Shown piece by piece: positions 1 to 46,369 of a stretch of DNA of 46,369 nucleotides (its first letter is position 1; every line of letters starts with the position of its first letter). This stretch comes from Hellea sp. GTDB taxonomy: Bacteria > Pseudomonadota > Alphaproteobacteria > Caulobacterales > Maricaulaceae. The position numbers were made by a program, and so were the translations under genes. Where the stretch lies: assembly GCA_020629135.1 (NCBI GenBank), contig JAHDDX010000012.1:1-46369 (forward strand), given 5' to 3'. The notes beneath the pieces are model-generated. The model ran no database searches. It was not told the origin of the DNA and worked only from the letters and a program-made list of their open reading frames with translations.

Positions 1-997
1 CATAGGCCTCTTTGTCAAACTTCACATTGTCCGGCTCGTCCATCATGGCCGGACGATCTTCGGGGGCATCATCCCGGCGCAAGCCGTCTGTGTCCCCCTC
101 ATCCATGGCTGCGCGCACGCGCGCCGTCAGGGTGCGAAACTCCATGAGCTCGAGAAAATCAATCAGGGTCTGGGGGTCCGGGTCGGTGATAGCGAAATCT
201 TCCATCGGCACTTCAACTTCGACATCGGTTTTCAAGGTAACCAGTTCGCGCGACATACGTGCGGCGTCCGCATGTTCCAGAAGTTTTTCCCGGCGACCTT
301 TTTGCTTGATCTCTCCGGCGCGTTCCAACAGCGTATCCAGATCTCCATATTCATTGATCAGCAGAGCCGCCGTTTTAATTCCGATACCGGGCACGCCTGG
401 GATATTATCCACACTGTCCCCGGCCAGAGATTGCACATCAATGACACGGTCGGGACCGACACCAAATTTCTCATTGACCTCTTCAATCCCCATATCCTTG
501 TTTTTCATGGGGTCCTGCATGATGACTTTATCCGTCACCAATTGCATCAGGTCTTTATCCGATGATAAAATGGTTACACGGGCACCCTTGGCTTCGGCCT
601 GTCGGGCATAGGTCGCGATCAAATCATCCGCTTCGAACCCCATCATTTCAATGGCAGGCGCGCCAAAAGCCCGGGTTGCATCGCGTGTGATCGGAAATTG
701 CGGGATCAGGTCTTCCGGTGGTTCCGAGCGGTTGGCTTTATACTGATCATATATTTCATTGCGGAATGTGTATCCGGATGCGTCAAATATAACGGCAAAG
801 TGAGTTGGCCGATCGCCATCTGTTTGCTGTCGTAACATTTTAAACAGCATGTTTGAAAAACCGGCCACGGCGCCTACAGGCAGACCATCTGATTTTCGCG
901 TTAAGGCCGGCAGAGCGTAATAGGCCCTGAAGATATAGGCCGAGCCATCGACGAGAACCAGGTGAGATTTATCCGTGATCGGGGCTGTTTTTGACAT
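1..997 (-). CDS. polA: DNA polymerase I, N-terminal part (partial, 3' end outside window)
   Basis: Reading leftward from an ATG at 997 there is an open frame of 332 codons that runs off the window edge. It encodes the 5'-3' exonuclease (flap nuclease) domain of DNA polymerase I, which removes RNA primers and nicked strands in replication and repair. Visible family motifs are VDGSAYIFRAYYALP near the N-terminus, FEADDLIATYA, SSDKDLMQLV and AGDSVDNIPGVPGIG, the last being the helix-hairpin-helix after the metal-binding Asp cluster. The domain fills about residues 1-290; an acidic linker follows, and the proofreading and polymerase domains would lie beyond position 1. The start is supported by AAGGAG about 6 bases upstream (complement of 1003-1008). 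Divergent from the SUKH gene. Family assignment is secure. Confidence 0.95.
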   Translation of the reverse strand, partial: MSKTAPITDKSHLVLVDGSAYIFRAYYALPALTRKSDGLPVGAVAGFSNMLFKMLRQQTDGDRPTHFAVIFDASGYTFRNEIYDQYKANRSEPPEDLIPQFPITRDATRAFGAPAIEMMGFEADDLIATYARQAEAKGARVTILSSDKDLMQLVTDKVIMQDPMKNKDMGIEEVNEKFGVGPDRVIDVQSLAGDSVDNIPGVPGIGIKTAALLINEYGDLDTLLERAGEIKQKGRREKLLEHADAARMSRELVTLKTDVEVEVPMEDFAITDPDPQTLIDFLELMEFRTLTARVRAAMDEGDTDGLRRDDAPEDRPAMMDEPDNVKFDKEAY

Positions 998-1123
998 GCG
1001 CGACTCCTTGGCGATGTCATGCAATGCGCGGCGCTGAGTTTCAAGAGATAAGGCGGAATTTGAGGCCATATACATTGCCGCCGGACTGATTTATATTGGT
1101 ACGCGCAATGATACGGGGCCAAA

Positions 1124-1756
1124 ATGCAGATCGACTACATTCGAGCACAACTTAATAAACTAGCTGATCGGGACTGGCCCGAACATTGGGGCCCGACAGA
1201 AGCCAAAACAATCAAAGATTTTTATGGGTGGGGCCATCGATATAGGCTCGAGGACCCGCTGGACGCGTGGGAAGTTGAAGACTTTGAACGCATTTACGGG
1301 ATAGCCCTGCCTGAAGATTACCGACAATTTCTGATCGAGCTTGGCAATGGCGGAGCCGGCCCCGATCACGGCATATATCCGTTGGCCGAGCTTGAAGATG
1401 ATCAAGTGCCTCTGGAAATTTTGCTCGCCATGAAACGAGATTTTAAACATAGATCTAAATGGAATGGTGACGCAAAAACTCAACATCCGACACATAATGA
1501 ATTTGATCCGCAAGCGGGCTATTACGCCTATGATATTATGGAAGGGGCTGTGCCCATCGCGACCCATGGCTGCGCGATTGATTACTGGCTTGTTATCACC
1601 GGCAAATCCAAAGGTGAAATCTGGATAGATAAGCGAACGGATGGTCTCGGTGTTGAGCCCGTCACGGATAATCGCGGACAGCCAATGAGCTTTAAGAGCT
1701 GGTATATGAACTGGCTCAAAAATGCGGTTCAACTCCATGGCGTTGCCAATGAATAA
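1124..1756 (+). CDS. SMI1/KNR4 (SUKH) family protein
   Basis: A 210-residue soluble protein with no signal peptide or membrane segment. The SUKH signature lies at about residues 45-90: an acidic helix, FERIYGIALPEDYRQFL, then LGNGGAGPDHGIYPL, the usual LP-x-DYR-x-F and NGG-x-GxxPL pattern. Aromatic-rich stretches follow (YYAYDIM, DYWLVITG, GEIWIDKRTDG), typical of the second half of SMI1-like folds. The family contains many immunity proteins against polymorphic and contact-dependent toxins, but also housekeeping members, so the role is open. No toxin gene is adjacent: polA is divergent on the left and a TonB-like gene follows after 127 bases. No strong Shine-Dalgarno sequence is visible before the ATG. 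Confidence 0.75.
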   Translation: MQIDYIRAQLNKLADRDWPEHWGPTEAKTIKDFYGWGHRYRLEDPLDAWEVEDFERIYGIALPEDYRQFLIELGNGGAGPDHGIYPLAELEDDQVPLEILLAMKRDFKHRSKWNGDAKTQHPTHNEFDPQAGYYAYDIMEGAVPIATHGCAIDYWLVITGKSKGEIWIDKRTDGLGVEPVTDNRGQPMSFKSWYMNWLKNAVQLHGVANE

Positions 1757-1840
1757 CCCAAACTGGTTTACGTTGGTAAATGCTCAGGGAAACAAAGCAA
1801 TCTTATCTGTAACTTGCATCAAAATTTTGCCCCAATTACA

Positions 1841-1855
1841 GTGTTGATTCAACAC
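1841..1855. promoter_or_regulatory. Perfect 7-bp inverted repeat upstream of the TonB-like gene
   Basis: GTGTTGA-T-TCAACAC is a perfect dyad with a one-base centre, ending 28 bases before the ATG of the downstream gene. It has no U-run and is too short to act as a terminator for the SUKH gene, so an operator for a dimeric regulator is the simplest reading. The regulator is unknown. Confidence 0.35.
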
Positions 1856-1883
1856 ATGGTCGGTCAGAGCAAAACAGTTTTTC

Positions 1884-2846
1884 ATGTATCAAAATATTGA
1901 TGACACAGAGACGGATAAAACCGCTGAGGGCCAGGCCGAGCCAGTCCAAGAGGCGAGCCGCACCGCCATTTTCTTGGCGATTGCTATCGGTATCGCCTTA
2001 TTGGTATTTGTTACTATTGTGTCCGGTGATCGGAGCGGAAAACCCAGCGACCTGGAACTATCGAAAGCCGAACAAAGAGCCGATTATCTATCCGCTTTGG
2101 CCTCTTCGAAGGCAGCCTTGCGACGTGCCCGTTTAACGGACCTGCTGAATACTTATCCCGATCACAAAGCTCGAAATGCTATACAAGCCCAGCTTCAAGT
2201 TCTGGATGAAAAGGAAGCCTCGGACTGGGCCCACCTAACAAATATACTTTATGACCCCGAGTCTGATGACGTTCAAAAAACAATTGCGCTTGATCATTAT
2301 ATACGGGATTGGGGGACCAATCTGGTCGGTGGACGGGAAAGCGAAATTGATCGCATTCGAACAGAACTAACACCACCCGAGACTATCCAAGATGAAGATA
2401 GCGCAACAACACCGGATCCGGACTTCACGCCAGAAGACAAAGCAAATTTTTCCGAAAATGTCCCTTCTGACGTCATGGCAGGGGGTGTGGTCACCATAAC
2501 GCGCGGCACTTACGCGCGTCCTGAAATCATAGAAACACGCCCACGCCCACAATTGACAAAAATCATTGATCCGGAAATCCGGCGTAATGTTACGCCCCGT
2601 TATCCATCAAAGGCCCTACGCCGAAATGTTGGCGCGGTTGTAACGCTTAGCCTCTATATTGATGATGACGGCGATGTTGAAATGACTGAACTCGTCTCAG
2701 TATCCGCGCCGCGTTATAAACGCGACTTTGTCAGAGCTGCGGAACGGGCTGCCCTAAGAACTAAATTTCATCCTAAGCGCGTGAATGACAGACCTGTCGC
2801 CGCCAGTGGCGTAATCCGTCGTTATGTCTTTGATCCTGATAATTAG
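1884..2846 (+). CDS. Single-pass membrane protein with C-terminal TonB domain
   Basis: This 320-residue protein has a short acidic cytoplasmic tail, one hydrophobic helix at about residues 28-48 (AIFLAIAIGIALLVFVTIVSG), a long charged periplasmic region at 50-230, and a TonB C-terminal domain at about 235-320. In that domain, VTPRYPSKALRRNVGAVVTL, IDDDGDV, and AALRTKFHPKRVNDRPV match the family pattern (PxYPxxA...GxVxLxxxVdxdGxv...Al...xFxPa...G.PV). TonB proteins couple the proton-motive force to outer-membrane receptors. No exbB/exbD or receptor gene is nearby, and the proline-rich linker of classical TonB is missing, so the role may be structural or protein binding. The end overlaps the convergent zinc-finger gene. 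Confidence 0.8.
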   Translation: MYQNIDDTETDKTAEGQAEPVQEASRTAIFLAIAIGIALLVFVTIVSGDRSGKPSDLELSKAEQRADYLSALASSKAALRRARLTDLLNTYPDHKARNAIQAQLQVLDEKEASDWAHLTNILYDPESDDVQKTIALDHYIRDWGTNLVGGRESEIDRIRTELTPPETIQDEDSATTPDPDFTPEDKANFSENVPSDVMAGGVVTITRGTYARPEIIETRPRPQLTKIIDPEIRRNVTPRYPSKALRRNVGAVVTLSLYIDDDGDVEMTELVSVSAPRYKRDFVRAAERAALRTKFHPKRVNDRPVAASGVIRRYVFDPDN

Positions 2847-3028
2847 TGGGCGTCTTGGGCCTTGGGATCCAGCTTGAAACGACGGTCGCAATATTTGCAT
2901 TCGACCTCTGTCCCCTGCCCCATATCCATATAAACTTTGGGGTGACCCAGCGCACCGCCACCGCCATCACAGGCCACACGGCGTTTGGTTACAATTATCA
3001 CATCGTCCATTGCGGTATTATTTGACAT
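2843..3028 (-). CDS. Zinc-finger CHCC domain protein (NDUFS6-like)
   Basis: A 61-residue protein with the CHCC zinc-finger pattern Cys20-x8-His29-x14-Cys44-x2-Cys47, in the context HPKVYMDM and CKYCDRRF. This is the small alphaproteobacterial relative of the mitochondrial complex I accessory subunit NDUFS6, in which the four residues bind zinc. Length is normal for the bacterial family. An AGAGG sequence stands before the ATG at 3028. The 3' end overlaps the 3' end of the TonB-domain gene by four bases (convergent, interlocked stop codons). The family is clear; a role in assembly of respiratory complex I is inferred from homology only. Confidence 0.85.
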   Translation of the reverse strand: MSNNTAMDDVIIVTKRRVACDGGGGALGHPKVYMDMGQGTEVECKYCDRRFKLDPKAQDAH

Positions 3029-3114
3029 TTGGGCCTCTAAACCTAAATCCTATGAGTCTGAAATAGTAGAGCCTTGCTTCGGCGTCAATTGTTGTCCCGT
3101 GCAAAAGAGAAATT

Positions 3115-4065
3115 ATGTCTAAACCGATGAATTCCACGCCCGCAATTGAAATAAAGGGTTTGAAGAAAACCTATCGAAAGACCCGTAAAAGCCCGGAAAA
3201 GGAGGCCTTGAAGGGCATAGATCTGATCGTTCCGCGCGGCTCTATATTTGGTCTCTTAGGGCCAAACGGCGCAGGGAAGTCGACTTTGATCAATATTCTG
3301 GCCGGGTTGGTGGTAAAATCAGAAGGCGAGGCCAGCATTTGCGGATATGATCTCGCCCGGCAGACCCGGCAAGCACGCGCCTCCATCGGCGTTGTTCCGC
3401 AAGAAATCGCCATGGATGTCTACTTCACGCCGTTTCAGGCCCTGGAGATCCAGGCCGGTTATTACGGTGTGCCCAAATCCGAGCGCCGCAGCGAAGAACT
3501 CCTTGCCGCGCTGGGACTTTCGGATAAGCGCGATGCCTATGTCCGACAGCTCTCAGGCGGCATGAAACGGCGCCTTTTGATCGCCAAAGCCCTCGTCCAT
3601 ACCCCGCCGGTTCTGATTTTGGACGAACCGACGGCGGGTGTGGATATCGAGCTACGGCGGCAGCTCTGGAAATATGTGGAAGAACTCCATAGTCGCGGGA
3701 CGACCATCATTCTGACCACGCATTATCTTGAAGAGGCCGAGGCCTTATGTGACCGGATTGCGATTATCCATAACGGCGAGATCGCGGCCAATGAAGACAA
3801 GTCGACCCTTTTGTCCCGGCTGGATCAACGGACCTTGTGCATTACTCCGACCGAGCCGGTTAAGGACATTCCTAAAGGCCTGAAAACCCTGGATGTGTCC
3901 TTGTCGGAAAAGGGCGACCTTTTGATCCATTACCGGACGGGCAAAGACAGTATTTCGGGCATGTTAAATCAGGTCAAAGCCGCCGGGCTTTCCATTGCCG
4001 ATTTGCGCACTGAGGAACCGGATCTCGAAGATGTGTTTATGGCGCTGACTTACGACGCGGACTGA
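3115..4065 (+). CDS. ABC transporter ATP-binding protein (ABC-2 export type)
   Basis: This 316-residue cytoplasmic ATPase has Walker A GPNGAGKST at residues 49-57, a Q-loop around VPQEI (94-98), the signature LSGGM at 146-150 and Walker B LILDEP at 167-172, followed by the switch histidine in LTTHYLEEAEALCDRI. The C-terminal extension of about 80 residues, ending in EEPDLEDVFMALT, is typical of ATPases that drive ABC-2 permeases such as YadG/DrrA-like exporters. No permease is adjacent on the same strand, so its membrane partner must be encoded elsewhere. The 3' end overlaps the convergent membrane-protein gene by 16 bases. Substrate is unknown. Confidence 0.9.
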   Translation: MSKPMNSTPAIEIKGLKKTYRKTRKSPEKEALKGIDLIVPRGSIFGLLGPNGAGKSTLINILAGLVVKSEGEASICGYDLARQTRQARASIGVVPQEIAMDVYFTPFQALEIQAGYYGVPKSERRSEELLAALGLSDKRDAYVRQLSGGMKRRLLIAKALVHTPPVLILDEPTAGVDIELRRQLWKYVEELHSRGTTIILTTHYLEEAEALCDRIAIIHNGEIAANEDKSTLLSRLDQRTLCITPTEPVKDIPKGLKTLDVSLSEKGDLLIHYRTGKDSISGMLNQVKAAGLSIADLRTEEPDLEDVFMALTYDAD

Positions 4066-4604
4066 CGCCCTTTTACCAGCCAGTATATCAGGCCCGAAAG
4101 GCTGAGTATGAGGCTTGCTAAAATCGCGCCGATAAAGCTGATGAACTTTAGCGGTGTAGACATGGACGCGAGAGCTGCGGTCACGGGGCTGTCGGTGACG
4201 ACGGTCAATGCCAGAAACGCATCTTCGGCAAAATCAAACAATAAAAACGCCAAGGGCAGGATAAACAATAGAGACCAGATCGGTTTGGTCAGGTTAAGCC
4301 GCCTTATGCCAAACCCGATCAGAGCCTCAAATAAAAGCGCATTGAGGATCATATAAGGCACATCAAAGAGAAGCGAGATCAGCTTGGCGCGTTGCCCCGC
4401 TTCATCCAACTGGCCCAGGACTTGGCGCGCATAATCACCACTATAGGAAAACTGAGCTTCGAGGGGCATGCCCGGCGCGAGTCCGGCCAGTTTGGAAAAG
4501 GGCCCGATCAAAGAAAACCAGGCCGAATAGGCCAGGGTCACGAATAAAAGGGCCAGAATTTTCCAGCCCTGAAATCTATGAAAAGGTGAGGATTGCCACG
4601 CCAT
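4050..4604 (-). CDS. Hypothetical membrane protein, four predicted helices
   Basis: A 184-residue protein I do not recognise. Four hydrophobic segments are visible at about residues 15-35 (ILALLFVTLAYSAWFSLIG), 78-97 (LLFDVPYMILNALLFEAL), 108-130 (IWSLLFILPLAFLLFDFAED) and 150-176 (FISFIGAILASLILSLSGLIYWL). A soluble loop of about 35 residues (QFSYSGDYARQVLGQLDEAG) lies between helices 1 and 2. It ends in a short basic tail. It is the gene after trxA on the minus strand with a 36-base gap, so it may be transcribed from the long tsaE-trxA operon. Its 3' end overlaps the ABC ATPase gene tail to tail; being on the opposite strand, it is not that ATPase's obvious permease. Confidence 0.7.
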   Translation of the reverse strand: MAWQSSPFHRFQGWKILALLFVTLAYSAWFSLIGPFSKLAGLAPGMPLEAQFSYSGDYARQVLGQLDEAGQRAKLISLLFDVPYMILNALLFEALIGFGIRRLNLTKPIWSLLFILPLAFLLFDFAEDAFLALTVVTDSPVTAALASMSTPLKFISFIGAILASLILSLSGLIYWLVKGRQSAS

Positions 4605-4640
4605 AATGTGTCATGGCGCAGCGACCGGATGTTGTAAAGC

Positions 4641-4979
4641 CTAAGCGGCGGCGGAGCCGTCCGTATTTTCGGCGACCCACTCGGCGAGTTTGGTCTTGGT
4701 CATGGCACCGACTTTGGTGGCAACGACCTGTCCGCCTTTGAAAATCATCATGGTCGGAATACCGCGGACATGGAACTTGCCGGGTGTTTCAGGATCATCA
4801 TCAATATTGACTTTGGCGACAGTGACCTTGCCGGCAAACTCTTCTGAAATTTCCTCGAGGGCCGGGCCAATCTGCTTACACGGACCACACCATTCGGCCC
4901 AAAAATCGACAAGAACGGGAATATCGGATTCGATAACATCCGCCTGAAAACTGGCATCTGAGACTTTAACCGTTGCCAT
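4641..4979 (-). CDS. trxA: Thioredoxin
   Basis: A 112-residue cytoplasmic thioredoxin with the redox-active Cys31-Gly-Pro-Cys34 in the context [11 protein letters not shown], the cis-proline loop RGIPTMMIF, and the usual C-terminal helix. It reduces protein disulfides using electrons from thioredoxin reductase. A strong CAGGAG stands before the ATG. It follows addA by 30 bases, the common alphaproteobacterial order addB-addA-trxA, and is probably the last or second-last gene of that operon. All key residues are intact. Confidence 0.97.
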
Positions 4980-5009
4980 AATAATCTCCTGAGAATCGGG
5001 TTGCTGACC

Positions 5010-8000
5010 CTAGGTAAGAAGCGCGCTGATCTTCGTCAAGGTCTGGTCGAGACGTTCCTCATCAAGAATCATCAGATCCGGACCATCCGTCCATAACAGC
5101 GCACATCTCACCTCACGATCGGGATAAATATCCCGGATCATGGCGCGGTAAGCCGCCATCTGACCCCAATAGATTTCGGGGACCTGGTCTTGATGCTGAG
5201 GCGGTGGTCGATTGGATTTAAAATCAATCACATAGACATGGGTGTCGGTCACGGCGAGCCGGTCGATCTGCGCGTTAAGATAGACATCTTCGGGCAGGCC
5301 CGATGCCCGCCCGGCCAAGGACAGTTCCGCCGTTGAGCCCGGCGCAAAGAACGGCGCAAACTCCGGGTGATCCAGCACGTTAAAAATTTCCGTGATGATC
5401 TGCTGTTTCTGCGTCTCGGATAACTGGCGGTGTTTATTGAGATAGGCCTGAGCGGCGGCCTGTCGGCGGGACGGATCAATATCCGGCAAAAGCTCGAGAA
5501 GCTTGTGAATGATATTCCCGCGTGAGAAACGATCCTGGCTCTGTGCGCCCGGTGACCTGAGCGGCATGTCCGGGCCGAGGCTGTCCTGCAAGAGATCAGA
5601 TGGGGTCAGATTGCGCACCGATTGAATTTCCGGCGCAGCCTTGAGGTTGATCCAGTCGGGTAATTCGATGTCGCGTTTAGATTCTGTCACCGTTTCCGTT
5701 TCAACCGCATTGATGGCGCCGTATTGTCGACCCGCGTCAAAGGGTGTGTCGACCGGACTGGTCGGCAGCATATCCATCGCGCCGCGAAGCTGATCATACC
5801 AGCAGCCTTCCTCCAATCCCTTCCCCTTGGCATTGCCGCTGTGAAAACCACAGACAATGAGACGGGATTCTGCGCGGGTCATGGCCACATATAAAAGCCG
5901 CATATCCTCTTGCAGGGATAATTCCCTTGCCTTTGTCGCCAGGGCTTCCAGCGCGTCATTGCGTTTTTTGGCACTCGGCAGATAGACAAATCCGTCTTTG
6001 AAAGACGATAAAATACCCGCCGTTTTTCTGGGAAGCTGGGTCGTATCGGGCAAGATCACCAATGGCGCTTCCAGGCCTTTGGCCCCGTGGACCGTCATCA
6101 CGCGCACTTCGCCGTCCACCCGTTCCATCTCGCGTTTAATGTCCTGATCTGAGCGCATGAAATCCTGCAAAAATAATTGAAGAGACGGCGAACCTTTACG
6201 CTGATGGGCCAAGGCTCTTGATAAAAACGCATCCAGCGCGTCCTCGGCTTCCAGGCCCAGGCGTCGATAGAGACGCCCTCTTACAGTGCCGCCCTGACTG
6301 TCACCTTCATCCAGCACCCGGGAATAAAATTCATAGGGCGCAAACCGTCCGGCATGGCCAAGACAGGTCTCGAGCAGGCTCGCTGCGCGGCGGGCAAATG
6401 GCGCCTCATGTTTTTGCAAGGCGGCCCAAAGGGAAATTCCGCCTCGGTCATGGGCGATTTCAAATAATTCGTCTTCGCTCAAATCGATCAAAGGCGTTCG
6501 CAATGTTTCCGCCAGGGACAGGTCATCGGAAGGCAGCAAAACAAACCGGGTCAAGGCCAGCAGGTCTTTGACCACAACCGCGTCTTTTAGCACGAGCCGA
6601 TCCGCCCCGGCGACTGGAATGCCGTTGATTTTAAGATGGCGGATCAGCGCATTAAAAAATGCCTTTCGTTTTTTCACCAGAATAAGAATATCGCCGGCCT
6701 GTAAGGGTCGAGTGATTTCCTGACCATCTTGATCACGGGCATTAATGGGTTCGCCCCGGTCCAGCATTTTACGGATGTGCACTGCGAGTTCCGCAGCAAG
6801 GCTTTCACGTGAACTGAGCTTGACGTCTACCGGCCGCGTGTCCCAGGGTTCTTCTTGCAGGTCGATGACGGGCGGCGGCGCCAGTGGCCACAACTCGACT
6901 TGACCGGGACGGGTTTTATGGGCGCTGTGTAAAATCGGGGACCCGTCCGCCAGCGGGCCGAACAGTTTTTGCAGGCCCTCTACCCCTTCGAAAACCGTGT
7001 CGACCACATCAAGAATTTCCTGCGATGATCGAAACGACATCTGCATTTGAATCGGGTCCTGATCGCGCGCGGCATAGTGATCACGCGTGCGACCGCGAAA
7101 CATGTCGGGTCGGGCCCCCTGGAAAGAATAGATCGATTGTTTTTCATCCCCGACCGCAAAGAAGGTTTTGACCGGATCATCAGATAATTGATCCGGATCC
7201 GGATCGACAAAGCCGTCGCGCAGCGCATCGATGATCTGCCATTGTTCTGGCGAGGTATCCTGCGCTTCATCAATCAGAATATGTTCAATCCCGTAATCCA
7301 GTTTATACCGGATCCACTCGGCCGCCTCGGATTGGGTCAATAGATTTTTGACAAAGGTGATCTGATCATCAAAATCCAATTTCCGCGCCTGGCGTTTCGC
7401 CTGACTATACCGCGCGTGATAAGCCCCGGCGATCACATAAATCGCCCGCGTGATTTCCAGGCAATTTGCGCCCAACACCCGTTCAGATGCCGCAACAACC
7501 CGGTCCGCCTCCGGGGTTGGAAAATTATCCTTATACCCAAGCACGTCTACGGCCAGTGGATCCGCATTTTTCGTCACGACGCCCGCTCTAAGGTCGCCTT
7601 TGGTCGTAAAGTAGATCTCGCGGTAGGCCTCAAATGCCAAATCGGCGGGCAGTTCAAAACAAGTCAGAATTTTCGCCGCGACCGCAAGATCGGTTTTCTT
7701 ATCGCTGTTGAGCAGGCCTTGTGCAGCCCGGCGAATATCGTCAAGCGGGCCGGATTGCCAAGCCTCGGTCAAAACCGATTTGACCTGTACGTCTTGGGGC
7801 AGATCCAACAACACCGCCACGTCAGTGAGCCCGCCGCGCTCCTGCCAGACTTTGATCGCGTCACCTTTAGCCGCAATCGTTTTGAGCAAATCGTCAAAAT
7901 TGACATTGGCCATATCCTGGGCGAGGCGACGTACCGCCCAGGCTAGTTCGCTCTCGGGATGGGATTGCGCTTGCGCCAAGAGGTCTTCGCGTACGGCTTT

Positions 8001-8498
8001 TTGCAAGGCATAGCTGTCGCGTTCATCCAGGGCTTCAAACCCCGGTGTGATCCCGGCTTCAAGGGGGAAACGCCCCAATACGCGCTCACAAAAAGAGTGG
8101 ATGGTCTGAATTTTGAGACCTTCCGGGGTTTCCAGTGCCCGGGCGAAAAGCTCTCGCGCTTCGGCAAGCTCCTTAGCTGTGCGTTGCCGCTCAAAACCGA
8201 ACAGCTCGTTGAGTTCTTGGTTCAGATCGGCTTCCGGCAGGATTGACCATTGACCCAGCTTGGCGAAGAGGCGTGATTGCATCTCGCTCGCCGCCGCTTT
8301 GGTATAGGTCAGGCAGAGAATTTTGCCGGGATCAGGGCCATCTTTTGTTTTGGCGCCCATGCACAAAATCCGACATACCCGGTCGACCAGAACTTTGGTT
8401 TTCCCCGACCCGGCATTGGCCGAAGCGATTTGCGACTCGGTTGGATCAGAGGCCCGTTTTTGCTGGGATATGGCGAATTCAAATGCGGGCGTGGTCAT
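5010..8498 (-). CDS. addA: Double-strand break repair helicase-nuclease AddA
   Basis: AddA is the UvrD-type helicase and nuclease subunit of AddAB, which resects double-strand ends for RecA loading. The start is placed at the ATG at 8498, whose ATGA overlaps the addB stop, giving 1162 residues; a longer frame begins ten codons earlier but lacks this coupling. Walker A ANAGSGKT is at residues 27-34, Walker B/motif II reads HILIDEAQDTSPEQW, other helicase motifs include GDEKQSIYSFQGARPDMF, MSFRSS, VMTVHGAKGLE and LLYVAMTRAE, and the C-terminal PD-(D/E)xK nuclease shows YVIDFKSNRPPP. The length is normal for the alphaproteobacterial family. No broken motif is visible. Confidence 0.96.
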   Translation of the reverse strand: MTTPAFEFAISQQKRASDPTESQIASANAGSGKTKVLVDRVCRILCMGAKTKDGPDPGKILCLTYTKAAASEMQSRLFAKLGQWSILPEADLNQELNELFGFERQRTAKELAEARELFARALETPEGLKIQTIHSFCERVLGRFPLEAGITPGFEALDERDSYALQKAVREDLLAQAQSHPESELAWAVRRLAQDMANVNFDDLLKTIAAKGDAIKVWQERGGLTDVAVLLDLPQDVQVKSVLTEAWQSGPLDDIRRAAQGLLNSDKKTDLAVAAKILTCFELPADLAFEAYREIYFTTKGDLRAGVVTKNADPLAVDVLGYKDNFPTPEADRVVAASERVLGANCLEITRAIYVIAGAYHARYSQAKRQARKLDFDDQITFVKNLLTQSEAAEWIRYKLDYGIEHILIDEAQDTSPEQWQIIDALRDGFVDPDPDQLSDDPVKTFFAVGDEKQSIYSFQGARPDMFRGRTRDHYAARDQDPIQMQMSFRSSQEILDVVDTVFEGVEGLQKLFGPLADGSPILHSAHKTRPGQVELWPLAPPPVIDLQEEPWDTRPVDVKLSSRESLAAELAVHIRKMLDRGEPINARDQDGQEITRPLQAGDILILVKKRKAFFNALIRHLKINGIPVAGADRLVLKDAVVVKDLLALTRFVLLPSDDLSLAETLRTPLIDLSEDELFEIAHDRGGISLWAALQKHEAPFARRAASLLETCLGHAGRFAPYEFYSRVLDEGDSQGGTVRGRLYRRLGLEAEDALDAFLSRALAHQRKGSPSLQLFLQDFMRSDQDIKREMERVDGEVRVMTVHGAKGLEAPLVILPDTTQLPRKTAGILSSFKDGFVYLPSAKKRNDALEALATKARELSLQEDMRLLYVAMTRAESRLIVCGFHSGNAKGKGLEEGCWYDQLRGAMDMLPTSPVDTPFDAGRQYGAINAVETETVTESKRDIELPDWINLKAAPEIQSVRNLTPSDLLQDSLGPDMPLRSPGAQSQDRFSRGNIIHKLLELLPDIDPSRRQAAAQAYLNKHRQLSETQKQQIITEIFNVLDHPEFAPFFAPGSTAELSLAGRASGLPEDVYLNAQIDRLAVTDTHVYVIDFKSNRPPPQHQDQVPEIYWGQMAAYRAMIRDIYPDREVRCALLWTDGPDLMILDEERLDQTLTKISALLT

Positions 8499-11467
8499 GC
8501 CTCGCCTCCATCGCCCGCCTGCGCCCATTCATCCCGACGAGCCAGATGATCATAATCGCTATAATCAAAACTATATTGGATGCGTGGCTGACAGCTATAT
8601 CCGGTATCCGGATCATCAAACTGCACGACCAGTTTGCGAATAATGTCTTCGGCGTCGATCACCAGCTCCGGCACGGTTTTGCCGGACCGCGATTGCGGTT
8701 TATTGGCATAGCTCTCGACGACACCGTCTCCGGTTCCGCTCAAACGGACATATCGCAATGCGCGCGTATGACCGGGAGACAGGTGACCGAAGGCCCCTTG
8801 CTCGATCATCAGGGCGGCAAGCGGGAGCTGCGGTTGAAATCCTGCGGCCACAACATTAGCCGAATCCGGTGCCCCGGTTTTATAATCCGTGATCACATAT
8901 TCCGACCCGGCGCGTTCGATCAGGTCCGGCTTGCCCGTCAGGATGAAGTTGATATCCGGCAGTTTGACTTTCCCTTTTTCCTCGATCGCGGCAATTTCGA
9001 TGCCTTGCGCCCGACGATCCTGCATGATCTCGACCAGCTCTTCGGCTATCCGCGCCAGTCGCACATGTTCGCGAGACAGCTCTGACGGGGTCAGGCCGTG
9101 ATCGATCAATTGGTTAGCCATGATTTGCGCCAGACGCTCAGCCGCGTTTACTGGCAGACGGGCCCGAAACGTTTTTGAAAATTCTTCAACTGCCTTGTGC
9201 AGGGCGCTGCCAAATTCCGCTGGGCCAAACTCGGCGTCCAGTGCCTTAAGCGGTTCAAGGCCCAGCACATATTGCCCGTAAATCGAATAGGGATCCCGGA
9301 TCCATTTGGTGACCTGCGTGATCGAGAGTTTGCGGCCTTTGGGCCAACGGGCGGTAACGGGCGGTTTGGGATTCGGGCGTGTCGCCGGCTCTGGTTTCTC
9401 TGCACCGGCCTTATCAAGTGCCAGGGCCCAATCCAGATAGGGTGTTTCAGTGGCGAGGGCTTCTTCCATGCCCGGCTCGCTTAGCGCCCCGGACAGCAGT
9501 GTTTTGAGCCGCCAGATCCAGCGCGAGGCGACCGCCGGTCCGTCTTCCGTACGTTCTGATCGGGTCAGGATCACCCGGTCATGGGCGGCAAGCATAGAAA
9601 AGTCATGGGCCGCCAGACCAAAACGGCGTTCAGGCAATGACAAACCCAAAGCCTGACGCATGGCGCGGGACAGAAACGGATATTTCGGCGGGGCGGCTGG
9701 CCATACCCCTTCGTTCAGACCACCCAGAACAATGATATCCGCCGACAGCATACGAGCTTCGAGCGGGCCTAAAATCTGTAATCGCGGATGGGTTCCAAAT
9801 CGCGGACGCACCACCCGCCCTCGCATCAGCTTGCCCAGCAAGGCGCGAAAGCCGTCGACAGACATCTCGCCTAATGTGCCACCAAAAGCGATCAGTTCTT
9901 CCAGCATGGCGGCGGCTTTTTCACCAGAATCTTCGACCCATAAACGCGCTCGGCCCGAAGTCTCATCCGTGGTTGCGATTAATTCGGCCGTGGTCACAAT
10001 CGCCTTGGCCCAGTCAGAGGCCGAATTCATATGACTTGAAAGTGCGTCCAGGGGTTCAAACGCGTTTTGCAGGCTTCGGACAAGTTCGTGCTCAACGTAT
10101 TTTTCGGGATCAGGTCGCAATCCCCTGAAATGGGTTTTCTCCAGGACCTGCCATTCGGTTTCCACCGCGTGTCGGTTTTGTCCAAGCGCGGTTAATTTGT
10201 GCCCGAATAATGCTGCCATATGGATCGGTGCTTCGATGTCCACGGCGTAATCCAAAATCGCATTTAAAAATCCGCCAAGCGCCGTTTCTTCCAAAGGTTC
10301 GCCCTGGGAATAATCAACTTCAACACCCCAGCGACGAAGCCGGGCTTTGACCCGACGGGCCAGTGCCGGATCCGGTGTGATCAAAGCCGCTGTTTGCCCG
10401 TCTATGGTCAACGCTTCTCGAAAGATCAGCGCAATCGTCAGTGCCTCATCAGATTGGGTCCGCGCCTCGATCAGTGACAGGCCCTGAGCCCCGTCCGTGA
10501 AAAAATCCTCGCCCGCATAATGGCTCCGCAATGTCTCAATCCGGCGCGGCCAGTCGGATGTGTCCTCGACCGGTACCAGACTTTCAGCGATCAATCGAAT
10601 ACGCGCATCCTTGGCAGTATCGCGTCCCAAAGGGGTCCAGTCGCGCACATCGCCACGTCCAATACCAATTGTCTGGATCAGATTGTCGAGAGATTTTTGC
10701 GGATGGTCATCCTTGATATTTTCCCAGGTCGCATGCGGCGTTCGGTTATCAAGTCCCGGCAGGATCACCAGCCCCTGCGCCATATGGGCCACACACCGGA
10801 TAAGCCGCGCAGTGGCCTTAAGCGTCCCGGTTGATCCGGCAATCACAACGGGATGATCAGGCGGTTTTTCGGTCCATAATTCCGTCAACGCATTTAAAAG
10901 CGCGACCCGGCGCGCCATGGGTTCCATTTCGCCTTGTTCCGATAAATATTTCGGCCATTCGCTTTGCAGGATTTCATAGAGGTCCGCGGCGTTTTGAAAA
11001 TGCGCGGCCGCACGGGCTTTGATCTCGACCAGCTTATCGGTTTCGATCAGCCTGGCCTCTTCCATGGCCGCGTCATCCAAAATCGAGAGCAGCGGATCAG
11101 CCAGCGCCAAGGCCTCGGCTGGATCAAGAACTTCGCCGGTCGTGTTTTGATGGTAGGTCTGCATGATCCGGGCGAGCGCAAAGCGCCGTTTGGCACCGGG
11201 CATGAGCGGATCAACCAGCCCGGTCAGATATCCCGGTTCAAAGGGCGGTTCATCCGGATCAATATCCGCGAGCGGTCGCATACGCGGCAGCAGAGCCGGG
11301 CCGTCCTGCCCGACCAGATATTGCCCGAGTTCGCGGATGGCCCGCCGGGTGGGCAATAACAGCAAAACATTGGAAAGATTGTCACCAAAGCGCTGCTTCA
11401 ACCCATCCGCCAGAGCCGGCAAAAAAGGTATGCCGCCCGGCAGGGTATAGACATTAGGCCTATCCAT
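8495..11467 (-). CDS. addB: Double-strand break repair protein AddB
   Basis: AddB is the partner of AddA: an inactivated-helicase-like scaffold with a C-terminal PD-(D/E)xK nuclease. I start it at the ATG at 11467 (sequence MDRPNVYTLPGGIPFL), which overlaps the murU stop by eight bases; the frame stays open further upstream but only inside murU. The product is 990 residues. The N-terminal region has LLLLPTRRAIRELG; a central FGTHPRLQILGPLEARMLSAD and LGGLNEGVWPAAP are family hallmarks; the nuclease motif TDYKTG carries Asp861 and Lys863, preceded by GKPDLIE. It ends in the ATGA coupling with addA. Confidence 0.95.
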   Translation of the reverse strand: MDRPNVYTLPGGIPFLPALADGLKQRFGDNLSNVLLLLPTRRAIRELGQYLVGQDGPALLPRMRPLADIDPDEPPFEPGYLTGLVDPLMPGAKRRFALARIMQTYHQNTTGEVLDPAEALALADPLLSILDDAAMEEARLIETDKLVEIKARAAAHFQNAADLYEILQSEWPKYLSEQGEMEPMARRVALLNALTELWTEKPPDHPVVIAGSTGTLKATARLIRCVAHMAQGLVILPGLDNRTPHATWENIKDDHPQKSLDNLIQTIGIGRGDVRDWTPLGRDTAKDARIRLIAESLVPVEDTSDWPRRIETLRSHYAGEDFFTDGAQGLSLIEARTQSDEALTIALIFREALTIDGQTAALITPDPALARRVKARLRRWGVEVDYSQGEPLEETALGGFLNAILDYAVDIEAPIHMAALFGHKLTALGQNRHAVETEWQVLEKTHFRGLRPDPEKYVEHELVRSLQNAFEPLDALSSHMNSASDWAKAIVTTAELIATTDETSGRARLWVEDSGEKAAAMLEELIAFGGTLGEMSVDGFRALLGKLMRGRVVRPRFGTHPRLQILGPLEARMLSADIIVLGGLNEGVWPAAPPKYPFLSRAMRQALGLSLPERRFGLAAHDFSMLAAHDRVILTRSERTEDGPAVASRWIWRLKTLLSGALSEPGMEEALATETPYLDWALALDKAGAEKPEPATRPNPKPPVTARWPKGRKLSITQVTKWIRDPYSIYGQYVLGLEPLKALDAEFGPAEFGSALHKAVEEFSKTFRARLPVNAAERLAQIMANQLIDHGLTPSELSREHVRLARIAEELVEIMQDRRAQGIEIAAIEEKGKVKLPDINFILTGKPDLIERAGSEYVITDYKTGAPDSANVVAAGFQPQLPLAALMIEQGAFGHLSPGHTRALRYVRLSGTGDGVVESYANKPQSRSGKTVPELVIDAEDIIRKLVVQFDDPDTGYSCQPRIQYSFDYSDYDHLARRDEWAQAGDGGEA

Positions 11468-12167
11468 GAAGATCCAGATAGTCTTCGGCGACGTCGCGGG
11501 CCTGTGGATCGCCCACATGCATCCAGAAGCCGTCCATGACGTGACCAAACATACGGCGGGCCTTGAGGCTGTCATCCCAGACCCGGTTACGTGAGAACTT
11601 TTCGATTTTCAGATTTCGAAACGGGCTCAGGGCAGCAATTTGAACGCCCGCATAGACATAAGGCGCGGTCGGTCCGGATCGTCTTGAAAGACGTCCCGCA
11701 TCGTCGAGGATGAAATCCCCCGCCCCATTATAACCCATGGTTTGCCCAATGGGGGCGAGGAGCAAAAGATCATCCATTTCAACCGGGTCCCAGGCCTCCA
11801 TGAGCGCTGGTATTACGGGCACCCGTTCATCCCAGATCGCATCTATATTACAAATCAAAACCGGGTCATGGCCAAGCAATGGCAGAGCCTTGACCACGCC
11901 GCCCCCGGTTTCCAGGAGTTCAGATCTTTCATCGGATATTATGATTTCGGGGCCCGAAGAGTGGCGCTTCAAATAATTTTCGAGATGATCGGCATGGGCA
12001 TGGACATTGACCACGGCGCGTTCGATCCCTGCCGCGCTTAACCTATCAAGCATATGATCGATCAGGACACGGCCTCCCACATCGACCATGGCTTTGGACC
12101 GATCATTGGTAAGCGGGCGCATACGGGTCCCATGCCCCGCTGCCATAACCATAGCGGTTTTAATCAT
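11460..12167 (-). CDS. murU: N-acetylmuramate alpha-1-phosphate uridylyltransferase
   Basis: A 235-residue nucleotidyltransferase with the signature MAAGHGTRMRPLTNDRSKAM near the N-terminus, the metal-site sequence LICNIDAIW and a short beta-rich C-terminus. MurU converts MurNAc-1-phosphate and UTP to UDP-MurNAc in the peptidoglycan recycling route that bypasses de novo MurA/MurB synthesis. The assignment rests on the family plus the adjacent amgK kinase gene, the standard pair. The start at 12167 is chosen because its ATG overlaps the amgK TGA as ATGA; an open extension of 11 codons upstream lies within amgK. Related glucose-1-phosphate or mannose-1-phosphate transferases are the alternative, made unlikely by the neighbour. 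Confidence 0.88.
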   Translation of the reverse strand: MIKTAMVMAAGHGTRMRPLTNDRSKAMVDVGGRVLIDHMLDRLSAAGIERAVVNVHAHADHLENYLKRHSSGPEIIISDERSELLETGGGVVKALPLLGHDPVLICNIDAIWDERVPVIPALMEAWDPVEMDDLLLLAPIGQTMGYNGAGDFILDDAGRLSRRSGPTAPYVYAGVQIAALSPFRNLKIEKFSRNRVWDDSLKARRMFGHVMDGFWMHVGDPQARDVAEDYLDLHG

Positions 12168-13240
12168 GCCAATATCTCCGGAATATGTCTGGCATACCAA
12201 TTCCGCAGGTCTTTGAGCGCGGGATGTCTGAGGTTGGAATTCAGATGAGCGCGGACGCGCGGGATGAGGGCCCGATATTGTGGTTTTCCGAATTTCAGAT
12301 CGGCCCGAACAGGAAAACCAATAACCTTACTATTGCGCTGAGCCCCCATGACCGCATAGGCGGCGCGGAATTTTTCGTCATATGCCAAACCGGACTTATC
12401 GCAAAACCGTTCAATTAAAGGCTCATGAAGTTCTTGCGAAACGTCCCGCCGGGCATCTTCAAGAAAGGACACTAAATCATAGGCCGGATGACAAAATAAT
12501 GCGTCCTGAAAATCGATTAAGCCAACGCGGGCTGTGGCCTGACGCTCTGGCAGCCAGAACAGGTTTTCTGCGTGATAATCCCGAAGGGCGAGGCCATAAG
12601 GGTGGGCCTTGAAAATCTTAAAAGCTTCCAGCCAGATATCATACCATTCAGCTCGAGCAGGCAGAGGAATATCATGGCCAAAGTCCTTGGCGTACCAATC
12701 CAGACAAAGGTCGACCTCAGTCAACATAACCAGATCATCATAAGTCCGTACCGACCAGTTTGCGTCCCGATAAGAAAATTTCTCCGGGAATGATGATCGG
12801 TAAATTGCTGCCAGTGTGTCAATTGCCGTTTGGTAAAGTGCTTCTTCTAACTCCAGCTTGTTTTCGATGACACGGGCATAAAGATCCTCACCCAAATCCT
12901 CGAGGAGTATAAACCCATCATTCAAACTCGCCCCGTAAATTCGCGGCGCTGAAAATCCCCTAATGGATAATTCATTAGCGATTGTTACAAAGGCCTCAGC
13001 ATTTGGTCCGGCCAATCTGGCCATGGCATTATATCCGAGTTTTCGTCGCAAAGCCTCATCTGCCCCTTCCGGTTCCGTCGGTAATTCATCGGCCTTGGGG
13101 GCGTTCATCAAGACGGCTTTCTTTTCCCCTAATGTCAGGCGTTCATAGCTGCGTGTAGACGCATCGCCTGGCACGGCTTCGCGTAGCGCCGAGCTCCACC
13201 CGCAACTTTCCAGAAATTCAGATTTTAGTTTATCGCGCAT
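12164..13240 (-). CDS. amgK: N-acetylmuramate/N-acetylglucosamine anomeric kinase AmgK (aminoglycoside phosphotransferase fold)
   Basis: A 358-residue cytoplasmic kinase with the APH fold. The catalytic loop reads LRDYHAENLFWL, the metal-binding motif is GLIDFQDALF, and the N-terminal lobe contains PGDASTRSYERL and VLMNAP. AmgK phosphorylates the anomeric position of MurNAc, giving the substrate of MurU encoded immediately downstream, so together they salvage MurNAc to UDP-MurNAc. The start ATG at 13240 overlaps the end of tsaE by 11 bases and the stop overlaps murU by four, so the three genes are translationally coupled. The general annotation as an aminoglycoside kinase would be misleading here. 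Confidence 0.88.
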   Translation of the reverse strand: MRDKLKSEFLESCGWSSALREAVPGDASTRSYERLTLGEKKAVLMNAPKADELPTEPEGADEALRRKLGYNAMARLAGPNAEAFVTIANELSIRGFSAPRIYGASLNDGFILLEDLGEDLYARVIENKLELEEALYQTAIDTLAAIYRSSFPEKFSYRDANWSVRTYDDLVMLTEVDLCLDWYAKDFGHDIPLPARAEWYDIWLEAFKIFKAHPYGLALRDYHAENLFWLPERQATARVGLIDFQDALFCHPAYDLVSFLEDARRDVSQELHEPLIERFCDKSGLAYDEKFRAAYAVMGAQRNSKVIGFPVRADLKFGKPQYRALIPRVRAHLNSNLRHPALKDLRNWYARHIPEILA

Positions 13241-13682
13241 TTATTTTACCTAGCCTGTTCTGCCACGAAGGCCCTCCGGACAGATGCGCCAAACGTCCAG
13301 ACCCCTCAAACGTAATTTCAATATTTAGATGGTCAACCGGAAGCAGATTTCCTAATCGGTCTGGCCATTCAATCAACAAAGTCATGTCTTCAAACGCGTC
13401 CATCAACCCCAATTCAAAGGCATCTTCCGGGCTTTCCAGTCGATATAAGTCGCAATGCCACAGTTCCATACCCTGCGCATCATATGTCTGAACCAGTGTA
13501 TAAGTTGGCGACGGCACTTGATCCTCACCGGTCAAGGCTTGAATACACCCTCTGGCCAAAGTTGTTTTGCCGGCCCCCAGATCGCCGGTCAGCGTCACAA
13601 TATCACCCGCTACCAGCTGTTTTGCCAGGCTTTGCCCCAGAGCGAGGGTTTGTGACTCATCTTTCAATTCAACAGTATGCAT
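13230..13682 (-). CDS. tsaE: tRNA threonylcarbamoyladenosine biosynthesis ATPase TsaE
   Basis: A 150-residue P-loop ATPase that supports the TsaB/TsaD complex making t6A37 in ANN-decoding tRNAs. Walker A is LTGDLGAGKTTLARG; other hallmarks are VPSPTYTLVQTY, WHCDLYRL and LLIEWPDRLG. I take the ATG at 13682 (MHTVELKDES); an eight-codon extension from a TTG at 13706 is possible but lies in the dyad described separately. First gene of the tsaE-amgK-murU-addB-addA-trxA operon, divergent from the ferredoxin gene. Confidence 0.94.
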   Translation of the reverse strand: MHTVELKDESQTLALGQSLAKQLVAGDIVTLTGDLGAGKTTLARGCIQALTGEDQVPSPTYTLVQTYDAQGMELWHCDLYRLESPEDAFELGLMDAFEDMTLLIEWPDRLGNLLPVDHLNIEITFEGSGRLAHLSGGPSWQNRLGKINAR

Positions 13683-13700
13683 GGGCTTGGTGATACGGTC

Positions 13701-13717
13701 TTGCAAAATGTTTGCAA
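13701..13717. promoter_or_regulatory. Perfect inverted repeat between divergent tsaE and ferredoxin genes
   Basis: TTGCAAA-ATG-TTTGCAA is a perfect 7-bp dyad with a 3-bp centre. It lies 19 bases from the tsaE ATG and 40 bases before the ferredoxin ATG, in a 74-base divergent spacer, a good place for a shared operator or promoter element. The regulator is not identifiable from the sequence. Confidence 0.35.
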
Positions 13718-13756
13718 CGGCTTACATAGCAAACGCATATATTTACAGGAGTTTCA

Positions 13757-14074
13757 ATGCCAAAAGTCACATTTATCGACCAAGACGGCGTTTCGCGCGA
13801 TGTGGAAGCCAAGGTCGGCACCTCTGTTATGGAAGCAGCCGTGCAAAACATGATTCCCGGCATTGACGCAGATTGCGGCGGGGCCTGCGCCTGCGCAACC
13901 TGCCATGTTTACGTCGATGAGGCCTGGATTGGTAAGTTAAAAGACAAAGACGATATGGAAGACAGCATGCTCGACTTCGCTGAAGACGTGCGCGATACTT
14001 CCCGTCTGTCCTGTCAGATCTTGTTAACGGACGAACTGGACGGCATTAAGGTGACAACACCAGAAAGCCAGTAG
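13757..14074 (+). CDS. [2Fe-2S] ferredoxin, adrenodoxin type
   Basis: A 105-residue soluble ferredoxin. The cluster ligands fit the adrenodoxin/ISC spacing: Cys40-x5-Cys46-x2-Cys49-x36-Cys86, in the context [19 protein letters not shown]; an extra Cys44 is also present. The C-terminal [16 protein letters not shown] is typical of FdxB-like and terpredoxin-like electron carriers that serve iron-sulfur assembly or cytochrome P450s. No P450 or isc gene is adjacent. ACAGGAG precedes the ATG at good spacing. It ends two bases before the convergent divL stop codon. Confidence 0.92.
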
Positions 14075-14076
14075 GC

Positions 14077-16524
14077 CTAAGCCTCTGCCCCAAATTTAAA
14101 TTCAGGTTGCGCATGCTCTGCGGGCGCTTCCTTGGGAAGATAAAGGGTGACATGCGTCCCCTCGCCTTCTTCTGATTCCAGTTCGACCCACCCCCCATGG
14201 CGCTCTACAAATCTTTGCACCAGGGCTAGTCCTAACCCTGCCCCACCGCGCGTCGATTTAAAACTTTCAAAAACCTGTGGCTGACGATCAGACGGAATAC
14301 CCACCCCATTATCTTTAACCCAGATTCTCACCCCTCCGCCATCGGCAGGGCGCGCGCCCAGTTCAATCTCTCCGCCGGGTTTTGTAAACCGCAATGCATT
14401 GGACAATAAATTGTAAACGACTTGTTTGAGCCTTTGGGCATCTGCTCGAATAACACCGACATCTTCAGGGCAATTGAGCGTCAATTGTTTTTTGGTGTCT
14501 TCAGCTTTGGTCATCACATAGGTGAGTGATTGATCCAGTAAATCAAAGATATCAACATCGCCTAATTCGAGATCCAGTACATTGGCTTCAATGGCTGCAA
14601 TATCTAAAATATCGTCGATCGTTTTTTTAAGATCTTCAGACGCACTTTGAATGGCAAAAACATATTCGCTTTGCTTGTCGTTCAATTCGCCCATGGCGTT
14701 GCTTTGCAGGAAGTCAGAATAACCCGAAATCGTCGTCAACGGCGTCCGCAGTTGATAGCTGACATGACCGACAAATTCTGATTTCAGGCGGTCAGCCGCC
14801 TCCAGGGCTTCCGCGCGTTCAATCAACGCCGCTTCGGCCTGGCGTGAACTGGTCACATCATCCCAGGCGATCAAAGTGGCACCGTCCGGAAGCGGCCGCG
14901 ACAGCCAGGTCAACATTTTATTGTCCGAGCGTTTAATCTCGCCGTCTACATGAAGACGCACTTCAGGGTTGGGATCAGTGGCCCGGGCTTTGAGCTCATT
15001 CCAAAAAACACGATCATGATAAAGCGGCAGGCTTTTTTCTATCAGACTATCAAAGCCCGGATGCTCTTCAATGTCCGCATCAGAAAGCTGCCACAAGGCC
15101 GCGAAGGCAGAGTTGGAAATTTTAAGCCGTCCGTCCGGTCCAAAAACCGCAATACCCTCGCTTAATTTATCGAGCGTCGCTGTCTGCACATTGATCAATG
15201 TATTAAACTGGCTTTGCAGGGTCACATTTGAGGTAATGTCGCTGAGCAATAACGAAATGCCGCCATCTGGGTCGCGCATCCTGGCCAAGCGTAAGGTCGT
15301 TCCGTCTCCTAAGGCCCAAATCTCATCGGGCACCTCATCCGGCCAGTCCATATAGAGGCTCAGCTCACTTGCCTTCCAGTTTTTATAATCCGCAACTGTT
15401 GGCAACTGATTTTTTTCTCGCAGACGGTCGAGCCATTCACCGTGGGATCGAGGCTCTGAGAGCCAGGCAGGGTCAAGCTTAAACAGACTTGCGAACGCCG
15501 TATTGTAAAATGACATGGATTGGTCACTGCCAAAAATGACAATCGCCTCATCCATATTGTTTAATAGCTCTTCATGGGCGCGGACGTGCCGATCGAGAAG
15601 AGATTTCAAACTGGCATTTTCTGAGGCATCCAATGCAATGCCGACAACACCCCCGGAAATCGGAAACATACAAATCCGGGTCGCAATACGGCGACCACCT
15701 AAAACAAGATCGCGAACCACTTCCATGCGTTGCTGAGTGGTCAGGACTTTTCGCGCCTCTTCGACAACTTGCTCGTCTAATTGTACCTGCTCGTTGATGA
15801 CGTCGGAAGATTGCTGTTTTCCGACGGCAGATACATAGGCTTCATTGACCCAAAGCAATTGTCCGCTTGGCGACGCCCGCCAGATCGGAAAAGGCGCACG
15901 GGAAAACATTTCTAAAAAAGCGACCGGATCTTCATTGGCTAATAGGCGTTTGTTTTCAAATCGGCTGATGGCCGTGCGTTCGTCTTCACCGCGAATCGAT
16001 GCATCTTCAAGCCAAAGTACGACTTGTCGTCCCGCGACCCGTCCGTCTGCCTCGATCACGTTTCCTTCAGGCAATACAATCGATACAGAAAAAGATTCGC
16101 CCTTCCGGCGGAGTTGGCCGAGATGCGCTCGCAAAGTCATCGGACGATCGGTTTCACCGATAGTATCGAGGTCGGCCAGACCATTTAATATTCTCATCGC
16201 AAGATCGCGAGATTTTCCCGCCGCAGCAAATCGCTGGATCGAAGCCAGGGCCGCGGGTGATCCATATATTCGTGGGTTTCCCCAATCTCCATCTGAAATC
16301 GGTGTTCGTTCTTCCCAAACCAGGATTAAACCTGGATAGGATCCAAAAACCGAATCCAGTCGAGACAGTTTTTGATCAAGATCAGCGCATTTATCTTTCC
16401 AGCCGCTGCTGACGCCCGATTGTCGTGTGGACACCCACAATGCATAGGCGGTTGCCAATACTGCTATCATCATAGCAGCAGCAACAATAATCAGGTTTTG
16501 ATATTCAGGCGTCTCAGGAATCAC
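14077..16524 (-). CDS. divL: Cell-cycle regulator DivL (PAS-domain pseudo-histidine kinase with Tyr at the phospho-acceptor site)
   Basis: An 815-residue membrane-anchored sensor-kinase homologue. A single N-terminal helix at about residues 11-30 is followed by several PAS-like regions (about 200-300, 315-430, 445-555), then the DHp domain and an ATPase domain. The DHp box reads FVGHVSYQLRTPLTTISGY: aligned with the usual NVSHELRTPLT, the histidine is Tyr590 (TAT at 14755-14757). The N box (YNLLSNALRF), DNGVGIP and GGAGLGLAL are intact. Tyr here is the hallmark of Caulobacter DivL, which binds DivK and controls the CckA-CtrA phosphorelay rather than acting as an ordinary kinase. The start is a GTG with a weak ribosome site. 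It is convergent with the ferredoxin gene and downstream of the ptsH group. Confidence 0.88.
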   Translation of the reverse strand: MIPETPEYQNLIIVAAAMMIAVLATAYALWVSTRQSGVSSGWKDKCADLDQKLSRLDSVFGSYPGLILVWEERTPISDGDWGNPRIYGSPAALASIQRFAAAGKSRDLAMRILNGLADLDTIGETDRPMTLRAHLGQLRRKGESFSVSIVLPEGNVIEADGRVAGRQVVLWLEDASIRGEDERTAISRFENKRLLANEDPVAFLEMFSRAPFPIWRASPSGQLLWVNEAYVSAVGKQQSSDVINEQVQLDEQVVEEARKVLTTQQRMEVVRDLVLGGRRIATRICMFPISGGVVGIALDASENASLKSLLDRHVRAHEELLNNMDEAIVIFGSDQSMSFYNTAFASLFKLDPAWLSEPRSHGEWLDRLREKNQLPTVADYKNWKASELSLYMDWPDEVPDEIWALGDGTTLRLARMRDPDGGISLLLSDITSNVTLQSQFNTLINVQTATLDKLSEGIAVFGPDGRLKISNSAFAALWQLSDADIEEHPGFDSLIEKSLPLYHDRVFWNELKARATDPNPEVRLHVDGEIKRSDNKMLTWLSRPLPDGATLIAWDDVTSSRQAEAALIERAEALEAADRLKSEFVGHVSYQLRTPLTTISGYSDFLQSNAMGELNDKQSEYVFAIQSASEDLKKTIDDILDIAAIEANVLDLELGDVDIFDLLDQSLTYVMTKAEDTKKQLTLNCPEDVGVIRADAQRLKQVVYNLLSNALRFTKPGGEIELGARPADGGGVRIWVKDNGVGIPSDRQPQVFESFKSTRGGAGLGLALVQRFVERHGGWVELESEEGEGTHVTLYLPKEAPAEHAQPEFKFGAEA

Positions 16525-16605
16525 TTCAGGTCTCGCATGGTCCTGATAAAGGATTAGCCTGAGACTTGCCTAGAGGAAAGCACCGATTTCAACCGATAAT
16601 TTGAT

Positions 16606-17019
16606 CTACCCGCCAATACTGACCGTACCCAGTCGATAGCGAAGCAAAACGCGGCAGTTTTGCATAAGCCCGTCTTTCGGAGGTTCAAACCGCCAATTTT
16701 CAACAGCTTTTCGGGCATTCCCGCCAAAAAATCCAGACGGCACATCTCGTTCGACACTGACATTTTCAGGCATTCCGCTTGCGGAAACATCTAAGCGAAT
16801 AATCGCCCATCCTTGTAAACCGCCATTAAATGCGCGGCGCGGGTAGTCCGGAAGTTCAAAATTCAATGCCGCTAATTGCTCGCCGCCCAGACAATCATCC
16901 GGATTGGAATAGCCTTTAACCCAGGGATCCGGCGGGTATTGGCTTTTGGGTTTAAACGTAGAATTGGTGCCGCAAGACGCCAACCCCAATGCCAGACCTA
17001 ATAATCCAACCCTCAGCAT
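16606..17019 (-). CDS. Predicted lipoprotein with TonB C-terminal domain
   Basis: A 137-residue exported protein. The N-terminus MLRVGLLGLALGLASCGTNS is a lipoprotein signal with lipobox LASC and Cys16 as the predicted lipidated residue. The rest is a TonB-C-like domain: FELPDYPRRAFNGGLQGWAI, RLDVSASGMPENV and AVENWRFEPPKDG, matching the YPxxA-x-GxVxxxVdxxG...Al..WxFxP pattern. As a lipoprotein without a transmembrane helix it cannot transmit proton-motive force in the usual way, so a structural or binding role is more likely. The ATG overlaps the ptsH stop by seven bases, suggesting co-translation; divL follows 81 bases downstream on the same strand. Confidence 0.8.
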   Translation of the reverse strand: MLRVGLLGLALGLASCGTNSTFKPKSQYPPDPWVKGYSNPDDCLGGEQLAALNFELPDYPRRAFNGGLQGWAIIRLDVSASGMPENVSVERDVPSGFFGGNARKAVENWRFEPPKDGLMQNCRVLLRYRLGTVSIGG

Positions 17020-17318
17020 TCTTCGCCAAATCGGTTTGAGACCAGATCAACCAAAGCCGCCAAAGCCTGTTCCGCCTCAGGGCCCGTGGCGGAAATTGTT
17101 ATGTCTTCGCCACAAGCTGACCCTAACAAAAGTAATTCCATAACCGAATCGGCGATGACGGTCTCGGCACACACATCATTATGGCTGGTTACCTCAACTT
17201 CTGCGTCAAACTCGCTGACACAGGCAACAAACTTATTGGAGGCTCGCGCATGTAAACCCCGTTTATTGATGAGGGTGACACGGGCTTCATAGGTGAGTGG
17301 TGCCAAAGCGGCCGTCAT
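17013..17318 (-). CDS. ptsH: Phosphocarrier protein HPr
   Basis: A 101-residue HPr. The phosphorylation site is His23 in NKRGLHARASNKF, and Ser58 in ADSVMELLLLG is at the position of the regulatory serine that HPr kinase modifies in relatives. HPr passes phosphate from enzyme I to EIIA proteins in the cytoplasm. In alphaproteobacteria this gene and the EIIA-Man gene upstream form a regulatory PTS without sugar permeases; no EIIB/EIIC gene is present here. The start overlaps the EIIA stop as ATGA. Contrary to many relatives, no hprK is found at this locus. Confidence 0.93.
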   Translation of the reverse strand: MTAALAPLTYEARVTLINKRGLHARASNKFVACVSEFDAEVEVTSHNDVCAETVIADSVMELLLLGSACGEDITISATGPEAEQALAALVDLVSNRFGEEC

Positions 17319-17722
17319 TCGGTGTCTCCAGCCAAGATTTGTGACGCTATGGCGATATAGCGTTGTCCGGCATCTTTGGCCTTTTGCGCCGTCGTCGCAA
17401 GATCATGGGATTCACGGGCTTCGGCCAGTTTTATCAGCATAGGCAGATTAACCCCAGCCAGAACCTCGTGCCGCCCTTCATTGAGCAATGAAATTGCGAG
17501 GTTTGACGGCGTGCCGCCAAACATATCTGTCAAAATGATAACGCCGTTTTTACCCTGAACCTTTTTGATCGCAGATCGAATATCATTGCGGCGACGTTCC
17601 ATATCATCGTCAGGGCCAATACAAACAGTTTCCATAGAACTTAACGGGCCGACGACGTGTTCTGCCGCGCGGCGCAGCTCAATTGCCAATTTGCCATGTG
17701 TTACAATGACCAGTCCAATCAT
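17315..17722 (-). CDS. PTS EIIA component, mannose family (regulatory PTS)
   Basis: A 135-residue cytoplasmic EIIA-Man domain. The active histidine is His9 in MIGLVIVTHGKLA; VIILTDMFGGTPSNLAISLL is the family's second signature, and the domain stands alone without a EIIB fusion. It accepts phosphate from HPr, encoded directly downstream with an ATGA overlap. In alphaproteobacteria such free-standing EIIA-Man proteins are signalling elements rather than transport parts. The gap to chvG upstream is only 92 bases and holds no gene, so hprK and rapZ, common in this place, are missing. Confidence 0.93.
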   Translation of the reverse strand: MIGLVIVTHGKLAIELRRAAEHVVGPLSSMETVCIGPDDDMERRRNDIRSAIKKVQGKNGVIILTDMFGGTPSNLAISLLNEGRHEVLAGVNLPMLIKLAEARESHDLATTAQKAKDAGQRYIAIASQILAGDTE

Positions 17723-17814
17723 AAAGAGCTCATAAAAATCCAGAAATCGAATTAAACAAGTCTCGAGGCGAATGGAAAGAAAAATATGCGCCTAAATTAA
17801 AATTTGTTCACAAG

Positions 17815-19521
17815 CTAACCGGCTTTTTTTACAGATTTAACCCGACCAGCTGATAAATATTGCGGCAAAGTCACTACAAAACGCGCTCCAGCGACCTGCC
17901 CATCGCTATCGGTGCGGTTTTGGGCATATATCCCACCATTATGGGCCATCATGATCTGACGACAAATGGCCAAACCCAGCCCTGAATGCGAGCCGAATTG
18001 CGCACCTTTTGGACGTTCAGTATAAAACCGATCAAAAATTGTTTCCAGATTATCAGGCGGTATACCCGGTCCATCATCATCGACACAGATTTTTACGATT
18101 GGTGCATTCTTTGACATTTCTGTTGTCACCGTGATCCGAACCGATCCATCTTCGGATGAGAATGTCAAAGCGTTATCTACGAGATTACGTATGACCTGCG
18201 CAAAGGGCGTTTCAAAGGCTCTGATTTGAACCGGGTCTGAATTGAACTTCGTTTTGTCATATTCAAACGACACTTCGACATCGGATTCAAGCCGTGTTTG
18301 CTGGTAGAAATCGGTAATATTATTCAGCACCTCAACAATGTTTAGGATTTCCGCACTTTCACGGGCCAGATTAGCATCAACTTTGGAGGCATTAGAAATA
18401 TCGCTGATCAGGCGATCCATCCGCGAAACATCATCTTGAATAATTGCGATCAGCTTTTCGCGCTGTTCGTCGGTTTTCACGTGACGAAGCGTATCGGACG
18501 CACTGCGTAACGACGTCAAAGGGTTTTTAATTTCGTGGGCCACATCCGCCGCAAAATTCGCAATATCATCGATCCGAGAATAAAGTCGCTGGGTCATATA
18601 GCGTAATACTGATGACAATTCACCTATTTCATCATCGCGGTTAGAATAATCCGGAATCCGGTCTTTGTTTTCACTTGATATCGCCACGTCTTCGGCAGCC
18701 TGCGCCAAATCCCGTAAGGGGAACACAATCGACATAGTCAGAGCCAAAGACGAAAAAAACGACGCTAGAATGGCCAACCCAATAAACGGCATCAGCGCCC
18801 GTCTTTCGGCCGCGATAATATCGGCTACATCTTTGGAATCTACTGTCACGGCGCCCAGGGTTTGCTGCACCCTTTTGACCGGCATAGATACGGCGACAAT
18901 CAGATTGTCTTGATCATCATAGCGTTTGCCGCCCACTGTATTCCCATCAAGGGCTGACCGGACATCGGATTTCAAATCCCAACGAAACGAGTCTCTGTAA
19001 TTGACCCGCCAAGGCAGGTCATGAGACCAGGACTTGATTTTAGATTTTATCGACAGATAGGTTCGTAAAAACCAACCTTTCTGCGGTTGTTCGCTAATAA
19101 TTGCATCCAGGGGCGCAATTTCGATTGTGTCGTCATATTGATCGCTATCGGCAACCACTTGTCCGGCGCTATCAAATAATCTAACCCGCCAATCTTTTGG
19201 CAGATCCAGGCGCCGCAAAATGGATTGCGCATTGTCGATATCAAGTTCGGCCCCCGAAGAATAACCCGTGGCTTCGTCTCCCAAAATAGAAGTGATGATA
19301 CCGGCTTGTGATTGCAGATTGCTGATCCGGGCGCCGACCAGTTCATCGGTATATTGATTGAGGACCAGAGAGCCGGATATCAATATCAAAAGCCCGATCA
19401 GGTGAGACATCAAAATAACGCGAGACAGGCGCGAAAAAATAACAGACTTTTTACGTCTGTTACTCCGCGCGCCCGATGGCGAAATCTGATTAGGTTTCTT
19501 TGTATTTGTACCCGACACCAT
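17815..19521 (-). CDS. chvG: Sensor histidine kinase ChvG
   Basis: A 568-residue membrane histidine kinase. Two helices, at about residues 35-55 ([20 protein letters not shown]) and 250-275 ([19 protein letters not shown]), flank a periplasmic sensor region; HAMP follows, then the DHp box [16 protein letters not shown] with His329 and an ATPase domain with [17 protein letters not shown] and HSGLGLAI. These features and the neighbouring chvI identify ChvG (ExoS/BatS), which senses envelope stress or acidity and phosphorylates ChvI. I use the ATG at 19521; this lies inside chvI, giving a 32-base overlap. A TTG seven codons upstream is another possibility. The usual intracellular kinase residues are all present. 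Confidence 0.9.
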
Positions 19522-20194
19522 AGAGCGTTTCGATTCCGTCAAAGCTTTTATCTGATCGACGGAATTTCTTCCTTAGACGTTTAATATGACTGTCTATGGT
19601 TCGATCATCCACATAAATCTGATCGTCATAGGCGGCATCCATTAGCTGATCCCGGGATTTGACATATCCGGGACGACGCGCCAACGCCTCAAGAATTAGA
19701 AACTCGGTCACCGTCAGGCGAACCGGAACCCCATCCCAGCTACAGGCATGGCGATTAGGATCGAGAACCAGTCGACCTCGCTTAATCACCTTATCATCCC
19801 CCATTTCCGGCATGGGCAGCTCAATATTTGTCAAAGAGGCCCGCCGCAAAACGGCTTTAATCCGTTCCCCCAGCAATCGTTGTGAGAATGGCTTTTTAAT
19901 GTAGTCGTCAGCCCCCATATTCAAGCCGATCGCTTCATCAAATTCATCATCTTTAGACGTTAGAAAAATGACCGGCAGGTTTGAGGTGGTTCGCAGGCGA
20001 CGCAGAAGTTCCAAACCATCCATGCGGGGCATTTTAATATCAAAAACGGCCAGGTCTGGTGGCTCGGAATTCAGCGCTTCAAGTGCGGTTACGCCATCAT
20101 GAAATTTGCGCACCTCATATCCTTCACTTTCCAAAAACATGGAAACCGACATCAGGATGTTCTCGTCGTCATCAACAAGGTAAATTCTGGCCAT
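19490..20194 (-). CDS. chvI: Response regulator ChvI (OmpR family)
   Basis: A 234-residue response regulator. The receiver domain at residues 1-120 has the acidic pocket VDDD, the phospho-acceptor Asp52 in [10 protein letters not shown], and the Lys of IKKPFS; a winged-helix DNA-binding domain follows ([19 protein letters not shown] ... [11 protein letters not shown] ... LYGVGYKY). With ChvG it forms the ChvG/ChvI pair, controlling envelope, acid and host/surface responses in alphaproteobacteria. I start at the ATG at 20194 ([10 protein letters not shown]), preceded by GGGG at fair spacing; a four-codon extension is possible. It is divergent from rmuC across a spacer of 209 bases. Confidence 0.93.
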
Positions 20195-20403
20195 ATCAAA
20201 CCCCAAAGTAAATTATCAAGTCTCGGAGGACTTTATGACGTTCAATTATGGCACGGTTTTGACGATCCATGCCTTAATTCTGCCAAATGTTGGTGGAGAA
20301 ATCCTTAAATTACCAGAGATATTCTCAGTTTATCGATCTAATTTCGAACCAGAACAACATAAGAACAATTGCCCCACCCGATAAAATATGTGAGCATGCA
20401 TCA

Positions 20404-21522
20404 ATGGAATCGGTCATATCTTATAACGGGCTTGAAATCTCCCTGATCGAATTGATCTTGGGCTTTGTGCTGTTTTTGCTCGGGGCCTTGCTGGCGGTTC
20501 TGCTCGCTCAGAGAAATGCTGGAAAACTGCAGTCCCATCTCAATGATATGAATGAGCGGCAGGTACAGCTCCAGGGACGACTGTCCCAATTTGCCGAAGA
20601 CACTGCCCAGCGTGATAAAATGTTTCGTGAAAGCCTGGATAATCGACTGTCTCAGGTTTCCGATCGGGTCGGTAAATCCATTGTCGAGACCCAGGAACGA
20701 AATTCTGAAAACCTTAAACAACTGCATGAACGCCTGGCCCTGATTGATCGGGCCCAAAAAAACATCGAAACCTTATCCGGTGAAGTTTCCGGCCTGCAAA
20801 GCCTGCTCGCCAACAAACAAGCCCGTGGCGCCTTCGGCGAAAAACAGATGCAAGATCTGATTGAGGATTTCCTGCCGCCCAATGCCTATAGCTTTCAAGC
20901 AACGCTCTCAAACAATAAGCGGGTGGATGCCCTGATCCATATGCCCGGAGAACAGGGCGATGTGGCGATTGACAGTAAGTTCCCGCTTGAGAGTTGGCGG
21001 CGCCTGACGGAGTCCGAGAACTCGGTCGATGAAACCGCCGCCAAGCGTGATTTCATCCGGGATGTTCGTACCCATATGAGCGCAATTGCAGATAAATATC
21101 TAATCTTTGGCGAGACCCATGATGTGGCCATGTTGTTCCTGCCGAGCGAGGCGATTTACGCTGAACTGCATGCCAATTTCCCGCAAATCATCGAAGAGGG
21201 ATTTAAGAAAAAGGTCATGATCGTATCGCCGACCACTTTTATGGCAACGCTCCACACCATGCGCGCCGTGATGAAAGATGCCGCCATGCGTGAACAGGCC
21301 CATATCATTCAACGCGAAGTCGGCATGATGGCCAAAGATGTCGGCCTGCTGGATGAGCGGGTCGCAAAATTGCAGCAGCATTTCAATCAATCCGGTGAAG
21401 ACATTCGTAAAATTCGAATTTCGACCGAGAAAATTTCCAAGCGCGCTGACAAGATCGAAGCTCTGGATGTGCAGGATGACCTGCCCAGCAATGTCACCGA
21501 TTTCCGGCGGTCCGGATCATGA
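20404..21522 (+). CDS. rmuC: DNA recombination protein RmuC homologue
   Basis: The start is taken at the ATG at 20404, giving 372 residues; the open frame continues upstream but its sequence there is not family-like. A membrane anchor at about residues 15-37 (LILGFVLFLLGALLAVLLA) is followed by a long coiled coil (about 40-125) and the RmuC domain with a PD-(D/E)xK-like core: ARGAFGEKQMQDLIEDFLP, KRVDALIHMP, GDVAIDSKFPLESW. RmuC proteins limit sequence inversions at short repeats and are thought to act as nucleases; the biochemical role is not settled. The last four bases overlap the next gene as ATGA. Confidence 0.92.
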   Translation: MESVISYNGLEISLIELILGFVLFLLGALLAVLLAQRNAGKLQSHLNDMNERQVQLQGRLSQFAEDTAQRDKMFRESLDNRLSQVSDRVGKSIVETQERNSENLKQLHERLALIDRAQKNIETLSGEVSGLQSLLANKQARGAFGEKQMQDLIEDFLPPNAYSFQATLSNNKRVDALIHMPGEQGDVAIDSKFPLESWRRLTESENSVDETAAKRDFIRDVRTHMSAIADKYLIFGETHDVAMLFLPSEAIYAELHANFPQIIEEGFKKKVMIVSPTTFMATLHTMRAVMKDAAMREQAHIIQREVGMMAKDVGLLDERVAKLQQHFNQSGEDIRKIRISTEKISKRADKIEALDVQDDLPSNVTDFRRSGS

Positions 21523-21857
21523 TCTGGTATGGGGGACGGTTATTCCGGCCAGTCGAAACCAAGGGCAGCAGCCAGACTTCAGTCGAAACCATTTTTAAAT
21601 ATGAGCAAAAAGACGACCTTTTGACCGGGAAATATTCTGGCGGCGGCGTCCTGTTTGGGCAACTTATTGGCCGGGTCGATGACAAAGGCCATATTAATAT
21701 GCGCTATCACCATATGACCGAGGACGGGATATTAATGACGGGCAAATGCCGCTCTCGCCCGGAAATATTAGATAATGGTAAAATCCGCCTGCATGAACGC
21801 TGGCAATGGACTTGTGGTGACTTTTCCAAGGGCAGGTCTACGCTCGAGGAAATTTAA
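21519..21857 (+). CDS. Small conserved protein of the family often labelled 'n-acetylglutamate synthase'
   Basis: A 112-residue soluble protein with a repetitive beta pattern: a start like WYGGRLFRPVETKGSSQT, then YSGGGVLFGQLIGRVDDKG, NMRYHHMTEDG, CRSRPEILDNGKIRLHERWQ and a short GDFSKGRSTLEE end. I recognise this as the small family often annotated as n-acetylglutamate synthase in databases; the product is far too short for a GNAT-type NAGS and shows no acyl-CoA motif, so I would not assign that activity. The fold looks like a small beta-barrel. Overlaps rmuC by four bases (ATGA), so it is probably translated together with it. Confidence 0.75.
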   Translation: MIWYGGRLFRPVETKGSSQTSVETIFKYEQKDDLLTGKYSGGGVLFGQLIGRVDDKGHINMRYHHMTEDGILMTGKCRSRPEILDNGKIRLHERWQWTCGDFSKGRSTLEEI

Positions 21858-22080
21858 GGGGCTGGTTGTTACCCCCATAATTCCTGAAGCGCGCTAATTT
21901 CAGTGACTTAAGACACCCAGAATAGTCGTTCGATTTGCGAAAACGCTGTGACCGTTCACTGGTCGATTTATAGAAAACGTTAGTATCCTGCTTTTATGAG
22001 CAATCTATGATTGCAACTCTGACTGGAAATGAGATCCCCAATCCAAGCCCAAAAAGAGAGTGGTTAATTAGGAGAACGAT

Positions 22081-22772
22081 ATGGCGTATGGAATCTATTA
22101 CGACGGCGGCGCAGCGTCAAGTTGGACTTATGAATGGGTCGATGGGGATCCGTTCAAAATTGAACTTGTAAATCCGGGTAAGGATGGCGGTGTAAAATCA
22201 TTGGCGATCTTTGATGGCAGGCCGATTAAGCCCGAATTTCTCCCAACACAGATCCGGTCTACCGGATCCAAAAAAAACTTTCCCGATTTTTCTAATAATA
22301 ATGGTTTTTTGTGTCAGAGAAATTCAAATCCATTGTCGAGGAATTCGAACCCGCTACCCATCAATTTTTTCCGGTGGATTTGGTAACAAAGTCCGGGGAT
22401 TTTCGCCAGAAAATGTACTTAATGATTGTCGGAAATCGAATCGATAGTTTGCACCGTGAAAAAACCGAATGGTTGTGGGCTCCAATTGATAAAGTTACTC
22501 CTGGTGGGGGGATGTGGATGCGCCGATATCAACTAAAAAACTCAGTGGTGCCTACTGACCGCTGGGTCATACCCGAGGGTGCTGATCTTGATGACCCTGA
22601 ATGGTATAAGCAAGACAAGCTGGTTTTCGACGAAGCAAAGATAAGTGAACGACATTTATGGATCGAAAAGCACCTGTCAAATGGTGGCCCGATCATTTCT
22701 GATGAACTGCATAAAGCCTTTTTGGAGGCCAAGCTGATTGATTTCGGCGCTAGCTATCGTGAACAAGCGTAG
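22081..22772 (+). pseudogene. Imm11-type immunity-like gene interrupted by a frameshift in a T6 tract
   Basis: Two frames join into one protein. The first begins at an ATG at 22081 behind AGGAG and reads MAYGIYYDGGAASSWTYEWV ... FSNNNGF, then goes out of frame at six T's (22305-22310). The second frame picks up at 22311 as VSEKFKSIVEEFEPATHQFF and ends at 22772. Adding one T joins them without loss (about 230 residues). The joined protein resembles the Imm11/DUF1629 group, whose members pair SEKF..I.E.FEP..HQFFP with a nearby N-terminal beta domain and are linked to polymorphic toxins. The second half stays open through more than 150 codons, so the frameshift is either recent, a sequencing error, or tolerated by slippage. 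Confidence 0.65.
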
Positions 22773-22780
22773 ATACTGAG

Positions 22781-22984
22781 ATGTCCGAAAATAAATTTCC
22801 ACAAAAAACACGCCCAGATAACGTTTTAATCGAATCCTTCAGAGATGGTAAATCGGCCTGGCAAGGGGCTCATTTAATTTCTGATAAAGGCGTCTTCCAG
22901 TTACCGGCGCTGAAGGAAATGTTCATCGGATTAGGGTTTGGTGACGGTGCAGGCGGCGGGCCATGTGACGGAATTGCATTTTAG
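22781..22984 (+). CDS. Small hypothetical protein, possible remnant of an AHH-type toxin
   Basis: A 67-residue frame with an ATG eight bases after the immunity-like gene. No signal peptide or membrane helix. The centre reads WQGAHLISDKGVFQLPALKE and then FIGLGFGDGAGGGPCDGIAF, which loosely follows the start of AHH/HNH-like toxin domains (AHHLIP..., L...GF..., NGI.LP). The catalytic second histidine of that motif is not present, and the frame stops directly after GIAF, where toxins continue with a histidine-containing helix. So this is either an unrelated short protein or a decayed end of a toxin gene. The weak ribosome site also fits a relic. Treat the AHH link as a guess. Confidence 0.35.
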   Translation: MSENKFPQKTRPDNVLIESFRDGKSAWQGAHLISDKGVFQLPALKEMFIGLGFGDGAGGGPCDGIAF

Positions 22985-23209
22985 AACACTTAGCCGACTG
23001 GATTTCCGTCACCCGGGCGAACATAAAGTCGAAAATTTGGATTTGTCTCATCCCGCAAAAGTGCATGAGATAGTCCGCCCCATCCGTGCATCCTGATGAA
23101 AATCAGGATCTCGCCCAATCTAGTCTGGATTCCGGCTTTCGCAGCAATGCGAGCGAAGGGGGACGGATAGGGCCTGGCTTTTGATATGTTAGGTCAGCCG
23201 GCGCGCGCG

Positions 23210-23315
23210 CTGTCATCCCGGACGAGGGCAAAGCCCGGAGATATGGGATCTCGAAACCATAAGACCCAAGCTGTCTCCGGATCCCAGACAGGCTTTTGAC
23301 CTTCTGGGATGACAG
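23210..23315. repeat. Palindromic repeat-like element with 10-bp perfect terminal inverted repeats
   Basis: The ends are CTGTCATCCC (23210-23219) and GGGATGACAG (23306-23315), an exact inverted repeat. The interior contains GACGAGGGCAAAGCCCGGAG and CTGTCTCCGGATCCCAGACA, with further self-complementary parts. Such 'GTCATCCCGG...' elements are scattered between genes in many alphaproteobacteria. There is no transposase; short open frames over it are not genes. This fills most of the 379-base gap between the small protein (ends 22984) and the TPR gene (ends 23364); the remainder (22985-23209) shows nothing I recognise. It lies just past the 3' end of the TPR gene and could terminate it. Confidence 0.6.
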
Positions 23316-23363
23316 GAAAATCAATGACTGCAATTGTCTCCAAAACAGCTCTGATAGAACGAC

Positions 23364-25247
23364 CTAACCACAAACCACGTCTTCGCCTGATTTCTGGCAG
23401 GCATCCGGCCAGCCATAGGCATCCCAGAATTCAATATAACCCAGGCTTTGCACAAAGGCGGGAAAATTTTCGTTTTGACGAAGCGCGATGCTCGATGGGG
23501 ATTTATCCCACATGGTCGCGAGCGCCCATGAGTTTGTCGACACAGGCACGGCGGCAAACTTAAAATATTCATCATGCAGACCGAGGCGAGTAAAAATTGT
23601 AACGATCATTCCGGTAATCTGCGCGGTTTCACTTTGCAGATAAACATCAAATAGCGAGCGTAAAAATTCTTTATCCCGTTCGCTGTCCTCGTAATAGGCA
23701 CGCGCCCCCGCTTCCCAAAGGCTGGCGGCCTGGAAGTCCGGGGCCAATTGATCGCCCCCTGTCTCATGCATTTTCAAAAGATATTTTGTTGCACTATCAT
23801 TGTCGCCGCGCTGATAGGCATTCCAGGACAAAGTGTCATAGGCAATAAAATAACCCGTATCGGCGGATTTCTGCGCGTAGAAATCGGATTCTTCCAATTT
23901 GCCGACCTGACGCTTAGCCAAAGCAATATAGCTGAGAAAGGCCGGGCGGTCCGGATCTATTGCGACCATTTTATCCAGAATATTTTCTGCCTTTTGCGGA
24001 AGGCCGGTGACCAGAAAAATCAAACCCATATTGGCCATGACCATGGAGTCCTCTGGATTTAAATCATATCCGATTTCAAGGGTTTTCATGGCCTGGGTCG
24101 GATTGCCACGAATATTCTGGATGCTGCCAATAGTGGCGAAGGCATAAGACAGACTCGGATTTAACTGAATAGCTTGTCGACTGACCTCTTCAGCTTTGGT
24201 CATATACTCCGCCGGATCCAAAGAGGCGGCAACAGACGGCGCCGACAAATAGGCCTGACCTAGAACCGCCCAGGCTTCGGCAAATTGAGGATCAAGTTCC
24301 ACGGCACGTTCAATCAAGGCCAAAGATTCCAATATTTCTTGTTCGGTGAAACTAAACCGGTAGAGATTACGCCCCCGCAAAAACAAATCATAACTTTCCG
24401 GGTTCTGGGTAATCGAGTCAGCGAGTTGCTGCTCCACCTCCATATCCAAAATGACTTTCAATTCCCCCGCCACGGATTTGGCGATATCTTCCTGCAGAGC
24501 AAAAATACCGTCAAGATCATCCGTATAGGTTTTGCTCCAGCTTTGAACACCGGAGATCGCATCAATAAGCGCAACCGATATCCGCACCGATTCCCCTTCC
24601 CGGCGGACCGAGCCGTCGAGATAATGTGAAATATTATATTGCTCCCCGAGTTGGCTCAGGCGTTCACGTTCATCACCAAATGAAAAGGACAAAGATCGAC
24701 CTATGACTTTCAGATCGTCAACCCGAACCAGAAGGTTTAAAATCTCCTCAGCAATTCCGTCAGAGAAATATTTCTGATCCTGAGTTTGGCTGATGTCAAT
24801 GAAAGGCAAAACGGCAATTGTCGCTTCGCTGGTCAAGGCCCCCGGTTCGACCTGTTCAACGACGCCTGACGGCGGAAGTTTTGACAAATCCTGGGGCGTC
24901 TCCGGCACAAACCGGTCAAATACGATCAATCCACCCACGAATAATAATCCAGCAAACAAGGCCAGATCCATACGCCGTCCGGTCAATTCACGGATACTTT
25001 GTTCTTTGGGGACGGACTCCGTTTTGACAATGCCCCCAGGCGTAATTTCAAACGCCCAGGCAATCAGCATAGAGATTGGGAAGCCCGCAATAAATAATAC
25101 CGCTAAAAAGCTATCGACCCAGTCGGGGAGTTTGAGCGCTGGGGTTATGACGGCGATGACCTGCATGGTCAACCAGCACACAACCAAATACATGGCGGAC
25201 ACGCGAAACACATTTCGGCGTCTTAGCTCATTAAAAAATCCGCCCAA
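23364..25247 (-). CDS. Membrane-anchored TolB-like/TPR protein (cyclase-free relative of CadC/adenylate-cyclase-type proteins)
   Basis: A 627-residue protein. The start is a TTG at 25247, preceded by GAGAGG, with an in-frame stop 30 bases upstream; starting later would remove the family N-terminus FFNELRRRNVFRVSAMYLVV. Three hydrophobic stretches lie at about 13-35, 43-65 and 92-112. A TolB-like 'FlgO' module (TIAVLPFIDISQTQDQKYFS ... YLDGSVRREGESVRISVALI) covers about 140-270, then a series of TPR-like helices (about 300-560: FAEAWAVLGQAYL, SYAFATIGSIQNIRGNPTQA, SMVMANMGLIFL). This architecture is common in Proteobacteria with a regulatory or cyclase domain in front; here there is none. The precise role is unknown. 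Two inverted repeats lie in front of it. Confidence 0.8.
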   Translation of the reverse strand: MGGFFNELRRRNVFRVSAMYLVVCWLTMQVIAVITPALKLPDWVDSFLAVLFIAGFPISMLIAWAFEITPGGIVKTESVPKEQSIRELTGRRMDLALFAGLLFVGGLIVFDRFVPETPQDLSKLPPSGVVEQVEPGALTSEATIAVLPFIDISQTQDQKYFSDGIAEEILNLLVRVDDLKVIGRSLSFSFGDERERLSQLGEQYNISHYLDGSVRREGESVRISVALIDAISGVQSWSKTYTDDLDGIFALQEDIAKSVAGELKVILDMEVEQQLADSITQNPESYDLFLRGRNLYRFSFTEQEILESLALIERAVELDPQFAEAWAVLGQAYLSAPSVAASLDPAEYMTKAEEVSRQAIQLNPSLSYAFATIGSIQNIRGNPTQAMKTLEIGYDLNPEDSMVMANMGLIFLVTGLPQKAENILDKMVAIDPDRPAFLSYIALAKRQVGKLEESDFYAQKSADTGYFIAYDTLSWNAYQRGDNDSATKYLLKMHETGGDQLAPDFQAASLWEAGARAYYEDSERDKEFLRSLFDVYLQSETAQITGMIVTIFTRLGLHDEYFKFAAVPVSTNSWALATMWDKSPSSIALRQNENFPAFVQSLGYIEFWDAYGWPDACQKSGEDVVCG

Positions 25248-25266
25248 TCTGGCCGCCTCTCTTACC

Positions 25267-25284
25267 TTCGATTTCTAGATCGAA
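25267..25284. promoter_or_regulatory. Inverted repeat in front of the TPR gene
   Basis: TTCGAT-N6-ATCGAA, a perfect 6-bp dyad, 20 bases upstream of the TTG start of the TPR gene. Operator candidate. The upstream kdsD gene ends 108 bases away, so the spacer may carry the TPR gene's own promoter. Confidence 0.3.
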
Positions 25285-25290
25285 TTTGCC

Positions 25291-25316
25291 CTTGTCATAG
25301 TCTCAGAAGTGACAAG
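25291..25316. promoter_or_regulatory. Second inverted repeat in the kdsD-TPR spacer
   Basis: CTTGTCA-N12-TGACAAG, a perfect 7-bp inverted repeat. It has no U-run on the minus strand, so an intrinsic terminator for kdsD is not well supported; a regulator site or an RNA hairpin in the leader of the TPR gene are possible. Only the symmetry is seen directly. Confidence 0.3.
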
Positions 25317-25392
25317 ACGCAAACGATTAAGTATTACGAGTATTTATAGTTTTCACACAAATATGGCGACAAATCCGTCGGCAGAATATGTT

Positions 25393-26364
25393 TTATATCA
25401 CGCCCGTGCTTAGGCAATCGTGGACATGTAAAAGACCTAAGGGTCTGTTTTCGGTATCTACAATGAATAAAGCGGTTATTTTCATGGTGCTGAATAAATG
25501 CAGCGCTTCGGCGGCCAAGGCGTCGGCGTGAATAACGCGCGGATCTTTCGTCATGATTTCCGCCGCCTTTTCTTGTCCAAGGGCTTTGGAAAAATGGCGC
25601 CTTAAATCACCATCTGTAATGATACCTACCAGGGCTTTTTTTGCGTTTAAGACCCCAACGCATCCAAATCCGCCTCGGGTCATTTCTGCGACCGCTGTTT
25701 CAACCGACGCCCCTTCATCACATAGAGGCATGTCCTTATGATGCATCAATCTATCAACCCGTTTCATCGCCGCGCCTAACTTGCCGCCCGGATGAAAGCG
25801 GTGAAAGTCATCTGCGGTGAAACCTTTGGCGCGTAAAATGCTGACAGCGAGCACGTCGCCTAGAGCCATCATTTGCGTCGTCGACGTCGTCGGGGCGTTA
25901 GTGACCGCACAGGCTTCTTCCGATTTCGGGATTTTCAAGACTATATCTGCGGCTTGACCCAGCGACGAATTTCCGACGGATGTCATAGCGATCAGCGGAA
26001 TACCAAAACGACCTGAATAGGCCAAGATATCTCCGAGCTCGGTAGTTTCTCCAGAATTTGACAATGCCAGAATTATGTCCTGATCGGAAATCATGCCAAG
26101 GTCCCCATGACTGGCTTCGGCCGGATGGACGAAATTGGCTTTAGACCCGGTTGACGCCAAAGTTGATGCAATTTTTCGGGCCACGTGGCCGGATTTACCC
26201 ATACCTGTGACAACAATCTGTCCTTGGAGCTCACAGCATTGGGCAACTGCCTTATGCAAAGCCTGCGACAGATCAGAATCTGATTTCGCTAGTTCCCTGC
26301 GAAGAGCGGTTAAGCCGGCTAGCTCTTTGTCCAAGACGTCCAGGCTGACATCGGCTGCACTCAT
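25393..26364 (-). CDS. kdsD: D-arabinose 5-phosphate isomerase (SIS + two CBS domains)
   Basis: A 323-residue cytoplasmic enzyme converting ribulose 5-phosphate to arabinose 5-phosphate, the first step of Kdo synthesis for lipopolysaccharide. The SIS domain (about 30-175) carries VVTGMGKSGHVARKIASTLA, HPAEASHGDLGM and LSNSGETTEL; two CBS domains follow (about 205-260 and 270-320), with GIITDGDLRRH between them. Length matches the KdsD/KpsF/GutQ family. The start overlaps the kdsA stop as ATGA. The adjacency to kdsA argues for the lipopolysaccharide enzyme rather than a capsule or sugar-alcohol homologue. Confidence 0.95.
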   Translation of the reverse strand: MSAADVSLDVLDKELAGLTALRRELAKSDSDLSQALHKAVAQCCELQGQIVVTGMGKSGHVARKIASTLASTGSKANFVHPAEASHGDLGMISDQDIILALSNSGETTELGDILAYSGRFGIPLIAMTSVGNSSLGQAADIVLKIPKSEEACAVTNAPTTSTTQMMALGDVLAVSILRAKGFTADDFHRFHPGGKLGAAMKRVDRLMHHKDMPLCDEGASVETAVAEMTRGGFGCVGVLNAKKALVGIITDGDLRRHFSKALGQEKAAEIMTKDPRVIHADALAAEALHLFSTMKITALFIVDTENRPLGLLHVHDCLSTGVI

Positions 26365-27206
26365 GCCACAGCCTCATGGACCGCCTTAAGAGTTGTCAAA
26401 AGGTCATGGGCCGCGGTGATCGGCAAGCAACTCGGCGCATCGCATTTTGCCTTGTCGGGCTCTGTATGAAACTCCAGGAAAACACCATCTGCGCCCGCGG
26501 CAATACAGGCTTTGGCGATCAAAGGCACGCCGTCACGGCGGCCACCGGTCGACGTTCCACCGGTCAAAGGATTGGCACCTGGCAATTGGACAGCATGGGT
26601 TGCATCAATCGTAACCGGCACGCCCAGTTTTTGCATTTCTGAGATCGCCAGCGGATCAACAACAAGATTATTATAACCAAAACTTGAGCCGCGCTCGCAC
26701 ATTATGACCATGTCCCGGGAGACAACCTCACCAATCTTGGAGATAATATTTTTACAATCCCAGGGCGCGAGAAACTGCGCCTTTTTCACATGTAATAGCC
26801 CACCAGCCTGGTCCGTTGCTTTGGCCGCTGCAATCACCAAATCGGTTTGACGACAAAGAAAAGCCGGGATCTGAACGATGTCCGCAACGTCGGCCACAGC
26901 ATCGGCCTGTTCCGGGGTGTGCAGATCTGTACAGATAGGGACATCTAACTCGGTTTTTATCGTGTGCAACATTGACAAGCCGGCTTCCAGACCGGGTCCA
27001 CGAAAAGATTTAATAGATGATCGATTAGCTTTGTCGAAGCTCGCTTTAAATGCATAGGGCAAACCCAGATCAGAGCAAGCCGATTTGAGCGCGCGTCCAA
27101 TGGTTAGAGCTTCCTCTAAACTTTCCAAGACGTTCGCGCCGGCAATCACCGCCATGGGCTGCCCAGTGCCTATCTGCCATTTATAATTTTTGAGTTCCAA
27201 AGCCAT
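26361..27206 (-). CDS. kdsA: 3-deoxy-8-phosphooctulonate synthase
   Basis: A 281-residue aldolase-type synthase that condenses arabinose 5-phosphate with phosphoenolpyruvate to Kdo-8-phosphate. Family markers are VIAGANVLES, PYAFKASFDKANRSS, GPGLEAGLSML, ICTDLHTPEQ, VDIVQIPAFLCRQTDL-like region, VKKAQFLAPWDCKNI, RGSSFGYNNLVVD and DATHAVQLPG. The Cys in FLCRQ is conserved in all KdsA proteins. It has the Asn-containing KANRSS of the classical enzyme, and the Cys and His/Asp residues of a metal site cannot be judged here with confidence. It is followed by kdsD with an ATGA overlap, so substrate synthesis and use are coupled. Divergent from an atypical sensor kinase gene. Confidence 0.96.
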   Translation of the reverse strand: MALELKNYKWQIGTGQPMAVIAGANVLESLEEALTIGRALKSACSDLGLPYAFKASFDKANRSSIKSFRGPGLEAGLSMLHTIKTELDVPICTDLHTPEQADAVADVADIVQIPAFLCRQTDLVIAAAKATDQAGGLLHVKKAQFLAPWDCKNIISKIGEVVSRDMVIMCERGSSFGYNNLVVDPLAISEMQKLGVPVTIDATHAVQLPGANPLTGGTSTGGRRDGVPLIAKACIAAGADGVFLEFHTEPDKAKCDAPSCLPITAAHDLLTTLKAVHEAVA

Positions 27207-27347
27207 TGACTCTTATGCTCCTGATTATCGCGCTGACATGGCGGATTACAGGACATTCGTCAATCCAGCGCTGACATTTCATAAGGATCACGTTTACACC
27301 CTATTTGCACTTTTAACGTAGTAATTATATTTAAAGGCAATAATTTA

Positions 27348-28733
27348 ATGCGAACATTACTTAGACAATTGGAATCATGGCTGAGGCTGAGCCGGTTTGA
27401 ACGAACCAGTGACCTGATGCGTGCCCGTATCATTTACATTATTTGCGGGGCGTTTGTGTTCACTCAGGTGATCAATCTATTTGCTATGACCCGTCTTTAC
27501 GGCGGATGGACGTTCGATCACAATTTATCATTGGGTGCGATCACCTTTGTAGTCATGCTGACGGCGGCTCTCCGGTTCACCGATAATTTTCACATCCAGG
27601 CTTTGGGAATATTCACGTTTACTTGGGCTGCGATTATCGCGTCAGCGACGTCTGAAGGAACCGGGATCAATAGTGCACTCCTCCCATTCATTCCTATTGG
27701 AATAGTCATGGCCGGATCAATTTCAGGTTGGATCATGTCCTATGTGGCAGGGGCACTTTCATTGTTATTAATCGTCTATCTGCATCAGTATTCCTCTCAG
27801 GTCCCTCCAGGACATATCTTTGACCCAAATGTCTTTGCTGAACGCAATACAGCGCGCGCTGTTCAAATCGCGATGGCAACCGTCATGACCTCTATCATGA
27901 CCGGTTTAATCAGTTTGAACATGTATAAGGCCTTGCGACGTCTTGAGAAAATTGTTCACCAAACCCGCGAAGACGAAAGGTCCAAGACAGAGTTCCTGGC
28001 CAATATGGGCCGTGAAATTCATGCGCCGCTTCAGGGCATTCAAGACGTCAGCGACCGGTTACTCCATACCCATCTTAACGCCGATCAACATCAATACGCT
28101 AAGATTATCAAAGATTGCAGTGCAAGTCTGAGCGCGATTGCCGAAGATGTGTTAGATTACACCAAGATAGACGCGGCTTGCCTGACCTTACAACCGAGCC
28201 GTTTTAATATCCGGGAATTGGCGCGATCTCTGGTCTTTCTACACTATCCGTCGACAGCGCGAAAAGGACTAAAGCTCCATTTGCAGATTGATCGTAAAAC
28301 GCCCGAATATATTTTCGGCGATGAAAGCCGGATACGCCAGGTCATCAATAATCTTCTGAGTAATGCGATTAAATTCACGCGTGATGGTGAGATTACTTTG
28401 CTGATTGGCGGTAAAGTTCAAAAGGGTTCTCGGTTTTTACTACATGTTTGCGTTCAAGATACTGGCATTGGAATACGAAAAGAAAATTATCAACGCATTT
28501 TCGAACGCTTTTTCAAAGCAAGCTCAATGCCCGAGGGAGCCAATCCAGGTACCGGCTTGGGACTATCGATTTCCAAAGATATTGTTGAGCTCATGGGCGG
28601 TAAATTGAAAGTTCAAAGCGCTAACGGAGACGGATCCAAATTTTTCTTCACTATTCCAGTTGATATAACTGAAGCGCACCAGGACACAGCCGCTCCAGAC
28701 CCTAAACCTTCTCAATTTTCGCAAGTGGCTTAG
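27348..28733 (+). CDS. Membrane histidine-kinase-like protein lacking the phospho-acceptor histidine
   Basis: A 461-residue protein with six predicted membrane helices in residues 25-195, then a short linker helix, a HisKA-like DHp domain (about 205-280) and a HATPase domain (about 315-445). The H box reads FLANMGREIHAPLQGIQDVS. Against the usual NMSHEIRTPLNGI the phospho-acceptor is Arg222 (CGT at 28011-28013), and the usual Arg is His225. All ATP-binding motifs are intact: INNLLSNAIKFT, DTGIGI and GTGLGLSI. The membrane part resembles MHYT/MASE-like sensor regions but I cannot assign a family. No receiver domain or adjacent regulator is found. It may be a pseudokinase or allosteric sensor; His225 as an alternative acceptor cannot be excluded. 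The 3' end overlaps the convergent iorA-like gene by four bases. Confidence 0.85.
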   Translation: MRTLLRQLESWLRLSRFERTSDLMRARIIYIICGAFVFTQVINLFAMTRLYGGWTFDHNLSLGAITFVVMLTAALRFTDNFHIQALGIFTFTWAAIIASATSEGTGINSALLPFIPIGIVMAGSISGWIMSYVAGALSLLLIVYLHQYSSQVPPGHIFDPNVFAERNTARAVQIAMATVMTSIMTGLISLNMYKALRRLEKIVHQTREDERSKTEFLANMGREIHAPLQGIQDVSDRLLHTHLNADQHQYAKIIKDCSASLSAIAEDVLDYTKIDAACLTLQPSRFNIRELARSLVFLHYPSTARKGLKLHLQIDRKTPEYIFGDESRIRQVINNLLSNAIKFTRDGEITLLIGGKVQKGSRFLLHVCVQDTGIGIRKENYQRIFERFFKASSMPEGANPGTGLGLSISKDIVELMGGKLKVQSANGDGSKFFFTIPVDITEAHQDTAAPDPKPSQFSQVA

Positions 28734-29185
28734 AGTTTTTTCGCCGCGTCTTTTATCGCTTGCCGGATCCGCATATAAGACGCGCAGCGACAGATATTTC
28801 CACTCATCGCGTCATCAATATCACCATCAGACGGATTGGCATTATTCGCCAGAAGATTGACCGCCGACATGATCTGACCCGACTGGCAGTATCCGCATTG
28901 CGGCACATCGATCGCCTCCCAGGCCGCCTGAATGACCGCAGCTTGCCGTGAAGACAGCCCCTCAATCGTTACGATATCTGTACCTTCAACATCTTCATGA
29001 GCGGTAATGCACGACCGGATCGGTTGCCCGTCAACATGTACGGTGCAGGCGCCGCATTGTGCGATCCCACATCCAAATTTTGTGCCCGTCATACCGAGAT
29101 GATCCCGCAACACCCACAATAATGGCGTGCCTTCAGCGGCATCGACGGCTTGGGATTTTCCATTTATTTTTAACAAAACAGCCAT
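28730..29185 (-). CDS. Isoquinoline 1-oxidoreductase alpha-subunit-like [2Fe-2S] protein
   Basis: A 151-residue small subunit of a xanthine-dehydrogenase-family molybdenum hydroxylase. It binds two [2Fe-2S] clusters: a plant-ferredoxin-type cluster with KFGCGIAQCGACTVHVDG and the distal Cys in IRSCIT, and a second, helical cluster with QCGYCQSGQIMSA and GNICRCASY. No FAD domain is fused, as in the IorA type, so electrons must go to an external acceptor such as a cytochrome or quinone. The ATG follows the stop of the large-subunit gene by four bases, with a GGGGAGGGG ribosome site. The substrate cannot be fixed by sequence; isoquinoline is only the name of the characterised relative. Confidence 0.9.
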   Translation of the reverse strand: MAVLLKINGKSQAVDAAEGTPLLWVLRDHLGMTGTKFGCGIAQCGACTVHVDGQPIRSCITAHEDVEGTDIVTIEGLSSRQAAVIQAAWEAIDVPQCGYCQSGQIMSAVNLLANNANPSDGDIDDAMSGNICRCASYMRIRQAIKDAAKKL

Positions 29186-29189
29186 GGCC

Positions 29190-31532
29190 CTACCCCTCCC
29201 CGGTTAAATTAAGATGGTCGGATTGACCGAGAATAGGCATTCGCCTGAACCGTTTACCAGTTGCGGCAAAAATCGCATTGGCAATTGCCGGGGCAGCCGG
29301 TGGTGTGCCAGGTTCACCCACACCACCCGGCGGGGCGTCGCTCTCCATTATATGAACCTCCATGGCCCGTGGGGCTTCGCGCATGCGCATGACCCGCCAA
29401 TCAGGGAAATTTGTCTGCTGGACGACGCCGTCTTTGGCGGTGATTTCACCATAGAGCGCATTTGAAATACCAAACAGGGTGCCGCCTTCCATTTGAGCCT
29501 TTGTATGGCGCGGATTAACGACGGTACCGGCATCGAGCGCAACCCAGACATTAGGGATAGTGATCCGACCTTCATCATCCACATCGACTTCAACGCAAGT
29601 GGCGACATAGGACAAAAATGACCGATGCGCCGAAATACCCATACCTCGGCCCTGCGGCAGATCGCGTCCCCACCCCGCCATTTCGGCGGCTTTTTCGATT
29701 ACTGCCTTCAACCGGGCCGTATCGATCGGATATTCCTCAAGCGAACGGCCATAATTCGGATATATGGCACCGTCCGTTGTCGGGTCCCAATTACGATCTG
29801 AGCCAATCAATTCAATTAGATAGTCTTTGGAATCTCGTCCCGCCGCGTGGGCGAGTTCATCGGCAAAACTGCCGACGGCAAAATGATGATAAACATTGGC
29901 CACCGATCTCAACCAGCCAATGCGCAAATGGGCCTCGGCCTTACCAATTTCGACCTGCATATTCGGCGCGGCAACAGGCGCGTCGGTAGCACCGAGTGAC
30001 AATTCAAATTCGGATCCTTGGTCCACGCCCGCAGCAAATGTTGAATTAATAGATGGAAAGGCGCTTCGGTGTAGCCATGCTGTGGTTTGGCCATTCTCAT
30101 CCAGAGCTGCTTCCATATGTTGTGCGCTCACGGCGTGAAAATAACCATGCTTCAGATCATCTTCCCGCGTCCAGGTCACTTTCACCGCTTGACCCATTTC
30201 ACGTGCGATCAAAGCAGCTTCAACCACAAAATCCGCTTTGGATTTGCGGCCAAAACCCCCGCCAAGCCAGGTGACATTTATCGTGACATTTTCTTCGGGA
30301 ACACCGCAGACCTGGGCGACCGTCCGGCGGGCGGCCTGTGGAGCCTGCGTACACGCCCAGCATTCGACCTTGTCGCCGTCCCATTTGGCGGTTGCGGCCG
30401 GAGGCTCCATTGGGGATTGAGACAGATGTGCCGCGTAATAATCTGCGCTGACCATCTTAGAGGCCTGAGCAAGTTGAGACGAGACATCACCGCGACGCAA
30501 CTTCACGTCGCCGGGCTTATTGACGGCTTCCGTCAAAGCCGCCGCATATTCATCAGAATTATAAGTTTCGTTGGGGCCAGCGTCCCATTCAACCTGCAAA
30601 GCCTCGCGCCCCTGGATCGCAGCCCAGGTGTCCTTAGCGACAATGGCTATGCCACCGACCTGTTGAAAACCAATGGCGTCCCCTTGCGGCGCAGGCAGCT
30701 CCAAGACTTTGACAACCCCGGCTATCGCCAGGGCATCATCAGGGTTAAATGATTTTACCTTTCCCCAAACGGTCGGCGGGCGAGCAATCACGGCGTTCAG
30801 CATATTGGGCAATCTTACATCAATCCCAAATATACCTTCGCCTCTAACAATTTTCGGCACTGTGACTGACGGCATAGATTGGCCGATATAGCGCCAATCT
30901 TTGCGGTCCTTTATAACCACGTCTTCTTCCGAGGGGATATCCAGTGCGGCGGCCGCTTTAGCAATTTCTCCATAGCTTATCTTTTTGCCGGACCCATGCC
31001 GTATCACGCCAAGTTCAGAAGAACATTCGGACTTATCCACACCCCACTCATTGGCCGCCGCCTGTTCCAGCATGTGCCGCATTGAGGCGCCCGCACGTCT
31101 GAAATGGATCATATTATTTCGGACGGTCGTCGAGCCATCCGTGTTCTGATCGCCATATTTAGGATGACCAATGGCCTGCGCCAGTTCAACCATATCCCAT
31201 TCGACATCCAACTCATCCGCTATCATTTGGGCGACTGAGGTCAAAGCATGCTGGCCCATTTCTGAGCGTGGGCTGCGAATCTGGATACGGCCATCTTCGG
31301 CAATCGAGATGAAAAGGCCGGGCCCTTCTTCCAGCCCAGAGTTATCCGGGAATTCCGCCAGAGCCTTAGGGGATTCAGATTTCGTTTTTGACTGGCAGGC
31401 TGCCAGACTTAATCCGATGGTCAGGCCCCCTAGCCCGCCCAGAACATGTCGGCGGGTCGGTTTAAATAATATTGGAATATGTTTCGGTTTAGCTGCTTGT
31501 GTAAGATTTTTATTCGCTAAATCCAAAAACAT
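29190..31532 (-). CDS. Molybdopterin-binding large subunit, isoquinoline oxidoreductase beta-subunit-like, with Tat/lipoprotein-type leader
   Basis: A 780-residue large subunit of a xanthine-dehydrogenase-family hydroxylase. The active-site Glu is in the C-terminal GVGEPGTPPAAPAIANA, and molybdopterin-binding regions such as WLGGGFGRKSKADF and AGTVVNPRHTKAQMEGGTLF are present. The leader KPTRRHVLGGLGGLTIGLSL has a twin-arginine pair (Arg27-Arg28) followed by a hydrophobic core and a lipobox LAAC with Cys46, so the complex may be exported folded and lipid-anchored. The start ATG has GGAGG in front. No MoCo insertase (XdhC-like), aldehyde-chaperone or cytochrome subunit is nearby. Upstream of it is a secreted-protein gene, divergent. 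Confidence 0.9.
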   Translation of the reverse strand: MFLDLANKNLTQAAKPKHIPILFKPTRRHVLGGLGGLTIGLSLAACQSKTKSESPKALAEFPDNSGLEEGPGLFISIAEDGRIQIRSPRSEMGQHALTSVAQMIADELDVEWDMVELAQAIGHPKYGDQNTDGSTTVRNNMIHFRRAGASMRHMLEQAAANEWGVDKSECSSELGVIRHGSGKKISYGEIAKAAAALDIPSEEDVVIKDRKDWRYIGQSMPSVTVPKIVRGEGIFGIDVRLPNMLNAVIARPPTVWGKVKSFNPDDALAIAGVVKVLELPAPQGDAIGFQQVGGIAIVAKDTWAAIQGREALQVEWDAGPNETYNSDEYAAALTEAVNKPGDVKLRRGDVSSQLAQASKMVSADYYAAHLSQSPMEPPAATAKWDGDKVECWACTQAPQAARRTVAQVCGVPEENVTINVTWLGGGFGRKSKADFVVEAALIAREMGQAVKVTWTREDDLKHGYFHAVSAQHMEAALDENGQTTAWLHRSAFPSINSTFAAGVDQGSEFELSLGATDAPVAAPNMQVEIGKAEAHLRIGWLRSVANVYHHFAVGSFADELAHAAGRDSKDYLIELIGSDRNWDPTTDGAIYPNYGRSLEEYPIDTARLKAVIEKAAEMAGWGRDLPQGRGMGISAHRSFLSYVATCVEVDVDDEGRITIPNVWVALDAGTVVNPRHTKAQMEGGTLFGISNALYGEITAKDGVVQQTNFPDWRVMRMREAPRAMEVHIMESDAPPGGVGEPGTPPAAPAIANAIFAATGKRFRRMPILGQSDHLNLTGEG

Positions 31533-31742
31533 ATTGCCTCCACCAAATTAAGTTTGGCGACTTAGAATTCTATAGATTGCGCCGAAACTTGTTTCGATAT
31601 CACCTAGCACACTTACCGGAACCTGTCGAATTCTCTCATTAATCACGGGCTTTGCCGCTAAAGTCGAACGTTTCAATCTATTGGAAATTAACTTATCAGG
31701 GCGATTTACCATTTATTCAGCCTAAGATTGTATCGGGTTCAA

Positions 31743-33161
31743 ATGCCCAAAGTTGGGAAAATAACGGGTATCCTAGCCGGTATTTTTGTATCGTTATCTG
31801 TACCCGCCCACGCGTGGCGATTAGAGGCCGGCGCCGCATCCACGCTTGACACTTTTTCGAGCGCGAATTTCGTGACCGTTAATTTCCAACAAGCTTTTGA
31901 CACCATACCGGTCGTTGTTGTTTTACCAACTGATCAGGGCGGAGACCCTTCGGAACTCCGAATACAAAATGTAACAACAACTGGGTTTGATATTGCCCCT
32001 GTTGAACCGCCGGGAAATGACGGTCCGCACGTTGCCATGGATTTTCATTACATCGCAATGGAACCAGGCATTGGATATCTTCCGGACGGCACCAAAGTGG
32101 TTGCGGGCATCCACAATACCAACACCATACAGGCCAGCAATGTCGTAGCAGGAATAAAAAGTTGGGATACGGTAGGGTTTGAAACCACACTAAGCGCCTC
32201 AGCAACCGTCATAGCTTCTATACAGACCTTAAACAGCGAAGAAAATCTAATCCCGGGAACGTTCTCTCAACCCTTTTTATCTGTTGCTATACGCAATTTA
32301 ACCGTATCGGACATGCAGATCGCGTTAGAACGGTCGGAAGTCGCCGCAGGTTCTGTTATCGCCGAAGACATTGGCTGGATCGCCTTCCCGTCTTCTACTA
32401 CCGGGTCCTTTGAGCTGTCTGGAGGAGGATCTATTGACTGGAATGCCTTTACCACTCCGGACACTGTCGTCGGCTGGGGGAATAGTTGTACAACCTATAC
32501 CTTCAGCGCCGTCGCATGGGCAAATGCCCGCGTCGTGGGTACTAAAAATCGTCGGGACGGCGCAGATGGCGGATGGACGCGCCGATGTTCCTTGTCTGGG
32601 ACAGATATCGGCCTTCAAATAGACGAAGATATGGCCAATGATAGCGAACGCAATCATACCAATGAAGCCGTCGGCTTGTTGGCGATCTCAAATTCCTTTC
32701 ATCAAGAATTTATTGGAGAAATTGACGGTCAAAAATCAGTTGAAATCCTATCCGGAAATTATGCCTTACCTAGTGAAACAGCCCGCTATACAATTTCTTC
32801 TAATAGCACAGGCACAACAGTAATCGACCCGGATAGCATCGCGCTAGTTGACGCCATTCCGTCGGACGTCGCGTTTAAAGTTACAGATATTTCCGGCCCA
32901 GGATCAGGGCCCGTTCTATTTACGAATGGAACTCCATCAAGCAATCTCACATATACTTATACAAGCCTCAGCAGCACATCCGATGATCTGGAATTCTCAA
33001 ATGACGGCGGATTGAACTGGACTTACATACCGGTTGATATTGGTGACGGAACTGATCCGAATATAACCCACATCCGAATTTTACCCAAAGGGCTCTTCGC
33101 ACCAACCACAACAGCAGGCACTCCGAATTTCAGCATCTCGTTTGACGCAATCATAATATAA
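31743..33161 (+). CDS. Secreted surface protein with lectin-like N-terminal and vitellogenin-II-precursor-like C-terminal regions
   Basis: A 472-residue protein from the ATG at 31743; an extension from a TTG at 31728 gives no signal advantage. Signal peptide: MPKVGKITGILAGIFVSLSVPAHA with cleavage after AHA. The mature part is beta-rich and low in cysteine: an H-type-lectin-like/MshQ-like module at about 30-230 (FVTVNFQQAFDTIPVVVVLP, FDIAPVEPPGNDGPHVAMDF), a second copy-like module at about 230-340, and a C-terminal domain (LVDAIPSDVAFKVTDISG, DDLEFSNDGGLNWTYIPV, PNITHIRILPKG) that recurs at the end of secreted bacterial proteins. Adhesin or surface-layer role inferred. Convergent with the TadG-like gene, one base between the two stop codons. 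Confidence 0.7.
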   Translation: MPKVGKITGILAGIFVSLSVPAHAWRLEAGAASTLDTFSSANFVTVNFQQAFDTIPVVVVLPTDQGGDPSELRIQNVTTTGFDIAPVEPPGNDGPHVAMDFHYIAMEPGIGYLPDGTKVVAGIHNTNTIQASNVVAGIKSWDTVGFETTLSASATVIASIQTLNSEENLIPGTFSQPFLSVAIRNLTVSDMQIALERSEVAAGSVIAEDIGWIAFPSSTTGSFELSGGGSIDWNAFTTPDTVVGWGNSCTTYTFSAVAWANARVVGTKNRRDGADGGWTRRCSLSGTDIGLQIDEDMANDSERNHTNEAVGLLAISNSFHQEFIGEIDGQKSVEILSGNYALPSETARYTISSNSTGTTVIDPDSIALVDAIPSDVAFKVTDISGPGSGPVLFTNGTPSSNLTYTYTSLSSTSDDLEFSNDGGLNWTYIPVDIGDGTDPNITHIRILPKGLFAPTTTAGTPNFSISFDAIII

Positions 33162-33162
33162 C

Positions 33163-34470
33163 TTACCGTTTAATCCGAATAACCTCTTCCACAATCGCAT
33201 CGCCAATATCATCAAAAGCCTTTTCAAGGTCCTCTGAGCGATCAACTGTTTTGAAATATTCTACCCCAGAAGAACAATTGAGCAAGAATTGCTCCGCGTG
33301 GGCTTTTTGAGACGCCGCCACATCATAAGCGATCGTGTAAATTACGGCACCAGCATTTTTCATGGCCGAACAATGTGCCAGAGAACGTCTGTCAAAAAAG
33401 TAGTCCGTTTCACAAACCTGTTTTTCTTCGTAATATCCGTCACTCGCCGGTTCGTGATTCCAGTTCCAATACTTTTTAGGTTGTGAATATTTGACTATTC
33501 TTTGGCCATTGCGTTTAGTTTTCCACCAATATTCTGGCGTCGGATCATCGACCCAAACCTTTTTAGTTTCACATTCTGTTGACGTGTTGTTTGCACCGTC
33601 ACTCATAAACACCAGGAATTTCAGGGGCGCACCCTCACCATTCACCAATTTATGTTGCGCACTTTCAAGCGGAAAAGCAGCTTTAGCTCGTCCTAAAGCA
33701 CCGCTGGAATCGGTCCCAACTCGATCTTGCATCCGTGTAATTGTATGGGGTGTCAGAACGCCCCATTTAGGATGAATTACATGACTAGGGATAAGACCAT
33801 CATCTTCGATATCAGAATAGCGATTATTCGGATCTGCGCTAAATGGATATAAGGCGGTTCGAAAAATATCGTTTTTTTGCTTGGCCTGTAGAGTTTGCAA
33901 TTTGACCATGAAGGACTGCAAATTATTTTTGAGCGTTATGCTTTTCTTTTTGCCCGCCTTGTCCAGGTACCCCATGGATCCCGAATTATCGACGACAAAG
34001 AATACGCTGGCGGGGGTACCTTCGACTTTTGAATAGGTCACATCAGAGACCGCATTAATTGAAATGGTCTTGTGGCCAAACGCAGCCATAAACATGGTTC
34101 TGTAATCACCGCTCACTGTGGCCCGCGCCAACAATCGATCATCCCCATCCGCAATATCATATTTGACAGATGCCAACATATTTCCAGTAAAATCATGGGT
34201 CGGACCAGCTATTTGCGAATATTTGTAAAGCTTGCCTTCAATCGGACGATTTGGGTCGTCACGATCCACGGCCGCGGAGGCACTCAAGGCCAGACTATCT
34301 GCAGCCGTTTGTGCCAATTGTTTGGCATGATAAACCCGCATGCTGTCGACGACACAGCCCATCGCCATAATGATAACAGTCAGGCATAACGCCCAGACCA
34401 ATGCAAAAGTTCCCTGATTGTCTTCCAGCCAGCCCAACAGCTTGTGCCGGATACGCATGACGTATCCCAT
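33163..34470 (-). CDS. TadG-like pilus assembly protein with von Willebrand factor A domain
   Basis: A 435-residue protein beginning with a TadE/TadG-like N-terminal helix: LEDNQGTFALVWALCLTVII, then AMGCVVDSMRVYHAKQLAQTAADSLALSA. This is the family leader of Flp pilus minor pilins. The C-terminal two thirds is a VWA domain with the MIDAS DNSGS at about residues 161-165, and later SDGANN and a threonine-containing TIAYDV region; Cys residues are spread around 295-400. Start: I choose the ATG at 34470 over a GTG three codons upstream because AGGTGG stands well placed before it. TadG proteins act at the cell surface in tight-adherence pili; the tad/cpa genes are about 8 kb away. Confidence 0.82.
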   Translation of the reverse strand: MGYVMRIRHKLLGWLEDNQGTFALVWALCLTVIIMAMGCVVDSMRVYHAKQLAQTAADSLALSASAAVDRDDPNRPIEGKLYKYSQIAGPTHDFTGNMLASVKYDIADGDDRLLARATVSGDYRTMFMAAFGHKTISINAVSDVTYSKVEGTPASVFFVVDNSGSMGYLDKAGKKKSITLKNNLQSFMVKLQTLQAKQKNDIFRTALYPFSADPNNRYSDIEDDGLIPSHVIHPKWGVLTPHTITRMQDRVGTDSSGALGRAKAAFPLESAQHKLVNGEGAPLKFLVFMSDGANNTSTECETKKVWVDDPTPEYWWKTKRNGQRIVKYSQPKKYWNWNHEPASDGYYEEKQVCETDYFFDRRSLAHCSAMKNAGAVIYTIAYDVAASQKAHAEQFLLNCSSGVEYFKTVDRSEDLEKAFDDIGDAIVEEVIRIKR

Positions 34471-34553
34471 TTTTCCCACCTAAGATTTCCCAACACTTTG
34501 GTGGTTAATTCGAACATATAAATATTGGCTTCAAAATCGAAGTTAAAGAATGC

Positions 34554-35273
34554 CTAATTCCTATCTTGGGAATCTAACTGTGATCGCGAATATTTAATAG
34601 CAGCTCGCGCCAATAAATCGACGCTGTCAAAGACTGGGCGTTCTGTTTGAATCTGTGGCCCAAGCATTGAAAATTCAGAACATCCGATCAAAAAACCATC
34701 AACGCCTGCCTCTGTCAGTTCGGAAATATATTCCTCCATATCCCGGACAGTGTGTTCCGAAACGCCGTTAGATTTGATATCCCGAATAGTCGTCAGAACC
34801 TTATCTGAGTTTTGAGGATAAACGGCTGCCAAGTCGTAGCGATCAAACGCTTTTTGAAACACGCGGCACTGATCCGTGATGGGCGAGGCCAACATACCAA
34901 TTTTGGTGTCCCTTTCAAAAATATCAAATAATTGGCACGCGGCCAACTCAACCATGTTTAAAAAAGGTATTGTTAAATCCTGAATGATTTCCTCAGAATA
35001 ATAATGCGCCGTATTACACGGCATTACAATCGCGTGAGCCCCGTTATCTTCTAAGCGTTTGGCCATTTGCGCCAATACACGTCCGGGATCAGCGCTGCCC
35101 TTTTCCGTTAGGGCCGCAATGCGCGACGGTATTTGAGGGTTCATATCAATTAGTAATGGAATGTGATCCTGATCATCGGATACGGATGTCAGGGCAATTA
35201 ATCGGTTTTGAAACCAGGCGGTTGCCGCTGGCCCCATCCCGCCAATTACACCGATTGTTTTATAAGAACCCAT
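34554..35273 (-). CDS. Aspartate/glutamate racemase family protein
   Basis: A 239-residue cytoplasmic enzyme with the two catalytic cysteines of the family: Cys86 in IVMPCNTAHYY and a second in FLIGCSEFSML at about residue 200; the N-terminal KTIGVIGGMGPAATAWF is the standard beginning of aspartate-racemase proteins. The reaction is a cofactor-free epimerisation at the alpha carbon of acidic amino acids. Start: the ATG at 35273, two bases after the stop of the upstream CuyA-like gene; a longer frame extends into that gene. Because the upstream gene resembles L-cysteate sulfo-lyase and cysteate is a sulfonate analogue of aspartate, interconversion of cysteate enantiomers is a plausible but untested role. 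Confidence 0.85.
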   Translation of the reverse strand: MGSYKTIGVIGGMGPAATAWFQNRLIALTSVSDDQDHIPLLIDMNPQIPSRIAALTEKGSADPGRVLAQMAKRLEDNGAHAIVMPCNTAHYYSEEIIQDLTIPFLNMVELAACQLFDIFERDTKIGMLASPITDQCRVFQKAFDRYDLAAVYPQNSDKVLTTIRDIKSNGVSEHTVRDMEEYISELTEAGVDGFLIGCSEFSMLGPQIQTERPVFDSVDLLARAAIKYSRSQLDSQDRN

Positions 35274-35275
35274 GT

Positions 35276-36307
35276 CTACCGGCCAGCCGGAACCTGCCAC
35301 ATTTGATCCATATCAAAGGCCCAGTCATAACCAAATAAACCCACCGAACCACCTGTGTGGATGAAAACAATAATTTCATCTTTTTTGAAAAATCCTGTCC
35401 GAACCAGGTCAATTAAGCCCGCCGCCCCTTTGGCTGAATAAACCGGATCCAACAAAATGCCCTCAAGTTCAGCAAATAGTTTGATGGCTTCCTGCCCGGC
35501 CTCGGAAGGAACCCCATAACCGTCACCGACATAATCCGTATTGGCGACAATATCGGATCGCTCCATCATGCCCGGGCATCCCAGCTTCTCCGCGGTCGCA
35601 ACGGCTAACTCAAATATCTTTTCTTCTTGTTTGTGGCGGATCGCATTCGTGCCAATCCCAAGTAATGGAATTTGCGCATTCATGGCTTTAAGTCCGACGG
35701 CAAGGCCCGCCTGCGTCCCGGCGCTGCCTGTTGCATGGACAATATGGTCCACCTTCAAATGCCGATCATTAAACTGGCCCAGCATTTCAAAAGCGCAATT
35801 TACATATCCTAAGGCCCCTGTTGGATTAGAACCACCGCCGGGTATGGTGTAAACGGATTTGCCTGTGGCGCGAATATCATTGGCCCGCTTCTCAAGCTCG
35901 GCATTCATATTCAGGTTTTCACCTTTTATTTTTTCGGTTGTTGCACCGTGCAAATGATCCAGAAGAACGTTTCCACTATGATTGTAATTTGGATTGTTTG
36001 ACCCGGTCCGGTCCTCGAGCAATATATGGCAAGGAATACCGACTTTGGCCGCGAACGCCGCCGTTTGACGACAATGATTAGATTGCGTCGCGCCCTGGGT
36101 CATCACAAGGTCAGCTCCCGCCAGCTCCGCTTCAGCCATTAAAAATTCAAGCTTACGCGTTTTATTGCCACCGGTTGACAGACCCGTGCAGTCATCACGC
36201 TTGATCCAGATTTCAGGCCCGCCGAGCGCTTTACTCAGTCGATCCATTTTCTCAAGAGGCGTTGGCAAATGCGCTAAAAAACGTCTTGGGTAGCGAGATA
36301 AAAGCAT
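35276..36307 (-). CDS. L-cysteate sulfo-lyase / D-cysteine desulfhydrase family PLP enzyme (CuyA-like)
   Basis: A 343-residue fold-type II PLP enzyme. PLP-lysine is Lys49 in [47 protein letters not shown] and [20 protein letters not shown] are the family signatures, with [14 protein letters not shown] near the end. The opening [20 protein letters not shown] and [18 protein letters not shown] are close to what I remember for CuyA of Ruegeria, so sulfite-releasing L-cysteate lyase is my first choice; D-cysteine desulfhydrase or ACC deaminase are the other family activities. The ATG at 36307 has GGAGG at ideal distance. Followed two bases later by the racemase-like gene. No sulfonate transporter is nearby. 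Confidence 0.75.
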
Positions 36308-36373
36308 GAAACCTCCGATATGTGCCCTCACCTTTTAGCGTGCCTTGCATAAAAGTGAACGCAGAATATAGCG

Positions 36374-36390
36374 CGCAATAACCGATTGCG
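36374..36390. promoter_or_regulatory. Inverted repeat upstream of the CuyA-like gene
   Basis: CGCAAT-N5-ATTGCG, a perfect 6-bp dyad, 67 bases before the CuyA-like start in the 244-base spacer shared with the divergent M23 peptidase gene. A regulator site is possible; nothing else in this spacer is recognisable except the ribosome sites at either end. Confidence 0.25.
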
Positions 36391-36551
36391 GTTTAAGACG
36401 TGATCCAGCTTACAGTTATCAGAATGTCGTGCGGCTACAATTGATACAATTTTTCAAAGGACAGTTTGATCTTTTTGGATTATCAAAACTCAGGATCGGC
36501 GTTCGATTTAAATCTCTAGATAATAGAGGGCGCAAAATAAGGAGATAAATC

Positions 36552-37616
36552 ATGGCGTTGTCACGCAACATCTTTTCTATTGTTTCAGTTTTAGCTTTAA
36601 CCACCAGTTCAGCGCTCGCCGCGCCTCCTCCCGGAAAAGGCGGCGGAAACAATAACAATGGACCTCTGGACCTGCCGAGCGCGTTTGAGGCCATGCAAGC
36701 GGACACTATTTGGTCGGTTCCTAACTCGCCGCAGGACCATATTTCCTCCACGTTTGGACCTCGGATTAAATCCTCTTCCAACGCCTATGACTGGCATCGT
36801 GGGCTGGATATTCACGGCGAAATTGGCGATCCCATTTTATCAGCCTATGACGGGGAGTTTGTCGGAATTCGAAATTATACGAGTGGTGGTACGACCGTAA
36901 TTATTGAGCATCAATTTCCTGAACCGGTCGAATTTCAGGGTCACCAAATCACGACCTGGTATACGCTTTACATGCATATGGACGAAGTAGCGGCCTATTT
37001 GGTCACTGCCGACTCGAATGATGAACATCCGATCATTGCCGCAGGCGATCAGATCGGTACGGTTGGCATGACCGGATCTACGGTGAATCCGCATCTTCAC
37101 CAAGAGATCCGGGTTGGATCCCGATGTTCATTGGAATATCAATTGGACAATCCTAACTCGGGGTGTTCAGGGCTTTTTTTCGACCCTCATGTCCATCCTT
37201 TGTTTCTTCAGCCAGAGACAGAAAACGGGCTTAGCCTAAGTGTCAGCACCTCACTCACAGCTTTGGAAGACGGCGTGATTGAGATCTCAAGCGAGGATCA
37301 ATATCCTGATATTAACCGGTATGAGTTTCAAATTCGCGATCGCAAAAATGTGCGCGCATCCTATGTGCTGGATTTAAATGAACGAACCGGTTTTGACGCG
37401 ACGACGAACGATATCCTCGATATTCCAGATGAAACAAAACCTTATTTATCCCCGGTTCCATTTGGATATACCGCTGATCACTGGACAACCTATTTGGTCA
37501 TACCCGCTAGTTTTGTCACGAATAAAAACAATGGTGAAAGTTTTCGGGTCATCGCAACCGATATCTGGGGTAATGAGCAATCTATCAATTTTGGCGATAA
37601 GAAAGTCAGTTGGTAA
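36552..37616 (+). CDS. Secreted M23 (LytM/lysostaphin-type) metalloendopeptidase
   Basis: A 354-residue exported protein with a signal peptide (MALSRNIFSIVSVLALTTSS, cleavage probably after ALAA). A low-complexity glycine/asparagine stretch follows. The M23 domain at about residues 60-220 has the zinc site His82 and Asp86 in DWHRGLDIHG, His142 in YMHMD, and His181/His183 in NPHLHQEIR. All these residues are present, so it is likely an active peptidoglycan-type endopeptidase or a related periplasmic hydrolase. The C-terminal 130 residues form a beta-rich region with no clear family. AAGGAG stands before the ATG. Single-gene unit, divergent from the CuyA-like gene. Confidence 0.9.
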   Translation: MALSRNIFSIVSVLALTTSSALAAPPPGKGGGNNNNGPLDLPSAFEAMQADTIWSVPNSPQDHISSTFGPRIKSSSNAYDWHRGLDIHGEIGDPILSAYDGEFVGIRNYTSGGTTVIIEHQFPEPVEFQGHQITTWYTLYMHMDEVAAYLVTADSNDEHPIIAAGDQIGTVGMTGSTVNPHLHQEIRVGSRCSLEYQLDNPNSGCSGLFFDPHVHPLFLQPETENGLSLSVSTSLTALEDGVIEISSEDQYPDINRYEFQIRDRKNVRASYVLDLNERTGFDATTNDILDIPDETKPYLSPVPFGYTADHWTTYLVIPASFVTNKNNGESFRVIATDIWGNEQSINFGDKKVSW

Positions 37617-37862
37617 CTTTGAGTCTTTTAATATTTGCCCATCCTATTCGCTCTATACAAGTCACCTACACCCACAGATTCTTACGATAGACGTGGATGA
37701 GTAATAATACCCAAAGATCGGGAAAATGAAATTTATGCGATGGCTCCCACACATAAGCTCTTATCTTTGAAGATTTTGGTCGTTTAACAAGCGAGATCTG
37801 AATATTCCACTATAGACGATAACTGGAATGGGCGATTAGTTGTTAAATGCAACGTCCTTAGG

Positions 37863-37893
37863 TTGACAACCGCCCCCTTCAAAATGTTATACA
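37863..37893 (+). promoter_or_regulatory. Possible sigma-70 promoter of the polyamine operon
   Basis: TTGACA at 37863-37868 matches the -35 consensus exactly; TATACA at 37888-37893 could be the -10 with a long 19-base spacer. It lies 35-65 bases before the GTG start of the glutamylpolyamine synthetase. The rest of this 311-base gap (37617-37862) holds nothing recognisable. The long spacer makes the -10 call uncertain. Confidence 0.4.
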
Positions 37894-37900
37894 TATTTTT

Positions 37901-37918
37901 AAAATGTGATCATATTTT
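37901..37918. promoter_or_regulatory. Near-perfect 18-bp palindrome, operator candidate
   Basis: AAAATGTGATCATATTTT is symmetric around TGATCA with one mismatched pair (G against T). It sits between the candidate -10 box and the ribosome site of the first polyamine gene, a typical place for a repressor. A relic of a GntR/FCD regulator 3' of the operon (42663-42818) suggests which type of factor may once have bound. Confidence 0.45.
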
Positions 37919-37927
37919 GGAGATTTC

Positions 37928-39292
37928 GTGTCCGAAGATAAACAAATCGCTGATATCAAAGCCTGGCTCGCAGAGCGCCGGATTACAGATGTCGAATGCG
38001 TTGTTCCTGACGTGGCCGGGACGGCGCGCGGGAAATCCATGAATGCGTCTTTATTTATAGACGGATTAATAAATGGATCGCTGCGGCTGCCGGAAATTAT
38101 TTATACCATCTCCGCTCATGGTGACACGGTCTTTAATGAGCGCGTATCCTCGACCGAGAAAGACCTACGTCTTGACCCGGACATGTCGACTTTTGTCGAA
38201 GTGCCCTGGAGCCTAGAAAAAGCGGCCAGTGTGATCTGCGACGGGATTAATGACAAGGATGATACACCGTCCAATCTTGCACCGCGCCAGATTTTAAAAC
38301 ATGTCGTCAGCCTGTTTGAAGCCAAAGGCTGGACGCCGATTGTCGGGCCAGAAGCCGAATTTTATCTGCTGGATATGACGGCGACGAAAACGACCGTGCC
38401 GACACCGCCTGAGGGAAGTTCGGAAACCCGCGAGCACGGACAATATATTTATTCCCTGGATGCGGTGGAAGAATTTTCAGCCCTGTTCAAAGAGCTTTAT
38501 GAGTTTTCAGAAATTCAGAACATCGACCTGCAGACGCTGATCCATGAGGACGGTCCCTGTCAATTTGAGATCAATATCGGACACGGCGAAGCCTTGTCCG
38601 TCGCCGACCAATTATTTCTATTCAAACGTCTGGCCCGGCAAACCGCTAAACGCCATGATCTGTTTATCTCTTTTATGGCCAAGCCCTATGCGGATGACAG
38701 CGGCAGTTCGATCCATTTGCATCAAAGCGTCATTGATAAAAAAACGGGCAAAAACCTGTTCGCGGATAAGGACGGCGAAGACACAGAATTATTTGGCCAC
38801 TATGTCGGCGGACTGCAGAAATATATTTCTGAGGCCATGCTGATGTTTGCGCCCTATTCCAATTCCTATCAGCGCTTCAAAGCCTATATGAGCGCCCCCA
38901 CCAACACACATTGGAGCCGCGAAAACCGAACCGTTGGCTTACGCGTCCCCGAAAGCAGTCCATCCGGACGCCGGATTGAAAACCGGATTCCCGGCGCCGA
39001 TATCAATCCGTATCTGGGAATCGCCGCGTCACTTTTGTGCGGTTATGCGGGCATGGTTGAAAAAGTTGAGCGGCGCGAAGAATTTACGGGCGAAGCCTAT
39101 CAGGAAACAGATTACACCCTGCCTAAAAATATCACGGCCGGCATACGAAACTTTCAGAAATCCAAAATGCTTCGCAAATATCTGGGCGATGATTTTGTTG
39201 AGACCTTTGCCGAGATCAAAGAAACCGAAAATGAGGACCGCTCTTCCATGTTAAATCCGTGGGATAAGCGGTTCCTTCTGACCAATGTGTAG
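37928..39292 (+). CDS. puuA: Glutamine synthetase family protein, probable gamma-glutamylpolyamine synthetase
   Basis: A 454-residue class I glutamine synthetase homologue that likely ligates glutamate to putrescine or another polyamine. The GTG start has GGAG five bases upstream. The beta-grasp N-terminal domain (about 10-110) has VPDVAGTARGKSM instead of the ammonia-site loop of GlnA; the catalytic domain shows IVGPEAEFYLLD, GPCQFEINIGHGEAL, DDSGSSIHLHQS and RENRTVGLRVPESS. There is no adenylylation-tyrosine motif near the C-terminus. The co-directional aminotransferase and aldehyde dehydrogenase genes support the polyamine role (gap 9 bases to the next gene). Alternative: a GlnA3-type enzyme for other amines. 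Confidence 0.82.
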   Translation: MSEDKQIADIKAWLAERRITDVECVVPDVAGTARGKSMNASLFIDGLINGSLRLPEIIYTISAHGDTVFNERVSSTEKDLRLDPDMSTFVEVPWSLEKAASVICDGINDKDDTPSNLAPRQILKHVVSLFEAKGWTPIVGPEAEFYLLDMTATKTTVPTPPEGSSETREHGQYIYSLDAVEEFSALFKELYEFSEIQNIDLQTLIHEDGPCQFEINIGHGEALSVADQLFLFKRLARQTAKRHDLFISFMAKPYADDSGSSIHLHQSVIDKKTGKNLFADKDGEDTELFGHYVGGLQKYISEAMLMFAPYSNSYQRFKAYMSAPTNTHWSRENRTVGLRVPESSPSGRRIENRIPGADINPYLGIAASLLCGYAGMVEKVERREEFTGEAYQETDYTLPKNITAGIRNFQKSKMLRKYLGDDFVETFAEIKETENEDRSSMLNPWDKRFLLTNV

Positions 39293-39301
39293 GATCGAAG
39301 T

Positions 39302-40684
39302 ATGACCGAACAATCCTCAAACTTTACCCGCCATATTCAAGAACTGGATAACGCCCATCACCTGCATCCGTTCACGACCCACCACGCATTGCGCAAAAAA
39401 AATCCACGGGTCATCGTCGGCGCCGACGGCGTTTATATCAAAGATTCCGAAGGGGTTAAAATCCTGGACGCCATGTCCGGCCTGTGGTGTGTCAATCTTG
39501 GCTATGGGCGCGACGAACTGGTCGAAGCGGGACGCAAGGCCCTCGATGAAAACCCTTACTACAATACTTTTTTCCAAACCACGACGCCGCCAGCCGCCGT
39601 CCTCGCTCAAAAAATAGCGGAAAAAACGCCGGGTGATCTGGATCATATCTTCTTTGCCTCTTCCGGATCTGAGGCCAATGACACCGGGATCAAACTGATC
39701 TGGTATTACAACAACCTCAAAGGTCGCCCCAACAAGAAAGCCATTATCAGCCGGAAATCCGCTTATCATGGCTCAACCATTATGGCCGCCAGTTTGACCG
39801 GCCTGTCTGGTATGCATGAAAAGTTTGACTGCCCCCGCCCCGGCTTTCATCACATTGAACCGACACCTTGCGCTTATCGTTTTGCTGAGCCCGGTGAAAG
39901 CGAAGAGGATTTCGCAAGCCGGTGTGCACAGGCGCTCGAAGACAAAATTTTGGAACTTGGCGCGGATAACGTCGCCGCCTTTATCGGCGAACCGATCATG
40001 GGCGCAGGTGGCCTGATGGTGCCGCCGACCGGTTACTGGCAAAAAATACGAGCGATCTGTGACAAATATGATGTGATTTTATGGGCCGACGAAGTGATTT
40101 GCGGCTTTGGCCGAACCGGATCCTGGTTCGGGTCTCAGACTTATGATTTCCAGCCTGATATGCTGACCATGGCCAAAGGCCTCTCCAATGGATATCAGCC
40201 GATTTCCGCCCTCGCACTGAATGACGAAATCGGTCACACCCTGATCAATGCGGATTATGAAATGGCCCATGGCTACACCTATTCAGGCCATCCGGTCGCC
40301 GCCAGCGTTGCGATTAAAACCCTGGAGTTATACGAAACGACAGGGGCGATTGGTGAGGCAGGCGCTGAACATAGCGATTATTTTCAGGCTCGGATTCGCG
40401 AGCTGGCTGACCATCCAATTGTTGGCGAGGTTCGCGGCGTCGGTTTCCTCGGAGCCGTTGAGCTGGTTTCCGACAAAGACAGCAAATCCCGTTTCCAACC
40501 CGATGGCAGCGCCGGCTATGCCTGCCGCGAACATTGCTTCAGCTCAGGTTTAATCGCCCGTGCCGTCGGTGACGTCATGATCATGGCACCGCCATTAGTG
40601 ATCTCAAAATCAGAAATTGACGAGCTCTATGAAAAATTGCGATCCTGTCTGGATAAGACCTGGAACGACCTGACAGGAGCCTAA
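39302..40684 (+). CDS. spuC: Class III aminotransferase, probable putrescine-pyruvate aminotransferase (SpuC-like)
   Basis: A 460-residue PLP enzyme. The Schiff-base lysine is Lys292 in MAKGLSNGYQPIS, the PLP-binding Asp is in WADEVICGFGRTG, and FFASSGSEANDTGIKL, IGEPIMGAGGLMVPP and SAYHGSTIMAAS are the class III motifs. Opening sequence HHLHPFTTHHALRKKNPRVI is typical of the SpuC/beta-alanine:pyruvate-type omega-aminotransferases. It would convert putrescine to 4-aminobutanal, or a related diamine or omega-amino acid. It lies between the PuuA-like and aldehyde dehydrogenase genes, nearly touching both (nine bases and one base), so it is part of a single operon. Confidence 0.86.
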   Translation: MTEQSSNFTRHIQELDNAHHLHPFTTHHALRKKNPRVIVGADGVYIKDSEGVKILDAMSGLWCVNLGYGRDELVEAGRKALDENPYYNTFFQTTTPPAAVLAQKIAEKTPGDLDHIFFASSGSEANDTGIKLIWYYNNLKGRPNKKAIISRKSAYHGSTIMAASLTGLSGMHEKFDCPRPGFHHIEPTPCAYRFAEPGESEEDFASRCAQALEDKILELGADNVAAFIGEPIMGAGGLMVPPTGYWQKIRAICDKYDVILWADEVICGFGRTGSWFGSQTYDFQPDMLTMAKGLSNGYQPISALALNDEIGHTLINADYEMAHGYTYSGHPVAASVAIKTLELYETTGAIGEAGAEHSDYFQARIRELADHPIVGEVRGVGFLGAVELVSDKDSKSRFQPDGSAGYACREHCFSSGLIARAVGDVMIMAPPLVISKSEIDELYEKLRSCLDKTWNDLTGA

Positions 40685-40685
40685 A

Positions 40686-42113
40686 ATGAATACGGATCAG
40701 TTTTATATTAACGGCCAATGGGTCGATCCCCAAGGCACCGCTACACATGCCGTGATCAATCCCGCGACCGGAAAATCCGTTGCCGAAATCCCGCTGGGCA
40801 ATTCGGAAGATGTTGACGCTGCCGTCGCGGCCGCCAAAGCCGCCTTCCCGTCCTATGCCCGGACAACGATAGCCGAGCGTAAAGAATTGATCGGCGCGAT
40901 TAATGCAAGTTTGATGAAACGCAATGATGAAATTGCCGCCGCGATCACCCAGGAAATGGGCGCACCGGTCGGACTGTCCCGGGCGGCTCAGGCTCCGTCC
41001 GGCCCGCAGCATTTTAGCGAAGTTCTTAAGGTTCTGGATGAGTATGAATTTGACCGTACGATCGGACGCTCCAAAATTCGCAAAGAACCGATCGGTGTTT
41101 GCGGCCTGATCACCCCTTGGAACTGGCCTATGAACCAGATGGCGACCAAAGTGGCTCCGGCTCTGGCCGCTGGCTGCACCATGTTGCTTAAGCCGTCTGA
41201 AAACGCGCCGCTTGACGCGATCATCCTTACCGAGATCATCCACGAAGCGGGCGTTCCCGCGGGTGTGTTTAACCTGGTTCACGGGGACGGCCCCGGGGTC
41301 GGATCGGCCCTGACCGGGCATAAAGATATTGATATGGTGTCCTTTACCGGCTCAACCCGGGCCGGGGTACTGATTTCGCAAAACTCTGCGCCGACCATTA
41401 AACGCGTAGCGCTGGAACTTGGTGGGAAGTCACCCTCTATCATTCTTGAGAATTCAGATATTGCCCGCTCTGTTGCTGGCACGGTGAAATCCTGCATGGG
41501 CAATTCGGGGCAATCCTGTAACGCACCGACCTTGATGTTTGTGCCTGCCGCTCATTACGAGCAAGCCTGCGAAATCGCCAAACAAGCCGCGGGCGCCGCA
41601 ATTGTCGGCGACCCCAATTCACCGGACACCCATTTGGGCCCAATTGCCAATCGCGGTCAATTTGAAAAGGTCAAAGAATTGATCCAAAGCGGCATTGATC
41701 AAGGCGCTCGTCTTTTGGTCGGCGGCCCCGACCATCCCGACGGTTGTGACCCGGACGGCTTTTTTGTCCGACCAACTGTATTTGCCGACGTCACGCCAGA
41801 TATGCGCGTTTTTCAGGAAGAAATTTTTGGCCCGGTCATTTGCCTGATGCCTTACAATTCGATTGATGACGCCATCGCCCAGGGCAATCTGACCGAATAC
41901 GGCCTGTCCAGCTATGTCTGGGGTAATGACGAGGCGGAATGCCTCGATGTCGCCGCCCAGATCCGCGCCGGCATGGTGCATATTAACGGCGCCTCCCTCG
42001 ACGCTGCTGCGCCTTTTGGTGGGTATAAAATGTCCGGCAATGGCCGGGAATGGGGTGAATATGGCCTCGATGAATTCCTTGAGACCAAGGCGATTTATCA
42101 AAAAGCGGGATAG
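40686..42113 (+). CDS. NAD(P)+-dependent aldehyde dehydrogenase
   Basis: A 475-residue aldehyde dehydrogenase with the catalytic Cys278 in GNSGQSCNAPTL and catalytic Glu in RVALELGGKSP; the cofactor-binding region reads TPWNWPMNQMATKVAPALAA and FTGSTRAGVLI. It probably oxidises the omega-amino aldehyde formed by the SpuC-like enzyme, for example 4-aminobutanal to GABA. ACAGGAG precedes the ATG, and only one base separates it from the previous stop. Sequence is not the usual PuuC type and the substrate is inferred from the operon. Last gene of the operon. Confidence 0.88.
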   Translation: MNTDQFYINGQWVDPQGTATHAVINPATGKSVAEIPLGNSEDVDAAVAAAKAAFPSYARTTIAERKELIGAINASLMKRNDEIAAAITQEMGAPVGLSRAAQAPSGPQHFSEVLKVLDEYEFDRTIGRSKIRKEPIGVCGLITPWNWPMNQMATKVAPALAAGCTMLLKPSENAPLDAIILTEIIHEAGVPAGVFNLVHGDGPGVGSALTGHKDIDMVSFTGSTRAGVLISQNSAPTIKRVALELGGKSPSIILENSDIARSVAGTVKSCMGNSGQSCNAPTLMFVPAAHYEQACEIAKQAAGAAIVGDPNSPDTHLGPIANRGQFEKVKELIQSGIDQGARLLVGGPDHPDGCDPDGFFVRPTVFADVTPDMRVFQEEIFGPVICLMPYNSIDDAIAQGNLTEYGLSSYVWGNDEAECLDVAAQIRAGMVHINGASLDAAAPFGGYKMSGNGREWGEYGLDEFLETKAIYQKAG

Positions 42114-42190
42114 CGCTAGTCATTTTCCAACAAACTGACTAATTGATTTGCTAGTTGTATCAATCACAATATCTAATAGGGGATTACATC

Positions 42191-42613
42191 TTGAATCGAG
42201 GCGCAATTGTCATCTTGACCATAATTGTCATCGTTACCTTAATATATGTGGTGGTCGCTCAAAAAAAATCTGCCGATGAGCAGATTATAAGTTCTGCACG
42301 AAGCTTACATCAAGATGAAATTACGAAAGAAATCCATGCCTGCAATCAAGGCTATGGTCCAGCCTGCATGACAATGGGAAAGATCTATGAAAATGGGTAT
42401 TATTTCCAACCCAAAGACCCAAGAAAAGCTATGGCTTTCTTTGAAAAAGGATGCAATGTCGAACGTGATTTTGAAGAAAGTTGTACCTTGTTAGCGGAAT
42501 TATTATCGTTGAACAAACGGCTTCAACTAACCAGCATGACGTCTGCAGAACTCCACCAAAAGATTTGCAATTTTAGCGACGAAACTTCACTCTATTGCAG
42601 TATGTCAGATTAG
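42191..42613 (+). CDS. Small membrane-anchored Sel1-like repeat protein
   Basis: The start is a TTG at 42191 with AGGGG eight to nine bases upstream; the frame continues upstream without a better start. The product has 140 residues: an N-terminal anchor (AIVILTIIVIVTLIYVVVAQ), then a short Sel1-like region with cysteine pairs (CNQGYGPACMTMGKIYENGY, DPRKAMAFFEKGCN, ESCTLLAELL), and another pair at the end. The Cys spacing is like the disulfide-linked repeats of HcpA-type proteins, so the domain is probably periplasmic. Function unknown. It follows the aldehyde dehydrogenase gene by 77 bases, where a weak TAGTCA/TGACTA hairpin is seen. Confidence 0.6.
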   Translation: MNRGAIVILTIIVIVTLIYVVVAQKKSADEQIISSARSLHQDEITKEIHACNQGYGPACMTMGKIYENGYYFQPKDPRKAMAFFEKGCNVERDFEESCTLLAELLSLNKRLQLTSMTSAELHQKICNFSDETSLYCSMSD

Positions 42614-42662
42614 CGATTTCACAAAAATCATCGTCAAGCTGGTTGACTTTGTTGTCATTTTT

Positions 42663-42818
42663 TCACGACCAATAAAAGGTTACCCCCCAAAAAATCCCCT
42701 CATAGGACACGCTTTCGGTGATGTCTTTGCGTATGGCCTCAACGAGACGGCCTTCATCCCGCGCCTCAATGGCCCTAAGAATATCCCAATGGAAACAAGT
42801 AGAGCGGCTTAGCTGGGC
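42663..42818 (-). pseudogene. Relic of a GntR-family (FCD domain) transcription regulator
   Basis: On the minus strand a 51-codon open stretch reads AQLSRSTCFHWDILRAIEAR then DEGRLVEAIRKDITESVSYE and stops at 42663. The core H-x-x-IL-x-AI-x-A-x-D...A-x-R-x-I is the characteristic last helix pair of FCD-type GntR regulators. Upstream the frame is closed by a TAG, and the winged-helix domain and the rest of the FCD domain are absent. It lies in the 353-base gap between the Sel1-like gene and tadC; the rest of this gap shows nothing recognisable. The fragment is probably the tail of a lost regulator, perhaps of the polyamine operon upstream. Confidence 0.5.
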
Positions 42819-42966
42819 CTAACCGCCATTTTTGCAATGATCGCGCTCTGGAACCAAAATAACCAAAACTGAGCGCCTTAGCCCGGCTTAATAAGTCACG
42901 AGGCGTTACTTGAAATTTGTGCGAATTCAGCCTTCAGCCAAGCTAGCCATAATTGAACTACGCTGA

Positions 42967-43926
42967 TTAAAACGCGTCGCCGATCCGCATAGCGGCTGGG
43001 GTCAAGATGACGATAAAGAGAACCGGCAGGAAGAACAGGATCATCGGCACGGTTAGCTTGGCCGGTAGAGAAGCCGCCTTTTTCTCAGCTTCCATCATCC
43101 GCATTTGGCGGTTCTCTGTAGCGAGCGTTCGCAGGGTCGACCCAAGCGGCGTACCATAGCGTTCCGATTGCACCAGTGCAGTTGAGACAGAACGGATACC
43201 GACGTGATTGTTACGTCGGGCCAGGTTTTCATAGGCTTGACGCCGGCTTTGCAGGTAAGACAATTCGGCGGTTGTCAATGAAAGTTCTTCGGCGAGTTCC
43301 ACCGAGTTTTCGGCCATTTCCTGAGAAACCCGTCCAAAAGCCAGCTCAATCGACATACCCGATTCCACACAAATCAAAAGCAGGTCCAAAGCGTCCGGGA
43401 AAACCGGCGCAATTGATGCGGCCCGTTTATCTGCGGTGTTTTTCAAATATACGCCTGGGGAATAATAACCAAAAACCACCAAGGCCACAGTGATAAGAAG
43501 GTTTTGCTGGAAGCGGAGTTCCATTATATTTAACCCGATCAGGAATATCAGCCCGAGGATACCGAGAATAATCGGCATAGCAAAACGGAAGAAATAAAAC
43601 ATGTAAATCGGGCGTTGTCCGCGAAATCCGGCCTGCGCCATTTTATCCCGAAGATCATTCGCCGCGAGCAATTTTTCCAAGCTGAGATTGTCCACAAGAT
43701 TGGAAACCAGGCCTTTATTGTTCGAACGCAGCTTGTTGCCCTGTTGAAGTTCCGCCATGCGCTGTGACTTTAACTGGTCGCGCGCGCTTGAGACGGATTT
43801 CATCCGTGACTTAAGCTTATCCCCCTCAAGTAGCGGCGCCACGAGAGTGTAGATCGTCCCGACAACCAAAATCGAAATAAAGGCGTAGAGGACGTTTTGG
43901 AACATGGCCGCGGATTCGGGATTCAT
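42967..43926 (-). CDS. tadC: Tad pilus inner-membrane protein TadC (CpaH)
   Basis: A 319-residue GspF/TadC-type inner-membrane platform protein of the Flp/Tad pilus. A first helix at about residues 10-30, then a cytoplasmic region, two helices at about 105-150 (MPIILGILGLIFLIGLN and LLITVALVVFGYYSPGVYL), the conserved cytoplasmic FPDALDLLLICVESGMSIE, and SERYGTPLGSTLRTLA, ending with the hydrophobic LTVPMILFFLPVLFIVILTP. It follows tadB by eight bases and AGGTGG stands before its ATG. TadB and TadC together form the platform that CpaF works against to extend the pilus. Confidence 0.94.
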   Translation of the reverse strand: MNPESAAMFQNVLYAFISILVVGTIYTLVAPLLEGDKLKSRMKSVSSARDQLKSQRMAELQQGNKLRSNNKGLVSNLVDNLSLEKLLAANDLRDKMAQAGFRGQRPIYMFYFFRFAMPIILGILGLIFLIGLNIMELRFQQNLLITVALVVFGYYSPGVYLKNTADKRAASIAPVFPDALDLLLICVESGMSIELAFGRVSQEMAENSVELAEELSLTTAELSYLQSRRQAYENLARRNNHVGIRSVSTALVQSERYGTPLGSTLRTLATENRQMRMMEAEKKAASLPAKLTVPMILFFLPVLFIVILTPAAMRIGDAF

Positions 43927-43934
43927 CTCGCCAC

Positions 43935-44924
43935 CTAATACTTAAAGTTAATCATTTTGCGCATGACCATTATCCCACATAACATCATGCCCGCCCCGAT
44001 CATCAGGTTTCTGTGGCCGGTTGGCGTGGTGTAAAGTTCGGTCATATAGTCGGGCGAAGCCACCGTGACCAAAGCCATCACAACGAGTGGCAATGCGCCG
44101 ATAATCATCGCCGACGCTTTCGCCTCAGCAGACAAAGCCTTGATCTTTTCGCGCAGGAGTTTGCGTCCTCGCAAAACGCTGGCAAGGTTGTCCAGGGATT
44201 CACCCAGATTACCACCGGTGGTTTTCTGGATATTCAGGACGGTTGCAAAAAAATTGACTTCCGATACCGGCATGCGGTCATACATGCGATCAAGGCATGT
44301 TTCCACCGGAACACCCACGGCCTCGCCTTCAACAACCCGAACAAATTCGCTGCGAATAGGTTCAGGCGATTCATGCGCAATGATTTTCAAACAATCGCCC
44401 AATGGCAAACCGGTTCGAACACCCCGAACAATAATATCCATGGCATCAGCAAACCCCATCACAAATTTCTTTTGGCGTCGATTTATCAACATATTCAAGA
44501 ACCAGCGGGGTACGCCAAATCCAGCTGCAAATGCAGCGCCACCACTGATCAAAGGCTTGCCGGTAAAGAAAAACAATCCCGCGCCAACGGCAATTCCAGT
44601 GACAATCGAGATTATCATAAAGGTTTGCTGCGAAATGGTCAGGTCCGCCTGAACCAGTTTTGATTTCAGAGATTTAAGTTTCTTTTTTCGGTCTTTTTGT
44701 TTTTGGTCGATTTCCGTTAACGACGCTTCGATTTGTTTTCGGCGAGACGAACTGTCATCCGGCTTCATGAAATCCAGTAAGCCTTTGCGTTGCTCAGATG
44801 TTCGTGATCGGGTGATCTCCCTGACCCGTTCATCGGCTTTGGAACTTTCACCACCAAACAGCAGCCAGCCAATTCCGATTACGGCAACGGCCACAATGGC
44901 GGCTTGAATGGTTGCCGGATCCAC
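43935..44924 (-). CDS. tadB: Tad pilus inner-membrane protein TadB (CpaG)
   Basis: A 329-residue inner-membrane protein of the GspF fold. It starts at a GTG (44924) with GGGAG upstream. A first helix lies at about residues 8-25, a basic region with a coiled-coil character follows (QKQKDRKKKLKSLKSKL), two central helices at about 103-140, the conserved cytoplasmic part GFADAMDIIVRGVRTGLPLG and QKTTGGNLGESLDNLA, and a C-terminal helix pair. It is separated from cpaF by three bases, so translation is probably coupled. Partner of TadC encoded next. Confidence 0.94.
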   Translation of the reverse strand: MDPATIQAAIVAVAVIGIGWLLFGGESSKADERVREITRSRTSEQRKGLLDFMKPDDSSSRRKQIEASLTEIDQKQKDRKKKLKSLKSKLVQADLTISQQTFMIISIVTGIAVGAGLFFFTGKPLISGGAAFAAGFGVPRWFLNMLINRRQKKFVMGFADAMDIIVRGVRTGLPLGDCLKIIAHESPEPIRSEFVRVVEGEAVGVPVETCLDRMYDRMPVSEVNFFATVLNIQKTTGGNLGESLDNLASVLRGRKLLREKIKALSAEAKASAMIIGALPLVVMALVTVASPDYMTELYTTPTGHRNLMIGAGMMLCGIMVMRKMINFKY

Positions 44925-44927
44925 AGC

Positions 44928-46319
44928 TTAACTCCCTGCGGCGTCCAGAGCTTCGGCCAGCTCTTTTTCAAGATTGAAGTAACGGGCCCGGTCCCAGAAT
45001 GCGGGACGGGCAATACCGGTAGATTTATGCTCGCCGATAATTTTACCCTGGGCGTCTTCGCCGTCCATTTCATAGACAATCAAGTCCTGGGTAACGATGA
45101 CGTCGCCTTCCATACCGAGAACTTCGGTAACATGGGTGATACGACGTGAACCATCGCGCAGGCGGGCTGCTTGAACGATTACATCGACAGAGCCAACAAT
45201 CATTTCACGAATAGTCCGTGCGGGCAGGCTGAAACCTCCCATGGTGATCATGGATTCGAGACGGGATAGACCTTCGCGCGGTGAGTTGGCGTGAAGCGTT
45301 CCCATTGATCCATCGTGACCCGTATTCATAGCTTGAAGCAAATCAAACGCTTCCGGTCCCCGAACCTCACCCACGATAATGCGTTCTGGACGCATCCGCA
45401 GACAGTTTTTAACCAGATCCGCCATGGTTACGCGGCCTTTACCTTCCAGGTTTGGCGGGCGTGTTTCAAGACGCACCACGTGAGGCTGTTGCAATTGTAA
45501 TTCAGCCGCGTCTTCGCAGGTAATGATCCGTTCATCCGGATGGATAAAGCCGGTCAAACAATTCAAAAGCGTCGTTTTCCCGGAACCCGTACCGCCGGAA
45601 ATGACGACGTTACATTGGCAGGCCCCGATAATTTGTAAAACCTTGGCACCAGCCGGTGAAATAGACTTGAAATTAACCAGATCATCGAGGGTCAATTTAT
45701 CTTTCTTAAACTTACGAATGGTCAGGGCTGGCCCGTCAATCGATAAAGGCGGCGCAATCACATTAACCCGAGAGCCATCCAGCAAACGCGCGTCACAAAT
45801 CGGGCTGGCTTCATCAACGCGGCGTCCCACCTGAGACACAATGCGTTGGCAGATATTCATGAGCTGTTGATTATCACGAAACCGGATATTGGTTTTTTCC
45901 ATCTTACCATTGGTTTCGATGAAGACGTCTTTAGCGCCGTTGACCATGATATCGGCGATATCGTCGCGGGCAAGTAGCGGCTCTAAGGGTCCATATCCGA
46001 GAATATCATCACAAATCTCGGTGATAAGTTGGTTTTGCTCAGCAACAGATAATCGTACATTGCGAATAGCGATGATTTCATCGACAATATTACGAATTTC
46101 TTCCCGCGCTTTTTGCGGTTGCATGCCGGCCAAAGCTGAAACATCAATAGTTTCAAACAGCGCGTTAAATATCGTTGCTTTGGTTTCGTAATACTCCTCA
46201 GACGTATCCCGAATATCCATAGGCACAGCCGCCGCCTGAACTGGAACGGGCGCTTGTTCTTTCTTGACCGCTTTCGGCGTTTCAAGAGCTGCGGAATTTG
46301 CCTGACGTTTCCCGAACAT
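44928..46319 (-). CDS. cpaF: Tad/Cpa pilus assembly ATPase CpaF (TadA)
   Basis: A 463-residue secretion ATPase of the VirB11/GspE superfamily. Walker A GGTGSGKT is at residues 242-249, the Asp box is [13 protein letters not shown], Walker B lies in [19 protein letters not shown], and the His box is [17 protein letters not shown]. An N-terminal domain ([20 protein letters not shown]) precedes it. This hexameric motor extends and retracts the pilus in the cytoplasm. Length is normal. The start ATG at 46319 is five bases after the stop of the upstream reading frame. Confidence 0.96.
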
Positions 46320-46324
46320 TCAGA

Positions 46325-46369
46325 TTACTTTCTTTTCTTCAATTTAGAAAAAAGAGATTTTTTCTCACC
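46325..46369 (-). CDS. Probable C-terminal end of CpaE (partial)
   Basis: The last 14 codons plus stop of a frame that enters from the right edge: GEKKSLFSKLKKRK then TAA at 46325-46327. The short basic, Lys-rich tail resembles the end of CpaE-type pilus localisation ATPases, and the usual cpaE-cpaF-tadB-tadC order predicts that gene here. The sequence is too short to prove it. Confidence 0.4.
   Translation of the reverse strand, partial: GEKKSLFSKLKKRK

Follow-up and report, generated by a model that had tools for sequence, protein, structure and literature searches.

A cuyA-cuyB gene pair predicted to break down cysteate in a probably marine member of the Caulobacterales

Two adjoining genes of Hellea sp. 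(Caulobacterales; Maricaulaceae), one encoding a PLP-dependent enzyme and the other a protein of the Asp/Glu racemase family, raise the question of which substrate they share and in which direction the racemase would feed its partner. Based on curated protein models, residue alignments and comparisons of gene order, we propose that the pair very probably forms a two-gene operon, cuyA-cuyB, that serves to break down cysteate and in which L-cysteate is turned into D-cysteate prior to cleavage. CuyB, a cofactor-independent two-cysteine racemase, would interconvert L- and D-cysteate, whereas CuyA, a PLP-dependent enzyme that shares its fold with D-cysteine desulfhydrase and ACC deaminase, would eliminate sulfite from D-cysteate, and the aminoacrylate left behind would fall apart to pyruvate and ammonia. 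The sulfite would presumably be assimilated or exported. We infer that the two genes are co-transcribed, that cleavage proceeds through this elimination mechanism and that the route operates in this organism. The substrates and the stereopreference of the pair are taken from homology and from the summary that one paper (PMC11382572) gives of another.

The window, i.e. the whole stretch of 46,369 nucleotides that was analysed, is contig C41 of a 2.76-Mb genome that is 85% complete. Both genes lie on the minus strand, with cuyA, the predicted PLP-dependent D-cysteate sulfo-lyase, at 35276..36307 (ATG start, 343 aa), and cuyB, the predicted cysteate racemase of the Asp/Glu racemase family, at 34554..35273 (ATG start, 239 aa). 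The cuyA stop and the cuyB ATG are separated by 2 nt, bearing out the spacing and the exact span given in the preliminary description. An alternative cuyB start, the GTG at 35300 that was chosen in the mechanical list of open reading frames, would overlap cuyA. Direct reading reveals a ribosome-binding-site-like GGAGG immediately before the cuyA ATG. The intergenic stretch upstream of cuyA (36308..36551), common to cuyA and a divergent M23 peptidase gene (36552-37616, plus strand), contains no regulator gene, and on the cuyB side the pair is flanked by a gene for a TadG/VWA-type protein (33163-34479, minus strand). Among the genes adjoining cuyA-cuyB in the window, none was recognised as encoding a transporter, a regulator, an exporter or another sulfonate- or sulfite-related protein.

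CuyA matches the NCBIfam model NF052482, "D-cysteate sulfo-lyase", with 513.9 bits against a cut-off of 450 (model positions 1-331 of 332, E = 1.3e-154), and has the PALP fold (Pfam E = 8.2e-56). It is 78% identical to the Ruegeria pomeroyi DSS-3 megaplasmid protein SPO_RS20630 (residues 1-337) and 77% identical to CuyA of Roseovarius nubinhibens. The PLP-lysine motif (K49) is intact, and K49, S76 and Y290 are kept in 79/79 rows from named genomes and in 57/57 rows from the order, the latter including genomes fetched twice; T318 is found in 79/79 and 56/57 rows, respectively, with one gap. These rows represent 79 of the 80 named and 57 of the 58 order loci, the others being too short or lacking a complete CuyA. 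A quick, midpoint-rooted tree of 135 rows, in which many of the forks are weak, groups the window protein with two Caulobacterales relatives (support 99) inside an 82-row clade that also holds the R. pomeroyi and R. nubinhibens proteins.

CuyB in turn matches NF052483, "cysteate racemase", with 249.1 bits against a cut-off of 190 (model positions 1-224 of 225, E = 5e-74), and carries an Asp_Glu_race domain (Pfam 7.1e-33). With both proteins over their NCBIfam cut-offs, the earlier assignment of a CuyA-type sulfo-lyase paired with an aspartate-racemase-family protein that acts on cysteate is supported, and a chance pair of reading frames is ruled out by the E-values of the two matches. The best solved chain for CuyB is 1JFL (E = 9.5e-35), the aspartate racemase of P. 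horikoshii. C86 (in PCNTAH) and C198 (in GCSE) align to C82/C194 of 1JFL and are presumably the catalytic cysteines of the Asp/Glu racemase family, in agreement with the preliminary description, which had noted both. The likeness extends to the equivalents of Arg48/Lys164 of 1JFL; C86/C198, R51 and K167 of CuyB are invariant in 74/74 related racemase rows, some of which come from one genome fetched twice. At position 43, in contrast, 1JFL has Phe where 73/74 rows of CuyB relatives have Asp. Compared to the two loci with the nearest CuyA relatives, identity is only 47-48% for the window CuyB but 81-83% for CuyA, and we considered whether the racemase is a foreign partner. This was rejected, as fast divergence of CuyB is general in the linked loci: among 26 of them, the median pairwise identity is 47% for CuyB and 82% for CuyA.

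The association of the two genes was analysed with the curated cut-offs in 398 sampled genomes of the window's order and in 14 control genomes. Only one of the 14 controls holds a protein over the CuyA cut-off, and likewise one over the CuyB cut-off. Within the order, CuyA is found in 96 genomes and CuyB in 99; both occur in 91, CuyA only in 5 and CuyB only in 8 (Fisher p = 2e-73, kinship ignored). The co-occurrence check put forward in the preliminary description is thus strongly positive, with CuyB present in 91 of the 96 CuyA genomes. Two of the five CuyA-only genomes have partial racemase matches below the cut-off (154.8 bits in G174, 180.2 bits in G225). Measured between the edges of the HMM matches, 60 of the 91 genomes with both have cuyB following cuyA on the same strand within 200 nt; the distance is 200-5000 nt in 27 and slightly above 5 kb in 2, and the genes are far apart in one genome and on different contigs in another. 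Within the window's family, the genomes over the CuyA cut-off are exactly those over the CuyB cut-off (G000, G247 and G351). In the window's genus, however, the other four genomes of the sample hold neither gene over its cut-off, and the pair is therefore accessory.

Linkage is also seen in named genomes. Of 80 loci with a close CuyA orthologue, 25 are directly followed downstream on the same strand by a homologue of CuyB (tblastn, E values up to 1e-5), within 200 nt in 20 of these and with one gene between in the other 5. The fetched flanks of the remaining 55 loci, less than 2.1 kb long on the downstream side in L090, L105, L129, L139 and L153, contain no CuyB homologue. For 50 of these 55, the genome was searched: CuyB is over the cut-off at some place in 36, which may still be the next gene where a CuyA locus ends near a contig edge, and was not found over the cut-off in 14. 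Distances between CuyA proteins and between CuyB proteins correlate over 65 loci (Mantel r = 0.73, 0/999 permutations as high, kinship ignored). We note that the 14 genomes, and in addition G060, have a close CuyA orthologue without CuyB over the cut-off; possible reasons are that their CuyA acts on L-cysteate, that a different racemase or source of D-cysteate supplies it, or that the genomes are incomplete.

The chemistry assigned to the pair is already in print. As stated in PMC11382572 (Chem Sci 2024), the L- and D-forms of cysteate are interconverted by CuyB, and CuyA prefers the D-form, which it converts to pyruvate, ammonia and sulfite, the same products as predicted in the preliminary description; PMC11382572 cites two papers for this, one being Liu et al. 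2024 (J Biol Chem 300:107371). Beyond PMC11382572, no further CuyB paper was found by title in our literature search. The direction proposed earlier, from D- to L-cysteate with cleavage of the L-form, is probably wrong, as the summary in PMC11382572 and the NCBIfam names give conversion of L to D and cleavage of D. Likewise, the remark that no established D-cysteate pathway of this type exists is outdated in view of PMC11382572 and its citation of Liu et al. 2024. The core idea was therefore already known, having been published with the racemase working in the opposite direction, L to D, and the pair in the window is an ordinary new example of the published CuyA-CuyB module.

The reverse direction nevertheless deserves weighing, namely an L-specific CuyA with a racemase that salvages D-cysteate by converting it to L-cysteate. 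CuyA was originally described as an L-cysteate sulfo-lyase, as seen from a 2006 title in reference lists and from the gene table in PMC4334477. A reversible racemase would fit either direction, and the 14 genomes in which an unaccompanied CuyA has no CuyB over the cut-off also count in favour of this reading. On the other hand, D-cysteine desulfhydrases, the relatives of CuyA, are specific for D-amino acids, and the curated name of the NCBIfam model is "D-cysteate sulfo-lyase". Together with the preference for D-cysteate summarized in 2024 (PMC11382572), this leaves an L-specific CuyA improbable. About equally improbable is that the PLP enzyme is a D-cysteine desulfhydrase yielding sulfide and pyruvate, with a racemase that supplies D-cysteine or acts on aspartate. 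That name is used in plasmid records for CuyA proteins, even for the R. pomeroyi one (NC_006569.1 173964-174983), and the broad subfamily model TIGR01275, "D-cysteine desulfhydrase family", is matched over its cut-off by the window protein (320 bits, cut-off 289.4). Moreover, 7YSK, a PDB protein with the name D-cysteine desulfhydrase, matches the CuyA model with 554.3 bits. However, CuyA stays far below the cut-offs of three D-cysteine desulfhydrase equivalogs (PRK03910; 297/429, 287.8/610 and 282.6/469), the racemase linked to it is over the cut-off for cysteate racemase, and some relatives adjoin genes for sulfonate uptake, HisD/HpsN-like proteins and sulfite exporters.

Use of D-cysteine as a side substrate of CuyA is quite possible. 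CuyA is able to act as a D-cysteine desulfhydrase according to a passage in PMC10507020, and the models alone leave room for this substrate, since the CuyA model accepts 7YSK and the window protein passes TIGR01275. None of the sequence markers tested in the residue alignment separates cysteate from D-cysteine specificity. Position 291 was tried as such a marker, being Ser in 79/79 named rows and in 7YSK and Thr in the D-cysteine desulfhydrase 4D8T, and was rejected: it splits the CuyB-linked order proteins both ways (32 Thr and 25 Ser in 57 rows, both kinds adjoined by CuyB). The same position bears on the third reading, in which an ACC (1-aminocyclopropane-1-carboxylate) deaminase happens to lie beside an unrelated racemase. 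ACC deaminases have Glu at the equivalent of position 291, where the window protein has Ser following Y290. Although the fold is the same and ACC deaminase chains match at up to 217 bits, CuyA reaches just 230 bits against the TIGR01274 cut-off of 392, and its pairing with CuyB also argues against this reading, to which we give hardly any weight. Counting against the favoured cysteate operon itself are the lack of an identified sulfonate gene beside the pair, the 85% completeness of the source genome and the 14 of 50 CuyA genomes without CuyB over the cut-off.

A close known counterpart of the window CuyA is that of R. pomeroyi DSS-3. In the updated annotation reported in PMC4334477, SPOA0158 is listed as cuyA, beside the sulfite exporter gene cuyZ and cuyR; we equate SPO_RS20630 with SPOA0158 by its place beside exporter and LysR genes. 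The R. pomeroyi CuyA, in addition to its high identity to the window protein, belongs to the same NCBIfam equivalog, with 553 bits. Its gene, however, adjoins cuyZ, the LysR gene cuyR and a TRAP transporter, which the window pair is without, and the racemase that matches the CuyB model lies about 113 kb from cuyA on the same megaplasmid, as opposed to 2 nt downstream. This racemase, SPO_RS20085 (L166:8998-9696; NC_006569.1 59846-60544), reaches 276.4 bits against the CuyB cut-off of 190 and is, judged by sequence, a candidate for the R. pomeroyi cysteate racemase, the gene for which is called unknown in PMC11382572. The comparison hence yields candidates for two R. pomeroyi genes described as unknown in that paper, the cysteate racemase and, as a type of enzyme only (DegT-like), the sulfopyruvate-to-cysteate aminotransferase. 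With the window locus, the published module is also seen beyond the roseobacters, in marine Caulobacterales, here as what appears to be a bare two-gene operon.

In some relatives the pair adjoins genes for an ABC transporter of the taurine-type sulfonate class, for a homologue of histidinol dehydrogenase and for exporters of the TauE/SafE or cuyZ family. On plasmid p449297 of Paracoccus seriniphilus, the order is ABC transporter - cuyA - aminotransferase - cuyB - 'hisD', with a TauE/SafE gene approximately 7 kb further on, while plasmid unnamed3 of Ruegeria sp. SCSIO 43209 has ABC transporter (divergent) - LysR - cuyA - cuyB - 'hisD'. Both share the order and strand of cuyA and cuyB with the window, but also carry the ABC transporter and the homologue of histidinol dehydrogenase, and the Paracoccus plasmid has a DegT-type aminotransferase as well; the window has the two genes only. 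The P. seriniphilus substrate-binding protein is closest to taurine/sulfonate models, below their cut-offs, and the aminotransferase has its best matches among DegT-type sugar aminotransferase models, again below their cut-offs. The 'hisD' copies of both plasmids pass the general hisD model and would, we infer, be HpsN, the DHPS dehydrogenase of the histidinol-dehydrogenase superfamily. Across the flanks of the named loci (tblastn), a HisD-like gene is found in 7/25 linked versus 1/55 unlinked loci, an aminotransferase in 5/25 versus 1/55, and cuyZ in 7/25 versus 13/55. A DegT-type aminotransferase gene between cuyA and cuyB is seen at L177:5796-7004 (P. seriniphilus) and in L091, L096, L104, L143 and L162 (5/25 linked named loci); by gene order in these relatives only, it may serve the sulfopyruvate-to-cysteate step. 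Clustering of gene families over 20 neighbourhoods and the window returned few shared neighbours beyond the pair, with some cuyA and cuyB genes lost to the open-reading-frame picker or the length rule.

The preliminary description had also pointed to sulfite exporter and oxidase genes as a check, which was applied to the source genome and, for exporters only, to the flanks of the 80 named loci. Exporter families are present in the source genome and in some of the flanks. In the source genome, which is 85% complete, family searches detected two TauE/SafE proteins, one cuyZ-family protein on another contig (36% identical to R. pomeroyi CuyZ) and one protein of the sulfite/nitrite-reductase type, but no molybdenum sulfite oxidase of the SorA type (PF00174). 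The only histidinol dehydrogenase found leaves no further candidate for HpsN, and the one Ldh_2 protein (188.5/500) is far below the sulfolactate-dehydrogenase cut-off. Xsc gives no match in the source genome, while all 14 control genomes give sub-cut-off matches to this thiamine-enzyme model; such total silence is odd and may stem from the missing part of the genome or from the first-pass filter. Gene absences in this genome are weak, as 15% of it is missing. The likeliest use of the pair is uptake of cysteate as such, with the sulfite assimilated or exported. More tentatively, and with considerable doubt, the pair could be a stand-alone two-gene module in this member of the marine Caulobacterales, gained apart from DHPS/sulfolactate clusters, by which cysteate of either hand is scavenged for nitrogen, pyruvate and reduced sulfur, the sulfite going to the cell's own sulfite-reductase-type protein with no dedicated oxidising or exporting neighbour.

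Contig C22 of the same genome carries an operon-like run (L174:1386-9553) of genes for an IOR-family ketoacid oxidoreductase, an FMN 2-hydroxyacid dehydrogenase, an acyl-CoA-dehydrogenase homologue, a cuyZ/YeiH-family exporter and an MFS transporter. As pure speculation, these genes might provide a route of the sulfolactate type, with desulfonation of a sulfoacyl-CoA by the acyl-CoA-dehydrogenase homologue. The same cluster was not seen in two plasmid searches with one neighbourhood from each.

How the pair arrived is not traceable from its surroundings, because the M23 peptidase gene has no useful homologue in eight family genomes: the search for an empty site by flank synteny returned one weak match in these eight (E = 4.4e-4). 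Two further gene groups in the window were noted in passing. On the plus strand, 37928-42113 holds in a row genes for a glutamine-synthetase-like protein, a class III aminotransferase and an aldehyde dehydrogenase, which might serve polyamine breakdown of the gamma-glutamylputrescine type; the first of these proteins scores 165.7 against a cut-off of 650, far below the model of that type. On the minus strand, 28730-31532 encodes a 2Fe-2S subunit together with a large subunit of the molybdopterin type that has a signal-like stretch at its N-terminus, a pair that, by reading of the translations, resembles secreted enzymes of the xanthine-dehydrogenase/isoquinoline-oxidoreductase type.
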